NCBI GenBank assembly: GCA_025558095.1
Contig: JAIVFI010000004.1
Span: 310,001 to 374,000 of the forward strand
Length of the DNA: 64,000 bases
Source: Hyaloraphidium curvatum
Lineage: Eukaryota; Monoblepharomycota; Hyaloraphidiomycetes; Hyaloraphidiales; Hyaloraphidiaceae
Direction: 5' to 3'
In this document: positions 1 through 64,000 of the stretch, piece after piece
Position numbering within the stretch: position 1 is the first letter of the stretch
How the letters are laid out: every line of letters starts with the position of its first letter
Notes under the pieces: generated by a model
The model's input: the letters and a program-made list of their open reading frames with translations, nothing else
The model's database searches: none
What the model was told of the DNA's origin: nothing
Position numbers and translations under genes: made by a program

Positions 1-795
1 GACGCCCTTCTGCGTGAGCTGGATGCGCGGGCCAGAGAACTGGATGCCGAAAGAGCAGAACGTGGAGCACTGGCTGAGAAGCTTCGCGATATGGAGGCGA
101 AGCTGCTCGTCGGCGGGGTGTCCATCCTCGATCGACATCAGGAGCAGCAACAGCAGCTCGCGCGGCACACTGCGGAACTCGAGGAGCGCAAAATGAGAGA
201 GCGGCAGATGCGCCGCGAGCTGGAAGAGAGGGCAGAGCAGACGATCCAGATCGAAGGGTCGTATGCCAGCCTCCAGGAAGAGGCGGCCGCAAAGACCAAG
301 AAGCTAAAGCAGCTCTGGGCGGTCCTGACGAGGCAGAAGCAGGAGATCCGGAACGTGCAGGAGCTGTTTTCAAGGGAGCGCGAGGACCTGCTCGAGGTCG
401 TGAGGAGCCTGGCACGAGAATTGAAGCTGAAGATGCTGGTCCTGGACGCATGCATGCCTGAGGAGGAGCTTTCGTTCCTGGAACAGAACGCCGTGTGGCG
501 GGAGGACCTCGGCGTTTGGACCTTCAAAGGCATCGACCTCGGAGATCAATCGTCTTCGAAGCGAGGCTCCAGCAAGACCGCGTCCGGCTCTGGTCGGACA
601 AACCGGCGAAACGCTTCCCCGGAATCCCAGTCGCCATCCAAAGCGGAGAAGGAAACCCCCGAACCTCCACAAGCTGAACAGCAGGATGGCGGCTACGAAA
701 AGTTGTTTGAGAACGTGTACCTCTCGGCGGCAAAACTGACGAAGGGAGAGGCGTCATCGGCACAGAACCCACGGCAGCTCACGGCAACAGCTTGA
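1..795 (+). CDS. Kinesin-2 heavy chain, C-terminal part (5' truncated by window)
   Basis: Frame 1 is open from the first base to a TGA at 793-795, giving 264 residues of the end of a protein whose motor domain lies left of the window. Residues 1-140 are a charged, heptad-rich coiled coil. It is followed by the block KLKMLVLDACMPEEE and a W-x-E-D-x-G-x-W stretch, which matches the conserved post-coil segment of KIF3-type kinesin-2 (IIDxFIPxEE...WNEDxGEW). A later FENVYLS echoes the kinesin-2 FEVDLSHVYL motif. The remainder is a basic, Ser/Pro-rich tail. Kinesin-2 drives anterograde intraflagellar transport, so a conserved tail suggests a flagellated or recently flagellated fungus. Convergent with the CULT gene, 82 bp between stops. 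Family assignment rests on the tail only; no motor sequence is visible. Confidence 0.72.
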   Translation, partial: DALLRELDARARELDAERAERGALAEKLRDMEAKLLVGGVSILDRHQEQQQQLARHTAELEERKMRERQMRRELEERAEQTIQIEGSYASLQEEAAAKTKKLKQLWAVLTRQKQEIRNVQELFSREREDLLEVVRSLARELKLKMLVLDACMPEEELSFLEQNAVWREDLGVWTFKGIDLGDQSSSKRGSSKTASGSGRTNRRNASPESQSPSKAEKETPEPPQAEQQDGGYEKLFENVYLSAAKLTKGEASSAQNPRQLTATA

Positions 796-877
796 TTCCA
801 GATGTCAAGCAGATGCTTACAAAAGATGCCAAATGCCAGTTGGTCAAGATATCCGTCGATCAGAAAGCTCGGTACCG

Positions 878-1975
878 TCATTGTTCACCATCAGTGTCCG
901 TGTCCTCCACGACGTCTGCGTCTCCGTCGGCGTCCTCCCCGCTTTCTTCCTCGTCTTCCTCCGAGCTCCACTCCACAGCGTCCCCGTTCACGTTGCCGTT
1001 TTCCTGTTGCTGGATCGCCACTTGCGGAATCCCTCCGCCCTGGGCACCTTGCACCCGGCCGGCCATGGCCGAAATCATCCTCGACACCTCGTCGATCGTG
1101 GTTCGCAGCTGCGGCCGGAGCCTCATCTCCTGGAGAGGCGCGTAGAAGATGGATGCGAGGGCGACGGGAAGCCTGTTCAGCGTCGTCATGGCGCCGCGGA
1201 GGCTGGACAAGTACCGGTTGTTGAACACCGGGTTGAGCGCAAAGTCGTTGCGCTCGCGGACGAAGCAGGCGACTTCTGCCTCGCCCAAGTCGCTGGGCAC
1301 GACTCGCGTGAGAATGAGTCCGACAAAGAGAACGGGGGCCTCGCTGTTTGCAATGTAGGTCGGCGAGGTCGGAGAGGGAGCGGAGCCGTTGCTTTCGGTC
1401 GGCGAAGCTGACGTCGGAGAGGGCAGGGCTTCCGAGCCTTGCGGTGTGCCCTGCGCTGAACCACTGGCGCTTTCTTCGGTCCACGCGGAGTAACCCCATC
1501 CCATGTGGTCCCCACACACGGCGCAGTAAGCCTGCCTCCATGCCGTTCCGGGAAACCAGCAGTGATCCGGCGTCGGCCGAGTCCAGTGGTCGGGCCCGCC
1601 CCGCGGCCGCTCGAACTTTATCGCCGGGGTGGGCCTGATGCGAACGACGTCGAAGCGGTGGGAAGTCGGGTTCGTCGCGCTGTAGGCCCACACGACAAGA
1701 GGCTCCAGAGTTCCGTCAGGATATCCGTGGTCCCCGCGCTCCGGGGCCGCTCCGCCCGTCTCCGACTCTTCCTCGATCACGTGGCCTTCATCGAGAGAAA
1801 AGAGGTACTGAAAGACGGCCGGCCGCCAGCACTCGATGCGTTCGAGGAGCAGGTCTTCCGGGCCGGCTATTGGAAACCTGCACGTCGAGCAGACGAGGTA
1901 GCGACGCTTGGACGAGTCTTCCGCGGCGAGCTCCGTCTCGTACGCCTGCTCGACGGCCTCCGGCTCCGGTTCCAT
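878..1975 (-). CDS. CULT-domain (cereblon-like) protein
   Basis: Single-exon model, ATG at 1975 (minus), 365 aa. Near the N-terminus a C-x2-C pair (Cys29, Cys32 in YLVCSTCRFPIAG) is followed about 120 residues later by FPGTAWRQAYCAVCGDHMGW, with Cys151 and Cys154. This is the zinc-binding, aromatic-cage layout of the CULT domain of cereblon (CxxC ... F-x-G-x-x-W-x-x-x-x-C-x-x-C-x-x-H-x-G-W). A Pro/Ser/Thr linker and a helical C-terminal region ending in an acidic tail follow. There is no Lon-type N-terminal domain as in animal cereblon, so it is a free-standing CULT protein. Whether it joins a CRL4 ligase cannot be told. The start was taken as the first ATG before the domain that does not run into the divergent aminotransferase gene (121 bp apart). 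Confidence 0.7.
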   Translation of the reverse strand: MEPEPEAVEQAYETELAAEDSSKRRYLVCSTCRFPIAGPEDLLLERIECWRPAVFQYLFSLDEGHVIEEESETGGAAPERGDHGYPDGTLEPLVVWAYSATNPTSHRFDVVRIRPTPAIKFERPRGGPDHWTRPTPDHCWFPGTAWRQAYCAVCGDHMGWGYSAWTEESASGSAQGTPQGSEALPSPTSASPTESNGSAPSPTSPTYIANSEAPVLFVGLILTRVVPSDLGEAEVACFVRERNDFALNPVFNNRYLSSLRGAMTTLNRLPVALASIFYAPLQEMRLRPQLRTTIDEVSRMISAMAGRVQGAQGGGIPQVAIQQQENGNVNGDAVEWSSEEDEEESGEDADGDADVVEDTDTDGEQ

Positions 1976-2095
1976 CGCGTTCAAGGGGGCCAAGTCACGG
2001 TGTTGCGTGCGGCAACGCGCGTGATCAGACCCCACCAATCTGTCCCCCACGGCCGCTTCGCCGTCCTCATCAACGAGAAGTCGCAAATTCCTCCG

Positions 2096-3361
2096 ATGGC
2101 ACCTGCCATCGCGTCGGACCCCATCCTCGCCGCCGAAGGCGGCCCCAAAGCCGTCACGCGCTCCTTCCCGTGGCCCATTTTCGACCAGACCGAGGTCGAC
2201 GCGGTCGCGGACGTTGTCCGTGCGGGCAAATGGGGCAATCCCGACTGCGGCGACGCCGTCGAGGCCTTCGAAACGGAGTTCGCGGCCTTCTGCGGGGCGA
2301 AGTTCGCCGTGAGCTGCGTCAACGGAAGCGTCTCGCTGAGGATCGCGCTCATGGCGTGCGGGGTCAAAGCGGGGGACGAGGTCATCGTGCCTCCGTACAC
2401 CTTCATCGCGAGTGCATCGGTCATCGTGGAAGCCAATTGCGTTCCGGTCTTCGCCGACATCGATCCGGAAACGTACAACATCGACCCCGACGCCCTCGAA
2501 AGGGCAATCACCGAGCGAACCAAAGCCGTGATCGTCGTGCACTTTGCCGGGCAGGCTTGCGACATGGACCGGATAATGGAGATTGCACGGCGCCGAAACC
2601 TACGGGTGATCGAGGACGCCGCGCACGCGCACGGGGCCGAATGGCGGGGCCGGAAGCTGGGCACGATCGGCGACGCGGGGAGCTTCTCCTTCCAGAGCTC
2701 CAAGAACCTGACCAGCGGCGAGGGCGGGATCGCCATCACGGACGACCCCGAGGTCGCGCGGATGATGCGCTCCCTCCGCAACGTCGGCCGGCTGGACGGC
2801 TTCCAGTGGTACGACCACTTCAACCTGGGATGCAACTACAGGCTCAGCCCGCTGCAGGCGGTGCTCCTGTCGTGCCAGCTGAAGCGCCTGGACGAGCAGA
2901 CCCGGCGGCGGCACGACAACGGGACCTTTTTGAACTCGCTGCTCTCGCGAATCGAAGGCATCCGGCCCATGCGCCGCGGCCTGGGCGAGACCGTTCACTG
3001 TTACCATCTCTTCATGTTCCGCTACGATCCCGAAGCGTTCGGCGGCATGCCCAAGGCGCGGTTCGTGGAGCTTCTCGCTGCCGAGGGCGTGCCCTGCTCG
3101 GGCGGCTATCCGCACCCGCTGTACAAGCAGCCCGTGTTCCAGAACCGGAGCTTCCTGTGCTACGTTGTGCCCGAGACGGTGGACTACAAAGAGGTTTGCT
3201 GCCCGGTGGCGGAGAGGGCGTGCAACATTGAAGCGGTGTGGATCTTCCAGCAGGCGATGCTGGGCACCCGCGAGGACATGGAATCTTTTGCGGAAGCTGT
3301 TCGCAAGGTGCAGGAATGGGCGAGGTCGGCGAAAAATGTCGGTGCCGGCGCCAGCCCGTGA
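2096..3361 (+). CDS. DegT/DnrJ/EryC1/StrS-family aminotransferase
   Basis: Intronless, 421 aa from ATG 2096. It is a PLP-dependent fold-type I sugar aminotransferase. The family pattern is clear: start-domain FPWPIFDQTEVDAV, substrate loop PPYTFIASASV, PLP-binding VIEDAAHAHGA, and the Schiff-base lysine Lys203 in SFSFQSSKN followed by GEGG. The C-terminal half carries the NYRLSPLQAVLL and YP-HPLYKQPVF segments. Family members transaminate keto-sugars or cyclitols; the N-terminal style resembles the scyllo-inosose/AHBA branch, but the substrate is not determinable. The family is mainly bacterial, and this gene lacks introns while nearly all neighbours have them, so transfer from bacteria is plausible. 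Its composition matches the host. Divergent with the CULT gene; converges on YAE1 with 63 bp between stops. Confidence 0.9.
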   Translation: MAPAIASDPILAAEGGPKAVTRSFPWPIFDQTEVDAVADVVRAGKWGNPDCGDAVEAFETEFAAFCGAKFAVSCVNGSVSLRIALMACGVKAGDEVIVPPYTFIASASVIVEANCVPVFADIDPETYNIDPDALERAITERTKAVIVVHFAGQACDMDRIMEIARRRNLRVIEDAAHAHGAEWRGRKLGTIGDAGSFSFQSSKNLTSGEGGIAITDDPEVARMMRSLRNVGRLDGFQWYDHFNLGCNYRLSPLQAVLLSCQLKRLDEQTRRRHDNGTFLNSLLSRIEGIRPMRRGLGETVHCYHLFMFRYDPEAFGGMPKARFVELLAAEGVPCSGGYPHPLYKQPVFQNRSFLCYVVPETVDYKEVCCPVAERACNIEAVWIFQQAMLGTREDMESFAEAVRKVQEWARSAKNVGAGASP

Positions 3362-3424
3362 TCGGAACGACGTGTAGCCGCAAAGGGTATTGAAGAAAGC
3401 TATTTACAACGATTCTTCGGGGTA

Positions 3425-4198
3425 TCAAGTTCCTGATCCGCTAGGCCGGTCTTGCGGCGGCCGCGCTGCGGAAATGTCCTTCTCGATCGCTTCCAGCCTC
3501 GTCCTGAAATCAGCGACCACCTTGGCGGCATGGGAGTCCTCTGTAGTCGGCGGACGGACCTCCAGCGGCCCGTCGGCTTCGCCCACGTCTGGCACGAGGT
3601 GCCGGAAGTGCGCCTCGGGGAACAGCTCCTCGTAGCGCAGGTGGGCGAGGTCCGAGTGTAGCTCGGCGAGCTTCGCGGCTGCGGACGCCAGCACAGGGCT
3701 CACTTCGACGGTCTCGGGCACGTCGGCGGTGCGGAGAAAGTGGAGCAGGGCGCTGCGGAACGTCACACAACGAGGACGGCGCAGTCTCGCGAGGGTGCCC
3801 ACCTTGCCCGGCCCCGAATGATCCCGAGCTGCATGCCGAGCTCCGCGCCGTCTGCGAAGCCGTCGTCGAAGCCGTCCTGAAGCTTCTGCTCCTTGGCTTC
3901 CTCTATGCCCTCCCGGTACCCGTCCTGCCGCGATCGGAGCATTCCCATGAGCTCCTGGACGATCGATCTTCCCACGAGGAAACCGTACCACGCCATGCAA
4001 TCGCTGCAGCTTGTTCCACTCGAGCTCGGCCATGCGGCGATCGTAGTCCGTGCCCCTACCGCCCCGTCGCGGTTCCGCGGTCCCCGGCGCCTCCCCGCCG
4101 ACCGATGCCGCGCTCGACGGCCCTCCAGCGGTTCCCGCCGGGGGTGCCGGGGCCGGGTGCTCGTCCTCCGAGGAATCGGCCCACACATCGCGGTCCAT
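3425..4198 (-). CDS. YAE1: Yae1, Fe-S assembly adaptor for Rli1/ABCE1
   Basis: Three exons on the minus strand: 4198-3989, 3924-3803, 3752-3425 (219 aa). Introns are 64 and 50 nt (donors GTACGG, GTGGGC). The spliced protein begins MDRDVWADSSEDE, like yeast Yae1 (DVWxSDSD). Exon 2 carries the deca-GX3 helix: Gly72, Gly76, then Gly88, 92, 96, 100, 104 and 108 every fourth residue, within KLQDGFDDGFADG. In yeast, Yae1 with Lto1 links the cytosolic iron-sulfur targeting complex to the ABC protein Rli1. The GX3 motif is only read correctly with the introns removed; unspliced frames break before and after it. The C-terminal half (exon 3) is not conserved enough to describe. Divergent from eS27, with 171 bp between start codons. 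Confidence 0.85.
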   Translation of the reverse strand: MDRDVWADSSEDEHPAPAPPAGTAGGPSSAASVGGEAPGTAEPRRGGRGTDYDRRMAELEWNKLQRLHGVVRFPRGKIDRPGAHGNAPIAAGRVPGGHRGSQGAEASGRLRRRLRRRRGARHAARDHSGPGKVGTLARLRRPRCVTFRSALLHFLRTADVPETVEVSPVLASAAAKLAELHSDLAHLRYEELFPEAHFRHLVPDVGEADGPLEVRPPTTEDSHAAKVVADFRTRLEAIEKDISAARPPQDRPSGSGT

Positions 4199-4369
4199 GG
4201 TCGAACGCGGGCGAAGAGTTTGGAAGCTGCTGTGTGGTTGTGGCTGGGGTGAGAAACCTAGCCATAAAGTGCGCGTTCCGATCGATCACCTTGCGAACTG
4301 TTCTCACGCGACCCCGCTCCACGGACGGCCTTTTGAAAGCGAGTCGGACGCCCACACTCACTCGCCGCG

Positions 4370-5672
4370 ATGCCTGTGAGTATGCGACGACGGCGAGGCG
4401 GCGGCGGCATCGGCGGCGGCGGCGGGTGGCGAGGTGCCTGCCGGGAGGCATCGCATCTCCACCGCTCCTGCGGGCGGATGGCGGCGGCGGCGATGGCGGG
4501 GGAAGGCGGCCCACTTCGGCACTCTGCGCGGCGTCGACGGGGCGCGGCGGGCTGCGGCGGGCTGCGGCGGGCTGGGCGGCACCGGGCTCCCACGTCGACT
4601 CGGCCATCGGCGATGGACCGGCGCGCCGCTCCCCCATCGGCCAGTCGCGGCCCGCCGTGCCTTTGGATGCCGACGAGGCAGCACGCACCGCCGGGAGGCC
4701 CCCCGGTGGAGGGGCACTGCGCAACGGGCAACCGCGCCGCGCTGCGCCGGTCTGCGCAGATCCCCGCCCCGCCTTCCCCGGATGCCGCGCCGCCGCATCG
4801 GCCGCATTTTCCTGCTTTTCTCGGATCGCAGTCGCTGACCGGCGCCTGCCCGTGCTCTCTTTCCACCCCAGCTTGCCGTCGACCTTCTCAACCCCTCCGT
4901 GGAGTCGGAGAAGCGGAAGCACAAGCTCAAGCGGCTTGTGCAGAGCCCCAACTCCTACTTCATGGACGTGAAATGCCCTGGTATGTTGTTTTGCCGCGGC
5001 GGACGCGTCCCGCCTTTTCCAACCTCGGCGCGCTGACCTCGACGCCCCTCTCAACAAAGGCTGCTTCGGAGTCACCACCGTTTTCTCGCACGCCCAGACC
5101 GTCGTTGTCTGCAGCGGGTGCAGCACCGTTCTTTGCCAACCGACCGGCGGCAAGGCACGGCTGATGGAGGGTGAGTTTCGGCATCACTTTGGGACGGGGT
5201 GGGCACGGCCTCCTGGCCTCAACGATGTGTGCGCCGGACGGGGCCCCCTGGGTTCCTGACCGGCGTCATCGGCACGATATGGGAAGCACGCGGGGACCTC
5301 CGGATCCCTTCCGTAGTGTACGGTTCCCGCCGACGCATCGAAAAGCGACCTTGGCCGCGGCTGGCGGGCACCCCGACGGGCTCCCGCGAAGCCGCCTCGA
5401 GCGGAAACCTGCCGTGGCAGTTCTTTTTCGCTCGGCGGTGGGACCCGGACGGGCGCTCGGCCGCCCGGCTGGCTACTGTATATTCTATGTCGTTCCGGAG
5501 GGTTTATCCCTGCGTCACTACGTGGCGATGATGGTTGGGAAAAACCATACAGCAGACATTTATTCTCGGAGGATTTTCTGGATGGGATCGGGAGGGCGTG
5601 TCGTCAGTTGCTAACTCTTTCCTTCTTTTCCTTCTGCCTCTAGGATGCCAATTTCGGAAGAAGGTCAACTGA
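4370..5672 (+). CDS. RPS27: 40S ribosomal protein eS27
   Basis: Four exons: 4370-4375, 4872-4980, 5060-5170, 5644-5672, giving 84 aa, the usual eS27 length. The first coding exon is only ATGCCT. After a 496-nt intron the protein continues [20 protein letters not shown], then [16 protein letters not shown]. Exon 3 completes the zinc finger: the first CxxC is CPGC (split by the intron) and the second is CSGC in [17 protein letters not shown]. Exon 4 supplies the short basic end CQFRKKVN. eS27 is a zinc-ribbon protein of the small subunit. The two long introns (496 and 473 nt) are about eight times longer than others in the window, as is common in ribosomal protein genes. The last intron has a good branch site (GCTAAC) 25 nt before its CTCTAG acceptor. 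Confidence 0.97.
4376..4871 (+). other. Long, GC-repeat-rich first intron of eS27
   Basis: 496-nt intron starting GTGAGT and ending CCCCAG. It contains GCGGC/GGCGGG-type simple repeats (about 4384-4430 and 4540-4580). Open frames on both strands here are a by-product of GC content. I saw no convincing snoRNA boxes. Confidence 0.75.
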
Positions 5673-5815
5673 TTCTTCTTTGACGATACCGGATTAGACC
5701 TCCTACTCCCGTGTACATTTGACCGCATGTAATGCTGAAACATGCACTCAAACTCTGACTGTTGCCGTGCAGTCCGCCCGACCGTGCCTCAGAGATCGTC
5801 CGCCCTCAAACCTGA

Positions 5816-7287
5816 CTATGCTCGGCCGAAGAACCCCTTCATGAAATCCCGCTGCTCCTCCTTGCCCGTCTTCAACGACCCAGATTTCTTTGCCGGCGGC
5901 TGCGCGGCAGCGAATGCCGCCCCATGCGGCCTCTTTGCCGTTTGCGCAGGTTTGGCCGGCTTTGCGTTGTTCATCGTGTTCACCGGCCCGAGCGGATTCC
6001 GGGGCACGTTGGATTTCGGCGCCAGGTTGCTCTTCGGCTGCGATCGGAAAGATGGTTAGTGGCGGGCCCGGTGAGGCGTCAAGGGGACCCACGTGGTGAT
6101 CACCCGCGGCAACGCGCTGCTTGGTGCTCCGGAAAGCCGCTGCGCCGGGCATGAACACGGGATCGTCGTCCGACTCTAGCGGCAGCTCCGAAGAGTCCTT
6201 GATTTCGATCACGTCCGGCTCCTCGTCGAAGATGTGCAGGTCGTCGCCGATCGCAGGAGGCTGGGCGACCGCCGCCGGGCTCGGGCGGTTCGCCGCCGCA
6301 GGCGCCGGCTTCGAAGGCAGTGGCGGCCGCAGGTCCGGTGCGTGCTCTTTGCCAAAGAGCCGGTCCTCCAGGCTGACTTTCGGGCCGTCGTGGTTTCTCT
6401 CTGCGGCCTTTTTGGCCTCGGCAAGCTGCTGCTCCAGCTCCTGGTTCTTTTTCTTCAGCTGCTTGTTCTGGAACGGAAAGAAGAGGAGTCAGCCTAGCGA
6501 CCATCAACACAGAGACCCGTGCAACCTCTCTATCGAGCTTGAAGTGGTTCTTCTCGTAGTACGACTTGGCGTTCTCCGCCTCCTTTATCACGTGATCGTA
6601 ATGAGCCTTGGAACGCTCGAGTTCCTCTTCCTTCAGCTTCGCTTCCCTATCCGAAACAAGAATGAGCAAATGCGACATTCAGTAGACTCCGTTCCCCACC
6701 TGGCCACCGCAGCCTCAAACTCGGTCCTCCCGTCCTCGAGCCTCTTCCGCCTCTGCTTCTCGTAGGTGTGATTCTCCCTGGCCGTCAACAGCTCACCCTT
6801 GAGGTGCTTCTCGCTCATCCGGAGGGAGATGATTTCCTCGTTCGCCTTGTCGAGCCGCTTGGTGACCCGCTTGGCCTCGCTTTCGGCCTCCTCGAGCGAG
6901 CTCGCCAGCTTCCGGTTCTTGGCCTGCTCCTCCTCCAGCTCCTCTTGCTGCGCAAAATTCCGGTCGGTGAGCGACGCCAAATGGAGCGCGCACGGTGTTT
7001 GCGCCCACCAGATGCGCCTGGACCGTGTGCGGCTCGAACGTCGGCCTCCGAATGCCCGTCAGGTCCAGGTAGAGGCGAATCGGCTTCCCGGTCTTGTTCG
7101 CCTTCGCCAGCGTCACCGGCCGCTGGCGGCAAACGGGACATTCGTTCTTGGTCCGCAGGTGGTGTCCCAGGCACGCCTCGCAGAAGACGTGCCCGCACAA
7201 CAGGGTCGAGAGGATCTCGCATTTTGTGATTTCCTCCATGCAGATGGGGCAGGTCCGCCCTTCGGCGGTCGTCCCGGCGTGCGCCAT
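5816..7287 (-). CDS. TRAIP-like RING-finger E3 ubiquitin ligase
   Basis: Five exons: 7287-7009, 6947-6700, 6646-6526, 6467-6093, 6037-5816 (414 aa). The N-terminus is a C3HC4 RING (CPIC ... CGHVFCEAC ... CPVCR) and then RLYLDL, the short strand that follows the RING in TRAIP/NOPO proteins. Residues 94-240 form a long Glu/Lys/Gln-rich coiled coil. A Pro-rich linker and an acidic patch (EEPDVIEIKDSSELPLESDD) come next. The protein ends in basic residues and RDFMKGFFGRA, a degenerate PIP-box (M at the aliphatic position, FF at the aromatic pair). Animal TRAIP also ends in a PIP-box and acts on replisomes. RING, coil and C-terminal PIP order supports the name; the coil itself is not diagnostic. 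Introns are 53-61 nt with TNCTGAY or CTAAC branch sites. Confidence 0.68.
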
Positions 7288-7658
7288 GGCAGCGCGTTGT
7301 CCGTGAAGGTCTTCGAGGGGCCTGCTCTGAGCGCAGTGCCTTCACGCGAGTCGCGGCCCAGGGCAACTTCCGCGCCGGGCCGCGTCGCCGCGCCGCCTAA
7401 GAATTCGCAGGGGTCTCTGCACGCCTGCCAGGCGCCAGGCGCCAACCGCCCGTCATGGGGCCGCGCGGCGGGCGTGATTCGGAGGTGAGGTCCACTTCGG
7501 CGCGCAAAACGAAGCGCGGACCATCAAAGGAGGCGCCCTCTAACATTCGTTCTGAGCTTGATTTGCCCCGATCATCGCTACAATAAATCAGAGTATGGTA
7601 TCGAAGTGCCCATGCAGTTTCCCTCGAGCAACCGTTGCGCGGAATGCCGTGCGCCAAA
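7288..7658. other. Intergenic, SPT7 3' side to RING-gene 5' side
   Basis: 371 bp between two minus-strand genes. It holds the SPT7 3' untranslated part and the presumed promoter of the TRAIP-like gene. No conserved element was recognised. Confidence 0.5.
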
Positions 7659-10600
7659 TCACGACTTCTTCTTCGGCGTCGCCCCTGGCGCATCGAACCA
7701 GTGTTCCCGCCGCTTCTTGAGCAGCTTCGCAAACTCCATGCGGACCTTGTGCGGGGCCAGGCTAATCTTGGCACCCGGGAGCTTGGCCTTCTCCTCATCC
7801 TCCAGGGTGTCCCCGGCCGCGAGCCGCTCCTGGAACCACGGCCGCAGCATGCCGATGATCTGGGAGTCCGGATCCGTGACCGGGGGAAAGGGAGCCGCCT
7901 CGGGATACTCGTTGGCCACGACGACGGCGGCAGCCGCTTCGCCGGGGCCGGTCTGCGCGCGCTTTCGCACCGCACGCCGGAAAGCGCTCCGGGCAGCTTC
8001 CGGCTCCTCGCCCTTCCAAAGTGATTCCGGAATCTGATAATACAATAAGCAAAAGGCCCAAGCAAAGGACGGCGGACGCTGAAGCTCACCGGAACGTGGA
8101 TGCCGAGCTCTTTGAGGCCGAGAATGTCGATGCCCAGATCCTCGCCGAGGTTTCCGCTCACGAACGCCTCGTCGCCGTCCGCGAAATCGATCTCCTCGTC
8201 CTCTTCGAGCGACTCTGTCAGCACCTCCTTGTACTTCCGCTGCAGCTTCCTGCGCAGCTCCGTCCTCGCGTTGCCCGAGTTGACGATCCCATTCCTAACG
8301 TACTTGGTGAAGTCGTCGATCCCCTGCAGGCCGCCGTCCATCAGGGCGTGCCGCAGGATCTGCTCGAAATCCATCTGCGGCCCGAAATCGTCCAGGTAGG
8401 ACCGCACCAGGCGGGCCAGCAGGCCGAGGTACTCGATCCCGGCGTCGGTCACGACGTTGAGCGCCTCGGGCTTGGCGCTTTCGAAGCCCTCGTGGGCGAG
8501 CAGCCGCGAGCAGACCTGCCGCATGGAAGCGTGGCCTATGGCCTCGTCCATGCGCAGCGGGGGTAGAGCGGATTCGTCCGAGGAGTGCGAGCTCTTGGGC
8601 GTCAGCGTCGGCCAAGGACTTGGTTCGTGGTCCGTCCCGTTCTGCCGCAACACATTAGCAAACGCCAAAAAGACGGGCGGAGTTGACCGCACCATGATCG
8701 CCGAAATCCTGCCGTGCAGCTCCTGTATCCTCCGCATCTCGTGAATGTTCCTCCCGATCGCCTCGGCGAGCGGCCCGCTCCCGTCCATCCTGGCCCTCTG
8801 GTACGCTGAAGCCGACGGCATAGGCACCTCCACCAGCGCCTCGAACAGGATCGACCCCGTAACCTCCACCGGCCCTTCGATCTCGGGCACCGAATCGCAC
8901 GGGTACGTGAGCTCGGGCAGGAAGTGCTCGAAACCCTTGAGCTCGCCCTCGCCGCCCTCCCCGCGCAGCCGCGCGTTGCGCTCCAGGAACCACCGCCTGT
9001 TCTTCTCGTACTCGCCCATTTCCTCCCCGGTCCTGACCATGCCCGCGCGCTCCGGGAACGGCTTGCCCGCGTCCTTCTCGCGGCGGAGGAGCTGCGCCGC
9101 CCTAGTCTCCCGCGTGGTCTCGTACCATCGCCGTACCTGCGGGTCCTCGAGCTCGGCGGCCAGGAACGCTCGGTCCTCGTCCGTCGGGCCCACGGGCTCG
9201 GGGGTGGGTTCGCGGGGGGGTTCTTCGACGGGTTCGGGCGGCGGCGGATCCGGTGCCGCGGGCGCAGGCGAAGGATCGGGCGTCGGCGCGGGCTTGGCGT
9301 CGTCCGTGTCCATGGGCACCGCCTCGTCTGGCTTGGCCTCCGGCGCCGTTTCCTCCTCCGTCTTGGCCTCTGGCGCCGGCTCCGCGGACGGCGTCAGCAC
9401 CTGCACCGCAGCGGGCGCCGGCGCCGGGCTCTCCCCCTCGACTTTGACCTCAACAGTATCCCCGCCGAACATCTGCGCTTCGAGCCGCTGCGCCTCCAGT
9501 CGCTCCGCCTCCTTGCGCTGCGCCTCGAGCCGCTGCGCTTCCTGGCGCTGGGCCTCGAGCCGCTCCTGCCGCATCCGCTCCCGCTCCCGCTCGCCGGGGT
9601 TGTGCTTGGGCGGACGTTGGTGCGAGCCGTGGGAGCCGCCGCCGGCGCGGGACTTGTGCCCGTGCTTCGAGCCTTTGGATCCCTTGGAGCCTTTGGATCC
9701 TTTCGATCCTTTGGCGCCCTTGGATCCTTTGGCGGCGCCCTTTAGCCCCTTGGCCGACGTCTTGGCGGGGCCGCCCATGGAGCGCGAACCAGTTGGCCCT
9801 TGCGGTTCTGTGGGGACAATCGTAGAGCAGATGTCAGCGGGATCCCGCGGACGCCTCTTCGCAGCACCCACCGTCCTCCCCGCTATCCGTATCCCCCTCG
9901 TCGAACTCCTCCTCCTGCGTCGCCGGCAGGTCTGTCCGCACCCTGATCACCACGTCCGGCATGAGCTTGGCCAGCGCGTCACTCCGCTCCTTCATCCGCT
10001 CGCCCGCGATGCGGTAGATGTTGGCCGGGTCCGTGTTGTAGGTGAAGCAGTTGGACCAGATGAGGTCCAGGTCGGCGACGATCTCGGCTTTGGAGAGGTA
10101 CTCGAGGGACTTGAGCTTCTTGGTCATGGTGCCGAGGTCCATCGGGTTCTTGATGACTGGACGCGGGCGACTTCAGCTTCCCTGACATCATGACCGCGCG
10201 GAGGGGCCCACTCTCGTAGTAATCCGGGTACTCCCTCCGGTTGACCTTGATCAAAAACGGCCCCGAGTACTCCTTGTAGTCCTTGAGCTCCTGGATCACC
10301 TTCTCCGCGGCCTCGTAGAGCTCCTCCTGGCCGATGCGCACGTCGCTGGCCCACTTGGACCGGCTGACGGGCTTGATGTCGGCGATGAGGGTCTTGATGT
10401 CCTTGGAGAGGTTGGGATCGAGCTTGTCGATCTCGGCGAGGAGGTGCTGCGGGTGCACCGCGTTCTATGGGTTCAGAGGCAGGCCACTGAGCGCGCCGTC
10501 GTCGACCCACCTTCCGCGAGAACGTGAGTGGCGGCTGCGGAATGAGACTCAGCACGGGGGCGTCCTGTGCAGGGGTCACCGCAGCCGGTACAGGCGCCGG

Positions 10601-11206
10601 CACGGGCGTCGCGGGAGCGGGAGACGGCGCGGCAGCCTGCTCCATCCGGCCGTCAACATCTCCCCATGGGCATTCAGCCGCACCACCAACCCTCTCCGCC
10701 CTCGCCTCCGCCAGCGTGACCCTGTCCAGCTCCCTGGAGTAGTATCTGTCGTCCACCACGGCCCTAGCCTCGTCCAGAAGCGTGTACCCGTCCTCCCGCG
10801 GCCGTTTCCGCGACGCCGCCGTGTCCTCCGACCCCGGTGACGACATGTCCTCCGCCGTCGGGATCGCCGCGGCCAGGTGCGGGTACAGCACGGGCAGCTG
10901 CTGCTCCAGGATCATGGTGCGTGCGCGGAACGAGGCCACATAGTTGGCCGACTCGAGGTTCGGTGCGGCGGGCAGCGCCTGGAGCATGTAGAATCCGTCC
11001 CACTTTTTCTCCGACTCGAGCGCGTTGCGGAATATCTGCAGGTGCTCGTCGGAGAGGTACGCGGCGGCCACGCCGAGCGCGTCGAGGCGCTTGGCGATGT
11101 GGAACGTCGTCGAGACTCTCGGCGGGGTGGGCGGCTTCGGGGGCACCGCGGCTCCGGCCCCGTCGGCGGTGCCTTCGGCCGTCGCAGGCCGGTCCTCGTC
11201 CTCCAT
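7659..11206 (-). CDS. SPT7: SAGA complex subunit Spt7 (bromodomain plus histone fold)
   Basis: Six exons: 11206-10511, 10464-10212, 10156-9872, 9807-8693, 8641-8090, 8033-7659 (1091 aa; an ATG at 11305 would add 33 residues). A bromodomain is joined across exons 2 and 3 as PDYYE-I-IKNPMDLGTM, with the acetyl-lysine Asn at about 357 in CFTYN. The middle holds a Lys-Gly-Ser repeat and a Glu-Ala-Gln-Arg repeat, then an acidic Pro-rich stretch. Exon 5 has the histone fold (MDEAIGHASMRQVCSRLLAHEGFE ... LLARLVRSYLDDFG) and an acidic DFADGDEAF-type segment, then the conserved LGxxxP-IPESLW. Bromodomain then histone fold is the Spt7 order. Spt7 scaffolds SAGA and pairs with Taf10. It is divergent from TAF13, so two transcription-complex genes share a 165-bp promoter region. 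Confidence 0.88.
9660..9745 (-). repeat. Coding tandem repeat, Lys-Gly-Ser units in Spt7
   Basis: On the minus strand the codons spell about eight KGSKGS-like units. At DNA level they are imperfect 9-nt repeats (GGATCCAAA / GGCTCCAAG types). This is a low-complexity basic linker; copy number is likely variable between strains. Confidence 0.75.
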
Positions 11207-11371
11207 CTCGGACGAGGCCGCGGAATGGGAAGGGGTAAGGGGTTTCCAAAGTCGGTGGAACGCTACAACGGCGGCGCTGCGACCTGCGCGAGCTCTGGCT
11301 GACATACTCAGAGTAGCAATAGACGCCTGGAATCGCTCATCCGGACAGTTCGACGCGCCTTTAGTTGGGAC

Positions 11372-11899
11372 ATGGCGTCGCCGAGCGGAACGCCGGGCGC
11401 GGGACGGCCCGGGTCGCCCGCCGGCCCCACTCCTGTCGCGCCCATGCTCTCGGCCCCGCCTCCCGGACGCGGCTCGGTGGCACGGCCGCAGATGACGCCG
11501 CAGATGCTGCAGCTGCTGTTCGCACTCGGCGACGACCGGCCGTACGCCGACACCGCCGCCGCGCTCGAGGCCATCCTGCTGGACTACGTGTCGAACCTGT
11601 CGGCGGCGACAGCGCGCAACGCGCAGCGCAGGGGCGGCCGCGTGCGGCTCGACGACGTGCTGTCGGTGCTGAAGCGCGACCCGCCAAAGTACGCGCGCGC
11701 GTCGGAGCTGCTGGTCAAGGTCAAGGAGATCGACCAGGCGCGAAAGACCGTGGACGTGCGCGCCTACACAAAGGGCGGCGCGGAGGTCGACGAGCTGTTC
11801 AAGGGCGGCGCGAAGGAGGAGACGCTGGAGGGCGTCGACGTCGAGGCCGAGATGGACGCGGGCACGCCCGGTGGTGCGGACATGGACATCGACCTGTAG
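11372..11899 (+). CDS. TAF13: TFIID subunit TAF13
   Basis: Intronless, 175 aa. A disordered Pro/Gly-rich N-terminus (about 40 residues) is followed by a histone-fold: MLQLLFALGDDRPYADTAA, then LEAILLDYVSNL, then GGRVRLDDVLSVLKRDPPKYARASELL. This matches TAF13 (human: LRCMMYGFGDDxNPYTESVDILEDLVIEF, then LVRKDPRKxARVKELL). TAF13 pairs with TAF11 in TFIID lobe A. The C-terminus is acidic. The ATG at 11372 was chosen as the first in frame; it lies 165 bp from the divergent SPT7 start. Confidence 0.9.
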   Translation: MASPSGTPGAGRPGSPAGPTPVAPMLSAPPPGRGSVARPQMTPQMLQLLFALGDDRPYADTAAALEAILLDYVSNLSAATARNAQRRGGRVRLDDVLSVLKRDPPKYARASELLVKVKEIDQARKTVDVRAYTKGGAEVDELFKGGAKEETLEGVDVEAEMDAGTPGGADMDIDL

Positions 11900-11993
11900 A
11901 ATTGCGGGACGAGTGGCTCAAGCACGGTTGTACGGGCGTGGTTCCCGTTGTGGGGTGATCAAGGTAGCATTTGCCGACGAGCATTCATCGTCT

Positions 11994-12917
11994 CTACGCC
12001 GAGGACGGCGCCTCGCCGTGCTGCGCCTCGCCAGGCAGCGCGTCTGCCGGCTTCTCCTCGGCGGCCTTTTCTGCCGCCTCCTTCGCCGCCTTGGCCTTGC
12101 CGCCCCGCTTTGCCGGCTCATTCCACTTGCCCAGGATCTCCCGCACCTTTGCCATCACCAGGCTCGCCGGGTCCGTCGGCCTCGCCAGCCGCTCGTCGAT
12201 CGTCTCTGGCCCGTTCTCCTCCTCGCCCTCGGGCACGTTCTCGGCCCTCCACTGCGCCTCGACCTGCCTCATCCGCCCGCCGAACCCGACCCTCTCGGGG
12301 GTCCACCGCTCCACGTCCACCCGCACCCCCGGCGGGGCGTTCTCCCGCAGCCACCACTCCCACGCGTCCGCGGCCCTTCCTGCGGTCCCGCGCACCTCGA
12401 GCACGCGCAGGTGCACCTTGCGCTCGAACAGGTCCTTGGTCTTGGCCTGCGCGAACGGCGAGCGGTTGACGCGGTAGCGCCGCAGGAGCGGCGGCGGGGT
12501 GCGCTGCTGCAGCGGCAGCCGCAGGGCGCGCGCGGCGTGCTCCGCGAAAAACGAGTAGAACGAGACGTGGTCCGGCATGAACGACGAGACGGTGGCGCGC
12601 GCGAGGAGCGGCGCGTCCGGCGCGGCCTTGGCCGGCGGCAGCACCGGGATGGCGAGCTCGGGGACTGCGGGCCATCAGCACTCTGGTTTAACGTCTTAAA
12701 AATCCTATGGCAACTCACTTTCCAGCAGCTCGCGCGTGTAGAAGTTCTTTGCGTCGTCGGGCACCTCGACCTTCTTCGTCGGCCGCCACGCGTCGCTCGG
12801 CCACGCAACGCCGCCGTGCAGCCGCGGGAACGCAGGCGGCGTCGAGCCGAACGCGCGGGCCCCGGAAGGCGCTGGCGCGCGGGCGCGCATCGTGCGGGGG
12901 AGCCGCGGTGGTTGCAT
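11994..12917 (-). CDS. Mitochondrial small-subunit ribosomal protein uS10
   Basis: Two exons: 12917-12719 and 12664-11994 (289 aa), 54-nt intron with GTGAGT donor. The N-terminus (MQPPRLPRTMRARAPAPSGARAFG) is Arg-rich without acids, fitting a mitochondrial presequence. Exon 2 has the uS10m core: DHVSFYSFFAEHAARAL, then RRYRVNRSPFAQAKTKDLFERKVHLRVLEV and ENAPPGVRVDVERW, like fungal Rsm10 (SPFxxKKSQENFERxTHKRLI ... GVxMKVExW). It ends in an Ala/Lys-rich tail beyond the family core. Supported by motif order and the targeting-like start. Confidence 0.82.
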
Positions 12918-13474
12918 CGTTGGTCTGGGGTGGTGACGCGTCGATTTGTTGACAACTCAATCATCGGACCGCCGTCCTCGCCAGGAGGGCTCATCGCCGC
13001 GAAAGTCGGCCAACGCCTCTTTCACTGCTTCCCGCTACATCGATCGCAGCCGGTACCTGGGTGTGCTGCCGGCACAAGGGCTCCGATCGCGGTCCGCTTC
13101 CCGTGAACCCCGTCGCGCCCTCCTCCCCATCCCCTCGCGAGCATTCCCCCGAAACACGACCGGAAACCGCATCTGAGAAGCTAAAAGAATCATTGGGTCG
13201 CGGGATGGAGCCGTGATGGCTGCGGTTCGGACGGTTCGAGATCCCCCGACGCACGGGGCCAGCCCGCTACCGCTGCAGCAACGGTGCCGAAGCCGGCACG
13301 GCGCATCCGAACGACTTGCAAGACCCGAGATCGTCATCGTTCAGGTGCTAAATCTGAGTTTTCGATGTTCGCCATGCCCGACCGGCGTTGCGCGCTATTT
13401 CCTTTCCTGGCTCATTCGCTGCGGCTTCGCCTCGTCGCGCGTTCCCACCCCAGGTCCCCCCTCTCCCGGCCACG
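12918..13474. other. Divergent intergenic region
   Basis: 557 bp between the uS10m start and the fasciclin gene start. Only short, low-quality open frames. No promoter motif, RNA gene or repeat was recognised. Confidence 0.5.
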
Positions 13475-16060
13475 ATGCGGGCGCTGATCCTCGCCGCCTT
13501 CCTCGCGGCCGTCGCTCCGGCGACGGCACAGCTGTCGTCGGGCTCCGGATCGCTCTCGGCGACCCGGACGGCCGCGCAGACGGCGACCATCATCCGCCCC
13601 GCGACGACCACCTCCGCGGCCCCCTCCTTCGAGCCGCTCCCGAGCCCGACGCTGTGGGACAACATCCTGAAGGTCACGTCGGGCGAGATCAGCCCGGGCT
13701 ACCAGTTCAACCAGTTCAAGCGGCTCGTGGACGCCAACCCGGCGATGCGAGACCTGCTCTGGGGCCGCAACTTCCCCTCGCGCACCAACATGACCCTGTT
13801 CGCCTTCACCGACTCGGGGTACACGAACATGGGGAGGGTGTTCGGGGCCGGCTACGTGGCGTACGTCGAGGGCCAGTCCGCGGACCTGATCAAGTGGGTC
13901 CCCCCCCGGGGAACCGGCCCGCTGGGCCCCCAGCGCGGTGCTGATGCCGCGATCGGTCCCGCAGCTACCACCTCCTGCCTAAGCGGATCCAGCCCCTGCC
14001 CGAGGAGTTCCTGTGGGAGCGCACGATGCTGGGCAACACCGGCGGGCTGAGCACGGTACCCATTCCACCGCCGAGGTCCCGCCGCCCGCGCTGACGGACG
14101 CCTTCAGATTGCCGAGGGGCAGGTCATCCAGATCGATGCGACGGTCAAGCCGCCGACCCAGGCCCAGTGGAAGTACGTCCAGAACGGCTTCAACGCCCAG
14201 GGCCGGATCGTCGACACCCTGCCCGCGACGTGGGTCCCGTTCGGGCCGCCCTTTCGATGGATGTGGTGCTGACGGGCGGTATTCGTAGCAACGGGATCAT
14301 CTACGTCGTCGACCAGGTCGTCGTCCCGCCCTTCGCCCCCAGCCAGGTCGCCAAGACCGGCGGGGACGCACTCAAGGGCTTCTACGACGCCCTCGAGCGG
14401 AGCAACGCCGCCGCGGCGGTCGACGGTCTGACCCGCGCCACTGTGTACGTTTTGCTGGCCGCGCATGGCCCTGCCTGCTCTGATCGTCCTCCGCAGCTTC
14501 GCGCCCGTAACGTCGGCGTGGGACGAGATCCCCCAGATCTTCACCGAGCTCACCACCGCCGAGCTCCAGGACGTCATGAACCACCACGTCATCCCCAACC
14601 AGATCCTGTTCGCGTCCAACATCACCAACGGCGTGTTTGTCCAGACCGCCTCGGGGGAGACCCTCGACTTTATCGTCGACGGCGACTCGATCCGGATCAC
14701 CGACGAGGTGAACGACGCGCTGGTCGGGATCAAGGACACCGTGACCAAGAACGGTCTGGTGGGCGTCGCCGTCGCGGGCGGTCCGATTCGCGGCTGACCG
14801 TACCTTCACAGCTCCACCAAATCAACAAGGTCCTGCTGCCGCCCAAGTTCAAAAAGCGGCTACTCCCCACCATCATGGACACCGTCTCGCGGATCAACAC
14901 CGCCGCGATCGGCGTCAAGAACTACAAGCTCGGCACCCTGGAGGCGCTCCTCGACAAGATCCCCTCCTACAAGGCGATGCTCAACGGCACCGCGGGCGGC
15001 AACGGGACCATCACGCTCTTCGCGCCCACCGACCGCGCCTTCTTCAACATCGCCCCCACGGACGGCCTGGTCTCGGAGGACCAGGTGCCCGCCGTCCCCG
15101 AGATCCTGGCGTACCACGTGCTCCCCTCGGAGACCAAGGCCGCGGACTGGACCGGGAACGACGTCTTCCGGACCATGCTGACCGACAAGGGCGCGCTGGG
15201 GCTGACCAGCCTCGACGGGCAGAGGCTCCTCGTGGCCCGCGCCAACGAGTCGGGGGTGTCGCCGAGGCAGGCCGAGACGGACTGGGCGCTGAAGCCCTAC
15301 GAGTGGGTCGTGCTGCACGGGGCCAACCGCGTGGCGAGCATCGTCGACACGATCGAGTGCAAGTGGGTCTTGAAACGTTCTTTTGCGGCGTTCCGGAGTT
15401 GCTGACCGGCCGCTTGTTCCAGGAACGGCTTCATCCACATTGTTGACAATGTTTTGGTTCCCCCTGCCACGGTGACCGAAAGCGCCCGGAGCCTCGGTTA
15501 CACAGCCTTCGTGGACGCACTGGCCGCTCTTGGCCGGAACGCCACCATCGACGGCCTGCAGAGGGTCACTGTGTAAGTGCAGCATGCGCCTCTCGGATTG
15601 CGCTCGCCCTGATCCGCAAACCCACAGCTTTGTCCCGACCAACGAGGCCTTTGCTGCCGTTGCCGACTCGATCGGCGCCCTGACTCCCAACCAGCTGGAG
15701 TCTGCCCTCGCTCACCACATCCACAACGGGCTCGTCTACTCGGACGTGCTCGCCAACGCCTCGTCGGCCACGATCGTGACCGCGGACGGCACCGACCTGA
15801 CCCTCACCAAGCTGGCCAACGGCACTGTGACGGTGGACGGGGCCACGGTGGTGAACGCGGACGTGCTGACCAAGAACGGCGTCATGCACGTCGTGAACCG
15901 GGTGCTCGTGCCCCGGGTGCTGCCCTCCGCGTCGAGCGTTGCCACGGGCACCGCGACATCGGTGCCGACCTCGACCTCGCGGCCGGCTTCGGCAGGGAGC
16001 ATCAAGGCGGGCTGGATGGCTGCTGGTGTCGCCGCTGCTTTGTCGCTGGCTGCGATCTAG
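13475..16060 (+). CDS. Secreted or cell-surface protein with four fasciclin (FAS1) domains
   Basis: Eight exons: 13475-13893, 13965-14055, 14108-14229, 14289-14444, 14497-14758, 14812-15362, 15423-15572, 15628-16060 (727 aa). A signal peptide is clear (MRALILAAFLAAVAPATAQ). Four FAS1 repeats follow, each with the H1 element (T-x-F-A/V-P) and the closing box: NGIIYVVDQVVVPP, NGLLHQINKVLLPP, NGFIHIVDNVLVPP, NGVMHVVNRVLVPR. Several N-glycosylation sequons are present. The C-terminus is Ser/Thr-rich and ends in a hydrophobic stretch (AGWMAAGVAAALSLAAI), fitting GPI attachment. FAS1 proteins mediate adhesion. Most introns use GTGGGT/C donors. Intron positions often fall in the closing box or the T-V-F element, suggesting repeat growth by exon duplication. 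Confidence 0.9.
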
Positions 16061-16117
16061 ATCGTGCGATATCTTTGATATTTGCTATTGGAACAAGCTT
16101 GAAACCACAATGAGCGA

Positions 16118-17549
16118 TCACACGAAGCAGCCCTTGAGCAACGGGTCGTTGTCGATCACGTCCCGGATCTCGGGAACGCAATCGCGCGAGCTCAGCACAG
16201 TGTAGAAGTCCTTCTTAACGTTCGGCGCCTCTGCTGCGGCCGCGAGCCAGTCCTCCCGACTGAAAGGCTTCTGCCGGATGCAGTCCCAGAAACCCGTATC
16301 CGTGAAGAGCTTCCCGATCCGCTCCGTGGCTTGGCCCTGCAACCGAGTGATTATGTACGTCGCAACCCCGCACTGCAAGCCGTGCGGTTTGGGCGGCTGG
16401 TTGCGCGACTCGGCGAGATTGTCGAGGGCATGCGACAGCAAGTGCTCGGAACCCGACGCCGGCCTCGAAGAGCCGCAGATTTGCATCGCTATTGGCGAGC
16501 CGACAATCAATCAGTGCTTGCAATATGGACGAAAGTGAACACACCGATCCCGTTGAGCATCAACGAGGTTCCCAGCAGCCGCATCCCTTCCAGATCCCTG
16601 GTCGGGTTTGCGATGAACTGGTACACGGTCGAGTCGGAAAGTAGGGCGGCAAAATCGTTGACAGGGGTGCCGTCTTTGTGCCACGCAAGCTTCCAGTCGA
16701 ACACTGCCGTGGCCTTCGCGGCGAGGTCGCCCACACCGCTCAAGAACAGAGACGCGGGTGCAGCTAGGCACACCTGGGTATCGATAATGACGCCAAAAGG
16801 CATGTGCGAAGGCAGAGAGCGCTTCCGACCGTTCACCGTGAGGGAGGATTGGGGGGAGCAGAACCCGTCGTTCGACAAGGAAGTCTGCCCGCTGCCGCCT
16901 CAGCTCGGGTCGACTTGGGAGCATTCCACCACTCACCGGAACGGCGAAATATGGCTTCTTGAGCATGAAGCTGACGTATTTTGCGATGTCGAGGGCCTTC
17001 CCGCCACCCAATCCAACGATCGCCTGAATGTTGGTCGGCAGATTCTTGAAGAGCTCCACCGCGTTCTCGAACGAATCGTCGTCGATCTCGCACTGTGCAA
17101 CAATCTGTATCGGCTCCGACGACTCGTGCCCCTCGACGATGGCCGAATCGACCTGGGCCGATTTGCCAAAGATGCCCGTTCGCGGAAGGCTCATGCGACG
17201 CGTCGCCTGGGCCGGAGGCTCGGACCCGTTCGGTGCAAACGCTGTTGGGTTCCCGCCCGGACCGGCACTCTTGGTCGGCTTCGCGCAGCCCTCGACGACG
17301 GCCTCGACATGTTGGGGCGGGAGCCCCTTGGAAACGAACAGGGCAATGTGCTGGAAACCGAATCGCCCCACGTACTCCCCGATCCGTCCGAGAACTGTCC
17401 ATGAACACGCAGAGGTAGCCAATTGTCGAATGTGGAGGGCAGCCGTCAGTCATTCCCATGTGGAGGTAGGGTTTCCGGGGTTCACCATTCGGCTTGATGC
17501 GGACCAGTGTCGGCACCTCAATTTGGGCACCGAGCGAAGAGTACGACAT
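16118..17549 (-). CDS. sn-Glycerol-1-phosphate dehydrogenase family (EgsA/AraM)
   Basis: Four exons: 17549-17486, 17394-16937, 16884-16545, 16488-16118 (410 aa). The NAD(P)-binding loop is AIVGLGGGKALDIAKYVS, followed by FAVPTSLSNDGFCSP. The metal site of the family is complete: Asp in SGVGDLAAK, His in GSSRPASGSEHLLSHALD, and His in PPKPHGLQCG. These three motifs are diagnostic for G1P dehydrogenases of archaea and for bacterial AraM. The reaction makes sn-glycerol-1-phosphate from DHAP, the stereoisomer used in archaeal lipids. A 30-residue insert near residue 60 (SAGPGGNPTAFAPNG...) may be a missed intron. The gene has normal host introns, so if it was acquired by transfer it is not very recent. 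It converges with the fasciclin gene (57 bp). Confidence 0.85.
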
Positions 17550-17743
17550 GGCCAAGACGAGCACGAATTGCTTTCGACGGTCTGAAGAGAGGCGGCGGCG
17601 GCCGATGTGGCGTGCCTCCCAACCGCCGAGGGCCCTGATCGAAAACTCCGAATCCCCAGCGACCGATCACAGCGCTTTCTTTACTGCTGCCCACTCTTCG
17701 AGCCACAGCAGTGCGTCTTTACATGAGAAGATACAACCGAGCT

Positions 17744-18622
17744 CTACTTCACCATCCTGGTAGAGAAAATGGATGAGAGCCCACCAGCCTGGTGCTTTGC
17801 CAGCCAGCGCTGGTACCGCTTCCACAAGTCGTCGACGTCTGATCCTGTCAGAAAGTAGAAGAAGGATTCCTCAAACTTGTGCGTCGCCATCATCTGGTTG
17901 AGGCGTTGGACAAAGAGAGGATGCGGTTCGTCCAACCAAATGAGAAACCAGGTCGCGGATTCGTCCGTCCAAGGGGTGTTCTTCGGCGCAGGGCGGGGAA
18001 CGCGCCAGCCGATCGGCGCGTAGCCGTTCTTGACACGCGTCCAGTCGGCGACGCCCTCGATCAGGCAGCCAGGAGCAGTGCCCAAGGCGTCCCATTGGAA
18101 GGCGTGGGTCAATTCGTGCGTGAGCACCCCCGGAAGCTCGCGCTTCATGATCATGTGCCCGCCTGGAGAGTTTAACACGTCGCGGAGATAGAGCGACGAA
18201 AGGTGGGTATGGATCACGTGGCCCGTCTTGTCGCGGTCCGTCCACGCGACTCCAGGCTCACGGACCACGTAGAAGTGGACGACTCGGCGCGGAGGGACAA
18301 GCATCCATTCCCGGTCAGGCAGGTAGCCCAGCCGAATCATAACGTCCTTGCAGATCCGTGCGAGCCAGGCTGTCACTTGATCGCCGGGCACGAATGTCTC
18401 GAAAATGCCCCCGGTGTCCTCGGAATCGTCCCGGTTGATGTAGTTGAACTCAATCCCCGGCCACGTGTCCGGCGCGGGCTCGGCGGTCTCGGTAGACACG
18501 CGACGCGCGGGAAAGCACGGGAGCCCCATTGCACGCTTCAGTGGATGCAACCCTAAATGAAACTGAAATTTCTGAGAAGCGATGCTCAATGTCGTGGGCG
18601 TTTCGCTGAATTCCACGTTCAT
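17744..18622 (-). CDS. Basic secretory protein (BSP) family metallopeptidase-like protein
   Basis: Single exon, 292 aa from ATG 18622 (an ATG at 18529 is the alternative). The core has FNYINRDDSEDTGGIFETFVPG, then GVLTHELTHAFQWDALGTAPGCLIEGVADWTRVKNGYAP. The HELTH motif and downstream EGVADW glutamate are the zinc-site pattern of the plant and fungal BSP family. A later WATWFLIWL segment and a C-terminal helix (LWKRYQRWLAKH) match the family end. No signal peptide is seen with either start, unlike most secreted BSPs. The substrate is unknown. The upstream ATG lies 45 bp from the divergent RING gene start. Confidence 0.78.
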   Translation of the reverse strand: MNVEFSETPTTLSIASQKFQFHLGLHPLKRAMGLPCFPARRVSTETAEPAPDTWPGIEFNYINRDDSEDTGGIFETFVPGDQVTAWLARICKDVMIRLGYLPDREWMLVPPRRVVHFYVVREPGVAWTDRDKTGHVIHTHLSSLYLRDVLNSPGGHMIMKRELPGVLTHELTHAFQWDALGTAPGCLIEGVADWTRVKNGYAPIGWRVPRPAPKNTPWTDESATWFLIWLDEPHPLFVQRLNQMMATHKFEESFFYFLTGSDVDDLWKRYQRWLAKHQAGGLSSIFSTRMVK

Positions 18623-18667
18623 CCGCTGAGAACGGTCGATAAAAGCGCCCGAAAAGGAAGCATAACG

Positions 18668-19652
18668 ATGGAGGGATCCGTGATTGGACCGGGAGCTGGA
18701 CCGGGAGCGCCGTCTCGGCTCACGCTGACTTTCGGCATCTATTGTCCAATCTGCTTCGTGAAGGTCGGCAACCATTTCTCGATGCCCCGGGCCTTCATTG
18801 ATTCCTTCGTTCCTTTTCAAGGTGCGAAACCCTGTTGCATGCCCCAGGGGCCACGTCTTCTGCAAGTCCTGCTTCGAAACATGGAAGTCCGCGAGCGGAA
18901 ACGCGGTACGCTGCCCCACATGCCGGGCTCCCGCGGACGACGCCTTGACCCTGATAGGAGGCCCGGCCGCTGACCCCGACGAGAATGTCGACTTTGCAAG
19001 CCCCACACTCGCGGCCGAGCTGGCCGAAGCCAGGCGATTGCGACGCGTGCGTATCGAGGCTGTGATGAGGCATTACGACGCCGAGAACACGCGCTGGGAG
19101 GAGGCCAACCGAACTCTCGCCAACGAGCTTGCTGCGGCGCGGCGCCGTATCGCCGAACTGGAGCAGGATCTGACAAGGGCCCCGCCTACGCCGTCGACGG
19201 CATCGTCCGGCACGCTCCATGTGCCTTCTTCTCACTTGACAACCCCGACAAAAGCGGCGCTGCTCAAGATTCGCTTCCGTACCGGGGCGGGCGCCGCTGC
19301 GCCGCGGCAACCGAACTTTGAACAGGACGATGATCCGCTTCCGCCGCAAAAGCGTGCGCGCGTGGATCTGGACGCCGCCAGGGATACGGAGGCTCAATCA
19401 CAAGTTGTGGCGGCGCTCCAAGACGAGATCGAAAGACTTGAGGCAGAAAACGCGGCGCTACGGCAAGCCGCGTCAGCCGTCCCGCCGTCGCCGTCAAAAT
19501 GGCCGGGACACGAGATTTCCAACTCGCGGCTCAGGATCAAGGAGCTGGAAAAGGAGCTAGCGGCAACGAGGAAAGCTCTAGATGTCGCAGACGACTACAC
19601 GGAAAAGTTGTCGGCGCGAATCGCGGAGCTGGAGACGACCGGGAGACGGTGA
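18668..19652 (+). CDS. RING-finger coiled-coil protein, unknown role
   Basis: Two exons: 18668-18763 and 18822-19652 (308 aa). The RING is built only after splicing: Cys26, Cys29 (CPIC) in exon 1, then CPRGHVFCKSC and RCPTC in exon 2. Two coiled-coil segments follow: one rich in Ala/Glu/Arg (TLAAELAEARRLRRVRIEAV ... RRRIAELEQDL) and one at the C-terminus (QDEIERLEAENAALRQ ... IKELEKELAATRKAL). A basic PPQKRARVD stretch between them could be a nuclear signal. Likely an E3 ubiquitin ligase by RING logic. I do not recognise an orthologue. Confidence 0.72.
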
Positions 19653-19982
19653 CCAAAGTTCCCAGAGCGAGAAACATGTCTTGAGGAAATGCAATCTGTG
19701 GCGGGGAAGCACGTTAGCAACTCGCTCAGTCGGTTTCCCTCCACTGCATTCCGTATCGCGGCTCAGAGTTTGGACAGAGTTTCGGCCATCTTGGGCGCCG
19801 GAGCGTCCTTATGCCTAACGAGGAATTCCACCGATGTCTCGGCAGAATGGCATCCTTGCCATAGTCGCTCATTTGCCGGTCCGATGCTCACCTGAGGAGG
19901 GCTCGCTGCTTTTGTTTACTCCGAGTCTCGGCGTGGCGTCATCACAACGGCCGCCGGCCGCCGGGTCGGCCCGGTGGCCATC
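19653..19982. other. Intergenic region before biotin-protein ligase
   Basis: 330 bp between two plus-strand genes. No RNA gene, repeat or clear promoter element recognised. Confidence 0.5.
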
Positions 19983-22436
19983 ATGGAAACTCCGATATCG
20001 GTTCTGCACGCTCCAACTTTGGCGCTACGGAGGCTCAACCAGACGGCCGCGCCTTTGATTAGGCAGGCGGCCAGCAAAATGGCCTCCCGGACGCCCAAGC
20101 TGTACGGGAGTCCGGGGGCGGCGAACGTGCTGGTCTATACCGGCCCCGGGACGTCCAAGTTCGCCGTGGAGAACACGCTGACGACGCTCAAGGCTCTGCT
20201 TGTGGGCCAGTATGACGTGATGAGCATCGACGCCAAGGTCATCCTCAACGAGCCGTGGCAGGTTGGTAGCATCGCCCGGATTCCCGCCCCTGGCTAACGC
20301 GGCGCGGAACAGGAATCCACTGCGATGCTCGTCATTCCCGGCGGACGCGATTTGCCGTACGTCCGCGAGCTGTCTCCGCGGGGAACGGCCCTCATCAAGG
20401 ACTACGTGGAGAAGGGCGGGCGCTACATGGGAATCTGCGCGGGCGCGTACTTTGGCTGCGACAGGATCGAGTTCGAAAAGGGCCGGGAGCTGTACGAGGT
20501 GACCGGCGACCGGGACTTGAAGTTCTTCCATGGCCTCGGCGTGGGCAGCGCGTATCCGGGCTTCGTGTACGACACGGAAGCTGGAGCGAGAGCGATCGAC
20601 ATCGTGGCAACGCAGCCCAAACTCGAGGCCCCGGAGGCAGCTTCTGCTTTTCCGCCGGTGGAGAACGATGCTCGGGTCATCAAGACCTACCACAACGGGG
20701 GTTGCGCGTTCGTGGAGGACGAGACCAGCTCGGTTCCTTCCCTCGTGCTGGCCCGCTACGCGCAACCTGTCGTGCTCTTTTCGGGAGAAACCATGGCGGA
20801 CCCGAACCCGCCTGCGGTCGTGCTGACCCGACCGGGACAAGGGTATGCCCTCCTTTCCGGGGCACACATCGAATACGACGCGGCGCTCGTCTCTCGACAA
20901 AAGGGCGGGAAGGAAGCGAAGCTCGGGGAGCTCGGTCCCGAGCTGATGAAGACGGAAAGCGACAGGACGAACTTCATGAAGGCGTGTTTGCTCGCCATGG
21001 GACTCCGGGTGGGCCCGTCTCCCGCAGGCGGTGCGGAAGCCGAGCCGGAAGGCAGCGCGATCGCTCCCATGCCGACTACCGCGCACCTGACTTTCGGGGA
21101 CGATACTGGGGCGGCTTTCCTGCCGGACCTCAAAGCAAAGTTTGCCGCGCAACGCGAGGTCGTCGAAGGACACGAGGTTCCCGTTCTGGAGGACTCGGCG
21201 TTCCGCCTGCGGATGTTTGACGAATCGGAGTTGAAGAGCAAGGACGGTATCGAGGATGTCATTGCCCACTTTCAGGGCTTGGATCTGGACGCTCAGTTGA
21301 AGGCACAGGTTGTCACTGGCGATGCTGCGCCGGCGCTGCCGAAGCCTGCAGTCAACTTCGTGATCCACAAGCCCGGGCAATACCCCTCCACCTCCGAATC
21401 CCCCTACTTCAACCACTTCCTGTACCACGAAACGCTGTCTGCGCTGACCCGGTCTTCCACGTCGATGGCCCCCATGTTTGGCGCGGCAGTGTGGCATAGC
21501 CACGTCATTCCCAGCACTCAGACTCTGCTCGACAAGTTGGTCCACGTGGCATCGCCGTTCCGAAACTCGTTTCTGAAATCGTGATTACAGGAACTTCAAG
21601 TTCTCGACGGCCCTTCGGGACGGCTTCACCGCCGTCGCCACGCACCAAACCGCGGGTCGCGGTCGTGGCCGCAACTCGTGGATTTCGCCCCTCGGATGCC
21701 TTCAATTCTCCCTCCTCCTCAGCCACCCCCGTGACGCCCCTCCGGTTGTCTTCATCCAGTACCTCTTTGCTTTGGCGGTGTGCGAGGCCGTGCGCAGTCG
21801 GCCCGGATGCGAGGACCTGCCTGTCCACATCAAGTGGCCCAATGACGTCTACGCCAAGTTCAAAACCAAGGGAGCCGACGGGGCAGAGAAGGAAGAGCTG
21901 AAGAAGCTCGGCGGCATCCTCGTGAACTCGAGCTTCTACGACGGAAAGTTCCTCATGGTCATTGGTGAGATTCGATGACGATTGCACGGTGCGGTCTGCT
22001 TACTCGGTCATTCTCCGCAGGCCACGGTCTGAACGTCGCCAACGCCACGCCCTCGACCTGCCTCAACTCTGTTCTCGACTACCAATATCCGAACGGCCTG
22101 CCATCGGGAGTTTCGTACTTTACCCAGGAGGAGATCCTCGCCGCCATCCTCCACCGGTTCAGAATCCTCTACTACGACCACTACCTCACTGGCGGATTCG
22201 ATTCCGTCGAAAAGAGGTACCGAAAGTACTGGATCCACCAGGACCAGGTCCTCGGCATCGAGAACCTGGAAGGCAAGGTGAAGATCAAGGGCATCAACAG
22301 CGCGGGCGAGCTTGTCGTGGTGAAGCTGGACAAGGATGGCAAAGAGCGCGCGGGCAAGGACGCAACGCTGTGCCTGACGCCGGACGGGAACGGCTTCGAC
22401 ATGATGCGCGGTCTTCTGGTAGCGAAGAGCACATGA
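19983..22436 (+). CDS. BPL1: Biotin--protein ligase (fungal Bpl1 type)
   Basis: Four exons: 19983-20261, 20313-21535, 21591-21964, 22021-22436 (763 aa). The N-terminal half is the glutamine-amidotransferase-like domain of eukaryotic ligases (NVLVYTGPGTSKFAVENTL, VIPGGRDLPYV, GICAGAYFGCD). The catalytic core starts in exon 3: GRGRGRNSW at 523-531 is the biotinyl-AMP loop, then HIKWPNDVY, LGGILVNSS and, across the last intron, GHGLNVAN. The C-terminal SH3-like cap is in exon 4. It activates biotin and attaches it to acetyl-CoA and pyruvate carboxylases. The first 30 residues are Arg-rich and free of acids after residue 2, so a mitochondrial form is possible; a second ATG before SRTPKLYG could give a cytosolic form. 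It converges with the MYST gene (67 bp). Confidence 0.95.
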
Positions 22437-22503
22437 ACGGCATTGGCAAAACTCAATACAGACTACACCCGACCCCGGCACACGAGAGCGCGCTGCTTCC
22501 CGT

Positions 22504-24664
<2,161 letters not shown>

Positions 24665-24794
24665 CCTGCCGAGGTTTCGCCGGCGGGAGTGGAGGATGCG
24701 GGGCGCAATAGTGCACGATTCGTTTGGAGTGCGGAGGGGCGACGCGCCGCGGCAGAAAGCCGACGAAGGCGGCACACGAATGAAATCATTCGAT

Positions 24795-27700
24795 CTATTT
24801 CGCGCTCCGGAGGAACACGTTGCGTCGGAACCTTGGCAGCACCAGATCTCCGGGCAGCGAAGGCAGCAGGCGCAGGCAGGCAGACTCGCAGTCCTTGAGC
24901 CCGACCTGCACGGAGCCCACCAGGTTGCGCGCAACCGTTGCCATCTGCTCGTCGGCGTCCGAGTCGGAAGGGTTCAGCGACTTGACTGTCGACACGATCT
25001 TTAGCTGCTTCGACAGGGTCGAGATGCGCTCCAGATCCAGTCCTAGCTGCCGCACGAGGGACGGATCGCTGCACGCGCGCAAGATTGGCCTCGCCTCCTG
25101 CGATAGCTCGTTCGCCTCCCCGATCATCTGCGCGCTGGCATCCAACAGCTCCTTCTTGAGGCGGGCCATTGTCACCAGGACATCAGCGGATCCAGACCTG
25201 GCAGCAGCATTGAGCTGCGCCTGCAGGTCGGCGATCCTTGCCAGGATCTGACTCATTGCAACCACATGCTGGATCAGCGGGTTCGAGACCTCGGACCATT
25301 GCGCGGAGGTGACTTGCAAGTCCACGGCGGCGGCCTACGCGAAGAACTGTGGTCAACATCACCGATCGCGGTTTGAGTGTACGACCAAACCTTCAGCGGC
25401 TCCTTCGCGGCCTGCTCCGATTCCATAGGTTGAGGTTCGGCTGCGTCGACGATCATGACCTCCTTGCCGTCCATGACCGCTTCCTTGGTTTCACCGAGCA
25501 CCGTTGGCACCCATTCTTCCGTTGATCCTGACGGCGCACTTTCTTCCTCTTCGTAAATGGTTGGAAGGGCCTCTGCCTTCCTGCGTCGCGTCTCGACCCG
25601 AATGAGCCCGTCCAATCGATCCACCACCAGCCCGAGGTCTTCTACATCCGGCCTGATTCCTTCGAGGATCTCAGCAAGGTATGTCGGAGTAACCAAAGCG
25701 GCGCTGTTCTCGGCGTCATCTAGAAGCACCGACGCCTTGGATGCTATGTTGATGGCAACTGCGCGGCGGTCGTCAGCATGCGCTCGGAAACGCTTCACAG
25801 CTGATACACACTGTGCTCGAGGGCGTCACACTCGTCAAGAACCTTGGCCGAATAAGCCTCCTGTTCCCCGTGCATTTCGGCATCATTTCTGGCGATTGAA
25901 GTGCACTCTGCAACCCTTTCCAAGAGGGATTTTAGGACGTGCTTGGCCGCTGAGGGGCTCTGCATGACCTCCGGACTGAAAAGGCGGTTCGACATGTCCT
26001 TGATGATGTGCTCTAGTCGGGGAATGCTTTCGATCAGCAAGCTTTGCCGGACAGAATCGCGAGAAACCTACTGGCTGCGCCGATCATGATCCCGGTGTCA
26101 AACTCTGCCGTCCGATTCTCGGCGATGCCGCTGCCGACCGTTTCGCGAAGGCGCTTGACACCCGTTTGCCACGCGCCCTTCACACCGTCCCAGTGTTCCT
26201 TCGCAGTCGCACCGCCGACAACCTCCGAGACGGCAGCCGCAAGCTGAGCTGCGGCGCTCACGATCGGAACCAGGTGCTTCAGATCCTCCACCCTCCCGAC
26301 GACCGCATCACGGTCGCGCCGGCCGACAAGGCCGCAGTCAGCTGCCTTGTTCACCGCGCTCCTGACGGCATCCAGATTCTCGTCGAGGCGATCCCCGTTC
26401 CTCATGCTCATCGGGTCCTCCATGACCAGCTCCGATTCCTCTTCGATTGCATACAGGGCCCTCTGGCACGATCCGATTGTGTAGGAAGCCACCTGATCGT
26501 GGACGGCAGTAATCTGCCCGACGAGAGCAAAAGCGTGCGCAAGTAGCGATCGCACGCTCTCTTTTCCGGATCGGGCCGCGAGCTCCGTCAACGTAAGCGC
26601 CAACTTGCGAAGCGCCTCGGCCGACGGGTTGGTGGTGAGGTTTGGTGGGTCTGCGAGCCTGGCGGTCAACAACGTGGCGAGAAAGTCACTGGCAGGCATT
26701 TACCTTCGGCCAGCAAGGCCGTATTGTCGCTAATCTTGCGCAGCTCATCCGCAGCGCTTCGCACCCCTTCGGCGTCGTTGCGCTTAGCGGCATTAACGAG
26801 CTTGGTCAGAGCCTTGTTCGCAAGCTCCGGCTGGGGCTCATGGTCGATCGGCGCCGCCCTCGATCCCGCAAGCTCGGCTCCTCCGACGGTATCTTCGATT
26901 CCAAGCCTCTGAAATTCCTCGCGGAGCTCGTCCAGCACACCGATGCCTGTCGATCCGCCGTTGTCCGGGTCCGTGCTAAGTGATGTTTGCAAGCTGCCGC
27001 ACAAGTCCTTGATGATCTGTGCCCAGATGTGCTTCACCCCCTTAGCTTGGACCGTGCTTTGGCCAGCAACGTCGGCTTCGACCTCGCAACGGACCGCGTT
27101 GCCGAGCAGCGGCCAGTAGCGCTCCATGTTGGCGACGCCGTCCGAAATCTGGCGTAGGATTTCGGGCCACGGGGCCAGCTCGGGAAGGCGCGACTTGACG
27201 GCATCGACCATGCGGCTTGCGTCGTCCGAGGTTGATCGCAGAATCTCGGAGAGCCTGTCCACGTCCGCCTGGGTCCAGTTCCCCTGCGGGCCGCGCGCAG
27301 GTACGAACGCGGTGATCCTTTCGATGCCGTTCACCACGAGGAGGCATGAACGAACGATCTTTGCGACTTCGATCCGGTCGGAAATGTCCAGGACGCGCGC
27401 GGTGCCGTGAAGAATGCCCCGCACAGCTTCGACGAGCATGTCCCGGCCGGTAGCGGAGAGCGAGTCCTCGAAAAGAAGATCGCTGGCATCGATGAGGGAC
27501 GACGACGAGGACAACAACAGGTCGATGCTCGGTCGGAGGAGCTGTGCCAGGGTGTTGAGCTGTTTCGAAGTCTCTGTCCTTCGGTCAGCAGAAACCCCGG
27601 CAAACCCGGGCAGAATCGTCCAGACCTCCGGGCGCCTGCTGCAGGTTCAATATGCTTTCCAAGACGGTCTCCGCCGCGCGCGCGAGGTTCTTGACCTGGG

Positions 27701-27848
27701 TGTCCACCGCCCCGGAAAACTGTCTCAGGTCGGGCCAGCCTGCCGCGGCCCGGCTGGAGCCCATCTCCAGCTCGGCATTGAACACGACGAGCTGAGCAAG
27801 AGAGTCGGAGATGGGAGAAAGGACCTCACGGACTGTTGCCGTGAACAT
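24795..27848 (-). CDS. Vinculin/alpha-catenin family actin-linker
   Basis: Six exons: 27848-27626, 27573-26704, 26650-26068, 26026-25812, 25758-25363, 25312-24795 (934 aa). The start has the vinculin head pattern (VLSPISDSLAQLVVFNAE ... VKNLARAAETVLES), then VEAVRGILHGTARVLDISDRIEVAKIVRSCL, matching vinculin (IDGSRGILSGTSDLL ... VRKIIRVCK). A Pro/acid-rich linker in exon 5 corresponds to the vinculin strap. The tail ends ERISTLSKQLKIVSTVKS and then VRNLVGSVQ-type helices, close to the animal ERIPTISTQLKILSTVKA. The protein is all-helical and has no other domains. Vinculin links talin or catenins to F-actin in animals. Its presence in a fungus supports an early-diverging lineage. The last donor (GTGATG, 25362) is the least certain. 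Confidence 0.88.
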
Positions 27849-27985
27849 TGTGGGGTTCGGAATTTCAGCTTTCCAGGGTTCGAGTCAGTTGTTGTGGACC
27901 CGAAGTGCGGCGCGACAGAAGATGGCGACCACGCACGTTACAGCCAGCTTACGCCGCGAAAGAAAACGAGTCAATCTGCTCTTCC

Positions 27986-28684
27986 CTATCTTGCAAGCGC
28001 GGATCGCGATGCGTGGGGAGGCGGGCCGGGCCGCTCGCTGCGGAGAATACTTTCGATGTCCCACGGGCCAGGCTCCCAGCGATCCAGCATGCCGCGTATC
28101 GATTCCTCGGGGACCCCGTGCGTGTTGCGGGCAATGAGATCCGGTACCGATCGCGCGATCCACCAGGGTGTCGAAGGCTCCAGGACTTGAACTTCGTACC
28201 CGTACCGAAGAGCCAGTTCTACGTACGGTCTGAACGGGGCAACACGCATATGAAGTCGGCCACAACAAGTGTCGGGGTGCCGATCCCACCTTGCCTCCCA
28301 TCGGCACACGTTTGTGTTGTCCACGATCACAGTGCCGAGCTCCCGTTCGCACTCGGACTCACACCGCTGCCGGTTCCACTCGTGAGCAGCGCCGAGAAGT
28401 GTACGATCAAAGACATAGCGCCCGTCTTGGTCGAAGTAATCGTCCGTTGACAGAATGACGCCCCGTGAAGTGGCCCCCGCCGTTCGAAGGCCCAGAATCT
28501 GCTTTGCCAGAAACGACTTGCCGGATCCAGGCGCACCCCTCATAATGAACATGCGTTTGGTGTCCGACGGGGCGAAACGCGTGTCCGCCGAAGCGGGCTC
28601 GGACACGCGCGTTTGTGCCGAAGAGGGCGCCGGTGCGACAGGCAAGGCTGCCGCTGGCTTCGAGGCCGCCGCGGCGTGGCTCAT
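27986..28684 (-). CDS. N4BP2-like P-loop (AAA_33-type) protein
   Basis: Two exons: 28684-28290 and 28229-27986 (212 aa). After a 45-residue low-complexity start comes MFIMRGAPGSGKS, a Walker A loop, then ILSTDDYF, the acidic motif of the polynucleotide-kinase-like family. GTVIVDNTNVCRWEARPYVELALRYGYEVQVLEP is read across the intron and is typical of NEDD4-binding protein 2-like proteins. Only the kinase-like domain is present; no SMR or CUE domain is seen. A role as a nucleotide or RNA-end kinase is possible but not shown. Divergent from FKBP12 (195 bp). Confidence 0.82.
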   Translation of the reverse strand: MSHAAAASKPAAALPVAPAPSSAQTRVSEPASADTRFAPSDTKRMFIMRGAPGSGKSFLAKQILGLRTAGATSRGVILSTDDYFDQDGRYVFDRTLLGAAHEWNRQRCESECERELGTVIVDNTNVCRWEARWDRHPDTCCGRLHMRVAPFRPYVELALRYGYEVQVLEPSTPWWIARSVPDLIARNTHGVPEESIRGMLDRWEPGPWDIESILRSERPGPPPHASRSALAR

Positions 28685-28879
28685 CGCGGGTCAAATGTGC
28701 TCAATGCCGGGGCTACCGAGCGCTCCACGGGCACTTTCGGTGGCGCGGTCGGGGGCGCGAGCGCGCGAGACTTGCACGGTCGCTCCCTCATCAACGTGGT
28801 TGAGCCCTGAATGCTACACGCCCTCCGCGCCGGCCAATCCCGTGTTTTCGCCCGCTCCTTCCACGCATCGTCTCGTAAC

Positions 28880-29431
28880 ATGGGTTCGTGACGCTGCCAG
28901 AGCGCGATTCGCCCCGTTTAACGATCCTGCCGTGCTTCTGCCTACGTCCCATCCCGCCGGCGTTTCGGCATGCCATCTGCCTTTTCCGCAGGTGTCAAGG
29001 TCACTTCGCTGCAGGCTGGGGACGGAAAGAGCTACCCGAAGAAGGGCGACAAGGTCACCATTCACTACGTCGGCACCCTGAAGGACGGAAAGAAGTTCGA
29101 CAGCAGCAGGGACCGCGGCCAGCCCTTCCAGTGCACCATCGGCGTCGGTCAGGTCATCAAGGTGACCGCAGTTTGCTTTTACAATGACTTGGAAGCAGCG
29201 CTCATCATGATTGTAGGGCTGGGACGAGGGCGTTCCCCAGATCTCCGTGGGCGAGAAGGCCAAGCTGGAGATCACGCCCGACTACGGCTACGGCGCTCGC
29301 GGAGCCGGCGGCGTCATTCCCCCGAACGCCGACCTCATTTGTACGTTTTGTGGCCGAAACGAGGACTCGGCATTTGCTGACCCGATCATTGTCACCTCAA
29401 AGTCGAGGTCGAGCTCCTCAAGATCAACTGA
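28880..29431 (+). CDS. FPR1: FKBP12-type peptidyl-prolyl isomerase
   Basis: Four exons: 28880-28883, 28992-29161, 29217-29340, 29403-29431, exactly 108 aa as in FKBP12. The first coding exon is four bases, ATGG. The protein then reads [58 protein letters not shown] and [28 protein letters not shown]. Active-site and FK506/rapamycin pocket residues are present (Tyr in HYVG, Phe in KFDSS, Asp in FDSS, Trp in GWDEG, Tyr in YGARG). It is a cytosolic prolyl isomerase and the expected rapamycin receptor for TOR. Without the ATGG exon the frame would have to start at an internal ATG (28970) with an abnormal N-terminus. Confidence 0.97.
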
Positions 29432-29620
29432 TGCTCTCTCTTTTGTTGAGCAAAGTCCGTGTTATGCTGTCTCGCTATTGCGGACCAATCGAGGCAATAG
29501 ATCATGCTAAGCTAAGCCGACGATAAGATTCATTTGTGCAAAAGGCGACAGAGAGGGTATCAGGGTATCACATCAGCACCAGCACCACCGTGACACCAGT
29601 TTAGCCCTCTGAGCATTGCG

Positions 29621-31243
<1,623 letters not shown>

Positions 31244-31379
31244 CGTGCCCGGGACGCGAGGATTTGTCGCGCAAGCTCGCGAGGCGGCTCCACCCGGAAC
31301 CCTTTTACCGTGGACAAGTCGTGACACAGCAGTTCCAGTTGCCCCGCCCGATCCGGGCAGAATAACAAAAGCAGCAATT

Positions 31380-34300
31380 CTAAGATGCCCGCAGATTCTT
31401 CAGGAGCGCCAGCCTCTTGACTTCGCGCCCGCCGGCTGTCTCTTCCACGACGATCCTGCAATCACCGTTGTGAGCCGCGATCTGGGGTCACAAGGTCCAC
31501 GGAAGGCGGAACTTACGTGCCGACATCCTCCTCCTCCTCCTCGACATATCCGTACTTCGAAAGGGTCCTGAAATCGCATCAGTGAGCCACGGTGTCCGAG
31601 AATGTCAAGCGCAAGTTCCCTACCGCGTAAGGTGCTGGAGATCAAGCCACCACGGCTTCTCCAAGGCCTTGCGCTTGACGAGATCGGTTTCCGCCATCAG
31701 GGTCTCAATCGGCGTGAAGACGACTTCTGCACCCCTGATACCGATGACTGCCGCAGTTTCCGGCTGCGGGCAGTAAACTGACTGCAGCTTTGCCGACGGT
31801 CCGCCTTTGGAGGACGAAGTCTTGGCTGCGGCCGCTGCTGCAATGGCCGCGATCGCGGTGTGTGCGCTCGAGACGGTGTTGATACCGCCGGTGTCCGAGG
31901 GCAACAGGGGCGTCGTCGTCCTCCTCTGGGGAGTGGCGCTTGCGGTTCTGTCCTTGCCTGCCGGCACCAGGTCGGCAAGTCGCCGATCGATGCTGGCGAG
32001 CGCGTTGGCCTCGACCCATTCGGCGCAGGAGACGGCCATCCGCGTTGCGCGGATCCGGTCCAACGGGCTGGGCACGCCCCCCTGCTGAACATGTCCGAGT
32101 GTCGCTGTCCTCGAATCGAAAAGCCCCCGGCCCTCCTCGTGGAAGATGCTGGAGAGGACTTCTGTCGTGTACGTGCTGCCGCTGACGCCCTCGTTCCTCA
32201 GAATGATTCTCCCTTCGTTGGGAATGCCGAGTTCGTCCTCTTCGCTGTACCGCCGGATGAGGTGCTTGACGTCGTTCTGCAGCCGTTCCAGGTTCACCCC
32301 TTCCTCCGGAATGTAGCAGTTTGTTGCGCCCGTGGCAAGGCCACCCAGAGTGGCCAGGTAGCCGCAGTTGCCTCCCTGGACTTCGACAACGAAAACCCGC
32401 TTGCGACTGGCAGCGGCGCTGAGCTTGATGGTGTCGCACGCTGACACGATCGCGTTCAGCGCCGTGTCGGAACCGATCGAGTAGTCCGTTCCCGGTACGT
32501 TGTTGGAGACTGTGGCAGGCAGATGGACGATCGGGATGCAGAAAGCCGGGTAGATGCTCCTCCCTTGGTACAAAGTGATCACGGACGTGAGCGCCTGCAG
32601 AAGCGTTAGCTGCGCCACCTGCCGACGAAGCCCCACCGACCTCAAATCCACCAACAATCATGAGCGCCTGGATGTTGAACTTTTGCAGGTTGTAGGCGAT
32701 GAGAGCGATGTCGACGAAAGAGCCCCCCTTTGACTTGATCGACAATCCAGCGGGGGTCGCCAGGGGACTCGGCTGGTCGCGGTTGGTTCCCAGCTCGCTG
32801 CCGCCCTTTGTAGTCCACCCGTTCACGTCCGCCCAGCTCAGAACCTTCATGCTCCCTTCCGACAAGCCCACAAAGCCGTTGAAAATGCCCAGAACCGTGT
32901 GGCCGCGGTTGAGCAGAAGCCGAACGAAGGCCCTGGTGGCAGCGTTCATGCCTCCGGCCGGGGCGCCGACGTGCATTACAGCAACGCGCAGCTTCCTCTC
33001 CGGATCCACCGGCATGTCTCCGATCTGCTGCGAAATGATGGTGGACATGACGTAGGCATCGTAGGCGGCCTGAAAATCGGGATCGCGGAGCTCCATAGCG
33101 CGAGCAAAGTCATGCTTCGCGACCGCCGCGGCAACCTCGTGGGTCTAGAATGGAAGACGATTTAGGGAAGGACAGCCAGCGAAACGCACAGGCGTACCAT
33201 CTTGACCGCTTCCATGAGCGGGATCTTGATGATCTGGTTGTTGCTCATCCCAATCATGGGACTCGGCGTCTCGGGGGTGGATTCGAGGACGGCATCGACA
33301 GCCTTGGCACCTTGAACGGTTCCCAGGTAGCGGTCGAAGGCGCTCGGCGTCCCTCCCCTCTGAACATGGCCGAGAAGCGTGACCCTGGTGTCCAGGCCCA
33401 ACCTCTCCTCCAGAACCTTCTTCACCATGTCGCTGGTGATGGGCTTCAGGTCGCGGTCGATGGCGCCCTCCGCAACGATCACGATCGTCTTCTTGTTCCC
33501 CATCTTGCGCGCTCGTGCCAGAGACTCGCACATTTCCGTCTGCCAGTCACTGTAGGCCTCAGTCAACGGCGGGGGTCGCTCCGGCAGGAACACCCAGTCG
33601 GCAGCGACGGCAATGGCCGCCATGAGCGCCAACCAGCCGCAATGGCGACCCATCACCTCCACGACAAAGGCACGCTGATGGCTGAGTGCCGTGGAAACGA
33701 TAGAATCTAGCGACTCGCAGATCCGGTGGAGCGAGGTATTGGCGCCGATAGTGATGTCTGGCCGACAGGGGTCAGCAGCTACGCTCGCGTCCCTCAGTTA
33801 TCTGGAAACCCACCAGTGCTTGCCATGTCGTTATCAATGCTGCCAACGAGGCCCACGATCGTGAGCATCTTCTTGACGGGCTCCGCCTGCTCGGCAGTGA
33901 TCCTATTCTGGCTCAGCAGCTCTTCGATGAGGCTCGGCCACTCGGACCGCAGCATGTCTGCCCCCGTGAGCGATCCGTCGCCGCCGCAGACAATGAGGGC
34001 ATCGATACCGGCAAGAACCATGTTGAACGCCGCCCTCAGTCGGCCTTCGCGCTTGCGAAAGTCGACCGAACGGGCACTGCCGATCACGGTGCCCCCCTGT
34101 GGTGTTATGACAGGTCAAAAAAAGGCTTTGCGGTCCGGCACGGAGTTGAAGTCGCACCAAACTCATGATCCCGCGGACGTCTTCCCAGCCGACGCGCTTG
34201 AGCTTGCTGCCACCGTCAACGAGGCCCTGCCACCCCTCAAAAACAACGTAGGGAATGCAGCCACGAGCCAGGCTCATCCTGACGACCGCTCGAACGGCCG

Positions 34301-35101
34301 CATTCATTCCTGAGACGCTGGACCGTGAGCGCTGGATCCCCGAGCCCAAGGAATCGCGGCCCACCCGAAGAATCGCCTCCCGAGGTCAACACGCCGATCC
34401 TTTTCCTCCTCCGCGATGATCCAGTCAGCAAACCCGACGGGACGTTGGATGCAATCGGAAGAGGGAGGGAGATTCTGGCAGGCTGCCGCGCAAACGGGCT
34501 CCGCGACGCGGTCGTGAAGCACAAGAGGTTCCCCAACGGGTCGTATGTGAAGAGCTCCGAGAATCCTGGCTCGTTCACGTCCGCCGAAGCGTGGTTGACG
34601 CGGAGGTTCGGGCTATCCAGGGACCGAAGGATGCCTTGGACAGCCTGTCGGGAACGTTGAGCTTAGCAGTCACAAAAGGTCGCCGAGGATGCCCACCCCG
34701 ATATCGGCGACCAGGAAACTGAAGGTTACGATCTCCTTCCCAATCTCGTTCCGGTCCAGAGCGCGGCTCTTTTCCTGGAGGCGTTCCAGGTAGTCCTCCT
34801 TTAGCTCAACCGTTTCCGGATCGTGGAAAACGACCAGCCTGATGCTGAGCTCATTCTCCCCCGTCGCGGCAAACAGATGGAGCCACGCTTCGATGTCCTC
34901 GTGCCCGCTGGTGCCGTTTGCCAGGGTCTGTCCAGGCGCCGGGGGCTCTTCCGAACCTCCGCTGAGCGAGACGGTCGGGATCCCCAGGGCATTGTAGAAG
35001 AGGATGACGCGCTCAAAGAGCTGCCGGTTCGGCGCGGCCAGCGTGATGTGTGAGACCGCTTGAACGCCCGGCCGCACGGCGCCCGCATCCCCGCCGTTCA
35101 T
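31380..35101 (-). CDS. PFK: ATP-dependent 6-phosphofructokinase, fungal duplicated type
   Basis: Nine exons: 35101-34697, 34644-34365, 34309-34158, 34096-33814, 33757-33198, 33144-32641, 32594-31624, 31567-31517, 31455-31380 (1093 aa). The N-terminus is the glyoxalase-like domain found only in fungal PFKs ([25 protein letters not shown]). The catalytic half has [42 protein letters not shown] and [12 protein letters not shown]. The regulatory half repeats the fold ([38 protein letters not shown]). Two small last exons (51 and 76 nt) give [12 protein letters not shown] and [20 protein letters not shown]; the second depends on a GTAAGT that overlaps a TAA at 31515-31513, so a shorter form is possible. 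It commits glucose to glycolysis and is allosterically regulated. No ATG precedes 35101 in frame. Confidence 0.94.
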
Positions 35102-35561
35102 GGTACGATGGGTCACGCCGTGAGAACTCAAGGGGTCCAACGCGCTAATCTTCCCGGGGCGACGCGGGTAGGGCGACGCACCGGGGGTGGCGCTCAGAGA
35201 TTATCTGCGCGTTCGCGCGTCCGCGTGGTCCGCCGCAACCCCCAGGCTGGTGATCTGATCGATACTCCGCCCCACCACACGAAGAGATCGGCGAAAGAAA
35301 CGACTCCGTCATGTGGCTTCGGCAGTGGGCAAGATTGCATCAAACTCTCGGTCTCCCGGCTGCCTTCGCGAGCGGATCGACGCCTCCGATGTTTGGGTGG
35401 ACACACGTGCACTACACATGGACTGTTGAGGGTGAAGCGACGATGTTCACGCATAATGTACAGATTACACCAAATCATGGTATCCAGTAGTCTATGCCTT
35501 TGGCCAGGCGGTCATCCGCCGGGTATCTCGGTTCCAGCCTGCGTCCTCCCGGGCGCCTGCT
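35102..35561. other. Intergenic region upstream of PFK
   Basis: 460 bp between two minus-strand genes; expected to hold the PFK promoter and the ankyrin-gene 3' end. It is less GC-rich from about 35395 to 35500. Nothing else recognised. Confidence 0.5.
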
Positions 35562-38500
35562 TCAGGCCTGCACGGTCATGCGCTCCACCTGCTCCGTCGT
35601 CTTGGCGATCGAGGCGTCGCTTTCCCACTTGGCTGCGGGCTCCTCGGCATCCCCGGCCGCGACGCTGGGGCTGGAGCCAAACACCTCGGGGATCTCCCCG
35701 CGGATGATGGTCATGCTCCTCGGGTCGTTCATGGGCGCGACGCCCGGCATCTGCACCTGCGAGACGCCGCGGGAGAAGGGCTTGGCCGAGGGGCCGACGG
35801 GCCTGACCGATGGGTGCAGGTTGTCGGGCACCACGATCGACGCGCAGCTGGCCGCCTTGAGTACGGCCGAGATGAGCGACGAGGCCGAAGCCTGGGCATC
35901 GTAGCCCTCGGCGGCAGCCATGGTGTCCTGCAGGCGATCGGGGGTCAGCTTCGCGGCAGCGGATCGCAGCCGCCGTTGGTGCCCACCTGCTCAAAGAAGA
36001 AGAGGCTCTTGTACTTGGCCTTCTTGTCGTCCGCATCCGCGTCCGCCTCGCGGGCCACAGGGCGCTCCCCGGATCCGGAGGCAGCCCCGCCCTCAGAAAA
36101 ACCCGCGGCAGGCTTGGGCGGGAGGATGCCGTCGACGTCGTCGCGGACGGCGGCGAGGCGCTGCAGCAGGCGCTCGTGGAAGGCCTTCTCGGCCTCGAGC
36201 TTGTTGAGCGCGGCGAGGAAGCTCTTGCGGATCTCGACCATGGGGTTCGAGGCGTTGACCATCTCGAACTGCTTGGACATGTCGTCGAACTGCTTGGAGA
36301 TGGCCCCGTGCAGCTCGCCGACCCGGCCGGCGACCTCGTTGCACTTGGCGTCGTAGATCCCGCGGGCCTCGTCCAGCTCGCGGCGGTCCTTCTCCATCTC
36401 GCGGTCGAACATGTTGCGCATCTGCGCGACCTGCACGTCGACGATCTTGGTCAGCACGTTGAGCATCTCGACGTCCTCGGTGAGCTGCGGATCGAAGCCT
36501 AGTCAGCGACGTGCACGGAAACCGCAAGCAAGCCGCGCAGCAGCCCACCTTCTGGGTGTCCAGCCTGAACTTCTCGTGGAAGTGCTCCGAGAACTGCACG
36601 ATCTGCTGCTCGAACCTCGCCAGCGACTCGAGCTCCGGCGCCCCGTCCTTGGGGAACCTGAAGCGCCCCTTGAGCGGCGCGATGGCCGCCACCAGCGCCT
36701 CGAGCTGCGCCGCGTACCCGGCGCGCTCCGTGGCCAGCGTCGCCTTCTCCTCGTCCAGCTGTGCCAGCTGCCTCCGCAGGTCGGCGACCGAGGCCTGCAC
36801 GGGGCGGCGCGACTCGAGGTCGATGCGGGCCTCGAACGAGTCGGCGACCTCCTTCTTGCGCTGGATGCGCTCGTTGAGCATGATCAGGAGGCGGCCGCGG
36901 TCGCGGATCGAGTCGACCTGCTCGTCGACCCTGTCGGAGCCCTCGAGCTCGGCGATGCGGCGCACGAGGGCGTCGATCTTCTTCATCGGCGGGTCGACGG
37001 CCGCGAAGTCGGTCGAGGGCCGGGTGACGGCCGCGGCGAGGGCGCGGGTGACGAAGGACAGCACCTTCTCGGGCCTGCCGCGGGCGAGCGTGCCGCGGAC
37101 GGCGGCGAACTCGGCCTCGCACGGGTCGAACGAGGCGTCGTACGATGCGAGCGAGGCCGCCCTGCGGGCCACCTTGTCGAGCCGCTCGGTGAGGTACGAC
37201 TCGAGCGGGAACACCATGGGGCCGAGCACGCTCTTGACGGCGTCGTTGGTGGCGAGGTCCAGGGCCGGGTGGCAGTTCTCGTCCGTGAGCGGGAGCATCT
37301 CGGGGAACCGCGCCAGCAGGTCGCGCACGATGCCCGAGTGCCCGGCGGCGGCGGCGATCATGACGGCGTTGCGGCCCAGGCGGTCCACGCACGTGTGGTC
37401 GACCTGCTCGGCGACGAGGTACTTGACGATCTGCAACACTCGGGTCAGCGGTGCATCTTGCTGCGGTGCGTGCACCCCGGACATACCTCGGAGCTGCCCT
37501 GGCCTGCGGCCAGCAGCAGCGGCGTGTTCCCGCGGTAGTCCGCGGCGTCGAGCACGGACCTGTCCGCCCCCCGGAGCACCCTGAGCACCTCAGTGAGCCC
37601 CGCGATGGTTGCCACGTGGGCGGGGGTGTATCCCTCGCGGTCCTGCTTGGACAGGTCCGCGCCCTTGCTCACGAGGCACCCGGCGACCTCGACGCGGCGC
37701 TGGTCCAGGGCCAGCAGCAGCGGCGTCGCGCCGAGGGCGTCCACGGCGTCGATCATGCCGGGCCGGATGTTGAGGATGAACCGGACGACGTCCATGTGGC
37801 CGCGCAGGCCGGCGACGTGCAGGATGTTGCGGCGGTTCTCGTCCGTGGCGTCGGCGTTGGCGCCGCGGTCGATCAGGAGGCGGAGCACGTTGAGGCGGCC
37901 GTTGGCGGCGGCCTCGGTGACGGCGGACCAGCCGCGGAAGTCGGCCCAGTTGAGGTGCTCGGGCTGGGGGTAGCGCTCGATCAGCTTCTGGACGGTGCTG
38001 TGCGGATGGGGTGGATCAGCTGGTGCGTCTCGGCGAGGCAACGAGGCCACCAACTCGAGGAATCCGTTGCGCGCAGCCAGCTGCAGGGGCGACGGAAGCT
38101 TGCGGTCCGAGGTGAGGTAGCGGGCGCCGGTGTCGAGGAAGCGCTCGACGACTGTCGGAGACATCCATCAGCGACATCAGAGTGCAACGAAAGCGGTCCG
38201 ACGTACTGGCATCGAAGCCGTAGTGGCTGGCGTACATGAGCGCGGTCCAGCCACTGTCGTCGGTGTCGTCGACCGCGGCGCCGCGGTCGAGGAGGAGGGT
38301 GACGGCTGCGGCCGCCGGGGTGAGTTTGACGAGCGGGCGGAGGGCTCCGCGGCGGACCCACTGGACTCCCGGCCCCAGGTCGAGGCCCACATCAGCGGGT
38401 TCCTGCCCTTCTTGTCCCTCTTCTTCATGTCGGCCCTGTTGTTGAGCAGGAGACGGATGATGTCGTCGCGGCCTGTCACGTGCGAACAGGGTGAGATTCC

Positions 38501-39043
38501 GGTGCACGGATCGGCCGCAAAGCAGGGGAAAACCCACCCTCCTGGGCGGCAAACATGAGGCCCGTGTGTCCCTCCTGGAATGGGCGCAAGAGACCGGCTG
38601 TCAGACCCGAAGTGCGTGCGATGCGGGGGCGGCAAACAAGGACGCACCGAGTCGGCGTCGTCCACCAGCTGGTCGATCGCGATCCCGCCCGACTTGAGCA
38701 GCCCCGCCATCGCGGCGAGGTCGCCATTTGCCAGCGCCCTGGTCCACATGCCGCCGGGCGTGGTCGCGTCGACGTCGTCCACGCACGGGCGGATCCGCGG
38801 GGTGTCGGAGCCCGGCTGGGCGGCGACGCCCGGGGACAGGTCCTGCTTGCCCAGCGTGGCCGATCGGGACAGGCCGACGACCGAGGTCACGGCGACGTCG
38901 ACGGTGGGCTTGGGCGCGGGGGCGGCGACGTTGGGCGCCGGCGCGGGGACCGGCATCGGCGCGGCGGCGGCGTCGGCGGCATGCTTCTTGGCCTTGGAGT
39001 CGGACTTTTTCCTGCGGTGCAGGAGCGAGACGCCGCTGAACAT
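35562..39043 (-). CDS. Ankyrin-repeat and coiled-coil protein, unknown role
   Basis: Nine exons: 39043-38648, 38574-38538, 38472-38362, 38305-38207, 38151-38043, 37997-37487, 37430-36549, 36484-35987, 35927-35562 (1002 aa). After a basic N-terminus and a disordered Ala/Pro region, ankyrin units run from about residue 110 to 430: GHTGLMFAAQEGRDDIIRLLL, GRNPLMWAS, GWTALMYASHYG, LQLAARNGF, GWSAVTEAAANGRLNVLRLL, RNILHVAGLRGHMDVVRFIL, ATPLLLALDQ, GYTPAHVATIAG, GNTPLLLAAG. A long Glu/Arg-rich coiled coil follows (AELEGSDRVDEQVDSIRDRG ... LVAAIAPLKG), then further helices. The 45-nt intron at 38042-37998 is in frame, so its removal is a judgement. No enzymatic domain or known orthologue is recognised. 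Confidence 0.8.
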
Positions 39044-39374
39044 GTCTGCTGCGGCGCTTTGAGGTCTGGCGGGTGCCGGTCTGCGGGGGGACGCTTGTTA
39101 GGCGGCGGGGACACGGGGGCGCCGCGGGGCCGGCGGCGGCGATGGGCGGCGGGTGGGCCGCCGGGAGCTCGGCGCACCTGCGAGCGAGCTTTGCGGCGTG
39201 CGATGGGCGCCTCTCTGGCTGTGCAGCGTGCTCGCCTGCGTCAGCTTTGGGGATCGGGTGTGTTGTTTGGCCCTCGTTCGCCTAGCCGCCTTAAATAGCG
39301 CGAGCGAAGACCGGCGAACTCCGCCGGCTCTCCTTTTGCCAACCCGCGGCATCCCGGCGCAGGCCCCGGCCGCG
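39044..39374. promoter_or_regulatory. Divergent promoter region with TATA-like box
   Basis: 331 bp between the ankyrin and zinc-cluster genes. The only AT-rich element is TTAAATAG at 39291-39298, 77 bp before the plus-strand ATG. Assignment as a TATA box is tentative. Confidence 0.35.
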
Positions 39375-41311
39375 ATGACCAAATCGGCGGCACCGCGCAG
39401 CAATCCACGCGCAAAGGTGGGCGGAGCGGGGCGGCGGGCGCGGACGCCGGGGCGGCGGGCGGGCGGCCCCCGGGGAACTCCCCGCCGTCGGAGATCCGCG
39501 CCGCGCCAACGCGCGTCCGGGCGATGCCGCGGCGGCCGCTGACTCATCGCGCGCTCCGCTCTCCCAGAAGGCCGGCGGCGGGCAGCCCGGCGGCCGCGCG
39601 GACTCGCCCGGCGGCTCGCCGCCCCCGGAGACGCCGCCCGCCGGCGACGCGCACGGGCCCGCCACGCCGCGGGACGCGCCGGGCGCCCTCGCGCAGCTCC
39701 AGTGGGACCCCAAGGCGCCGCACGCCTTCTCGCTGTGGACGCCGAAACAGGAGCCCGGCGCCGCGCAGGCCCCGCTCGCCGCGCAGCTCGGCAACCCCGT
39801 GCCGCTGGCAAACGGCGCGGACAGCTGGACGAGGCAGAAGCGGCCGCAGGTGCGCAACGCATGCGGTGGGTCGGCGTGCCGGGGAACGCCTTCTGCGCCG
39901 CTGATGTGCATCGTTCCCCTCCCCCGCAGTGCACTGCCAGCGCGCATGCAAGAAGTGCGACAACAACAGGCCGTGCGACAGATGCGTCCGTGCGTGCTTG
40001 CGCCCGCGTGCGCCCGGTTTCCGCTGACCCCCTCCCCCGCCAGGCCTGGGCCTGACCGGATGCGTCGACTCGCAGCGCAAGTCGCGCAAGAAGCACGGCC
40101 AGACACCCAGCGTCGGTGACCCCGCACAGCTCAGCCCGTCGACCGCCGAGCCCCCGAGCCCGCTGCTCGCTTCCCCGGTCGACAGCCTGCCCGACGGCGC
40201 GTCGCCCGCCACCACGCGCTCGGCGTCGGTGTCCGCCTCGCTCGCGAGCTCCCGCGCCCCGTCGCCGCGGGCCTCGGGCAGGAACGGCGCCGCCTCGGCA
40301 TCGAGCTCGCGCCGCACCAGCGGGCAGCCCTCGTTCATCGCCAAGCCCGCGCTCTCGAGCACCGCGGCATCGACGGCGCCCTCCTCCGCCGCCTCCCCGA
40401 TCGCCCTCCCCGCATCCCGCCCCGCCTCGGGCCTGGGCATCGACGGCCTCGCACCGCTGTTCCTCGACCCCGCCCCCGCAAACGGCAACGGCGCCCTGCT
40501 CCTCCCCCTTCCCGCCGCCAACGGCCGCAAGCCGCGCGCGCGGAACCCCCCCAAGCCCAAGGCCAAGCCCGCCCCGGCCCCCGCCGCGCCCGCACCCCCC
40601 GCCGACCCCGAGCCCAGCGACGATGTCCGCCCGGAAGATCCCGCGGCGTCCGACTCGGCGTCGCTGTACAGCACCGCGCCGTCGCTGACCACGGAGCAGG
40701 AGCTGCCCGGGGCGGAGCGCTTCGGGAGCGCGGAGGCGTGGGAGGAGGAGGCGATGGCGGTGGATGCGCCCGAGGACGGTGTGTTGGACCTCGACGTGAA
40801 CGGGGAGGGAGACGTGGACGGGGACGATGAGATGCTCGTGGATGCGCCGAGGGGGCCTTCGCCCGAGGCAACCCCCGCCGTGGCATCCGCCGCGGCTCAA
40901 GCCGCGGTGCCGGCACCCGCGCCCGCATCCGCACCCGCAACGGCCCTCCCGTCGGGCGTGGTCCCCGCGCCCCGCCTGCGCCGGCGCAGCGGCACCCCCG
41001 TCCCCGCGACCGAGCTCACGGTCGGCGACGCCGTCGAGCTGCGCGCGCACCTCCTCAAGCCCTCGGCCGCCGCCGCCGCCGCGGACCCGATGCTCTCGCT
41101 GGCGGCCGTCGCCGTGGCGCTGCTGGACGGGGGGGAGCTGGACCTCTCGGGCGAGATGGAGCTGCCGCCGTGGTTCAAACGGGGGGCGGGGAAGAGGGTG
41201 CCGCTGCATGCGCTCGAGGTGGGGGGGAAGCCGATGTTCGGGGCAGGCTTCGGCACCGCGCTGGAGCTGGACCGGATCGCGGCGAGGGAGGCAAAGAAGC
41301 CGCGGCGGTGA
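39375..41311 (+). CDS. Zn2Cys6-like zinc-cluster transcription factor
   Basis: Four exons: 39375-39416, 39568-39865, 39930-39989, 40044-41311 (555 aa). The DNA-binding motif is split over three exons: RQKRPQVRNAC, VHCQRACKKCDNNRPCDRCV, then RLGLTGCVDSQRKSRKKHG. The cysteines follow C-x2-C-x3-C-x2-C-x5-C-x2-C-x6-C, the zinc-cluster variant with a QxVxNACxxCxKACKKC start known in many basal and basidiomycete fungi. The rest is low-complexity Ala/Pro/Ser and acidic sequence, plausible activation domain, with a folded-looking helical end. The third exon (60 nt) carries most zinc ligands. Targets are unknown. Its stop is 21 bp from the stop of the opposite gene, so the transcripts likely overlap. 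Confidence 0.82.
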
Positions 41312-41332
41312 CGTGCTGTACCCGAGGCCAAA

Positions 41333-42904
41333 CTACATCCTCGCCTCCCCGACGCCCCCCGCATCCAACCCCAGCAGCCCGCAGCACTCTGCCAACCCGG
41401 CCGCCAGCGCCGCGTAGCCCCTCCTCCTGCCCTCCCTCGCACCCCCGTCCGGGATCCCCTTGACCCGCACCGCGTAGGTGGCCGACGACACGGCGCCCGC
41501 CAGCGCGTGCAGATGGCGCGCCGCCGCCGCCGGGTCCGGCACGCCGAAGCACAGATCCCCGCCCGGCGCGCGGGGGAGCCGGTGCGGCGCGCGGGCGAGA
41601 AGCAGCAGCGGCTCCCTCAGCCCCTCGGGCTGCTCGACCCCGCCTTCCTCCGCGGCGGGCGGCGTCGACGCGAGGATCGACGCCAGCTTCGCGCGGACGT
41701 AGTGCACGAATATCCCAGCCGCCGCCGCCGCCGCGCCGTCGTTCCCCCCTCCCGCGTCCCCGGTGTCGGGCAGCGCGAACGCCGACGCCGGCAGCGCCGC
41801 GGGCCCGTCCAGCCCGCGGGCGAGGTGCGGGAACAGCACCGCCGCGCGGGCCAGCGCCGATGCCAGCGCGGCGGAGACCGCCGGTGCCGGGAGGGACGGG
41901 GCGTCGGGGCGGTGGGTGTTTTTCTCGCGCATGGTGGAGGCGGCGAAGCCGCGGAAGGAGGCGAGGAGGGCCGAGGCGTCCGGCGGCGGGCCGGGGGACC
42001 AGGATGTGCGGCCGACGTACGCTTTGCGGAGCGAGTCGGGGGGGCGGGAGGCGGAGAGCATAGCAAAGAGGTCGGATTTGGTGCCGCGTTCGTGGAGGAT
42101 GGCGATCCGGTGCGAGGGCGGGAGGGAGGCGACCTCGTCCGCGGACGACAGGGAAATAGTCCCGCCGAGGTCGGCCACGAGGTCCAGGTTGGATTGCAGG
42201 TGCGGTCCGTAGGCTGGATCAGAGATCGCGGCAAAGGTCACCGTGTTGCCCTCCGCGGAAAGCTGGCGGGAGAGGTAGATGCCCGCGGCGACGAAGCGCA
42301 GGTCGAGGGCGTTCAGGGGGCGGTCCGCCGGGAATCGCGGGTAGACGACGGTGACGTCGCCTGCCGCGCCTTTTGTCGCGTCGGACCGCGCGGCGGGTCC
42401 GCGGTCCTCGAGCATGTAACGAAGAAAGGCCCGCCAGTCGAGGTGGAAGTGCAGTACGAGCTCGTGTCTGGAGCACGAGGCCACCATGGCGGTGGGCCGG
42501 AACGCCGCCACTATCCTGCCGCACTCGGCCTCGGCCAGAGCTCTCGGTGACCGTGCCTCTTCTTTGGTTTCTGCATGTGCGCCGTCCGCAGCCGCACGCT
42601 GCGCGGGCTCCCACGGCACCTCCTGCCCCAGCTCCCGCAGAGCAGCCGTCACCCTCCCCAGCTTCAAAGACACCTGTCCGATCCTGACTGCTGGCTGTTT
42701 CCCGCCCGTTCGGCCTCCGGACGTGGCGTCTGCACCGCCGCTGCCCTCGCCGCCCCACGCCATCTGCACGCCGCTCCGCGCGCTCTTCCAGCTCTTTGGC
42801 GGCTGCGGGTGCTCAAACAGGGGCACGATGAGCTCGGGAGGAAGGGCAACGAGGCGCTGCTCGCGCGACAGCGCCTCAGCAAGGTCCTGCAGGATGCGGT
42901 CCAT
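41333..42904 (-). CDS. Uncharacterised protein, weakly DALR/DALRD3-like
   Basis: Single open frame of 523 aa from ATG 42904. I do not recognise it with confidence. Visible parts: an N-terminal segment with FEHPQPPKSWKSA, a Gly/Ala-rich linker, a middle alpha/beta-like region (GDVTVVYPRFPADRPLNALDLRFVAAGIYLSRQL ... ILHERGTKSDLFAML), and an Ala-rich helical end. FVHYVRAKLASILAS resembles the YxxYAxARIxSIxR motif of the DALR anticodon-binding domain of arginyl-tRNA synthetases, and its position fits DALRD3-type proteins, which lack the catalytic core. No synthetase HIGH or KMSKS motif exists. In-frame introns could be hidden in the Ala-rich parts. It is divergent from NMT1 (81 bp). Confidence 0.5.
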   Translation of the reverse strand: MDRILQDLAEALSREQRLVALPPELIVPLFEHPQPPKSWKSARSGVQMAWGGEGSGGADATSGGRTGGKQPAVRIGQVSLKLGRVTAALRELGQEVPWEPAQRAAADGAHAETKEEARSPRALAEAECGRIVAAFRPTAMVASCSRHELVLHFHLDWRAFLRYMLEDRGPAARSDATKGAAGDVTVVYPRFPADRPLNALDLRFVAAGIYLSRQLSAEGNTVTFAAISDPAYGPHLQSNLDLVADLGGTISLSSADEVASLPPSHRIAILHERGTKSDLFAMLSASRPPDSLRKAYVGRTSWSPGPPPDASALLASFRGFAASTMREKNTHRPDAPSLPAPAVSAALASALARAAVLFPHLARGLDGPAALPASAFALPDTGDAGGGNDGAAAAAAGIFVHYVRAKLASILASTPPAAEEGGVEQPEGLREPLLLLARAPHRLPRAPGGDLCFGVPDPAAAARHLHALAGAVSSATYAVRVKGIPDGGAREGRRRGYAALAAGLAECCGLLGLDAGGVGEARM

Positions 42905-42985
42905 GGCGGGCTGTTGACTTGTGATCGATCAGGCCACGCGATCGACTCCAACTACCGGCGTCGCGGTCCAGACGAAGGCGAGACG

Positions 42986-44781
42986 ATGTCGGGGGACAAG
43001 GACGCCGCCGATGGGCCTTCGGGCGCGCCGGAGCCGGCCGAGGAGGTCGACGGCGTCATCGACGGCGGCTCGCAGGTGCCCGCCGGCTTCCCGTCGCGGC
43101 AGCGGCAGCCGAAGCCGCAGGCGGGCCCGTCGGCGCCGGCCGAGCTGTCAGCGCGCGACTTCGACGCAAAGCAGGCCAAGCAGCTCGAGGACCTGCTCAA
43201 GTCGCTGTCGACGGGCGCCGGCCCCGCGGGCGCGCGCAACGCGCTCGCGCTGCAGCAGCAGCTCGGCCTGCTGGGCAGGGCGGACAAGAACGCCGCAAAG
43301 GGGCCCGAGCAGCACAAATTCTGGGGCACGCAGCCGGTGCCGCAGCACGCGGATAAGGTCGAGGCGGACGGGCCGATCGAGCCGGACAAGGCCGAGGGCG
43401 AGATCCGGAAGGAGCCGCTGCCGCTGCCCAACGAGTTCGAGTGGTGCCTGGTGGACGTGACGGTCGAGGAGGAGGTTGGGGCCGCGCATCGACGCGTTTC
43501 GGGCCGCCGCTGACGGCCGATGGCCCCCGCAGCTCAAGGAGCTCTACACGCTGCTGACGGAAAACTACGTCGAGGACGACGACGCCATGTTCCGGTTCGA
43601 CTACTCGGCGGCGTTCCTGAAGTGGGGCCTGCAGCCGCCGGGCTGGCGGAAGGACTGGCACGTGGCGGTGAGGGTCAAGGAGGGCAAGCGGAAGCTGGTC
43701 GCCTTCATCTCGGCCATCCCCAGCGTGATCCGCGTTCGCGATCAGTGGGTTCATCGGCCAGCGTATCGCAGGGACGGTGTGATTGACCCCGCGGGTTGCT
43801 GCAGCCAGCAGACCATGGTCGAGATCAACTTCCTCTGCGTCCACAAGAAGCTCCGCTCCAAGCGCCTCGCCCCAGTCCTCATCAAGGAAATCACGCGGCG
43901 CGTGCACCTCACCAACTGCTTCCAGGCCGTCTACACCGCCGGCGTGCTCCTCCCCAAGCCCGTCTCGAGCTGCAAGTACTACCACCGCAGCCTGAACCCC
44001 AAGAAGCTGGTCGAGACGGGCTTCAGCCACCTCGGCAAGAACCAGACTATCCCCCGGCTCGAGCGACTGTACAAAATCCCCGCCGTGGGTCCGCCGGCCG
44101 CGCAAATGCCGCCTCCGCGTGCTGACGCGAACGCTTCAGTCCCCGACGATACCCGGCTTCCGCGCCATGACCGAGGCCGACGCGCCAGAGGTCCAGCGGC
44201 TCCTTTCGTCCTACCTGGTGCGGTACGAGCTCGCCCCCGTGTTTTCCGAGGAGGAGGTGAAGCACTGGTTCACGCCCATCAAGGGCGTCGTGGAGAGTTT
44301 CGTCGTCGAGGTGCGTTGGACGCGTCGACGTCTTCGTTCGTTGCCGATCGATCCAACACCTGTGCTCTTTCAAGGACCCGCAAAAGGCCGGCCACCTCAC
44401 GGACTTTGTCTCGTACTACTCCCTCCCCTCGTCCGTCATCAACAACGAGAAGCACCGGCGGATCGAGGCCGCCTACCTCTTTTACTACGCCAGCGAGTCG
44501 GTGCTGGCTGGCGGCGCGCCGGCGCCGCGGCTGCAGGAGCTGGTGCGGAGCGGCCTGATCGAGGCCAAGAACGTGGGTCGCCTGATCTGCCGCAGGAAGC
44601 TCGCTCACCCCGTGGCATGCAGCGCAATTTCGACGTGTTCAACTGCCTGGACCTGATGGACAACCAGACGTTCCTGGAGGAGCTCAAGTTCGGCAAGGGC
44701 GACGGGACGCTGCACTACTACCTCTACAACTTCCGGGCACGGCCGGTGGCGACGGGCAAGATGGGACTGGTGCTTTTGTAG
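42986..44781 (+). CDS. NMT1: Glycylpeptide N-tetradecanoyltransferase (N-myristoyltransferase)
   Basis: Six exons: 42986-43474, 43533-43744, 43805-44084, 44140-44310, 44375-44572, 44623-44781 (502 aa). A disordered charged N-terminus leads to [11 protein letters not shown], then [43 protein letters not shown], and [30 protein letters not shown], the myristoyl-CoA region. C-terminal landmarks are FYSLPSSVI-like [16 protein letters not shown] and the terminal LVLL, whose carboxylate is catalytic in the family. It attaches myristate to N-terminal Gly of ARF GTPases, calcineurin B and others. All five introns are 50-66 nt; three have GTGGGT donors. Confidence 0.96.
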
Positions 44782-44930
44782 GAAGGGGCGGGAAAAGATG
44801 ATCGTCAATGTAGAGGGAGATCGCGCGGGGCTGGGCGCTCAGCAATCGAAGCTGGGATCAGGCCGCCCGCCGGAGGAACGCGATCACGCGTGCGAATCGC
44901 CACTGAGGTCACGCACACTCCGCCCCAGAA

Positions 44931-47373
44931 ATGGCGCACGCCCGAGCCGGGTGGCCGGGCGGCCAGACGCCGCTGCCGCCGCCGCGCGCGCCCGGGGGCG
45001 GCAGCGACGCGGGGCTCGTCGCGGTGCCGGTCGCGGTGGTGTCGTCGTGCGTGCTGCTGCTGTGCGCTGCGTGGGCCGTGCAGCACTTCTGCGGCGGCGC
45101 GTCGGTGAAGCGCGGCGCGTCGATGTCGCCGGCGAAGGACGGCTGGTTCGCCGTGCGCGGGCGGCGGCGCGCCGATTACCTGCTGGACCGCTGGGAGGAC
45201 GGGCTGCGTGGGGCGGGCATCGACACGGCCCCCGTCCGCACGGTCGGCCCCGATCTGCGCAGGGAGATCGACGAGCGCGGCGGCCCGGCCCTGGCGCCCC
45301 GCTTCGTGCCCAACGCCGACGTCGGCCCGCTGCACGAGACCGGCGACGGCGAGGCGCCCGTGCAGCGCACCCTGTTTGACCTGAACGACCCGTTCGACGA
45401 CGTGCTGTCGTGGGGCGGCGTGTCGGTGCACGAGGGCAAGTCGATCACATTCAGGAAATGGTCCGAGCGGTGCGCCGTCTGTGGGTAGTGGGGTGCACTC
45501 GCAGTCGGGGATCAGATCTGACCGGCCCCCATTTCCAGCGGATCTGCCGCTCTTCAACCCGAATCCCAACGCGGACTACTTCTACTTCGAGGCCATGCTA
45601 TCGCTCGTCGGGCCCGACACGGCGTGGGTTGAGGCGCACCGGATGCAGCAGGCGGCGGCGGCGAGCGCGCAGAACCAGCTGCAGATCCAGGCCCAGATCC
45701 AGAGCCAGCAGGCGATGCTCAACTCGTACGCGGCCGCCGCCCAGGCGCTGGGTCTGCAGGGCTTCAGCAACTTCAACGAGCCGGACGTGCCGCCCTCCAA
45801 CTACGACCGATCCGCCTACGACCGCGACGGCTCGTCGCCCGGCCCCTCTAACCCCACCTCTCCTACCTCTCCGCGGGCGACGCTGGCCCACGTGCTCAGC
45901 GCCGTCGGCTTCGGACATCCCTCGTCGTCATCGGAGCGCGAGCCCCTCGCACCGGGCCAGGAACCCGCGCGCCCGGCGCTCCGCCGCCGCAACTCGGCCG
46001 AGTCCGTGCTCTCCTTCGAGACCGTGAACGAGAACGACACGCGGCAGCGCCGCCGGGTCTACATCCCCTCCTCGCGCACACTCCAGTCCCTCATGCCCAC
46101 CCGGGGCGACCCCCACGTGTCGATGGCCATCGGCCTCTGCGCCCGCCCTTACCCGCCCTTCCTCCTCCCTGGCCGGCACTTCCATTCGGTCTCGTACGTC
46201 ACCACCTCGAACGGCGCCTGGCTCAGCGTGTGCCTGGAGGACGATTTCGGCCGGGAGGTGCAGCGCGTGTACAACCTCGGCCTGACGGGCGGCTGGGTCG
46301 CCCGGCAGGGGGACACGGTCGGCGTCGGGTACCACCCCCGCCGCGGCGGCATCTTCTTCACCATCAACGGCCGCCGCATCCCCATACCGCTGGACGAGGA
46401 GGAGCTAGGGAAGCGGGACGCGGATTCCGAGGAGGACAGGGAGCCGCTGCTCGCGGGGAGCGCGGCGCTGCGGGACGAGTGGGCGCAGTACTTTGCCGTC
46501 GAGGACTCGCGCTACGCATGGCATCCCGTGGTCGGTTCCACGGGGCCGGGCGTGGTGCTCGTCAACACTGGGCGCGACGAGTTCCTGTTCCACGGATCCA
46601 ACTTCGAGGGGGACATCGGGCACGTCGGCCATGGCGCCACCGTCGAGACGGCCGATGTGCCGGTGCCTGGTGGTGCGGCTGGACCCGCAGCGTTGGGTTC
46701 CCCGTCGGGCTCCGCACAGGCTGCATCACCGAACCCTTCGACCTCTGGCCTGGACGTCATGAGGCGGCCTAGCACCTCGGCCTCGGAACGCGCCCCGGCC
46801 GCCGGTCCTTCCTCCGCAGCCGGCTCGTTCTCGACTTCGCACTCCTTCGGAACATCTCCCGTCTCGCAGGCCGACCTGGTCCTGCCCCTCGAGCTGCGCC
46901 GGGCTTACCTGCAGGACCCTGTCGAGGCAATCGACGCCGCGCTGGACAATGTGCGGATCCTGAACCCGCAGGCACGCTCGATCCTTGCCAGATCGCGCGC
47001 CCCGCGCGAGACCTTCGTCATCCCCCGCCCCGGCACAACCGCCCAAGCCCCGCCGCCAGACTACGAGACGGCAGTCACCCCGCCCCCCGGCGCGCAGCCC
47101 GCCGCGCCGTCCCCCGAACGGCGCCCCTCGCTCGCCAGCCCGTCGCGCCCGCGGACCCCGCGGTTGCGCGCGGACGACGACGAGGTGCGCGGGCACCGCC
47201 GCAACCTCTCGGGCACGCCGGCGCCCGACCCGCCCGGCGCGGAGCGGGTGTCGCTGCAGATCCGGAGGTCGATCGAGGACTTCAGGGCGCCGCAGGGCAG
47301 GGCGGGCAGGGTGGAGGTGCTGAAGGAGGACGGGACGCGGGTGGTGGTTGAGGAGGATCCGCCGGATTACTGA
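44931..47373 (+). CDS. SSH4: SSH4-like SPRY-domain endosomal membrane protein
   Basis: Two exons: 44931-45480 and 45539-47373 (794 aa). One membrane segment lies at residues 29-53 (LVAVPVAVVSSCVLLLCAAWAV), with a short N-terminus outside. WSERCAVSDLPLFNPNPNADYFYFEA is read across the intron. The SPRY domain spans roughly 385-540: MAIGLCARPYPPFLLPGRHFHSVSYVT, FGREVQRVYNLGLTGG, DTVGVGYHPRRGGIFFTING, HPVVGSTGPGVVLVNTG, FEGDIGHVGHGATVE. Yeast Ssh4/Ear1 are endosomal/vacuolar adaptors that recruit the Rsp5 ligase through PPxY. Here the tail has PPDYETA and a final PPDY at the C-terminus, both usable WW-domain ligands. A long Pro/Ser-rich region separates SPRY and tail. Confidence 0.88.
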
Positions 47374-47683
47374 TCGAGTTGCTTCTCTGTTTCGTGCTTG
47401 TTGAATTCAAGTTGCGCATTGCCGCGAAGACCGGAGTCACGCGTCGGCCGAATCATCCTCCCTCAGCGCAGACCACTGCCATGACAGGCATTCGGATCTC
47501 ACAATATCGCGTGATTGAGCTCCTGAAGGGGATGGGGGCTAGCGCCCAAAACATCACTATTCTCTATCATTGGTGCGCTTCCGGGGCTTCCTAGGCGACT
47601 CCTCTTCCTGCTTCCTCTCGTCCTTCACCCACGGCTTCCGTACCTGGCCCGTGTGTGCCACCATCATGTGAGAAGGCATGTCC
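47374..47683. other. Convergent intergenic region
   Basis: 310 bp between the SSH4 stop and the end of the RING/TRAF-like frame. No recognisable feature. Confidence 0.5.
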
Positions 47684-48487
47684 TCAGCTAGGGACTACAT
47701 TGCAAGACGAGTCAACGGAACACATGCTGCTTGACAGGGGGACAAACCTGGTGTCCGCAGCCGGGAAAGAGACAGAGACTGGGGCGTTTCGGGCACTGTG
47801 CACGGTGCGCTTCGAGCTCCGCGCGGGGGAGAATCGTGCCGCAACCTTGGATCCCGCATGGCTGTGGTACTTTGGGGCAATCCGCTTCGGGATGGTCCTA
47901 GAGATGAATTTTCGTGAGCTTTGCGCCGAGATCGGTGACGACGGCGCCCTCGGTCCTACCCAATCCACTTCCACCTCCGGCCAAAAGCCCGGCATCTTGA
48001 CGGAGTCCCTGCTCCTTTTCACGCACAATGGACACCCGAAACCAGGGCACGTCTTTATGTGCTCTTTGAGGTTCGATATCTCGCCTTTGGGCCACCCGCA
48101 GAACTCCTGGCGGGGACAGTTGACGAGCACGGCGAGGTAGTCGCGGTACGCCCTCCCGCCACGTTCTTCCAAAGAATCCATGCCCGTTATGGTGCCCCGG
48201 CACAAAGGGCATTGCTGCCGAGCGGCCCCCGTGGGGAAGCACTGTGCAACGCACTTTGCGCAGAGCATGTGCTCGCACGGCCTCAGCAACATCGGCATGC
48301 GTTGCGGGAGCGGGAGGCACTCTTCATGGCACACGATGCACTTGATGTCGATGGCGGCGTTCATCCCCTGAGAATCGTGTTGCGGAATTGCTGAGTTGGT
48401 GGGCATCGCTTCGAGTAGGGGTAGTCGCACTTGGTTCAGAAGATCCACCATCCGTTGCACGTCAGCTGGGTCGTAGTTCGATGCCAT
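47684..48487 (-). CDS. RING/TRAF-like zinc-finger protein, probably truncated paralogue
   Basis: One frame of 267 aa from ATG 48487. A RING (CIVC at 50-53, CEHMLCAKCV, CPLCRGTITGM) is followed by a TRAF-like finger: NCPRQEFCGWPKGEISNLKEHIKTCPGF. The same order and spacing occur in the gene at 55873-56861 (CPRWKSCGWEGAMSEVEAHLSKCQAF), so they are paralogues. After CPLCVKRSRD the similarity stops: the second TRAF finger and the coiled-coil exon of the relative are absent, and the last 110 residues (many Ser, no pattern) look like read-through of non-coding DNA. It may be a decaying copy or have an unrecognised intron. Introns were not placed. Confidence 0.6.
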   Translation of the reverse strand: MASNYDPADVQRMVDLLNQVRLPLLEAMPTNSAIPQHDSQGMNAAIDIKCIVCHEECLPLPQRMPMLLRPCEHMLCAKCVAQCFPTGAARQQCPLCRGTITGMDSLEERGGRAYRDYLAVLVNCPRQEFCGWPKGEISNLKEHIKTCPGFGCPLCVKRSRDSVKMPGFWPEVEVDWVGPRAPSSPISAQSSRKFISRTIPKRIAPKYHSHAGSKVAARFSPARSSKRTVHSARNAPVSVSFPAADTRFVPLSSSMCSVDSSCNVVPS

Positions 48488-49225
48488 TATGCCTTGAAGT
48501 CCATGGTATGTGGCCTCACGCGTGTCGCAGAACCACAGTGGGAGACGAGGAGCGGCAGCCCGCCCGCGCTGAAGAGGGGCGCGCAACCTGCGCGGTGGTG
48601 GAAGGCGCGCTGTGAGGCAATGCCGCCGGCACGGGGGCGCCTCAGCTCGCCCGCGCACCTGCGCAATGGACTTGAGTGGCGTTCGTGGACCCGTTTGGTG
48701 CCGCCGATTGGGGCGTTTCTAAGTCCATTCCTCCCGGCAGCGCCGCCGCCATTACATGCTCTCCTTGCATGATCCAGTCCCTCATGCCTATCTGCGGGGA
48801 CTCGCAGGGGGCCACGGCTATTGACCTTTGCGGCACGCCCTTCCTCCTCCCGGGACGGCTCTTCCATTCGGTCTCGTGTGTCACCTCCTCCACCAGGGCC
48901 TGGCTCGGCATGTGCCTGGAGATCGATTTCGGCCGGGAGGTGCAGCGCGTGGGCCTGACGGGCGGCTTGGCCGCTCCGATGGAGGGACGTCTCCGAACTC
49001 CCCTCCCTGTGCGGGAAGAGCACTGCAATGGGCCATGTCAATGCTTTAGAATTCGTACCTTACAGTTCAGCCCCTTTTAGCTCCCACCAGGGGTGAAGCC
49101 CCTCCGCTGCAGCCTCGGCACAAGGACTTCGTTTGCCTTTCCCAGCACCTCCTCGATCAACCCCCCTGACCTCGTGCCAGCATCAGCGCATCAGACGGTG
49201 ATTCTGCATACAACTTAGAACTAGC
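48488..49225. other. Region between RING/TRAF-like and AAA genes
   Basis: 738 bp. The centre (48771-48990) is the SSH4 fragment listed separately. The rest holds no supported gene. Confidence 0.5.
48771..48990 (+). pseudogene. Fragment of an SSH4 SPRY domain (duplicated copy)
   Basis: Plus-strand translation reads IQSLMPICGDSQG, FLLPGRLFHSVSCVTSS, WLGMCLEIDFGREVQRVGLTGG. This parallels the SSH4 gene at about 46081-46312 (LQSLMPTRGDPHV, FLLPGRHFHSVSYVTTS, WLSVCLEDDFGREVQRVYNLGLTGG). DNA identity is also high, e.g. TTCCATTCGGTCTCGT and GATTTCGGCCGGGAGG are shared exactly. Nine bases (three codons) are missing after GTGCAGCGCGTG. The copy lacks the rest of SPRY, the membrane segment and the PPxY tail. 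The frame remains open to 49080, but no full domain can form. Confidence 0.82.
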
Positions 49226-52200
49226 TCAGGCTGCAGGAACATTGCCCTGTACTCCAGCTGCAGGTACCACTGCGGGAACCCACCCTGGACCCTCGAGAAG
49301 TGCTTCAGGAACCATGGCGTGGTCGTTGAGCTCGACATGCATGGCAGGCAACGTGCCGCTCTGCTCAAATCCGATTGCATTGCTGCCGCCATCTAACCAA
49401 ACGACCTGCCATGGCGCACCGTGCAATCGATAGAGATTGAAAAGGTCCAGGATTGTGCCAGCTCTGAAAAGCAGCAACTCGATGGGCCCAACGTTGCTAG
49501 GCGAGTTGTGCCGAGCGAAGAGCTGAGCGCACGCCTTCTCCGCGCGGGTCAGGAGCTCAGGCTTGTCCGTCAGCCACAGGATCCTCGCTGTGTTGTCGTC
49601 TCCGGGGGTTACACTGTCTGCACCAAAGACTTGTGCCATCGTTGCCACTGAGTCTGGCTGCTGGTTCGGCTGCTGTCGCCGGCGGGGCCCCAGTTCGATC
49701 TTCACGCCCGGGTTCACGAGAACGCATCCCAGAGCATGGTCTTTGATACTGCAAGCTCCACGTCTGTTATCACGATCCTTAAATTGGCTTAGGCACCTGA
49801 CGCAAAGCTTGGGTTGCTGCAAGGCAAAGCAAAGCACAGTGGTTAGTTTCTCATCGACGGGGAGATCAAAGTCACTACCTGGCGGTTCCTTTCCTCGAAT
49901 CGCTCTCTGTCTTCCCGCTCCTTATCGGACTCAGGCCAGAACGTCTTCCTCGTAAGGCTGTGCAGCAGGAATGGGTGACGAACAACAACACAATAGACAT
50001 GCTTGAATCGGCCAGGCTGTCTCATCGCAGCGTCCAACGCATCAGACATGCCCCCAATTACAGCATCAAGCGCTCCTGGTCTGCGAAGATCGTGCGACAC
50101 GTTGGGCGCATCTCCAGCCCCTGTCACGGGGCCAACGGCAGCGTTTGTTATGGGCCGCGTGTCCCCGAAACGTTCGTGAAGCTGGACAGCGGCGTCCAGG
50201 TCTATGAGCGTCACGGATGACTTGGTGTTAAGGCGCTCCGCAAAGGTGGCGTTGATGGCACCTGAAACCGCTCCATCGTCCCCATCTCCAATGCTTAGCC
50301 TGTCCAACAAGGAAAAGTGGCCGACTCCGGCGTCGATGCAAGCTTGGAGGAGGGTCTGCGCAGTAAAGCGGGCCGCCACGCCTGATGCTGGATCCACCGG
50401 GATGCGGAGGTCCACAGTGTAGCGGGGCGGAGGGTCAGTCGCTAGACCCTTGTTCCTGAGGGCCTGGAGAACCTTGTTCAGCAGCACGCTGCCAAAAGCA
50501 ACGATTGACACCTTCATCTTGTCACTCTCGGTCCTCTGGACGTCACTTAAAACAAGCGAGTGGATCCAGTCGTTCCAGTATGCCACTTCACCTGGGTCCA
50601 GATCTGGTCGGCCTTGGAGGGTTGTAACAGCCTTGTTCCTAGCCTCCTCGGGATTTTTCTCGAGGAGCTCGACCGGCTCTCCGAGGCGGCTTAGCTGGCT
50701 TAGAAGTTGTTGCAAGTCTCCGTTCAACCTGCCCCCATCAGCGGCACGAAGGTCCCCTTCAACCCGTTTCCAAAGTGCCGGGTTGCGAACCAGTTTCCTA
50801 GCTTGAGCAACGTCATCCAGGGACCAGTGCTGCTTGAACTCTAACGCCTCGGCATGGGCAAGGGCCGCACGGATATCGCCAACGCAGCCCAACGTCTCGA
50901 CACGCGCCAAGATACAGCGACTGTTTCCGGCCTCGCGGAGCCCCGTGCAGTCGAGCAAGATCCTTCCCGTGAGCCGTGCGAAATCGGTGCTGAGAAAGTG
51001 GTTCTTGATGTGATCCACCAGCTGCTGACCTGCGCTCACCAGGTCTCCGCGTGCAGGGTACATGCGCGGCACAACCTCTCCGGCGAAGAGAATTTTCTCG
51101 GTCTGTGCGAAGGTGGCGAGCACGGCGCGGGCCACGTCCCGGATGGCATCGGAGACGTCCTTTGGCACGGCCGACACCAGCAGTTCCCTCGTGTTTGGGT
51201 GTGCAAGGTCGAGGGATCGGCACACCGAACGTGCCGTCGCTTCATCACCCGTGACGATCTGAGGCAGCGTAAGCCGGAGTCGTGTCATTGCACGGCGCAT
51301 CTGATCGTGAGAGAAACCCAGGGTCCAGGCCACCATAGTGCTGAAAAGGGTCCGGAGAACGTCGCCGTCCAAAACGAGCCTGCGTCCAGAAATCAAGCTA
51401 GGGAGTCGGCCCAGAAACTGGAAATCGATCCACGCGCGGCGCCCGTTGTTGTCTGGTTTGCCCATGTACACCTGCGTGGCGGTCCTGCGCTTGAAGGCTG
51501 GGTCCATCCTTTCCAGGTGGTTGGTGCCGCCGATGAGGATAAAGTTGGGCACGTCCTGCACCCCGCCTACGTGCGAGAGGATGACGCCGCGGAGGTCGCT
51601 CTTGGCGCCCTCCGCTGTGGCCCCTGACGGGGCGATGCCGTCGATCTCATCGATGGCGGCCGCGCAGATCCGCCACGGAACGAGCCCAGCCCGCGTGGCC
51701 AGCGCCCGGACCATGCCCGCGTTCTCGCCCACGTAGCCGCGGGCAAAGTCGGCCGCGCTCAGCGGGTCGCTGACGAGGTGGATGCCCAGGGAGGCGCACA
51801 TGCCACGCATGGCGTGCGTCTTGCCCGTACCGGGCGGGCCATACAGCAGGGCGCCACGAGGCATCTCCGCATCGGCCCCGGTGTAGTCCAGGACCTCGCG
51901 AAGGAGCACGTCCAAGACGTTGTCCACTCCGATCATGGCCACGATGCTCTTGCTGCCTGGTTTCGCGGATTCGCCAGGCTTCGTCAGCGCCCCAATAACG
52001 ACGTCGCCTCGGAGGGGAGGCAGCCTCTTGATCTCCATACCGAGCACCTCTTGCGACACGGGAACGGGCCGGGGGTGGGTTTCGCACCACAGCGCAACCT
52101 CGGTGAACCCGAGCTCCGAGTCGCGCACGGCCTCGCCTTCGCGGCGGACCTCGGCCTCGTGGGCGTCGAAGTAGTTGAACATCCGGAGGAAGTTGTGCAT

Positions 52201-53079
52201 CTGCGCGCGAGCCCAGAGGCGGCCGTCGCTGGCGTACTGGTCCCGGGCCCGCTCCCACTGCTTGAGCGCGCGAGCGTTCGCGTTCCAAAACTCGTTGCCG
52301 CCTCTCGCGCGCACGACTCTGAGGCCCACGCGATCGAGGTCGAAAGCACTCTCCGAAGGGGGCCCCCTACGCGTGGTGAAGGGGAGCAGCGGGCCTGACA
52401 CCTCCACGGTGACGTGGGGCGGCACGATATCGCAGCGGAAAGCATCTTTGATCAGCAACGCGGCCACGTTGGTTGCCTTCCTCCTCGCCTGCACTTGCGG
52501 CGGCAGATGGCGCTGGTCCTGCCCGCCCTGCGGCGGCTGGTTGCGCTGCCCTCCCGAACGGTCGTCGACCGGCTCACGCACGGCGATGGGGCAGAAAGGC
52601 GGCGGATTCAGCGCGCCGTCCGGGAGCTGCGTTGCATCGGCGGCGTTCAACGTGGCGAAGTAGCGCAGCGCGCCGCGCAGGCCAAGGCCCATGGCCTCGC
52701 GCGTGCCGGGCTCCGCGGCGATGATGGCGTGCAGGTCCAGCGGCACGCCGTTGTGCGTCTCCCCGTCGTCGTGCACGGTCACCGTGACGAGCGAGCGGCC
52801 GCCCTCCGCGCCGGTCGTCTTCCACAGTTCGATGGCGCGCTTGGCGGTGTCCCTCCACCACGCAAACCCGCGCGCCCTCAAGCCGCCCGCGAGCCACGCG
52901 ATGTCGAGGCTGTCGGCCGTATCGTGTGCGATGGCGGGGTCGGCGCCCTCCACCGCGACGAGCTCGATGGCGGCCGCGGCCTTGTCTAGGGCCTCGCGCA
53001 GCGCAGCGGGGTCGCCGTCGGCGAGGATGTCCAGGCGTAGCAGCGCGTTGCGCATCTCGTTTGTGAACGGCGCGGCCAT
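49226..53079 (-). CDS. Large AAA+ ATPase of unknown function
   Basis: Two exons: 53079-49879 and 49816-49226 (1263 aa). The open frame extends upstream past 55000, but that part is antisense to the divergent gene; ATG 53079 (MAAPFTNEM) is the first sensible start. The N-terminal 380 residues are unrecognised. The AAA module follows VLLREVLDYTGADAEMPRGALLY: Walker A GPPGTGKT at about 413-420, Walker B AAIDEIDG near 473-480, sensor GGTNHLERMDPAFKRR. The Walker B acidic pair and an Arg pair are intact, so ATPase activity is likely. The 700-residue C-terminus is helical, then an alpha/beta-like part (ILWLTDKPELL ... WQVVWLDGGSNAIGFEQSG) in exon 2. It does not match VPS4, katanin or BCS1 beyond the AAA core. 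It shares a 153-bp promoter region with the coiled-coil gene. Confidence 0.78.
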
Positions 53080-53232
53080 TGCTGCAGCGGGCGGACGAGA
53101 GGGTGGATGAGATGAGGCGCCTGCTGACAGGCCCTGGACAGGACCCGTACTGCGACGAGGAGGACCCTGATGACTTCTGCCCCGACTTGAGACTCGATTG
53201 AGATCAGCACCCCCGACGCCGTCGGCGCTCAG

Positions 53233-55671
53233 ATGGAGGGCCACGACCGCATCGCCAAAGCGCTGGGGCTCGACGCCGCCGGCGCCGTCGGCGACCTGAT
53301 GAAGGCCTTCCCCCCGCCCGCGCAGCCCGCCCCCGCGTCGGGCCCAACGCCCGGCGCGCAACCCGCTGGCCTCGCGGATCTCGTGCGCCGTGGTGTCGCG
53401 GTGCTCGAGCAGGGGCTCTCCATCGCAGCCGGCGTCATCGACGACCCCGAAGCCGCCGCTTCCGAGGTTGACCGCCGCGCCGCAGCCGGGGCCGTGCGCC
53501 GCGGCGCCGAAGCGCTGGAACGCATTCCGGAGCTGGCGCATATACGCCAGTTGGGGATGCTCCGCGGATGGGTGGAATCCATCGTAGCGGGCAACGGGCT
53601 GCCGCAAGCCGCGCAAATGCAAGGCCTGCTCGACCAGGTTGCCGGCGTAGCCGGCGGTCTGATCAACGCGATCATCCCCGTCGTCCCGCAAGGCCTGATG
53701 AACATCAGGCGGGACGCCTTGGACAAGGCCCACCGGGTCGCCGAGCTCGCCCGGCGCGCCCGTGAAGACCCTGCGGCCCTTACCAACATCACGGCCATGG
53801 GCGGCATCGTCGGCGCCCCCGAGGTCCTGCATGATCTCGGAAGCCGGATCACCGAGAATCCGGCGCTGGCCGAGCCTGCCGCGGGCGTCGTGCGCAGCTT
53901 TGAGGACCTGGTCACGTTCGAGAACGATCTGAGGCAGAGCGAGATTCAGTTCCAGGCCGAAGCGCGGGCTGCGGCAGATAGCCTGGAGAACGCGCGCCAG
54001 GCCGCCAGAGAAAACGCCTCGAAGCTTGGAGAACGCAAGAAAGAACTTGCGGCCAAGGACGCGGCGCTTGGCAAGGCCGAAGCGGCGGCCCTTGCGGCCG
54101 CAGCCAAGCAGCGCGCCGCTGCGGCAAACGTCCAGAGCAAGGCGCAGAACCTGGATGCGGCAGTGACGGCGCTGAAGAAAGCCGCGGCGGATCTGGAAAA
54201 CGCCAAGCAAGCCGTTTATGTGCAGGCGGAAATGCAGAAGCAGGCCAGCGCAGCCGCCCAGAAGGCCGGTCAGACGGCAGCTCAGGCACAGCAGCACCTG
54301 AAACAGGCGGACGCGGAGCTCGTGAATGCGCGAAATGCCGAGAAGGCTGCCACTGCAGCCTACGCTGCAGCGCAGCTGGCCACGAATGCGGCCCGCACGG
54401 ACATGAAAAATGCCAATCAGGCACTCGTCATCGCGGAGCAGACGCTTGAAGACGAGCAGATTAAGCTGGTGGGAAAGCGCAAGGAGAGGTCGGAGGCGGA
54501 GCGGGCCCTTCGGGAGGCGAAGCAGAAGGAGGCCGCTGCCCAGCGCCGCCAAAAGCAGCTCCAAAGTGCCCTGGATGCCCTCCGCCGGGCCCGCGCGGAA
54601 ACAGAGCGCAAGATCGAGGAAGCGCGCCGCAAGAAGTGCGACCTCTTCAAAGCCCTGGCCGGCCTCGCGTGCGTCCTCTTCCCCGCCGTGGCCCCGGCCA
54701 TCATGGCCGTGGCGGCGGTTGTGGGCAACGTCGCCGGCGCAATCCATGACGCCATCCATTCGGGCTCTCTCGACCAGATCGACGGACAGATCCGCAACGT
54801 GGAGAGCGCAATGACCACTTGCAACAGCGAGCTGACCGAGTCGACGAGCGCAGTGGCTCATGCCCAGACGAAGCTGACGAACGCGAGCAACCATATCACG
54901 ACGGCGGAGGATGCTGTCCAAAAGGCAGAGAATGATGCCCGGGCTAAGCGCAGCGAGGCCGCCAGCATGCGTGAGCGCTTCAGGGAGAAGGCGGCCGTCG
55001 AGCGGGAGAAGCAGAAGGAGGCTGCTTCCACTGCAGGAAAACTCAAGATCGCCCAGCATGGCAAGGCTCTAGCGGAGCACGCGGTGGCAGTGGCGGCCAA
55101 GGACGCTGCCAAGGCCGCGGAGAAGCAGAAGGAGGCCGGTGATATGCTGTCGCAGGCCAATCGGGATGCCCAGGCGGCAAATGCAAGCATGGCGCGGCTC
55201 CAGACTGAAAGGACGAACGCTGAGGATGCCGCCAACGCCGCGGAGGGAGAATGCAAGACTGCACACACTGAGCTCGACAAGGCCGACGACGAGAGGGTGC
55301 GCACCTACAACGAGTTCTCTTCTGCCGACGGAGAATCGCAGGATGCGCACGAAGAAGTCGCTAAAGCTCAGGATGGCGTTGATGCTGCCCGTGCCGACAT
55401 CGAGTACCACGAGATCGACGGCAACCGCGCTCAGGCATGCGCCCAAGCTGATGCCCGCCTGGCGGCCGATGCGCGCAACATGAACCAGCTCGGCATAGCC
55501 ACCCTGGGCAAGGGACTGGCCTCGGGCTTCGGCGTCCCGGCTGCAGTGGGGTACTTGGCCGATGGCCTTGTCAGCCAGCGTGAGGACGTTAGCGCTGAAG
55601 TCAGGCGCGTGCGCGAGCCACAGACTGAGCCTGAGCCGGAATTTGAACACGACAGGCCCTGGGCCGTGTAG
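53233..55671 (+). CDS. Large coiled-coil protein with central hydrophobic segment
   Basis: Intronless, 812 aa. Residues 1-220 are helical and Ala-rich. Residues 225-465 are a continuous coiled coil (Ala/Lys/Glu/Gln heptads). A Gly/Ala hydrophobic stretch at about 475-505 (ALAGLACVLFPAVAPAIMAVAAVVGNVAG) follows, long enough for one or two membrane passes. Then a second coil runs to about 740 and a short Ala/Gly stretch (TLGKGLASGFGVPAAVGYL) near 750. No signal peptide. Two long helices around a hydrophobic hairpin is a layout seen in membrane-remodelling scaffolds and in alpha-helical pore-forming proteins; no sequence motif of either was recognised, so function is open. The lack of introns over 2.4 kb is unusual here. 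Divergent with the AAA+ gene, which suggests a joint role. Confidence 0.75.
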   Translation: MEGHDRIAKALGLDAAGAVGDLMKAFPPPAQPAPASGPTPGAQPAGLADLVRRGVAVLEQGLSIAAGVIDDPEAAASEVDRRAAAGAVRRGAEALERIPELAHIRQLGMLRGWVESIVAGNGLPQAAQMQGLLDQVAGVAGGLINAIIPVVPQGLMNIRRDALDKAHRVAELARRAREDPAALTNITAMGGIVGAPEVLHDLGSRITENPALAEPAAGVVRSFEDLVTFENDLRQSEIQFQAEARAAADSLENARQAARENASKLGERKKELAAKDAALGKAEAAALAAAAKQRAAAANVQSKAQNLDAAVTALKKAAADLENAKQAVYVQAEMQKQASAAAQKAGQTAAQAQQHLKQADAELVNARNAEKAATAAYAAAQLATNAARTDMKNANQALVIAEQTLEDEQIKLVGKRKERSEAERALREAKQKEAAAQRRQKQLQSALDALRRARAETERKIEEARRKKCDLFKALAGLACVLFPAVAPAIMAVAAVVGNVAGAIHDAIHSGSLDQIDGQIRNVESAMTTCNSELTESTSAVAHAQTKLTNASNHITTAEDAVQKAENDARAKRSEAASMRERFREKAAVEREKQKEAASTAGKLKIAQHGKALAEHAVAVAAKDAAKAAEKQKEAGDMLSQANRDAQAANASMARLQTERTNAEDAANAAEGECKTAHTELDKADDERVRTYNEFSSADGESQDAHEEVAKAQDGVDAARADIEYHEIDGNRAQACAQADARLAADARNMNQLGIATLGKGLASGFGVPAAVGYLADGLVSQREDVSAEVRRVREPQTEPEPEFEHDRPWAV

Positions 55672-55872
55672 GGCCCCTTACTTCGACCCCGCCTTGGATC
55701 ACGCAGGAGGTAGGTTTCCCCGTCAGATGTCCAGTTTTGTCGCGCGAGCTCTGACTATGATTCCGTAGTTGGAGATGCAATCCCAAGGAAGATCACAATC
55801 ACGTTGTATCGTGTGTGTTGGTCTATTTGAAAACAGTGACATTGGAAATCAAAGTTGCTTTGCATTGGTACG

Positions 55873-56861
55873 CTACTTTGGGTCCCAGACTCCGGATTTT
55901 TTGAGAGTGTTGAAGAACCAATAGACCCGTTTGCTCTTGCTCTTGTAGACGCGGATGCGATCAGGTGCATCATTGGGCGGGTTGGCTCTGAGTTCCATGA
56001 TGGTGTCATCTCGGTCACTGATGGCAAGGCAATCATCGGCAACGCCCAATGTGAAGGTACCCAGATTGAGCTTTTCCATAGACAACTGCGCACGGAGCTC
56101 CTCAACCGTGTTCTTGAGCCCGGACATCTCCACCAGCTGGGCCTTGAGGTCATCCACTTCTCTCATAAGGGAAGCAATGGCCTTGGAGCTCAGGCGCAAG
56201 TGTTCCTGCGTGCTGGACAAAAGGTGTCGTGCAAGGGCATCTCTGGTGCCCTGCTAAATGCTCAGCTCGGTCCTCCAAATGTCTACGGAAGACAACGTAC
56301 CTCGAAAGCAGGGCAGAGTTCGCACTTTACAAGGTAGTCTGGGCATGTTTCATCATGTTGGTCTTTCCATATCCTCTCCACAGGCCGGAAAAGCTCCATG
56401 CCGCGCTCCTTCACGTGCGCTTGGCAGTTCTCGCAGCGGAAGGCTTGACACTTCGAGAGATGTGCCTCTACTTCCGACATGGCACCTTCCCAGCCGCAGC
56501 TTTTCCATCTTGGGCACTGCACCTTGAAGCTGAGATACTGGCGTTTCCCAAAAGCGGTCCACTCTTCGAAATTGATCGCGCCCACCACGTTTCCCTTGCA
56601 CGATGGGCAGAGCACACGGGTGTCCGGTGGCGCAGGCGCAGGATCGTCCTTCAGGTTCTGCAACGCGTCCGACGCATTGCTCCGACCGTTCTTCCGCCCG
56701 CTCTTGAGCGCTTCCCAGCAGTAAGGCTCCCCGCAGAGATGGTGCTCGCACGCTTTCTCGTCGGTCTGGAGCAGAACAGGATTGCGCCAAGGGTAGCACT
56801 CGTTCAAGCAAATGGGGCACGGGAACGCCGGCGGCGGTGGTTCGCGGCCAACGGTCGCCAT
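55873..56861 (-). CDS. RING/TRAF-type zinc finger and coiled-coil protein
   Basis: Two exons: 56861-56301 and 56253-55873 (313 aa), 47-nt intron with GTACGT donor. RING: CPICLNECYPW (Cys15, Cys18), CEHHLCGEPYC, then a 40-residue loop and CPSCKGNVVGAI. Two TRAF-like fingers follow: CPRWKSCGWEGAMSEVEAHLSKC and CENCQAHVKERGMELFRPVERIWKDQHDETC. Exon 2 adds a coiled coil (SLMREVDDLKAQLVEMSGLKNTVEELRAQL) and a small end domain. RING, TRAF fingers, coil is the TRAF layout without the MATH domain. Likely an E3 ligase. Paralogous to the truncated frame at 47684-48487. Confidence 0.8.
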
Positions 56862-57381
56862 TGTCTGGAAGAAGGCCTGCGACCGCACGGGGAGCACACG
56901 CGATGGCCTCTGCGGGTACCGGGCTGCAATCGGGGCGCGTTGCTTTTGGCCGCAGAGCCTGTGGTCCGGGGCGTGATATGGATCTGTTTACTAGACCAAA
57001 ACCCTCCAACCCGGTTCAACCCTCCTTCAACCCTCTTCAACCCTCTTTCAACCCTCCCCAACCCTCCCCCACCGGGCAAAACCCCCTGAGAGGCCACCTG
57101 CGCGCCGGTCCCGTCCCAGACACGCGTCGGCGTAGCCTTCTCTGCCCTCGAATCAACGCTACCGTCGCGAGGAGCCTCGCCTTCCCGCGTGTCGCGACGG
57201 TTTATAGCTTCCTGTCCCCGGGAGGAGACGAGGCCTCTGTTGAAGAACCCCTGGGGACATTCTGCACGAGAATGACTCCAAGCAGGGCAGTCTGAGCTCT
57301 AGGAAGGACTGTGGCGCCGAGGACGAGGCCAACTGATCCGAACCGTCGCGTCTCGACGCGACTTCTCGGGCCAGCGGAGGC
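56862..57381. promoter_or_regulatory. Divergent region upstream of transposase-like gene
   Basis: 520 bp between the RING/TRAF start and the DUF6729-type gene start. It contains the AACCCTC repeat (56998-57072). No other signal recognised. Confidence 0.4.
56998..57072 (+). repeat. AACCCTC short tandem repeat
   Basis: About seven AACCCTC copies, mostly spaced 10 nt apart by TTC/CTT linkers (TTCAACCCTC units). The complement, GAGGGTT, is loosely like TTAGGG telomere repeats but is not a perfect array. It sits about 310 bp before the transposase-like ATG. Confidence 0.8.
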
Positions 57382-60300
57382 ATGGGTCGGAACCGGAACA
57401 CGGGCGGCGCGAAGAAGGTCTCTGGCGGCGTGAAGAAGGCTAAGGTCCCCGCGACGAAGGCTTCGGACGCACCAAAGCAGACGAAGAAGCGCGGGCGCCC
57501 GCCAAAGACCGCAGCGCCGCCGGCCGGGCAGCCGGAAAGCGGAGGGGAGCCCGCCGGACAGCAGCCACAAGCTTCGGCGGGTGAGGCACCTGCAGAAGGC
57601 CGTCCTCAGCACGGAACGGTCTTCCAGCTCGAGTTCTCGGCCGCCCAAAAGAGGAGGTTGCCGGGGAAGAAGGTTACCCCGTTCACCCATGGTCTCCAGC
57701 CTTTTCCCTTCGACCTACGACGTCATCCGGAGCGCTTCGTCCTCCGGGATGGAGGGGATCCGATTTTCAAGGTCCTCAACGGGCCGGGAACCCCGGAAAT
57801 GGATTCTCTCGTGACGCTTCGGCCGACCTTCATCCTTTCCCCCTGGGAGGGCTACCCGGACTTGGCGCGGCTCATTTGTCCGACGTGCGGCTTGAAGCTG
57901 AAGCCCAGTGCTTGGGTTCAAGATCTCTTCCTCATGCGTGGGCCCCATGGAGAGTTGGAACTTCTTTGCCCCCGGCGATACGTTTGCGAGAACTTTGGGG
58001 AAGCCAAGGCGGGGAAGTGCACCTTCCAAATTGGTGCCCACAACCTGCTCGATAAAATTTCCGCGGACCTGCGCTACGTCGGTAGGAACCGCTCCCCGAT
58101 CGATCTTGTCGACCTCGCTCATCATTCGTCGGCAGTGTTCCCTTACGAACGGGTCGGCCACTCGTACGTGCACATGTCGTTCCTCTCGAAGGTCTATAAC
58201 CTGGTGAACGAGTGCGGGGCGGGCATGACGGCTAAGATCCTGAACGGTACGGCTCTTTCTGAACTGGTTCTTGCCCTTTCGTGACATGTCGGTTCCAGCC
58301 GACCTGGAAGCCGAACATCACGTCGTTGCGCTGCACCTTCAACACCACGGGATGCCGGGCCCCATGCCGGATGCGGAGACGACCAGCGCATTCTTCTCTT
58401 CAGGTAACCTTTTGTGTGGCATCGTGAGGACACGCTGTGACTCCGTTCCCATAGACTCTTCGGGATCCAAGCAAACGAGCATAGATTCCTTTGTCGTGAG
58501 ATCAGACTCGGCTGAAAACGACTCGGCACCTTCTCAGGCGGGGCCCTCCGACGGCACGACCGTACCGACGTTCGCCGGCCTCTTCCGGCAGAGCAGGAAG
58601 AAGCCGCAGTCGATCCAGGAGTCAATGGAGGACGAATTCTCGTGAGTTGGGCCGCGATTCGGGCTGAGCCTTCGCCTGTGTGTTGACTTGGCGTCAGAAT
58701 GGCCGGGGATGTGATCGACGCTGCTTTTGTGACTCGTCTACACGACGCAGTTTGGAACCGATACGGCGACCATCTTTTCCACTCATATCAGTACCAGGCT
58801 GACTGTGGGTTCTGGCGGAACGGATTTGGTTTCGCTAATTGGCTCATCTCCGCCGCGCAGGCCGGAACATTGCGCAGGACGGACTGGAAAAGACCGCACT
58901 GCACCAAGCTTACGTGCACGACGAGGAGAATGGGGGCCACAAGGCCCTCAACTCCAGCAAGCATGCTGACGGCGGTGCTGCCGCGGATGCCGAGAAGGAT
59001 GCGGCTGCAAAGGTGAACGGCGGCCGCGTGGCGGCCGAGTCCATGAGCAGCAAACCTCAGCTGATCAAGTACATCACCGTGACTGGTACTCCTCTTGGCG
59101 CGGTGAGCCGCTCCGCGCTGCCCATGCAGCGGAGCTTCTGACGACGTTCGCAGTACATGGCCCGGAACAAGGGTGACGACGCAGCCAAGCACGGCCTAGA
59201 GGTTCTTCGTAACTCTTTGCGGGCTCAGAAAGCTGCGGGCCGTGGAATCGACGGAAAGAAGCTTGATTCGGGGAAATCTGTCGGCGCCTTTGAGGAGCCG
59301 GGGACTCCGGTCATCGTGCTCCAAGTGGACCGGTGCTGTGGCTCGCCGGGCTCTTTAGCCCCACTCGTGAAGGCTGTGTTTGGCGATCTCGTGGTCGTAC
59401 GTCTCGACCATTTCCACTGGGTGCAACGGATTTGCGAGGACGTCGGGGTCACGGATTTTGTCAAGGACAAGATCATCGGCATCGTTTGGAGTTCCATTCA
59501 GTTCCCGGGAGTTGAGCTCCCCAGCGGGGAGAAGACGCCGCAGCCGATGCTGCCACGCGAGGAAGCCATCAAGGCCTTCGACGCCGCTAAGAACGAAGCT
59601 CTTCGGTACCACGGCGGTCTTCCTCCAAAGAAGGTCGAGGTGTTTGAGAAGAACTGGGCAAACGCTCGAGTGCACCTGGAAAAGGGGTGTTTGGACGATC
59701 CAGAGATTTTGTTCTACATCGCGGCAGACGGCTCAGTGATGGTTGCTAGGGGAAGCAATCGTCTCGAGGGCTATTTTCGGCTTCTGCAGGACTGGCTCGG
59801 CCGCCACGCGAAACTCGAGGACACCATCCTGCAGGAGATTGACCATTTCGATCTCGATTACATGCTGACCGTGTTGCGCATCAAATTCGGCGACTTTTGC
59901 GCCCAGCAGTTGGGCAGGAATCCGGCTCTTTGCCAGGTGCTGGAAGCTCGGAACCGCTTGGCTCGCCAGAATGGTCACCCTGCACAATGCAACCCGCTTC
60001 TGGAGGATCACGAGTGTTTTGAGATTCGTGCCGTCACCTCGGCGGAAGCACGGCAAGCCGGGAAGGCGATCCGGGACCAGCAGGCCCACGTCGCCGAAAG
60101 GGAAAAGGATCCGGCTGTCCCGAAGGCGCGGCCCGCCTCGCCTCGCGGATTCACTCCGAAAAGTCGTCCTTCGCACAAGCCGTCGCCGTCTCCGAAAGCT
60201 CGTGGTAGAGCCGCGCCGAACTACGGCATCAAGGCCGAGTTTCAGCGCACTGTGGCCCAGGTAAATGATTGCGATGGAGTGGATTCATGGTCTACTCAAC

Positions 60301-61398
60301 ATGTCTGCGTTCATTAGCTCGGGTCCGCCGTTGTAGCCACCTCAGGCTTGTTCTCGCCGGTCATTTCGTCTCCAACCGGGCCTTCGAGCCAAATGTCGCC
60401 GAAGGCTGCCTCTACTGCCGCTGCAAGCCAGCCTCTTTCGTTTCCTATGGAGGAAGACACGCTGGAGGTTCCCGTCGTTCCTTCTCTCTCTTCCGCGCCC
60501 GTGCAGGCTCTAAACCGGCCTGTGGAGCCTGTATTGGAGTGGGTGGACGCCATTTTCGGATCTCGGCTTCTGGGCTCATCCCTCGTCTTTTGCAGGACGC
60601 CGGCGCCCTTGCCCGTCGCCTTTCAGCCGTCAAGCGGTGCAATGGCCTTGAGCGGCAAGCGGAAACGTGAGGATTCGGTTCAGGGACGGGCAGATTCGCC
60701 GGCGGCACCGCGGCCGGCCTCGACGTCGGTTCCGGCGGCTAAGAAGCGGGCCATGCCGCCGGCGCCTGGGACAACATCGTCTCTGGCTCTACCCGATGCT
60801 TCCACATTGGCAGCTGGGCCCGCTTTGCTCGAGCACGTGCCGAGGCCCCTGCACTTGCCGCCCGAGATCTCGAAAGAGGCTTGGGCCGAGGCCCTCCTCG
60901 CTGCCTTCGCTCATGTGGCCCAGAAGCTCGTCCAAGGTGCTTCGACTGTGTCGGTGAGCGGCATACCGGCTTCTCTCTGCCGTCGCGCTGGTGGTTTAAC
61001 GTCAGTTGGACCGACAGGTCGCTCCTTCGTTGACCCTGCCGGAAGTTGCTGTTTCGGCCATGGAACCCGCGAAGCCCAAGGTGCGAGGGCATGCCCCAAA
61101 GGATGAAGCTCAGCTATGTCGGCGCTGCGGGCAGCTCAAGGAGGAGACATCCCGGGCTGCTCATGTCCATCGGCTGGGCCTTTGCGATGATGGATTTCGC
61201 CGTAGCGACGACACGCAGCGCAAGATTACCATCCCCGCTTACGGCACGCGCCGCGCGGAAGATGGAGGTCCCGACTGGGCCTACCTGGAGGGAGAGTTTC
61301 TCGACCTCCTTGATGCCAAGGATGCCACGCTGCGTGGCCCCCGTCTGACGGCCTACGAGGCGTTGAAGGTGGTTCTTGTGACGGAATTCCCGAAGTAG
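57382..61398 (+). CDS. DUF6729-type transposase-like protein, intact
   Basis: Eight exons: 57382-58246, 58299-58403, 58455-58641, 58698-58804, 58861-59102, 59154-60260, 60318-60953, 61018-61398 (1209 aa). An AT-hook (KKRGRPPK, 35-42) precedes a zinc domain: ICPTCG (Cys166, Cys169), then CPRRYVCENFGEAKAGKC, as in DUF6729 proteins of animal and fungal repeats. Exon 6 has LQVDRCCGSPG (Asp561, Cys563-564) and VVVRLDHFHWVQRI (Asp587), matching the DRDCC and RLDxWHFMRR motifs of that family, which look like part of an RNase H-like core. The end has a zinc knuckle CRRCGQLKEETSRAAHVHRLGLC (from Cys1117). No frameshift or stop breaks it. The exon 2/3 joins are inferred. Mobile-element origin is a family inference; activity is unknown. 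Confidence 0.78.
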
Positions 61399-62967
61399 TA
61401 GATCGGTTTCATGTATATCATTGTGGAATTCAAGCAGGGCAACTCATCTGAAGTCCCCATTGACCGTCCTGGTGAACACGGACCCGGAAGGCGATCGTAT
61501 GTGCTCGGATGCGGCCATAGAAGTGATTGAATCGGCTCCAGCGGCCATGGTAGAGGTAATGCGATGCACAGAAAGGCATGTGCTTGATGACAGGATTGAG
61601 GAGCTCGACACACCGGCGCAAAGTGGCACTACATCGGGGGAGGGCGTCGGACCTGCTAGTCTTGACCTGCTGGACCACCTACACCAAGCGAAAATCGATG
61701 GCCGGTAGCCGTTCTAGCTTCTGCGCACTTATTTACATCGAGTCAGCGTATTGCGCGGAGCAGACCGGGTTTGGTGCGTGGTTGCGCGCCATCGGCGTCA
61801 ATTTCCACTGACGAGGGGGGGGGTCTGGGTCCCCGAGGTGCTGCGGACCTAAATTGAGATGCAGGCCGAATTCGACGCTTTCATACTACTACTTGAGGAA
61901 TCGGCACGCCTCGCAGTGCTGCATTGCGTTTTGTGAGCGGGATGGCTCCGGAACGGCTCAAAATCGGCCAAAATGGGTCCGCGCCGACCGCCCGCGTTCA
62001 CGCACAGGCGATTCAATCGACGCGGCTTTTCGACAAATCGCGTATTTATATGCATTTCTAACGCCTCATAGCTGTGGACAACTTCACGTCCTCATGCGGG
62101 GGCTCCGCGAGGTCCCAAACTTGAGCATGCCGTGCATGGAGCTCTGGGAGCGCTCGCTGACCAGTAGAGGATGGAAGAAAGCCATCATCCATCGGAATGA
62201 CTTTATTGAACCATGTATGGTACATTGGGAGGGAAGTACAACATCTCTTCTATCCTAGTTGGTCTCGGGGAGGAGAACCGAGCACTAGCGTAGCGTGTAG
62301 TGAAGTTCCAAGATCGCGGTTCGGCGGCGGGTCTCAGAGAGTCTATCCAAGGGAGCCCTTGGATAGACTCCCCTTGGATAGACTCCCTTGGATAGACTCC
62401 CCCGAACTCCGCTCGGTTTCCGATAGCGATGGCTGGAGACCCGACCGGTGCCACGAGAGAGCACCAAGCCGGACGTCCAGCGGCCTTGTCGTCTGCTTCC
62501 TACTGCCTCTGGACGGCGGCGCATCGGAACATTCCTTCCCCCTCGGTTCGTGCTCCGCCGTTTCGTGGCACGAATCCTGACCAACGGCCGTGTTCTCCCC
62601 CATTCTCGCTCCTATCTGGACCGGAAAAAGATCCTCGGTGCCTCCGTTGGGGCAGCCAACGGCTGTACAGTGCTTGGGGGCCTCGCGATGTAGGTGCCGC
62701 GAAGCTCCTTTTCGACACCCTTGTCTGACGTCTTTGAACCCCTTCCTCCTCACTTTCCGGCCCGTCTATGGTCGCTCGCGCTCATGTTCAAGCCGGTTGC
62801 GGGCTCAGTTCGTGTGTGTGACGCTCTGGTACCCCTGTCTCTCGGCGGAACGTCTGTCGCGCTTCAGGGACCGAAACCGACCCGCCACCGCCTCCTCATC
62901 CCGATCGAGCTTGCATTTGGCCCTCTCCTGCTTCATTGCGGGCCGCTGATTGTCCTTCTGGGCGGAG
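61399..62967. other. Gene-poor stretch between transposase-like gene and recombinase
   Basis: 1.57 kb with no supported gene. It holds a G9 run (61815-61823), an AT-rich patch TATTTATATGCATTT (near 62043) and the palindrome/direct-repeat cluster at 62339-62399. Small frames here have no recognisable motifs. Early exons of the recombinase could hide in the last 500 bp. Confidence 0.5.
62339..62399 (+). repeat. 15-bp palindrome plus two further direct copies
   Basis: GAGTCTATCCAAGGG at 62339-62353 and its exact reverse complement CCCTTGGATAGACTC at 62356-62370 are separated by AG. Two more copies of the right arm follow at 62371-62385 and 62385-62399. A two-base-centred perfect dyad next to iterated half-sites is typical of recombinase or transposase binding sites. 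It lies 570 bp before the serine recombinase start. Confidence 0.85.
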
Positions 62968-64000
62968 ATGGAGCCCCAGCATGCTTCCAGCGCGCTGGAC
63001 GTGTCCCACCTCGTTTCGCTCGTTGGAAAGTTCGGAACCTATGCCTCGGCGGCCCAGCTCGGATCTGGGCGAGGCCTGCGCTGGATTGCCTACGTCAGAA
63101 AGTCGCTGGACGACGGGAGCGACAATCTGTCGCTCGTGGATCAGATCGGGATCATCCGGGACTGGGCAACCGCGCGCGGGGACATTGTCGTCGCGGTGCA
63201 CGAAGAACTGGCCAGCGGGGCACTGCCCAAGGGGCCTGGGGCGTTCGAACGGAAGGAATTGCATGCTGCATTCGTCTCCTTGCTCGCCTCGAACGACTAC
63301 GCCGGCCTGGTCGTCGTCCGGCTGGACCGGTTGTCTCGCGACATGGTTGCGACCCACAGCTACATTCAGGAGCTCACCCAGGCCCGAAAATCCTTCGTTT
63401 GCGTCAACCAGCCCGAGCTGACCTTCTTCTGGAGCGGCTCGGCGCCGTCGGCTACTTCGTGGCTGTCACTCGCAATGAACTCGCTCATGGCACAGTTTGA
63501 GCGCGAACAGGCGAGCTTTCCCCGTCTTTTGAAGGCGTAGCACCTCTAATCATTGTTCATTTTAGGTTCGCGAACGGACCAAGACATCCGTTGCTCAGCG
63601 AGTGCGCCGCGGCATCGGTGTCTCGCTCCACTCCCCGTTCGGGACGCAGTTCGAGGCGACCATGCCTGACGGCACGCGACGCCTTTCGTTCAGCTCCAGT
63701 GACCTCGTCGGACGCGCCCGTTCGAACGGGAAAGCTTCACCGTTGAATATCGTGGACCATCCGGCTGAGAGAGAGCAGTTCCTCTTGCTTGCCGCCTTCC
63801 ACCTGTCAGCTCTTCGGAAAGGCCAGAAACGGGAGCCGCGGGAGTACGCGGATCTGCTTTCCAAGCACTCCGTGAACGTCAATCATCGGAACCCAGGAAA
63901 GCTGAGAACCAACGGGAACTTGGTCAAGGCGACGATCAAGTCGATCAAGTTCTTCTCCTCCAGGGACGGCGGTAGCTTCGAAGCGGCGGTTGCGGAGCAA
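62968..64000 (+). CDS. Serine site-specific recombinase (resolvase family), 3' end outside window
   Basis: Exon 1 62968-63510 (181 codons from ATG 62968), exon 2 63566 to the window edge, 145 more open codons. The resolvase/invertase catalytic fold is clear: WIAYVRKSLDDG places Arg44 and the nucleophile Ser46, then SLVDQIGIIRDWATARG, then RKELHAAFVSLLASNDYAGLVVVRLDRLSRD with Arg118, Asp120, Arg121 and Arg124. The helix LSLAMNSLMAQFERE continues into VRERTKTSVAQRVRRGIGV in exon 2, as in large serine recombinases. The join needs a GC-AG intron (CAG|GCGAGC ... TTTTAG); a GT donor in the correct phase was not found. Exon 2 is basic and may hold the DNA-binding part. Such enzymes are bacterial or phage-borne as a rule; here the gene has a host-type intron and lies next to a transposase-like gene. 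Confidence 0.85.

Follow-up and report, generated by a model that had tools for sequence, protein, structure and literature searches.

The stretch of DNA analysed here (the window) comprises 64,000 nucleotides of a contig (C4:310001-374000) from Hyaloraphidium curvatum, a fungus of the Monoblepharomycota in the chytrid lineage, whose assembly totals 31.9 Mb in 55 contigs. Its right end is occupied by a two-exon serine recombinase (SR) gene, a large upstream gene that reads as a putative DDE-like transposase, and a perfect palindrome between them, all of which fall within one repeated unit that continues beyond the window (Table 1). Elsewhere in the window, positions 40001-42000 stand out in base composition, with 77% G+C versus 59-73% per 2 kb in the rest.

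Table 1. Features of the SR-bearing unit, in window coordinates unless prefixed by C4 (the contig)
Feature	Position	Strand	Remarks
Left target-site duplication GGTCCGG	56963..56969		Right copy at C4:375129-375135, directly after the element end
Transposon unit	56970..64000 in window, to C4:375128	+	8159 bp; GGCGTGATAT...AAAAATCGCC; last 1128 bp outside the window
Putative DDE-like transposase gene	57382..61398	+	8 exons, 1203 aa in our own model; read from motifs
Perfect palindrome GAGTCTATCCAAGGG-AG-CCCTTGGATAGACTC	62339..62370		15-nt arms, 2-nt centre; candidate crossover (res-like) site
Extra 29 bp, C4 copy only	62371..62399		Two further right-arm repeats; placement ambiguous, the aligner puts them at 62356-62384
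SR exon 1	62968..63510	+	181 codons, covering the catalytic domain and the long E-helix as far as its middle
SR intron	63511..63565	+	GC-AG, 55 nt, phase 0; splits the stretch that codes for the E-helix
SR exon 2	63566..64000 in window	+	Rest of the E-helix and recombinase-domain-like C-terminus; stop at C4:374019-374021

Read without splicing, the SR frame runs from the ATG at 62968 to a TAG at 63538-63540, exactly where the initial annotation had noted a stop. That annotation had also proposed a 55-nt intron beyond which the reading frame continues, and this is upheld at the level of sequence comparison. The predicted intron (GCGAGC...CTAAT...TTTTAG) combines a GC donor after CAG with a CTAAT motif and a TTTTAG acceptor, and its removal restores the usual long E-helix, the exon junction then reading ...AQFEREQ/VRERTKTS.... 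A paralogue of SR on contig C22 (35% identity over 293 aa, E 4e-47) has an intron of 74 nt (GTGAGT...AAG) with a GT donor, located at the same codon boundary and in the same phase, its acceptor having been picked by frame and homology. Further, the public 332-aa record of the copy on contig C9 (P0001) is spliced exactly as predicted for the window gene, and both splice sites and the reading frame are kept in all four full copies of the repeated unit. The window SR is thus very probably spliced at 63511-63565. Extending the contig rightward, as had been recommended, yielded the full protein of 332 aa, encoded by 62968-63510 plus 63566-64021, i.e. ending 21 bases past the window.

The claim that this is a real serine recombinase with an intact catalytic Ser46, Arg44 and RLDRLSRD box is confirmed by profile searches and alignment. 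Exon 1 alone matches the Pfam Resolvase family PF00239 with 50.7 bits (E 2.6e-13; cut-off 23.3), and the spliced protein P0001 reaches 63.8 bits, covering positions 2-143 of the 145 in the model. An 18-row alignment that includes further database recombinases shows no variation at R44, S46, Q59, D120, R121, R124, E178, R179 and R185. The Resolvase catalytic domain, the nucleophilic serine and the arginine set that mark the serine recombinase superfamily are accordingly all present. In a fold model the catalytic domain begins near residue 38 and a second domain comes after it, the C-terminal part being modelled at low to middling confidence. The structure model aligns to Bxb1 over 243 residues, albeit with an rmsd of 14.1, and the integrase of a Terrisporobacter phage aligns to 86% of SR at 24% identity, a coverage reached by one of five phage matches. 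With the large serine recombinases (TP901-1, Bxb1, phiC31) SR shares the catalytic domain, the long E-helix and, as judged by structure, apparently a recombinase-domain-like C-terminus. It differs from them in its length of only 332 aa, in bearing an intron, in sitting in a transposon with a second putative transposase, in giving no match to the recombinase domain PF07508 in the Pfam profile search, and in stopping short of a zinc-ribbon C-terminus (PF13408 likewise without match). The best reading of fold and similarity is that SR has its origin among the large serine recombinases (phage integrases), probably as a non-standard member, because the zinc-ribbon end is absent.

We also considered whether SR belongs to the IS607 family. 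As described in the accessible portions of the respective papers, the eukaryotic IS607-family transposases of Saccharomyces kluyveri (PMC2715888) and of Fanzor2 elements (PMC3627910) resemble it in having a serine recombinase catalytic domain and in being present in multiple copies in a eukaryotic genome. However, IS607 proteins have the DNA-binding domain first and are 192-254 aa long in the published table, in so far as it is available (PMC2715888), whereas in SR the second domain follows the catalytic domain. Similarly, IS607-type serine transposons leave no target-site duplication, according to the available passages of two reports (PMC3627910; PMC6188088), whereas the Hyaloraphidium element makes 7-bp duplications. 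Against the NCBIfam IS607 model SR scores 16.6 bits (cut-off 110), and the relative P0002 scores 43.9. This combination of domain order, target-site duplication and sub-threshold profile score led us to reject membership in the IS607 family.

Comparison of copies delimited a repeat unit that starts with GGCGTGATAT and ends with AAA(A/G)TCGCC. Searching the genome with the left and right halves of the element recovered four full copies (8159 bp on C4, 8408 bp on each of C34 and C46, and 8409 bp on C9), one left piece (C37) and one right piece (C39). Perfect 7-bp target-site duplications flank two of the four full copies, GGTCCGG on C4 and CGTGGGC on C9, and the probability that a random pair of 7-mers would match in the C4 region is 1.4e-4. 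The flanks of the other two full copies, on C34 and C46, do not match; the C46 copy is a mosaic, being C9-like up to window-equivalent position 58357 and C34-like from 58471, with one flank in common with each, and its transposase gene is frameshifted. The element ends share only GGCG/CGCC, with a terminal similarity score of 19 versus a shuffle 95th percentile of 22; thus, no terminal inverted repeats above the shuffle level were recovered at the ends, nor were sub-terminal inverted repeats found. It is well supported that this multi-copy unit is a DNA transposon with two genes, SR being one of them, a fact that had been missed by the initial annotation, and we regard the identity of SR together with its membership of this repeated transposon as highly probable. 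This membership shifts the meaning of SR from that of a chromosomal gene to that of a transposon gene. SR is intact in all four full copies, and no other part of the element has diverged as little, though only seven substitutions underlie this figure and the difference from the 3-prime flank is not significant (16/1106 in the flank, p 0.14). It appears to be kept by purifying selection, as far as such comparisons go.

Several features of individual copies deserve mention in their own right. The C4 copy lacks 278 bp that are found between both genes in the other three full copies, with the gap falling at 62226/62227 and no repeat at the junction. The left piece on C37 (2.5 kb) and the right piece on C39 (351 bp) are joined directly to TTAGG-type repeats at contig ends (L036, C37:525001-531647; L037, C39:480001-485554). 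We take both to be broken copies capped by telomeres, as if internal breaks were healed by new telomeres. To the right of the C4 copy, a gene on the minus strand (L009:4358-5002, C4:375358-376002) has a product with a domain of phage tail collars (PF07484, 34.4 bits), here in a fungal chromosome, and beyond it an amidohydrolase-like open frame (L009:5289-5696; PF07969, 55.1 bits, profile positions 238-339 of 472) is perhaps a remnant.

The large gene of the element has introns of 51-75 nt that start with GT and finish with AG, and the public model of its C9 copy (P0003, 1171 aa) is 95% identical over the searched region. In P0003 we recognized D543 (VDRCCG), a DxxH motif (DHFH, 569-572) and E689 (SNRLEG), while the upstream first D was not identified. 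Cysteine clusters lie near both ends of the protein (C166, C169, C196, C202; C1079, C1082, H1094 or H1096, C1101). No Pfam family scored above its cut-off against P0003, and NCBIfam, PHROGs and PDB sequence searches returned no match. From its motifs the large gene reads as a DDE-like transposase that is predicted to be active. KDZ, a model that Pfam presumably includes, was not among the Pfam matches of P0003. The Kyakuja (KDZ) transposons are characterized by a 7-bp duplication, CA..TG ends and a KDZ transposase, as stated in the accessible part of their description (PMC12730594). We disfavour this identity from the GGCG..CGCC ends and the lack of a KDZ match, although the 7-bp duplication fits.

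A closer resemblance is offered by the Dada superfamily, for which the available sections of the published description (PMC3706591) report 6-7 bp target duplications, sub-terminal but no terminal inverted repeats, sizes of 4.7-11 kb and introns, as well as transposases with a DxxH after the second D, an N-terminal CCCC and a C-terminal CCHC zinc finger. The 7-bp duplication, the lack of terminal inverted repeats, the size and the introns of the Hyaloraphidium element have counterparts in this list, and its DxxH and terminal cysteine clusters may have theirs as well. The motif spacings in P0003 differ, the comparison being by description and not by sequence, and no serine recombinase is mentioned in those same sections (PMC3706591). 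Moreover, Dada elements with definable ends are described there as inserting in small-RNA genes (PMC3706591). We found no tRNA genes in the two joined flanks of element insertion sites and no Rfam match adjoining either element end at C4, nor any at gathering scores in L019, L036 and L037. The element is not filed as Dada because its insertion sites, as far as tested, are not RNA genes.

Downstream of the transposase gene and 0.6 kb upstream of SR lies the palindrome. The known crossover sites of serine recombinases are palindromic in form with an asymmetric 2-bp centre, a shape that this palindrome shares. The 14-nt arms, which constitute a 30-bp palindrome, are intact in all four full copies, and only one other perfect inverted repeat of like quality, a simple repeat, occurs in the 246 kb examined. 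Beyond the four full copies, neither the whole palindrome (up to 3 mismatches) nor the exact 14-mer half-site was found anywhere in the genome, and the half-site is also absent from the element ends. Confinement to the element fits an internal site rather than a chromosomal attachment site, and we infer that the palindrome is a candidate target site of SR.

Genome-wide, we detected nine Resolvase matches, of which four belong to the lineage in the window and five, at four gene copies, to a second lineage. At C22 and C2, which share DNA across both genes, the second-lineage SR comes after a gene whose product contains GCR1_C (39.3 bits at C22), and a recombinase is close by at two of the ten genomic GCR1_C places. 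The C22 copy itself gave no NDC10_II match in the profile search; five open frames upstream of the C22 SR match a gene on C21 (29-44% identity, E 9e-21 to 3e-7), and that gene passes the cut-offs for both NDC10_II and GCR1_C. By virtue of these matches between open frames we call the C22 partner Crypton-type, Cryptons being marked by a gene for a tyrosine recombinase that has NDC10-like and GCR1_C domains. As SR genes of one family occur at both a DDE-like element and a Crypton-type gene, the same family accompanies two unrelated classes of transposon. This recalls other accessory genes common to unrelated transposons, such as TET/JBP, found in 11 lineages of fungal transposons (PMC12730594), and Fanzor1, found in at least 5 superfamilies (PMC3627910), going by the available text of both papers. 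The Hyaloraphidium accessory gene differs from these in being itself a site-specific recombinase.

The second lineage showed no comparable palindrome with a 2-bp centre near its gene, the best one being downstream with a 1-bp centre. A near-palindrome of 41 bp at C22 (L011:5580-5620), with a 1-bp centre and arms 90% complementary, is separated by about 110 bp from the right end of that lineage's element. On C9 (L010, C9:337001-345000) two second-lineage copies stand head to head, joined near the SR gene start, as a large inverted duplication. Crypton-type genes recur every ~5.4 kb at C21:158540-171380 and C49:9613-17025, in what look like tandem Crypton arrays with no Resolvase match there. 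C22 also carries a 1643-aa open frame on the minus strand (L024, C22:411160-416088), by reading a copia-type retrotransposon, between 224-bp direct repeats; as these repeats are identical, the insertion is apparently recent.

Taken together, the best explanation of the locus, to which we assign a probability of about 0.6, is that SR is an accessory gene of an 8.2-8.4 kb DNA transposon moved by its DDE-like transposase, and that it probably works as a resolvase. The large transposase would insert the element, leaving the 7-bp target-site duplications, and the integrase-derived SR would bind the 30-bp palindrome in the intergenic region. Its substrate would be two palindrome copies on one molecule, as present in a cointegrate, in tandem copies or in an extrachromosomal multimer, and SR might cut the central dinucleotide with Ser46 to resolve the joined molecule, as in Tn3. 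Weighing against this explanation are the unmatched flanks of the C34 and C46 copies, the frameshifted C46 transposase gene, the missing counterpart of the palindrome in the second lineage and the margin of SR divergence, which falls short of significance against the 3-prime flank. Tn3-family transposons combine a transposase, a serine resolvase and a res site, with a 5-bp duplication and terminal inverted repeats of ~38 bp. The Hyaloraphidium element parallels them in uniting a large putative transposase gene, a serine recombinase and, between the two, a palindrome of suitable size around a 2-bp centre. It differs in that its SR is closer to the phage-integrase line, its host is eukaryotic and its genes have introns; actual membership in the Tn3 family is rejected on the lack of a Tn3-type transposase profile, or of any Pfam family above cut-off, in the large protein, a duplication of 7 bp rather than 5 bp and the absence of long terminal inverted repeats. 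The resolvase role taken by itself is tentative and in our estimate short of even odds. The fuller proposal of a two-recombinase eukaryotic transposon convergent with Tn3, with SR resolving cointegrates or multimers at the palindrome and the same SR family acting as a general helper, including of Crypton-type elements, would be unlikely to hold in every part.

A passive history for SR has to be weighed against this, namely that a mobile element or captured gene inserted once into the transposon ancestor and was then carried without aiding movement. We searched the genome for element copies without SR and found none, so an old nested insertion would be compatible with the data. Serine recombinases are themselves mobile-element enzymes, the two second-lineage copies on C9 have SR without the Crypton gene, and three of the four second-lineage copies examined are interrupted by stops or frameshifts; in pairs without C2, dN and dS are nearly equal. 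Against such a passenger stand the preservation and low divergence of SR in the window element noted above, and the C9 copies have the same right end as C22, the pattern expected of copies truncated on the 5-prime side. On balance, we consider it rather doubtful that SR is a mere passenger. The position of the palindrome upstream of SR and downstream of the transposase gene, along with the extra half-sites in one copy, would also suit a regulator that binds the palindrome chiefly to control element transcription or copy number and exchanges strands rarely or not at all; a pure regulator would have no need of the catalytic residues that SR retains, and we think this improbable. It is less probable still that SR is the main mover in the manner of IS607 or TnpX and the large gene its passenger: profile searches give the large gene no transposase identity, but the 7-bp duplications at two sites speak against this scenario, since IS607-type transposons make none in the accounts available (PMC3627910; PMC6188088), as does the absence of the palindrome half-site from the element ends and the rest of the genome. 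Finally, bacterial contamination or assembly error, for which one might cite that the named non-fungal relatives of the SR catalytic domain are bacterial and that the C46 contig may be poor, as indicated by isolated single-base indels and transposase-gene frameshifts, is refuted as a source of SR and has next to no probability: there are four copies on long contigs of a 31.9-Mb genome, introns, a spliced partner gene recorded at NCBI under the host's name (hypothetical protein DFJ74DRAFT_662612, Hyaloraphidium curvatum) and two pieces abutting telomere-like repeats, in agreement with the initial placement of SR in a fungal chromosome.

The accompanying notion that serine recombinases are rare in eukaryotes stands with a limit: the arrangement seen here is unusual, but fungal serine recombinases had already been published, with six IS607-family genes from Saccharomyces kluyveri in the accessible part of that report (PMC2715888). 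In the literature searched, which left most subscription papers and Repbase outside its scope and was in part accessible as excerpts, no eukaryotic DDE transposon that carries a serine recombinase came up; the eukaryotic serine recombinases in it are described as IS607-type transposases, from which the Hyaloraphidium arrangement would differ. If our reading is true, a DDE-like transposon that carries an integrase-derived, intron-bearing SR along with a candidate crossover site would bring two chemistries of recombination together within a single eukaryotic element. Whether some DNA transposons of eukaryotes form intermediates in need of resolution thereby becomes a testable question. Further, a small recombinase of 332 aa that comes from a nucleus, and whose palindromic site was found nowhere in the genome of its host but in the element, could also be of use as a genome tool.
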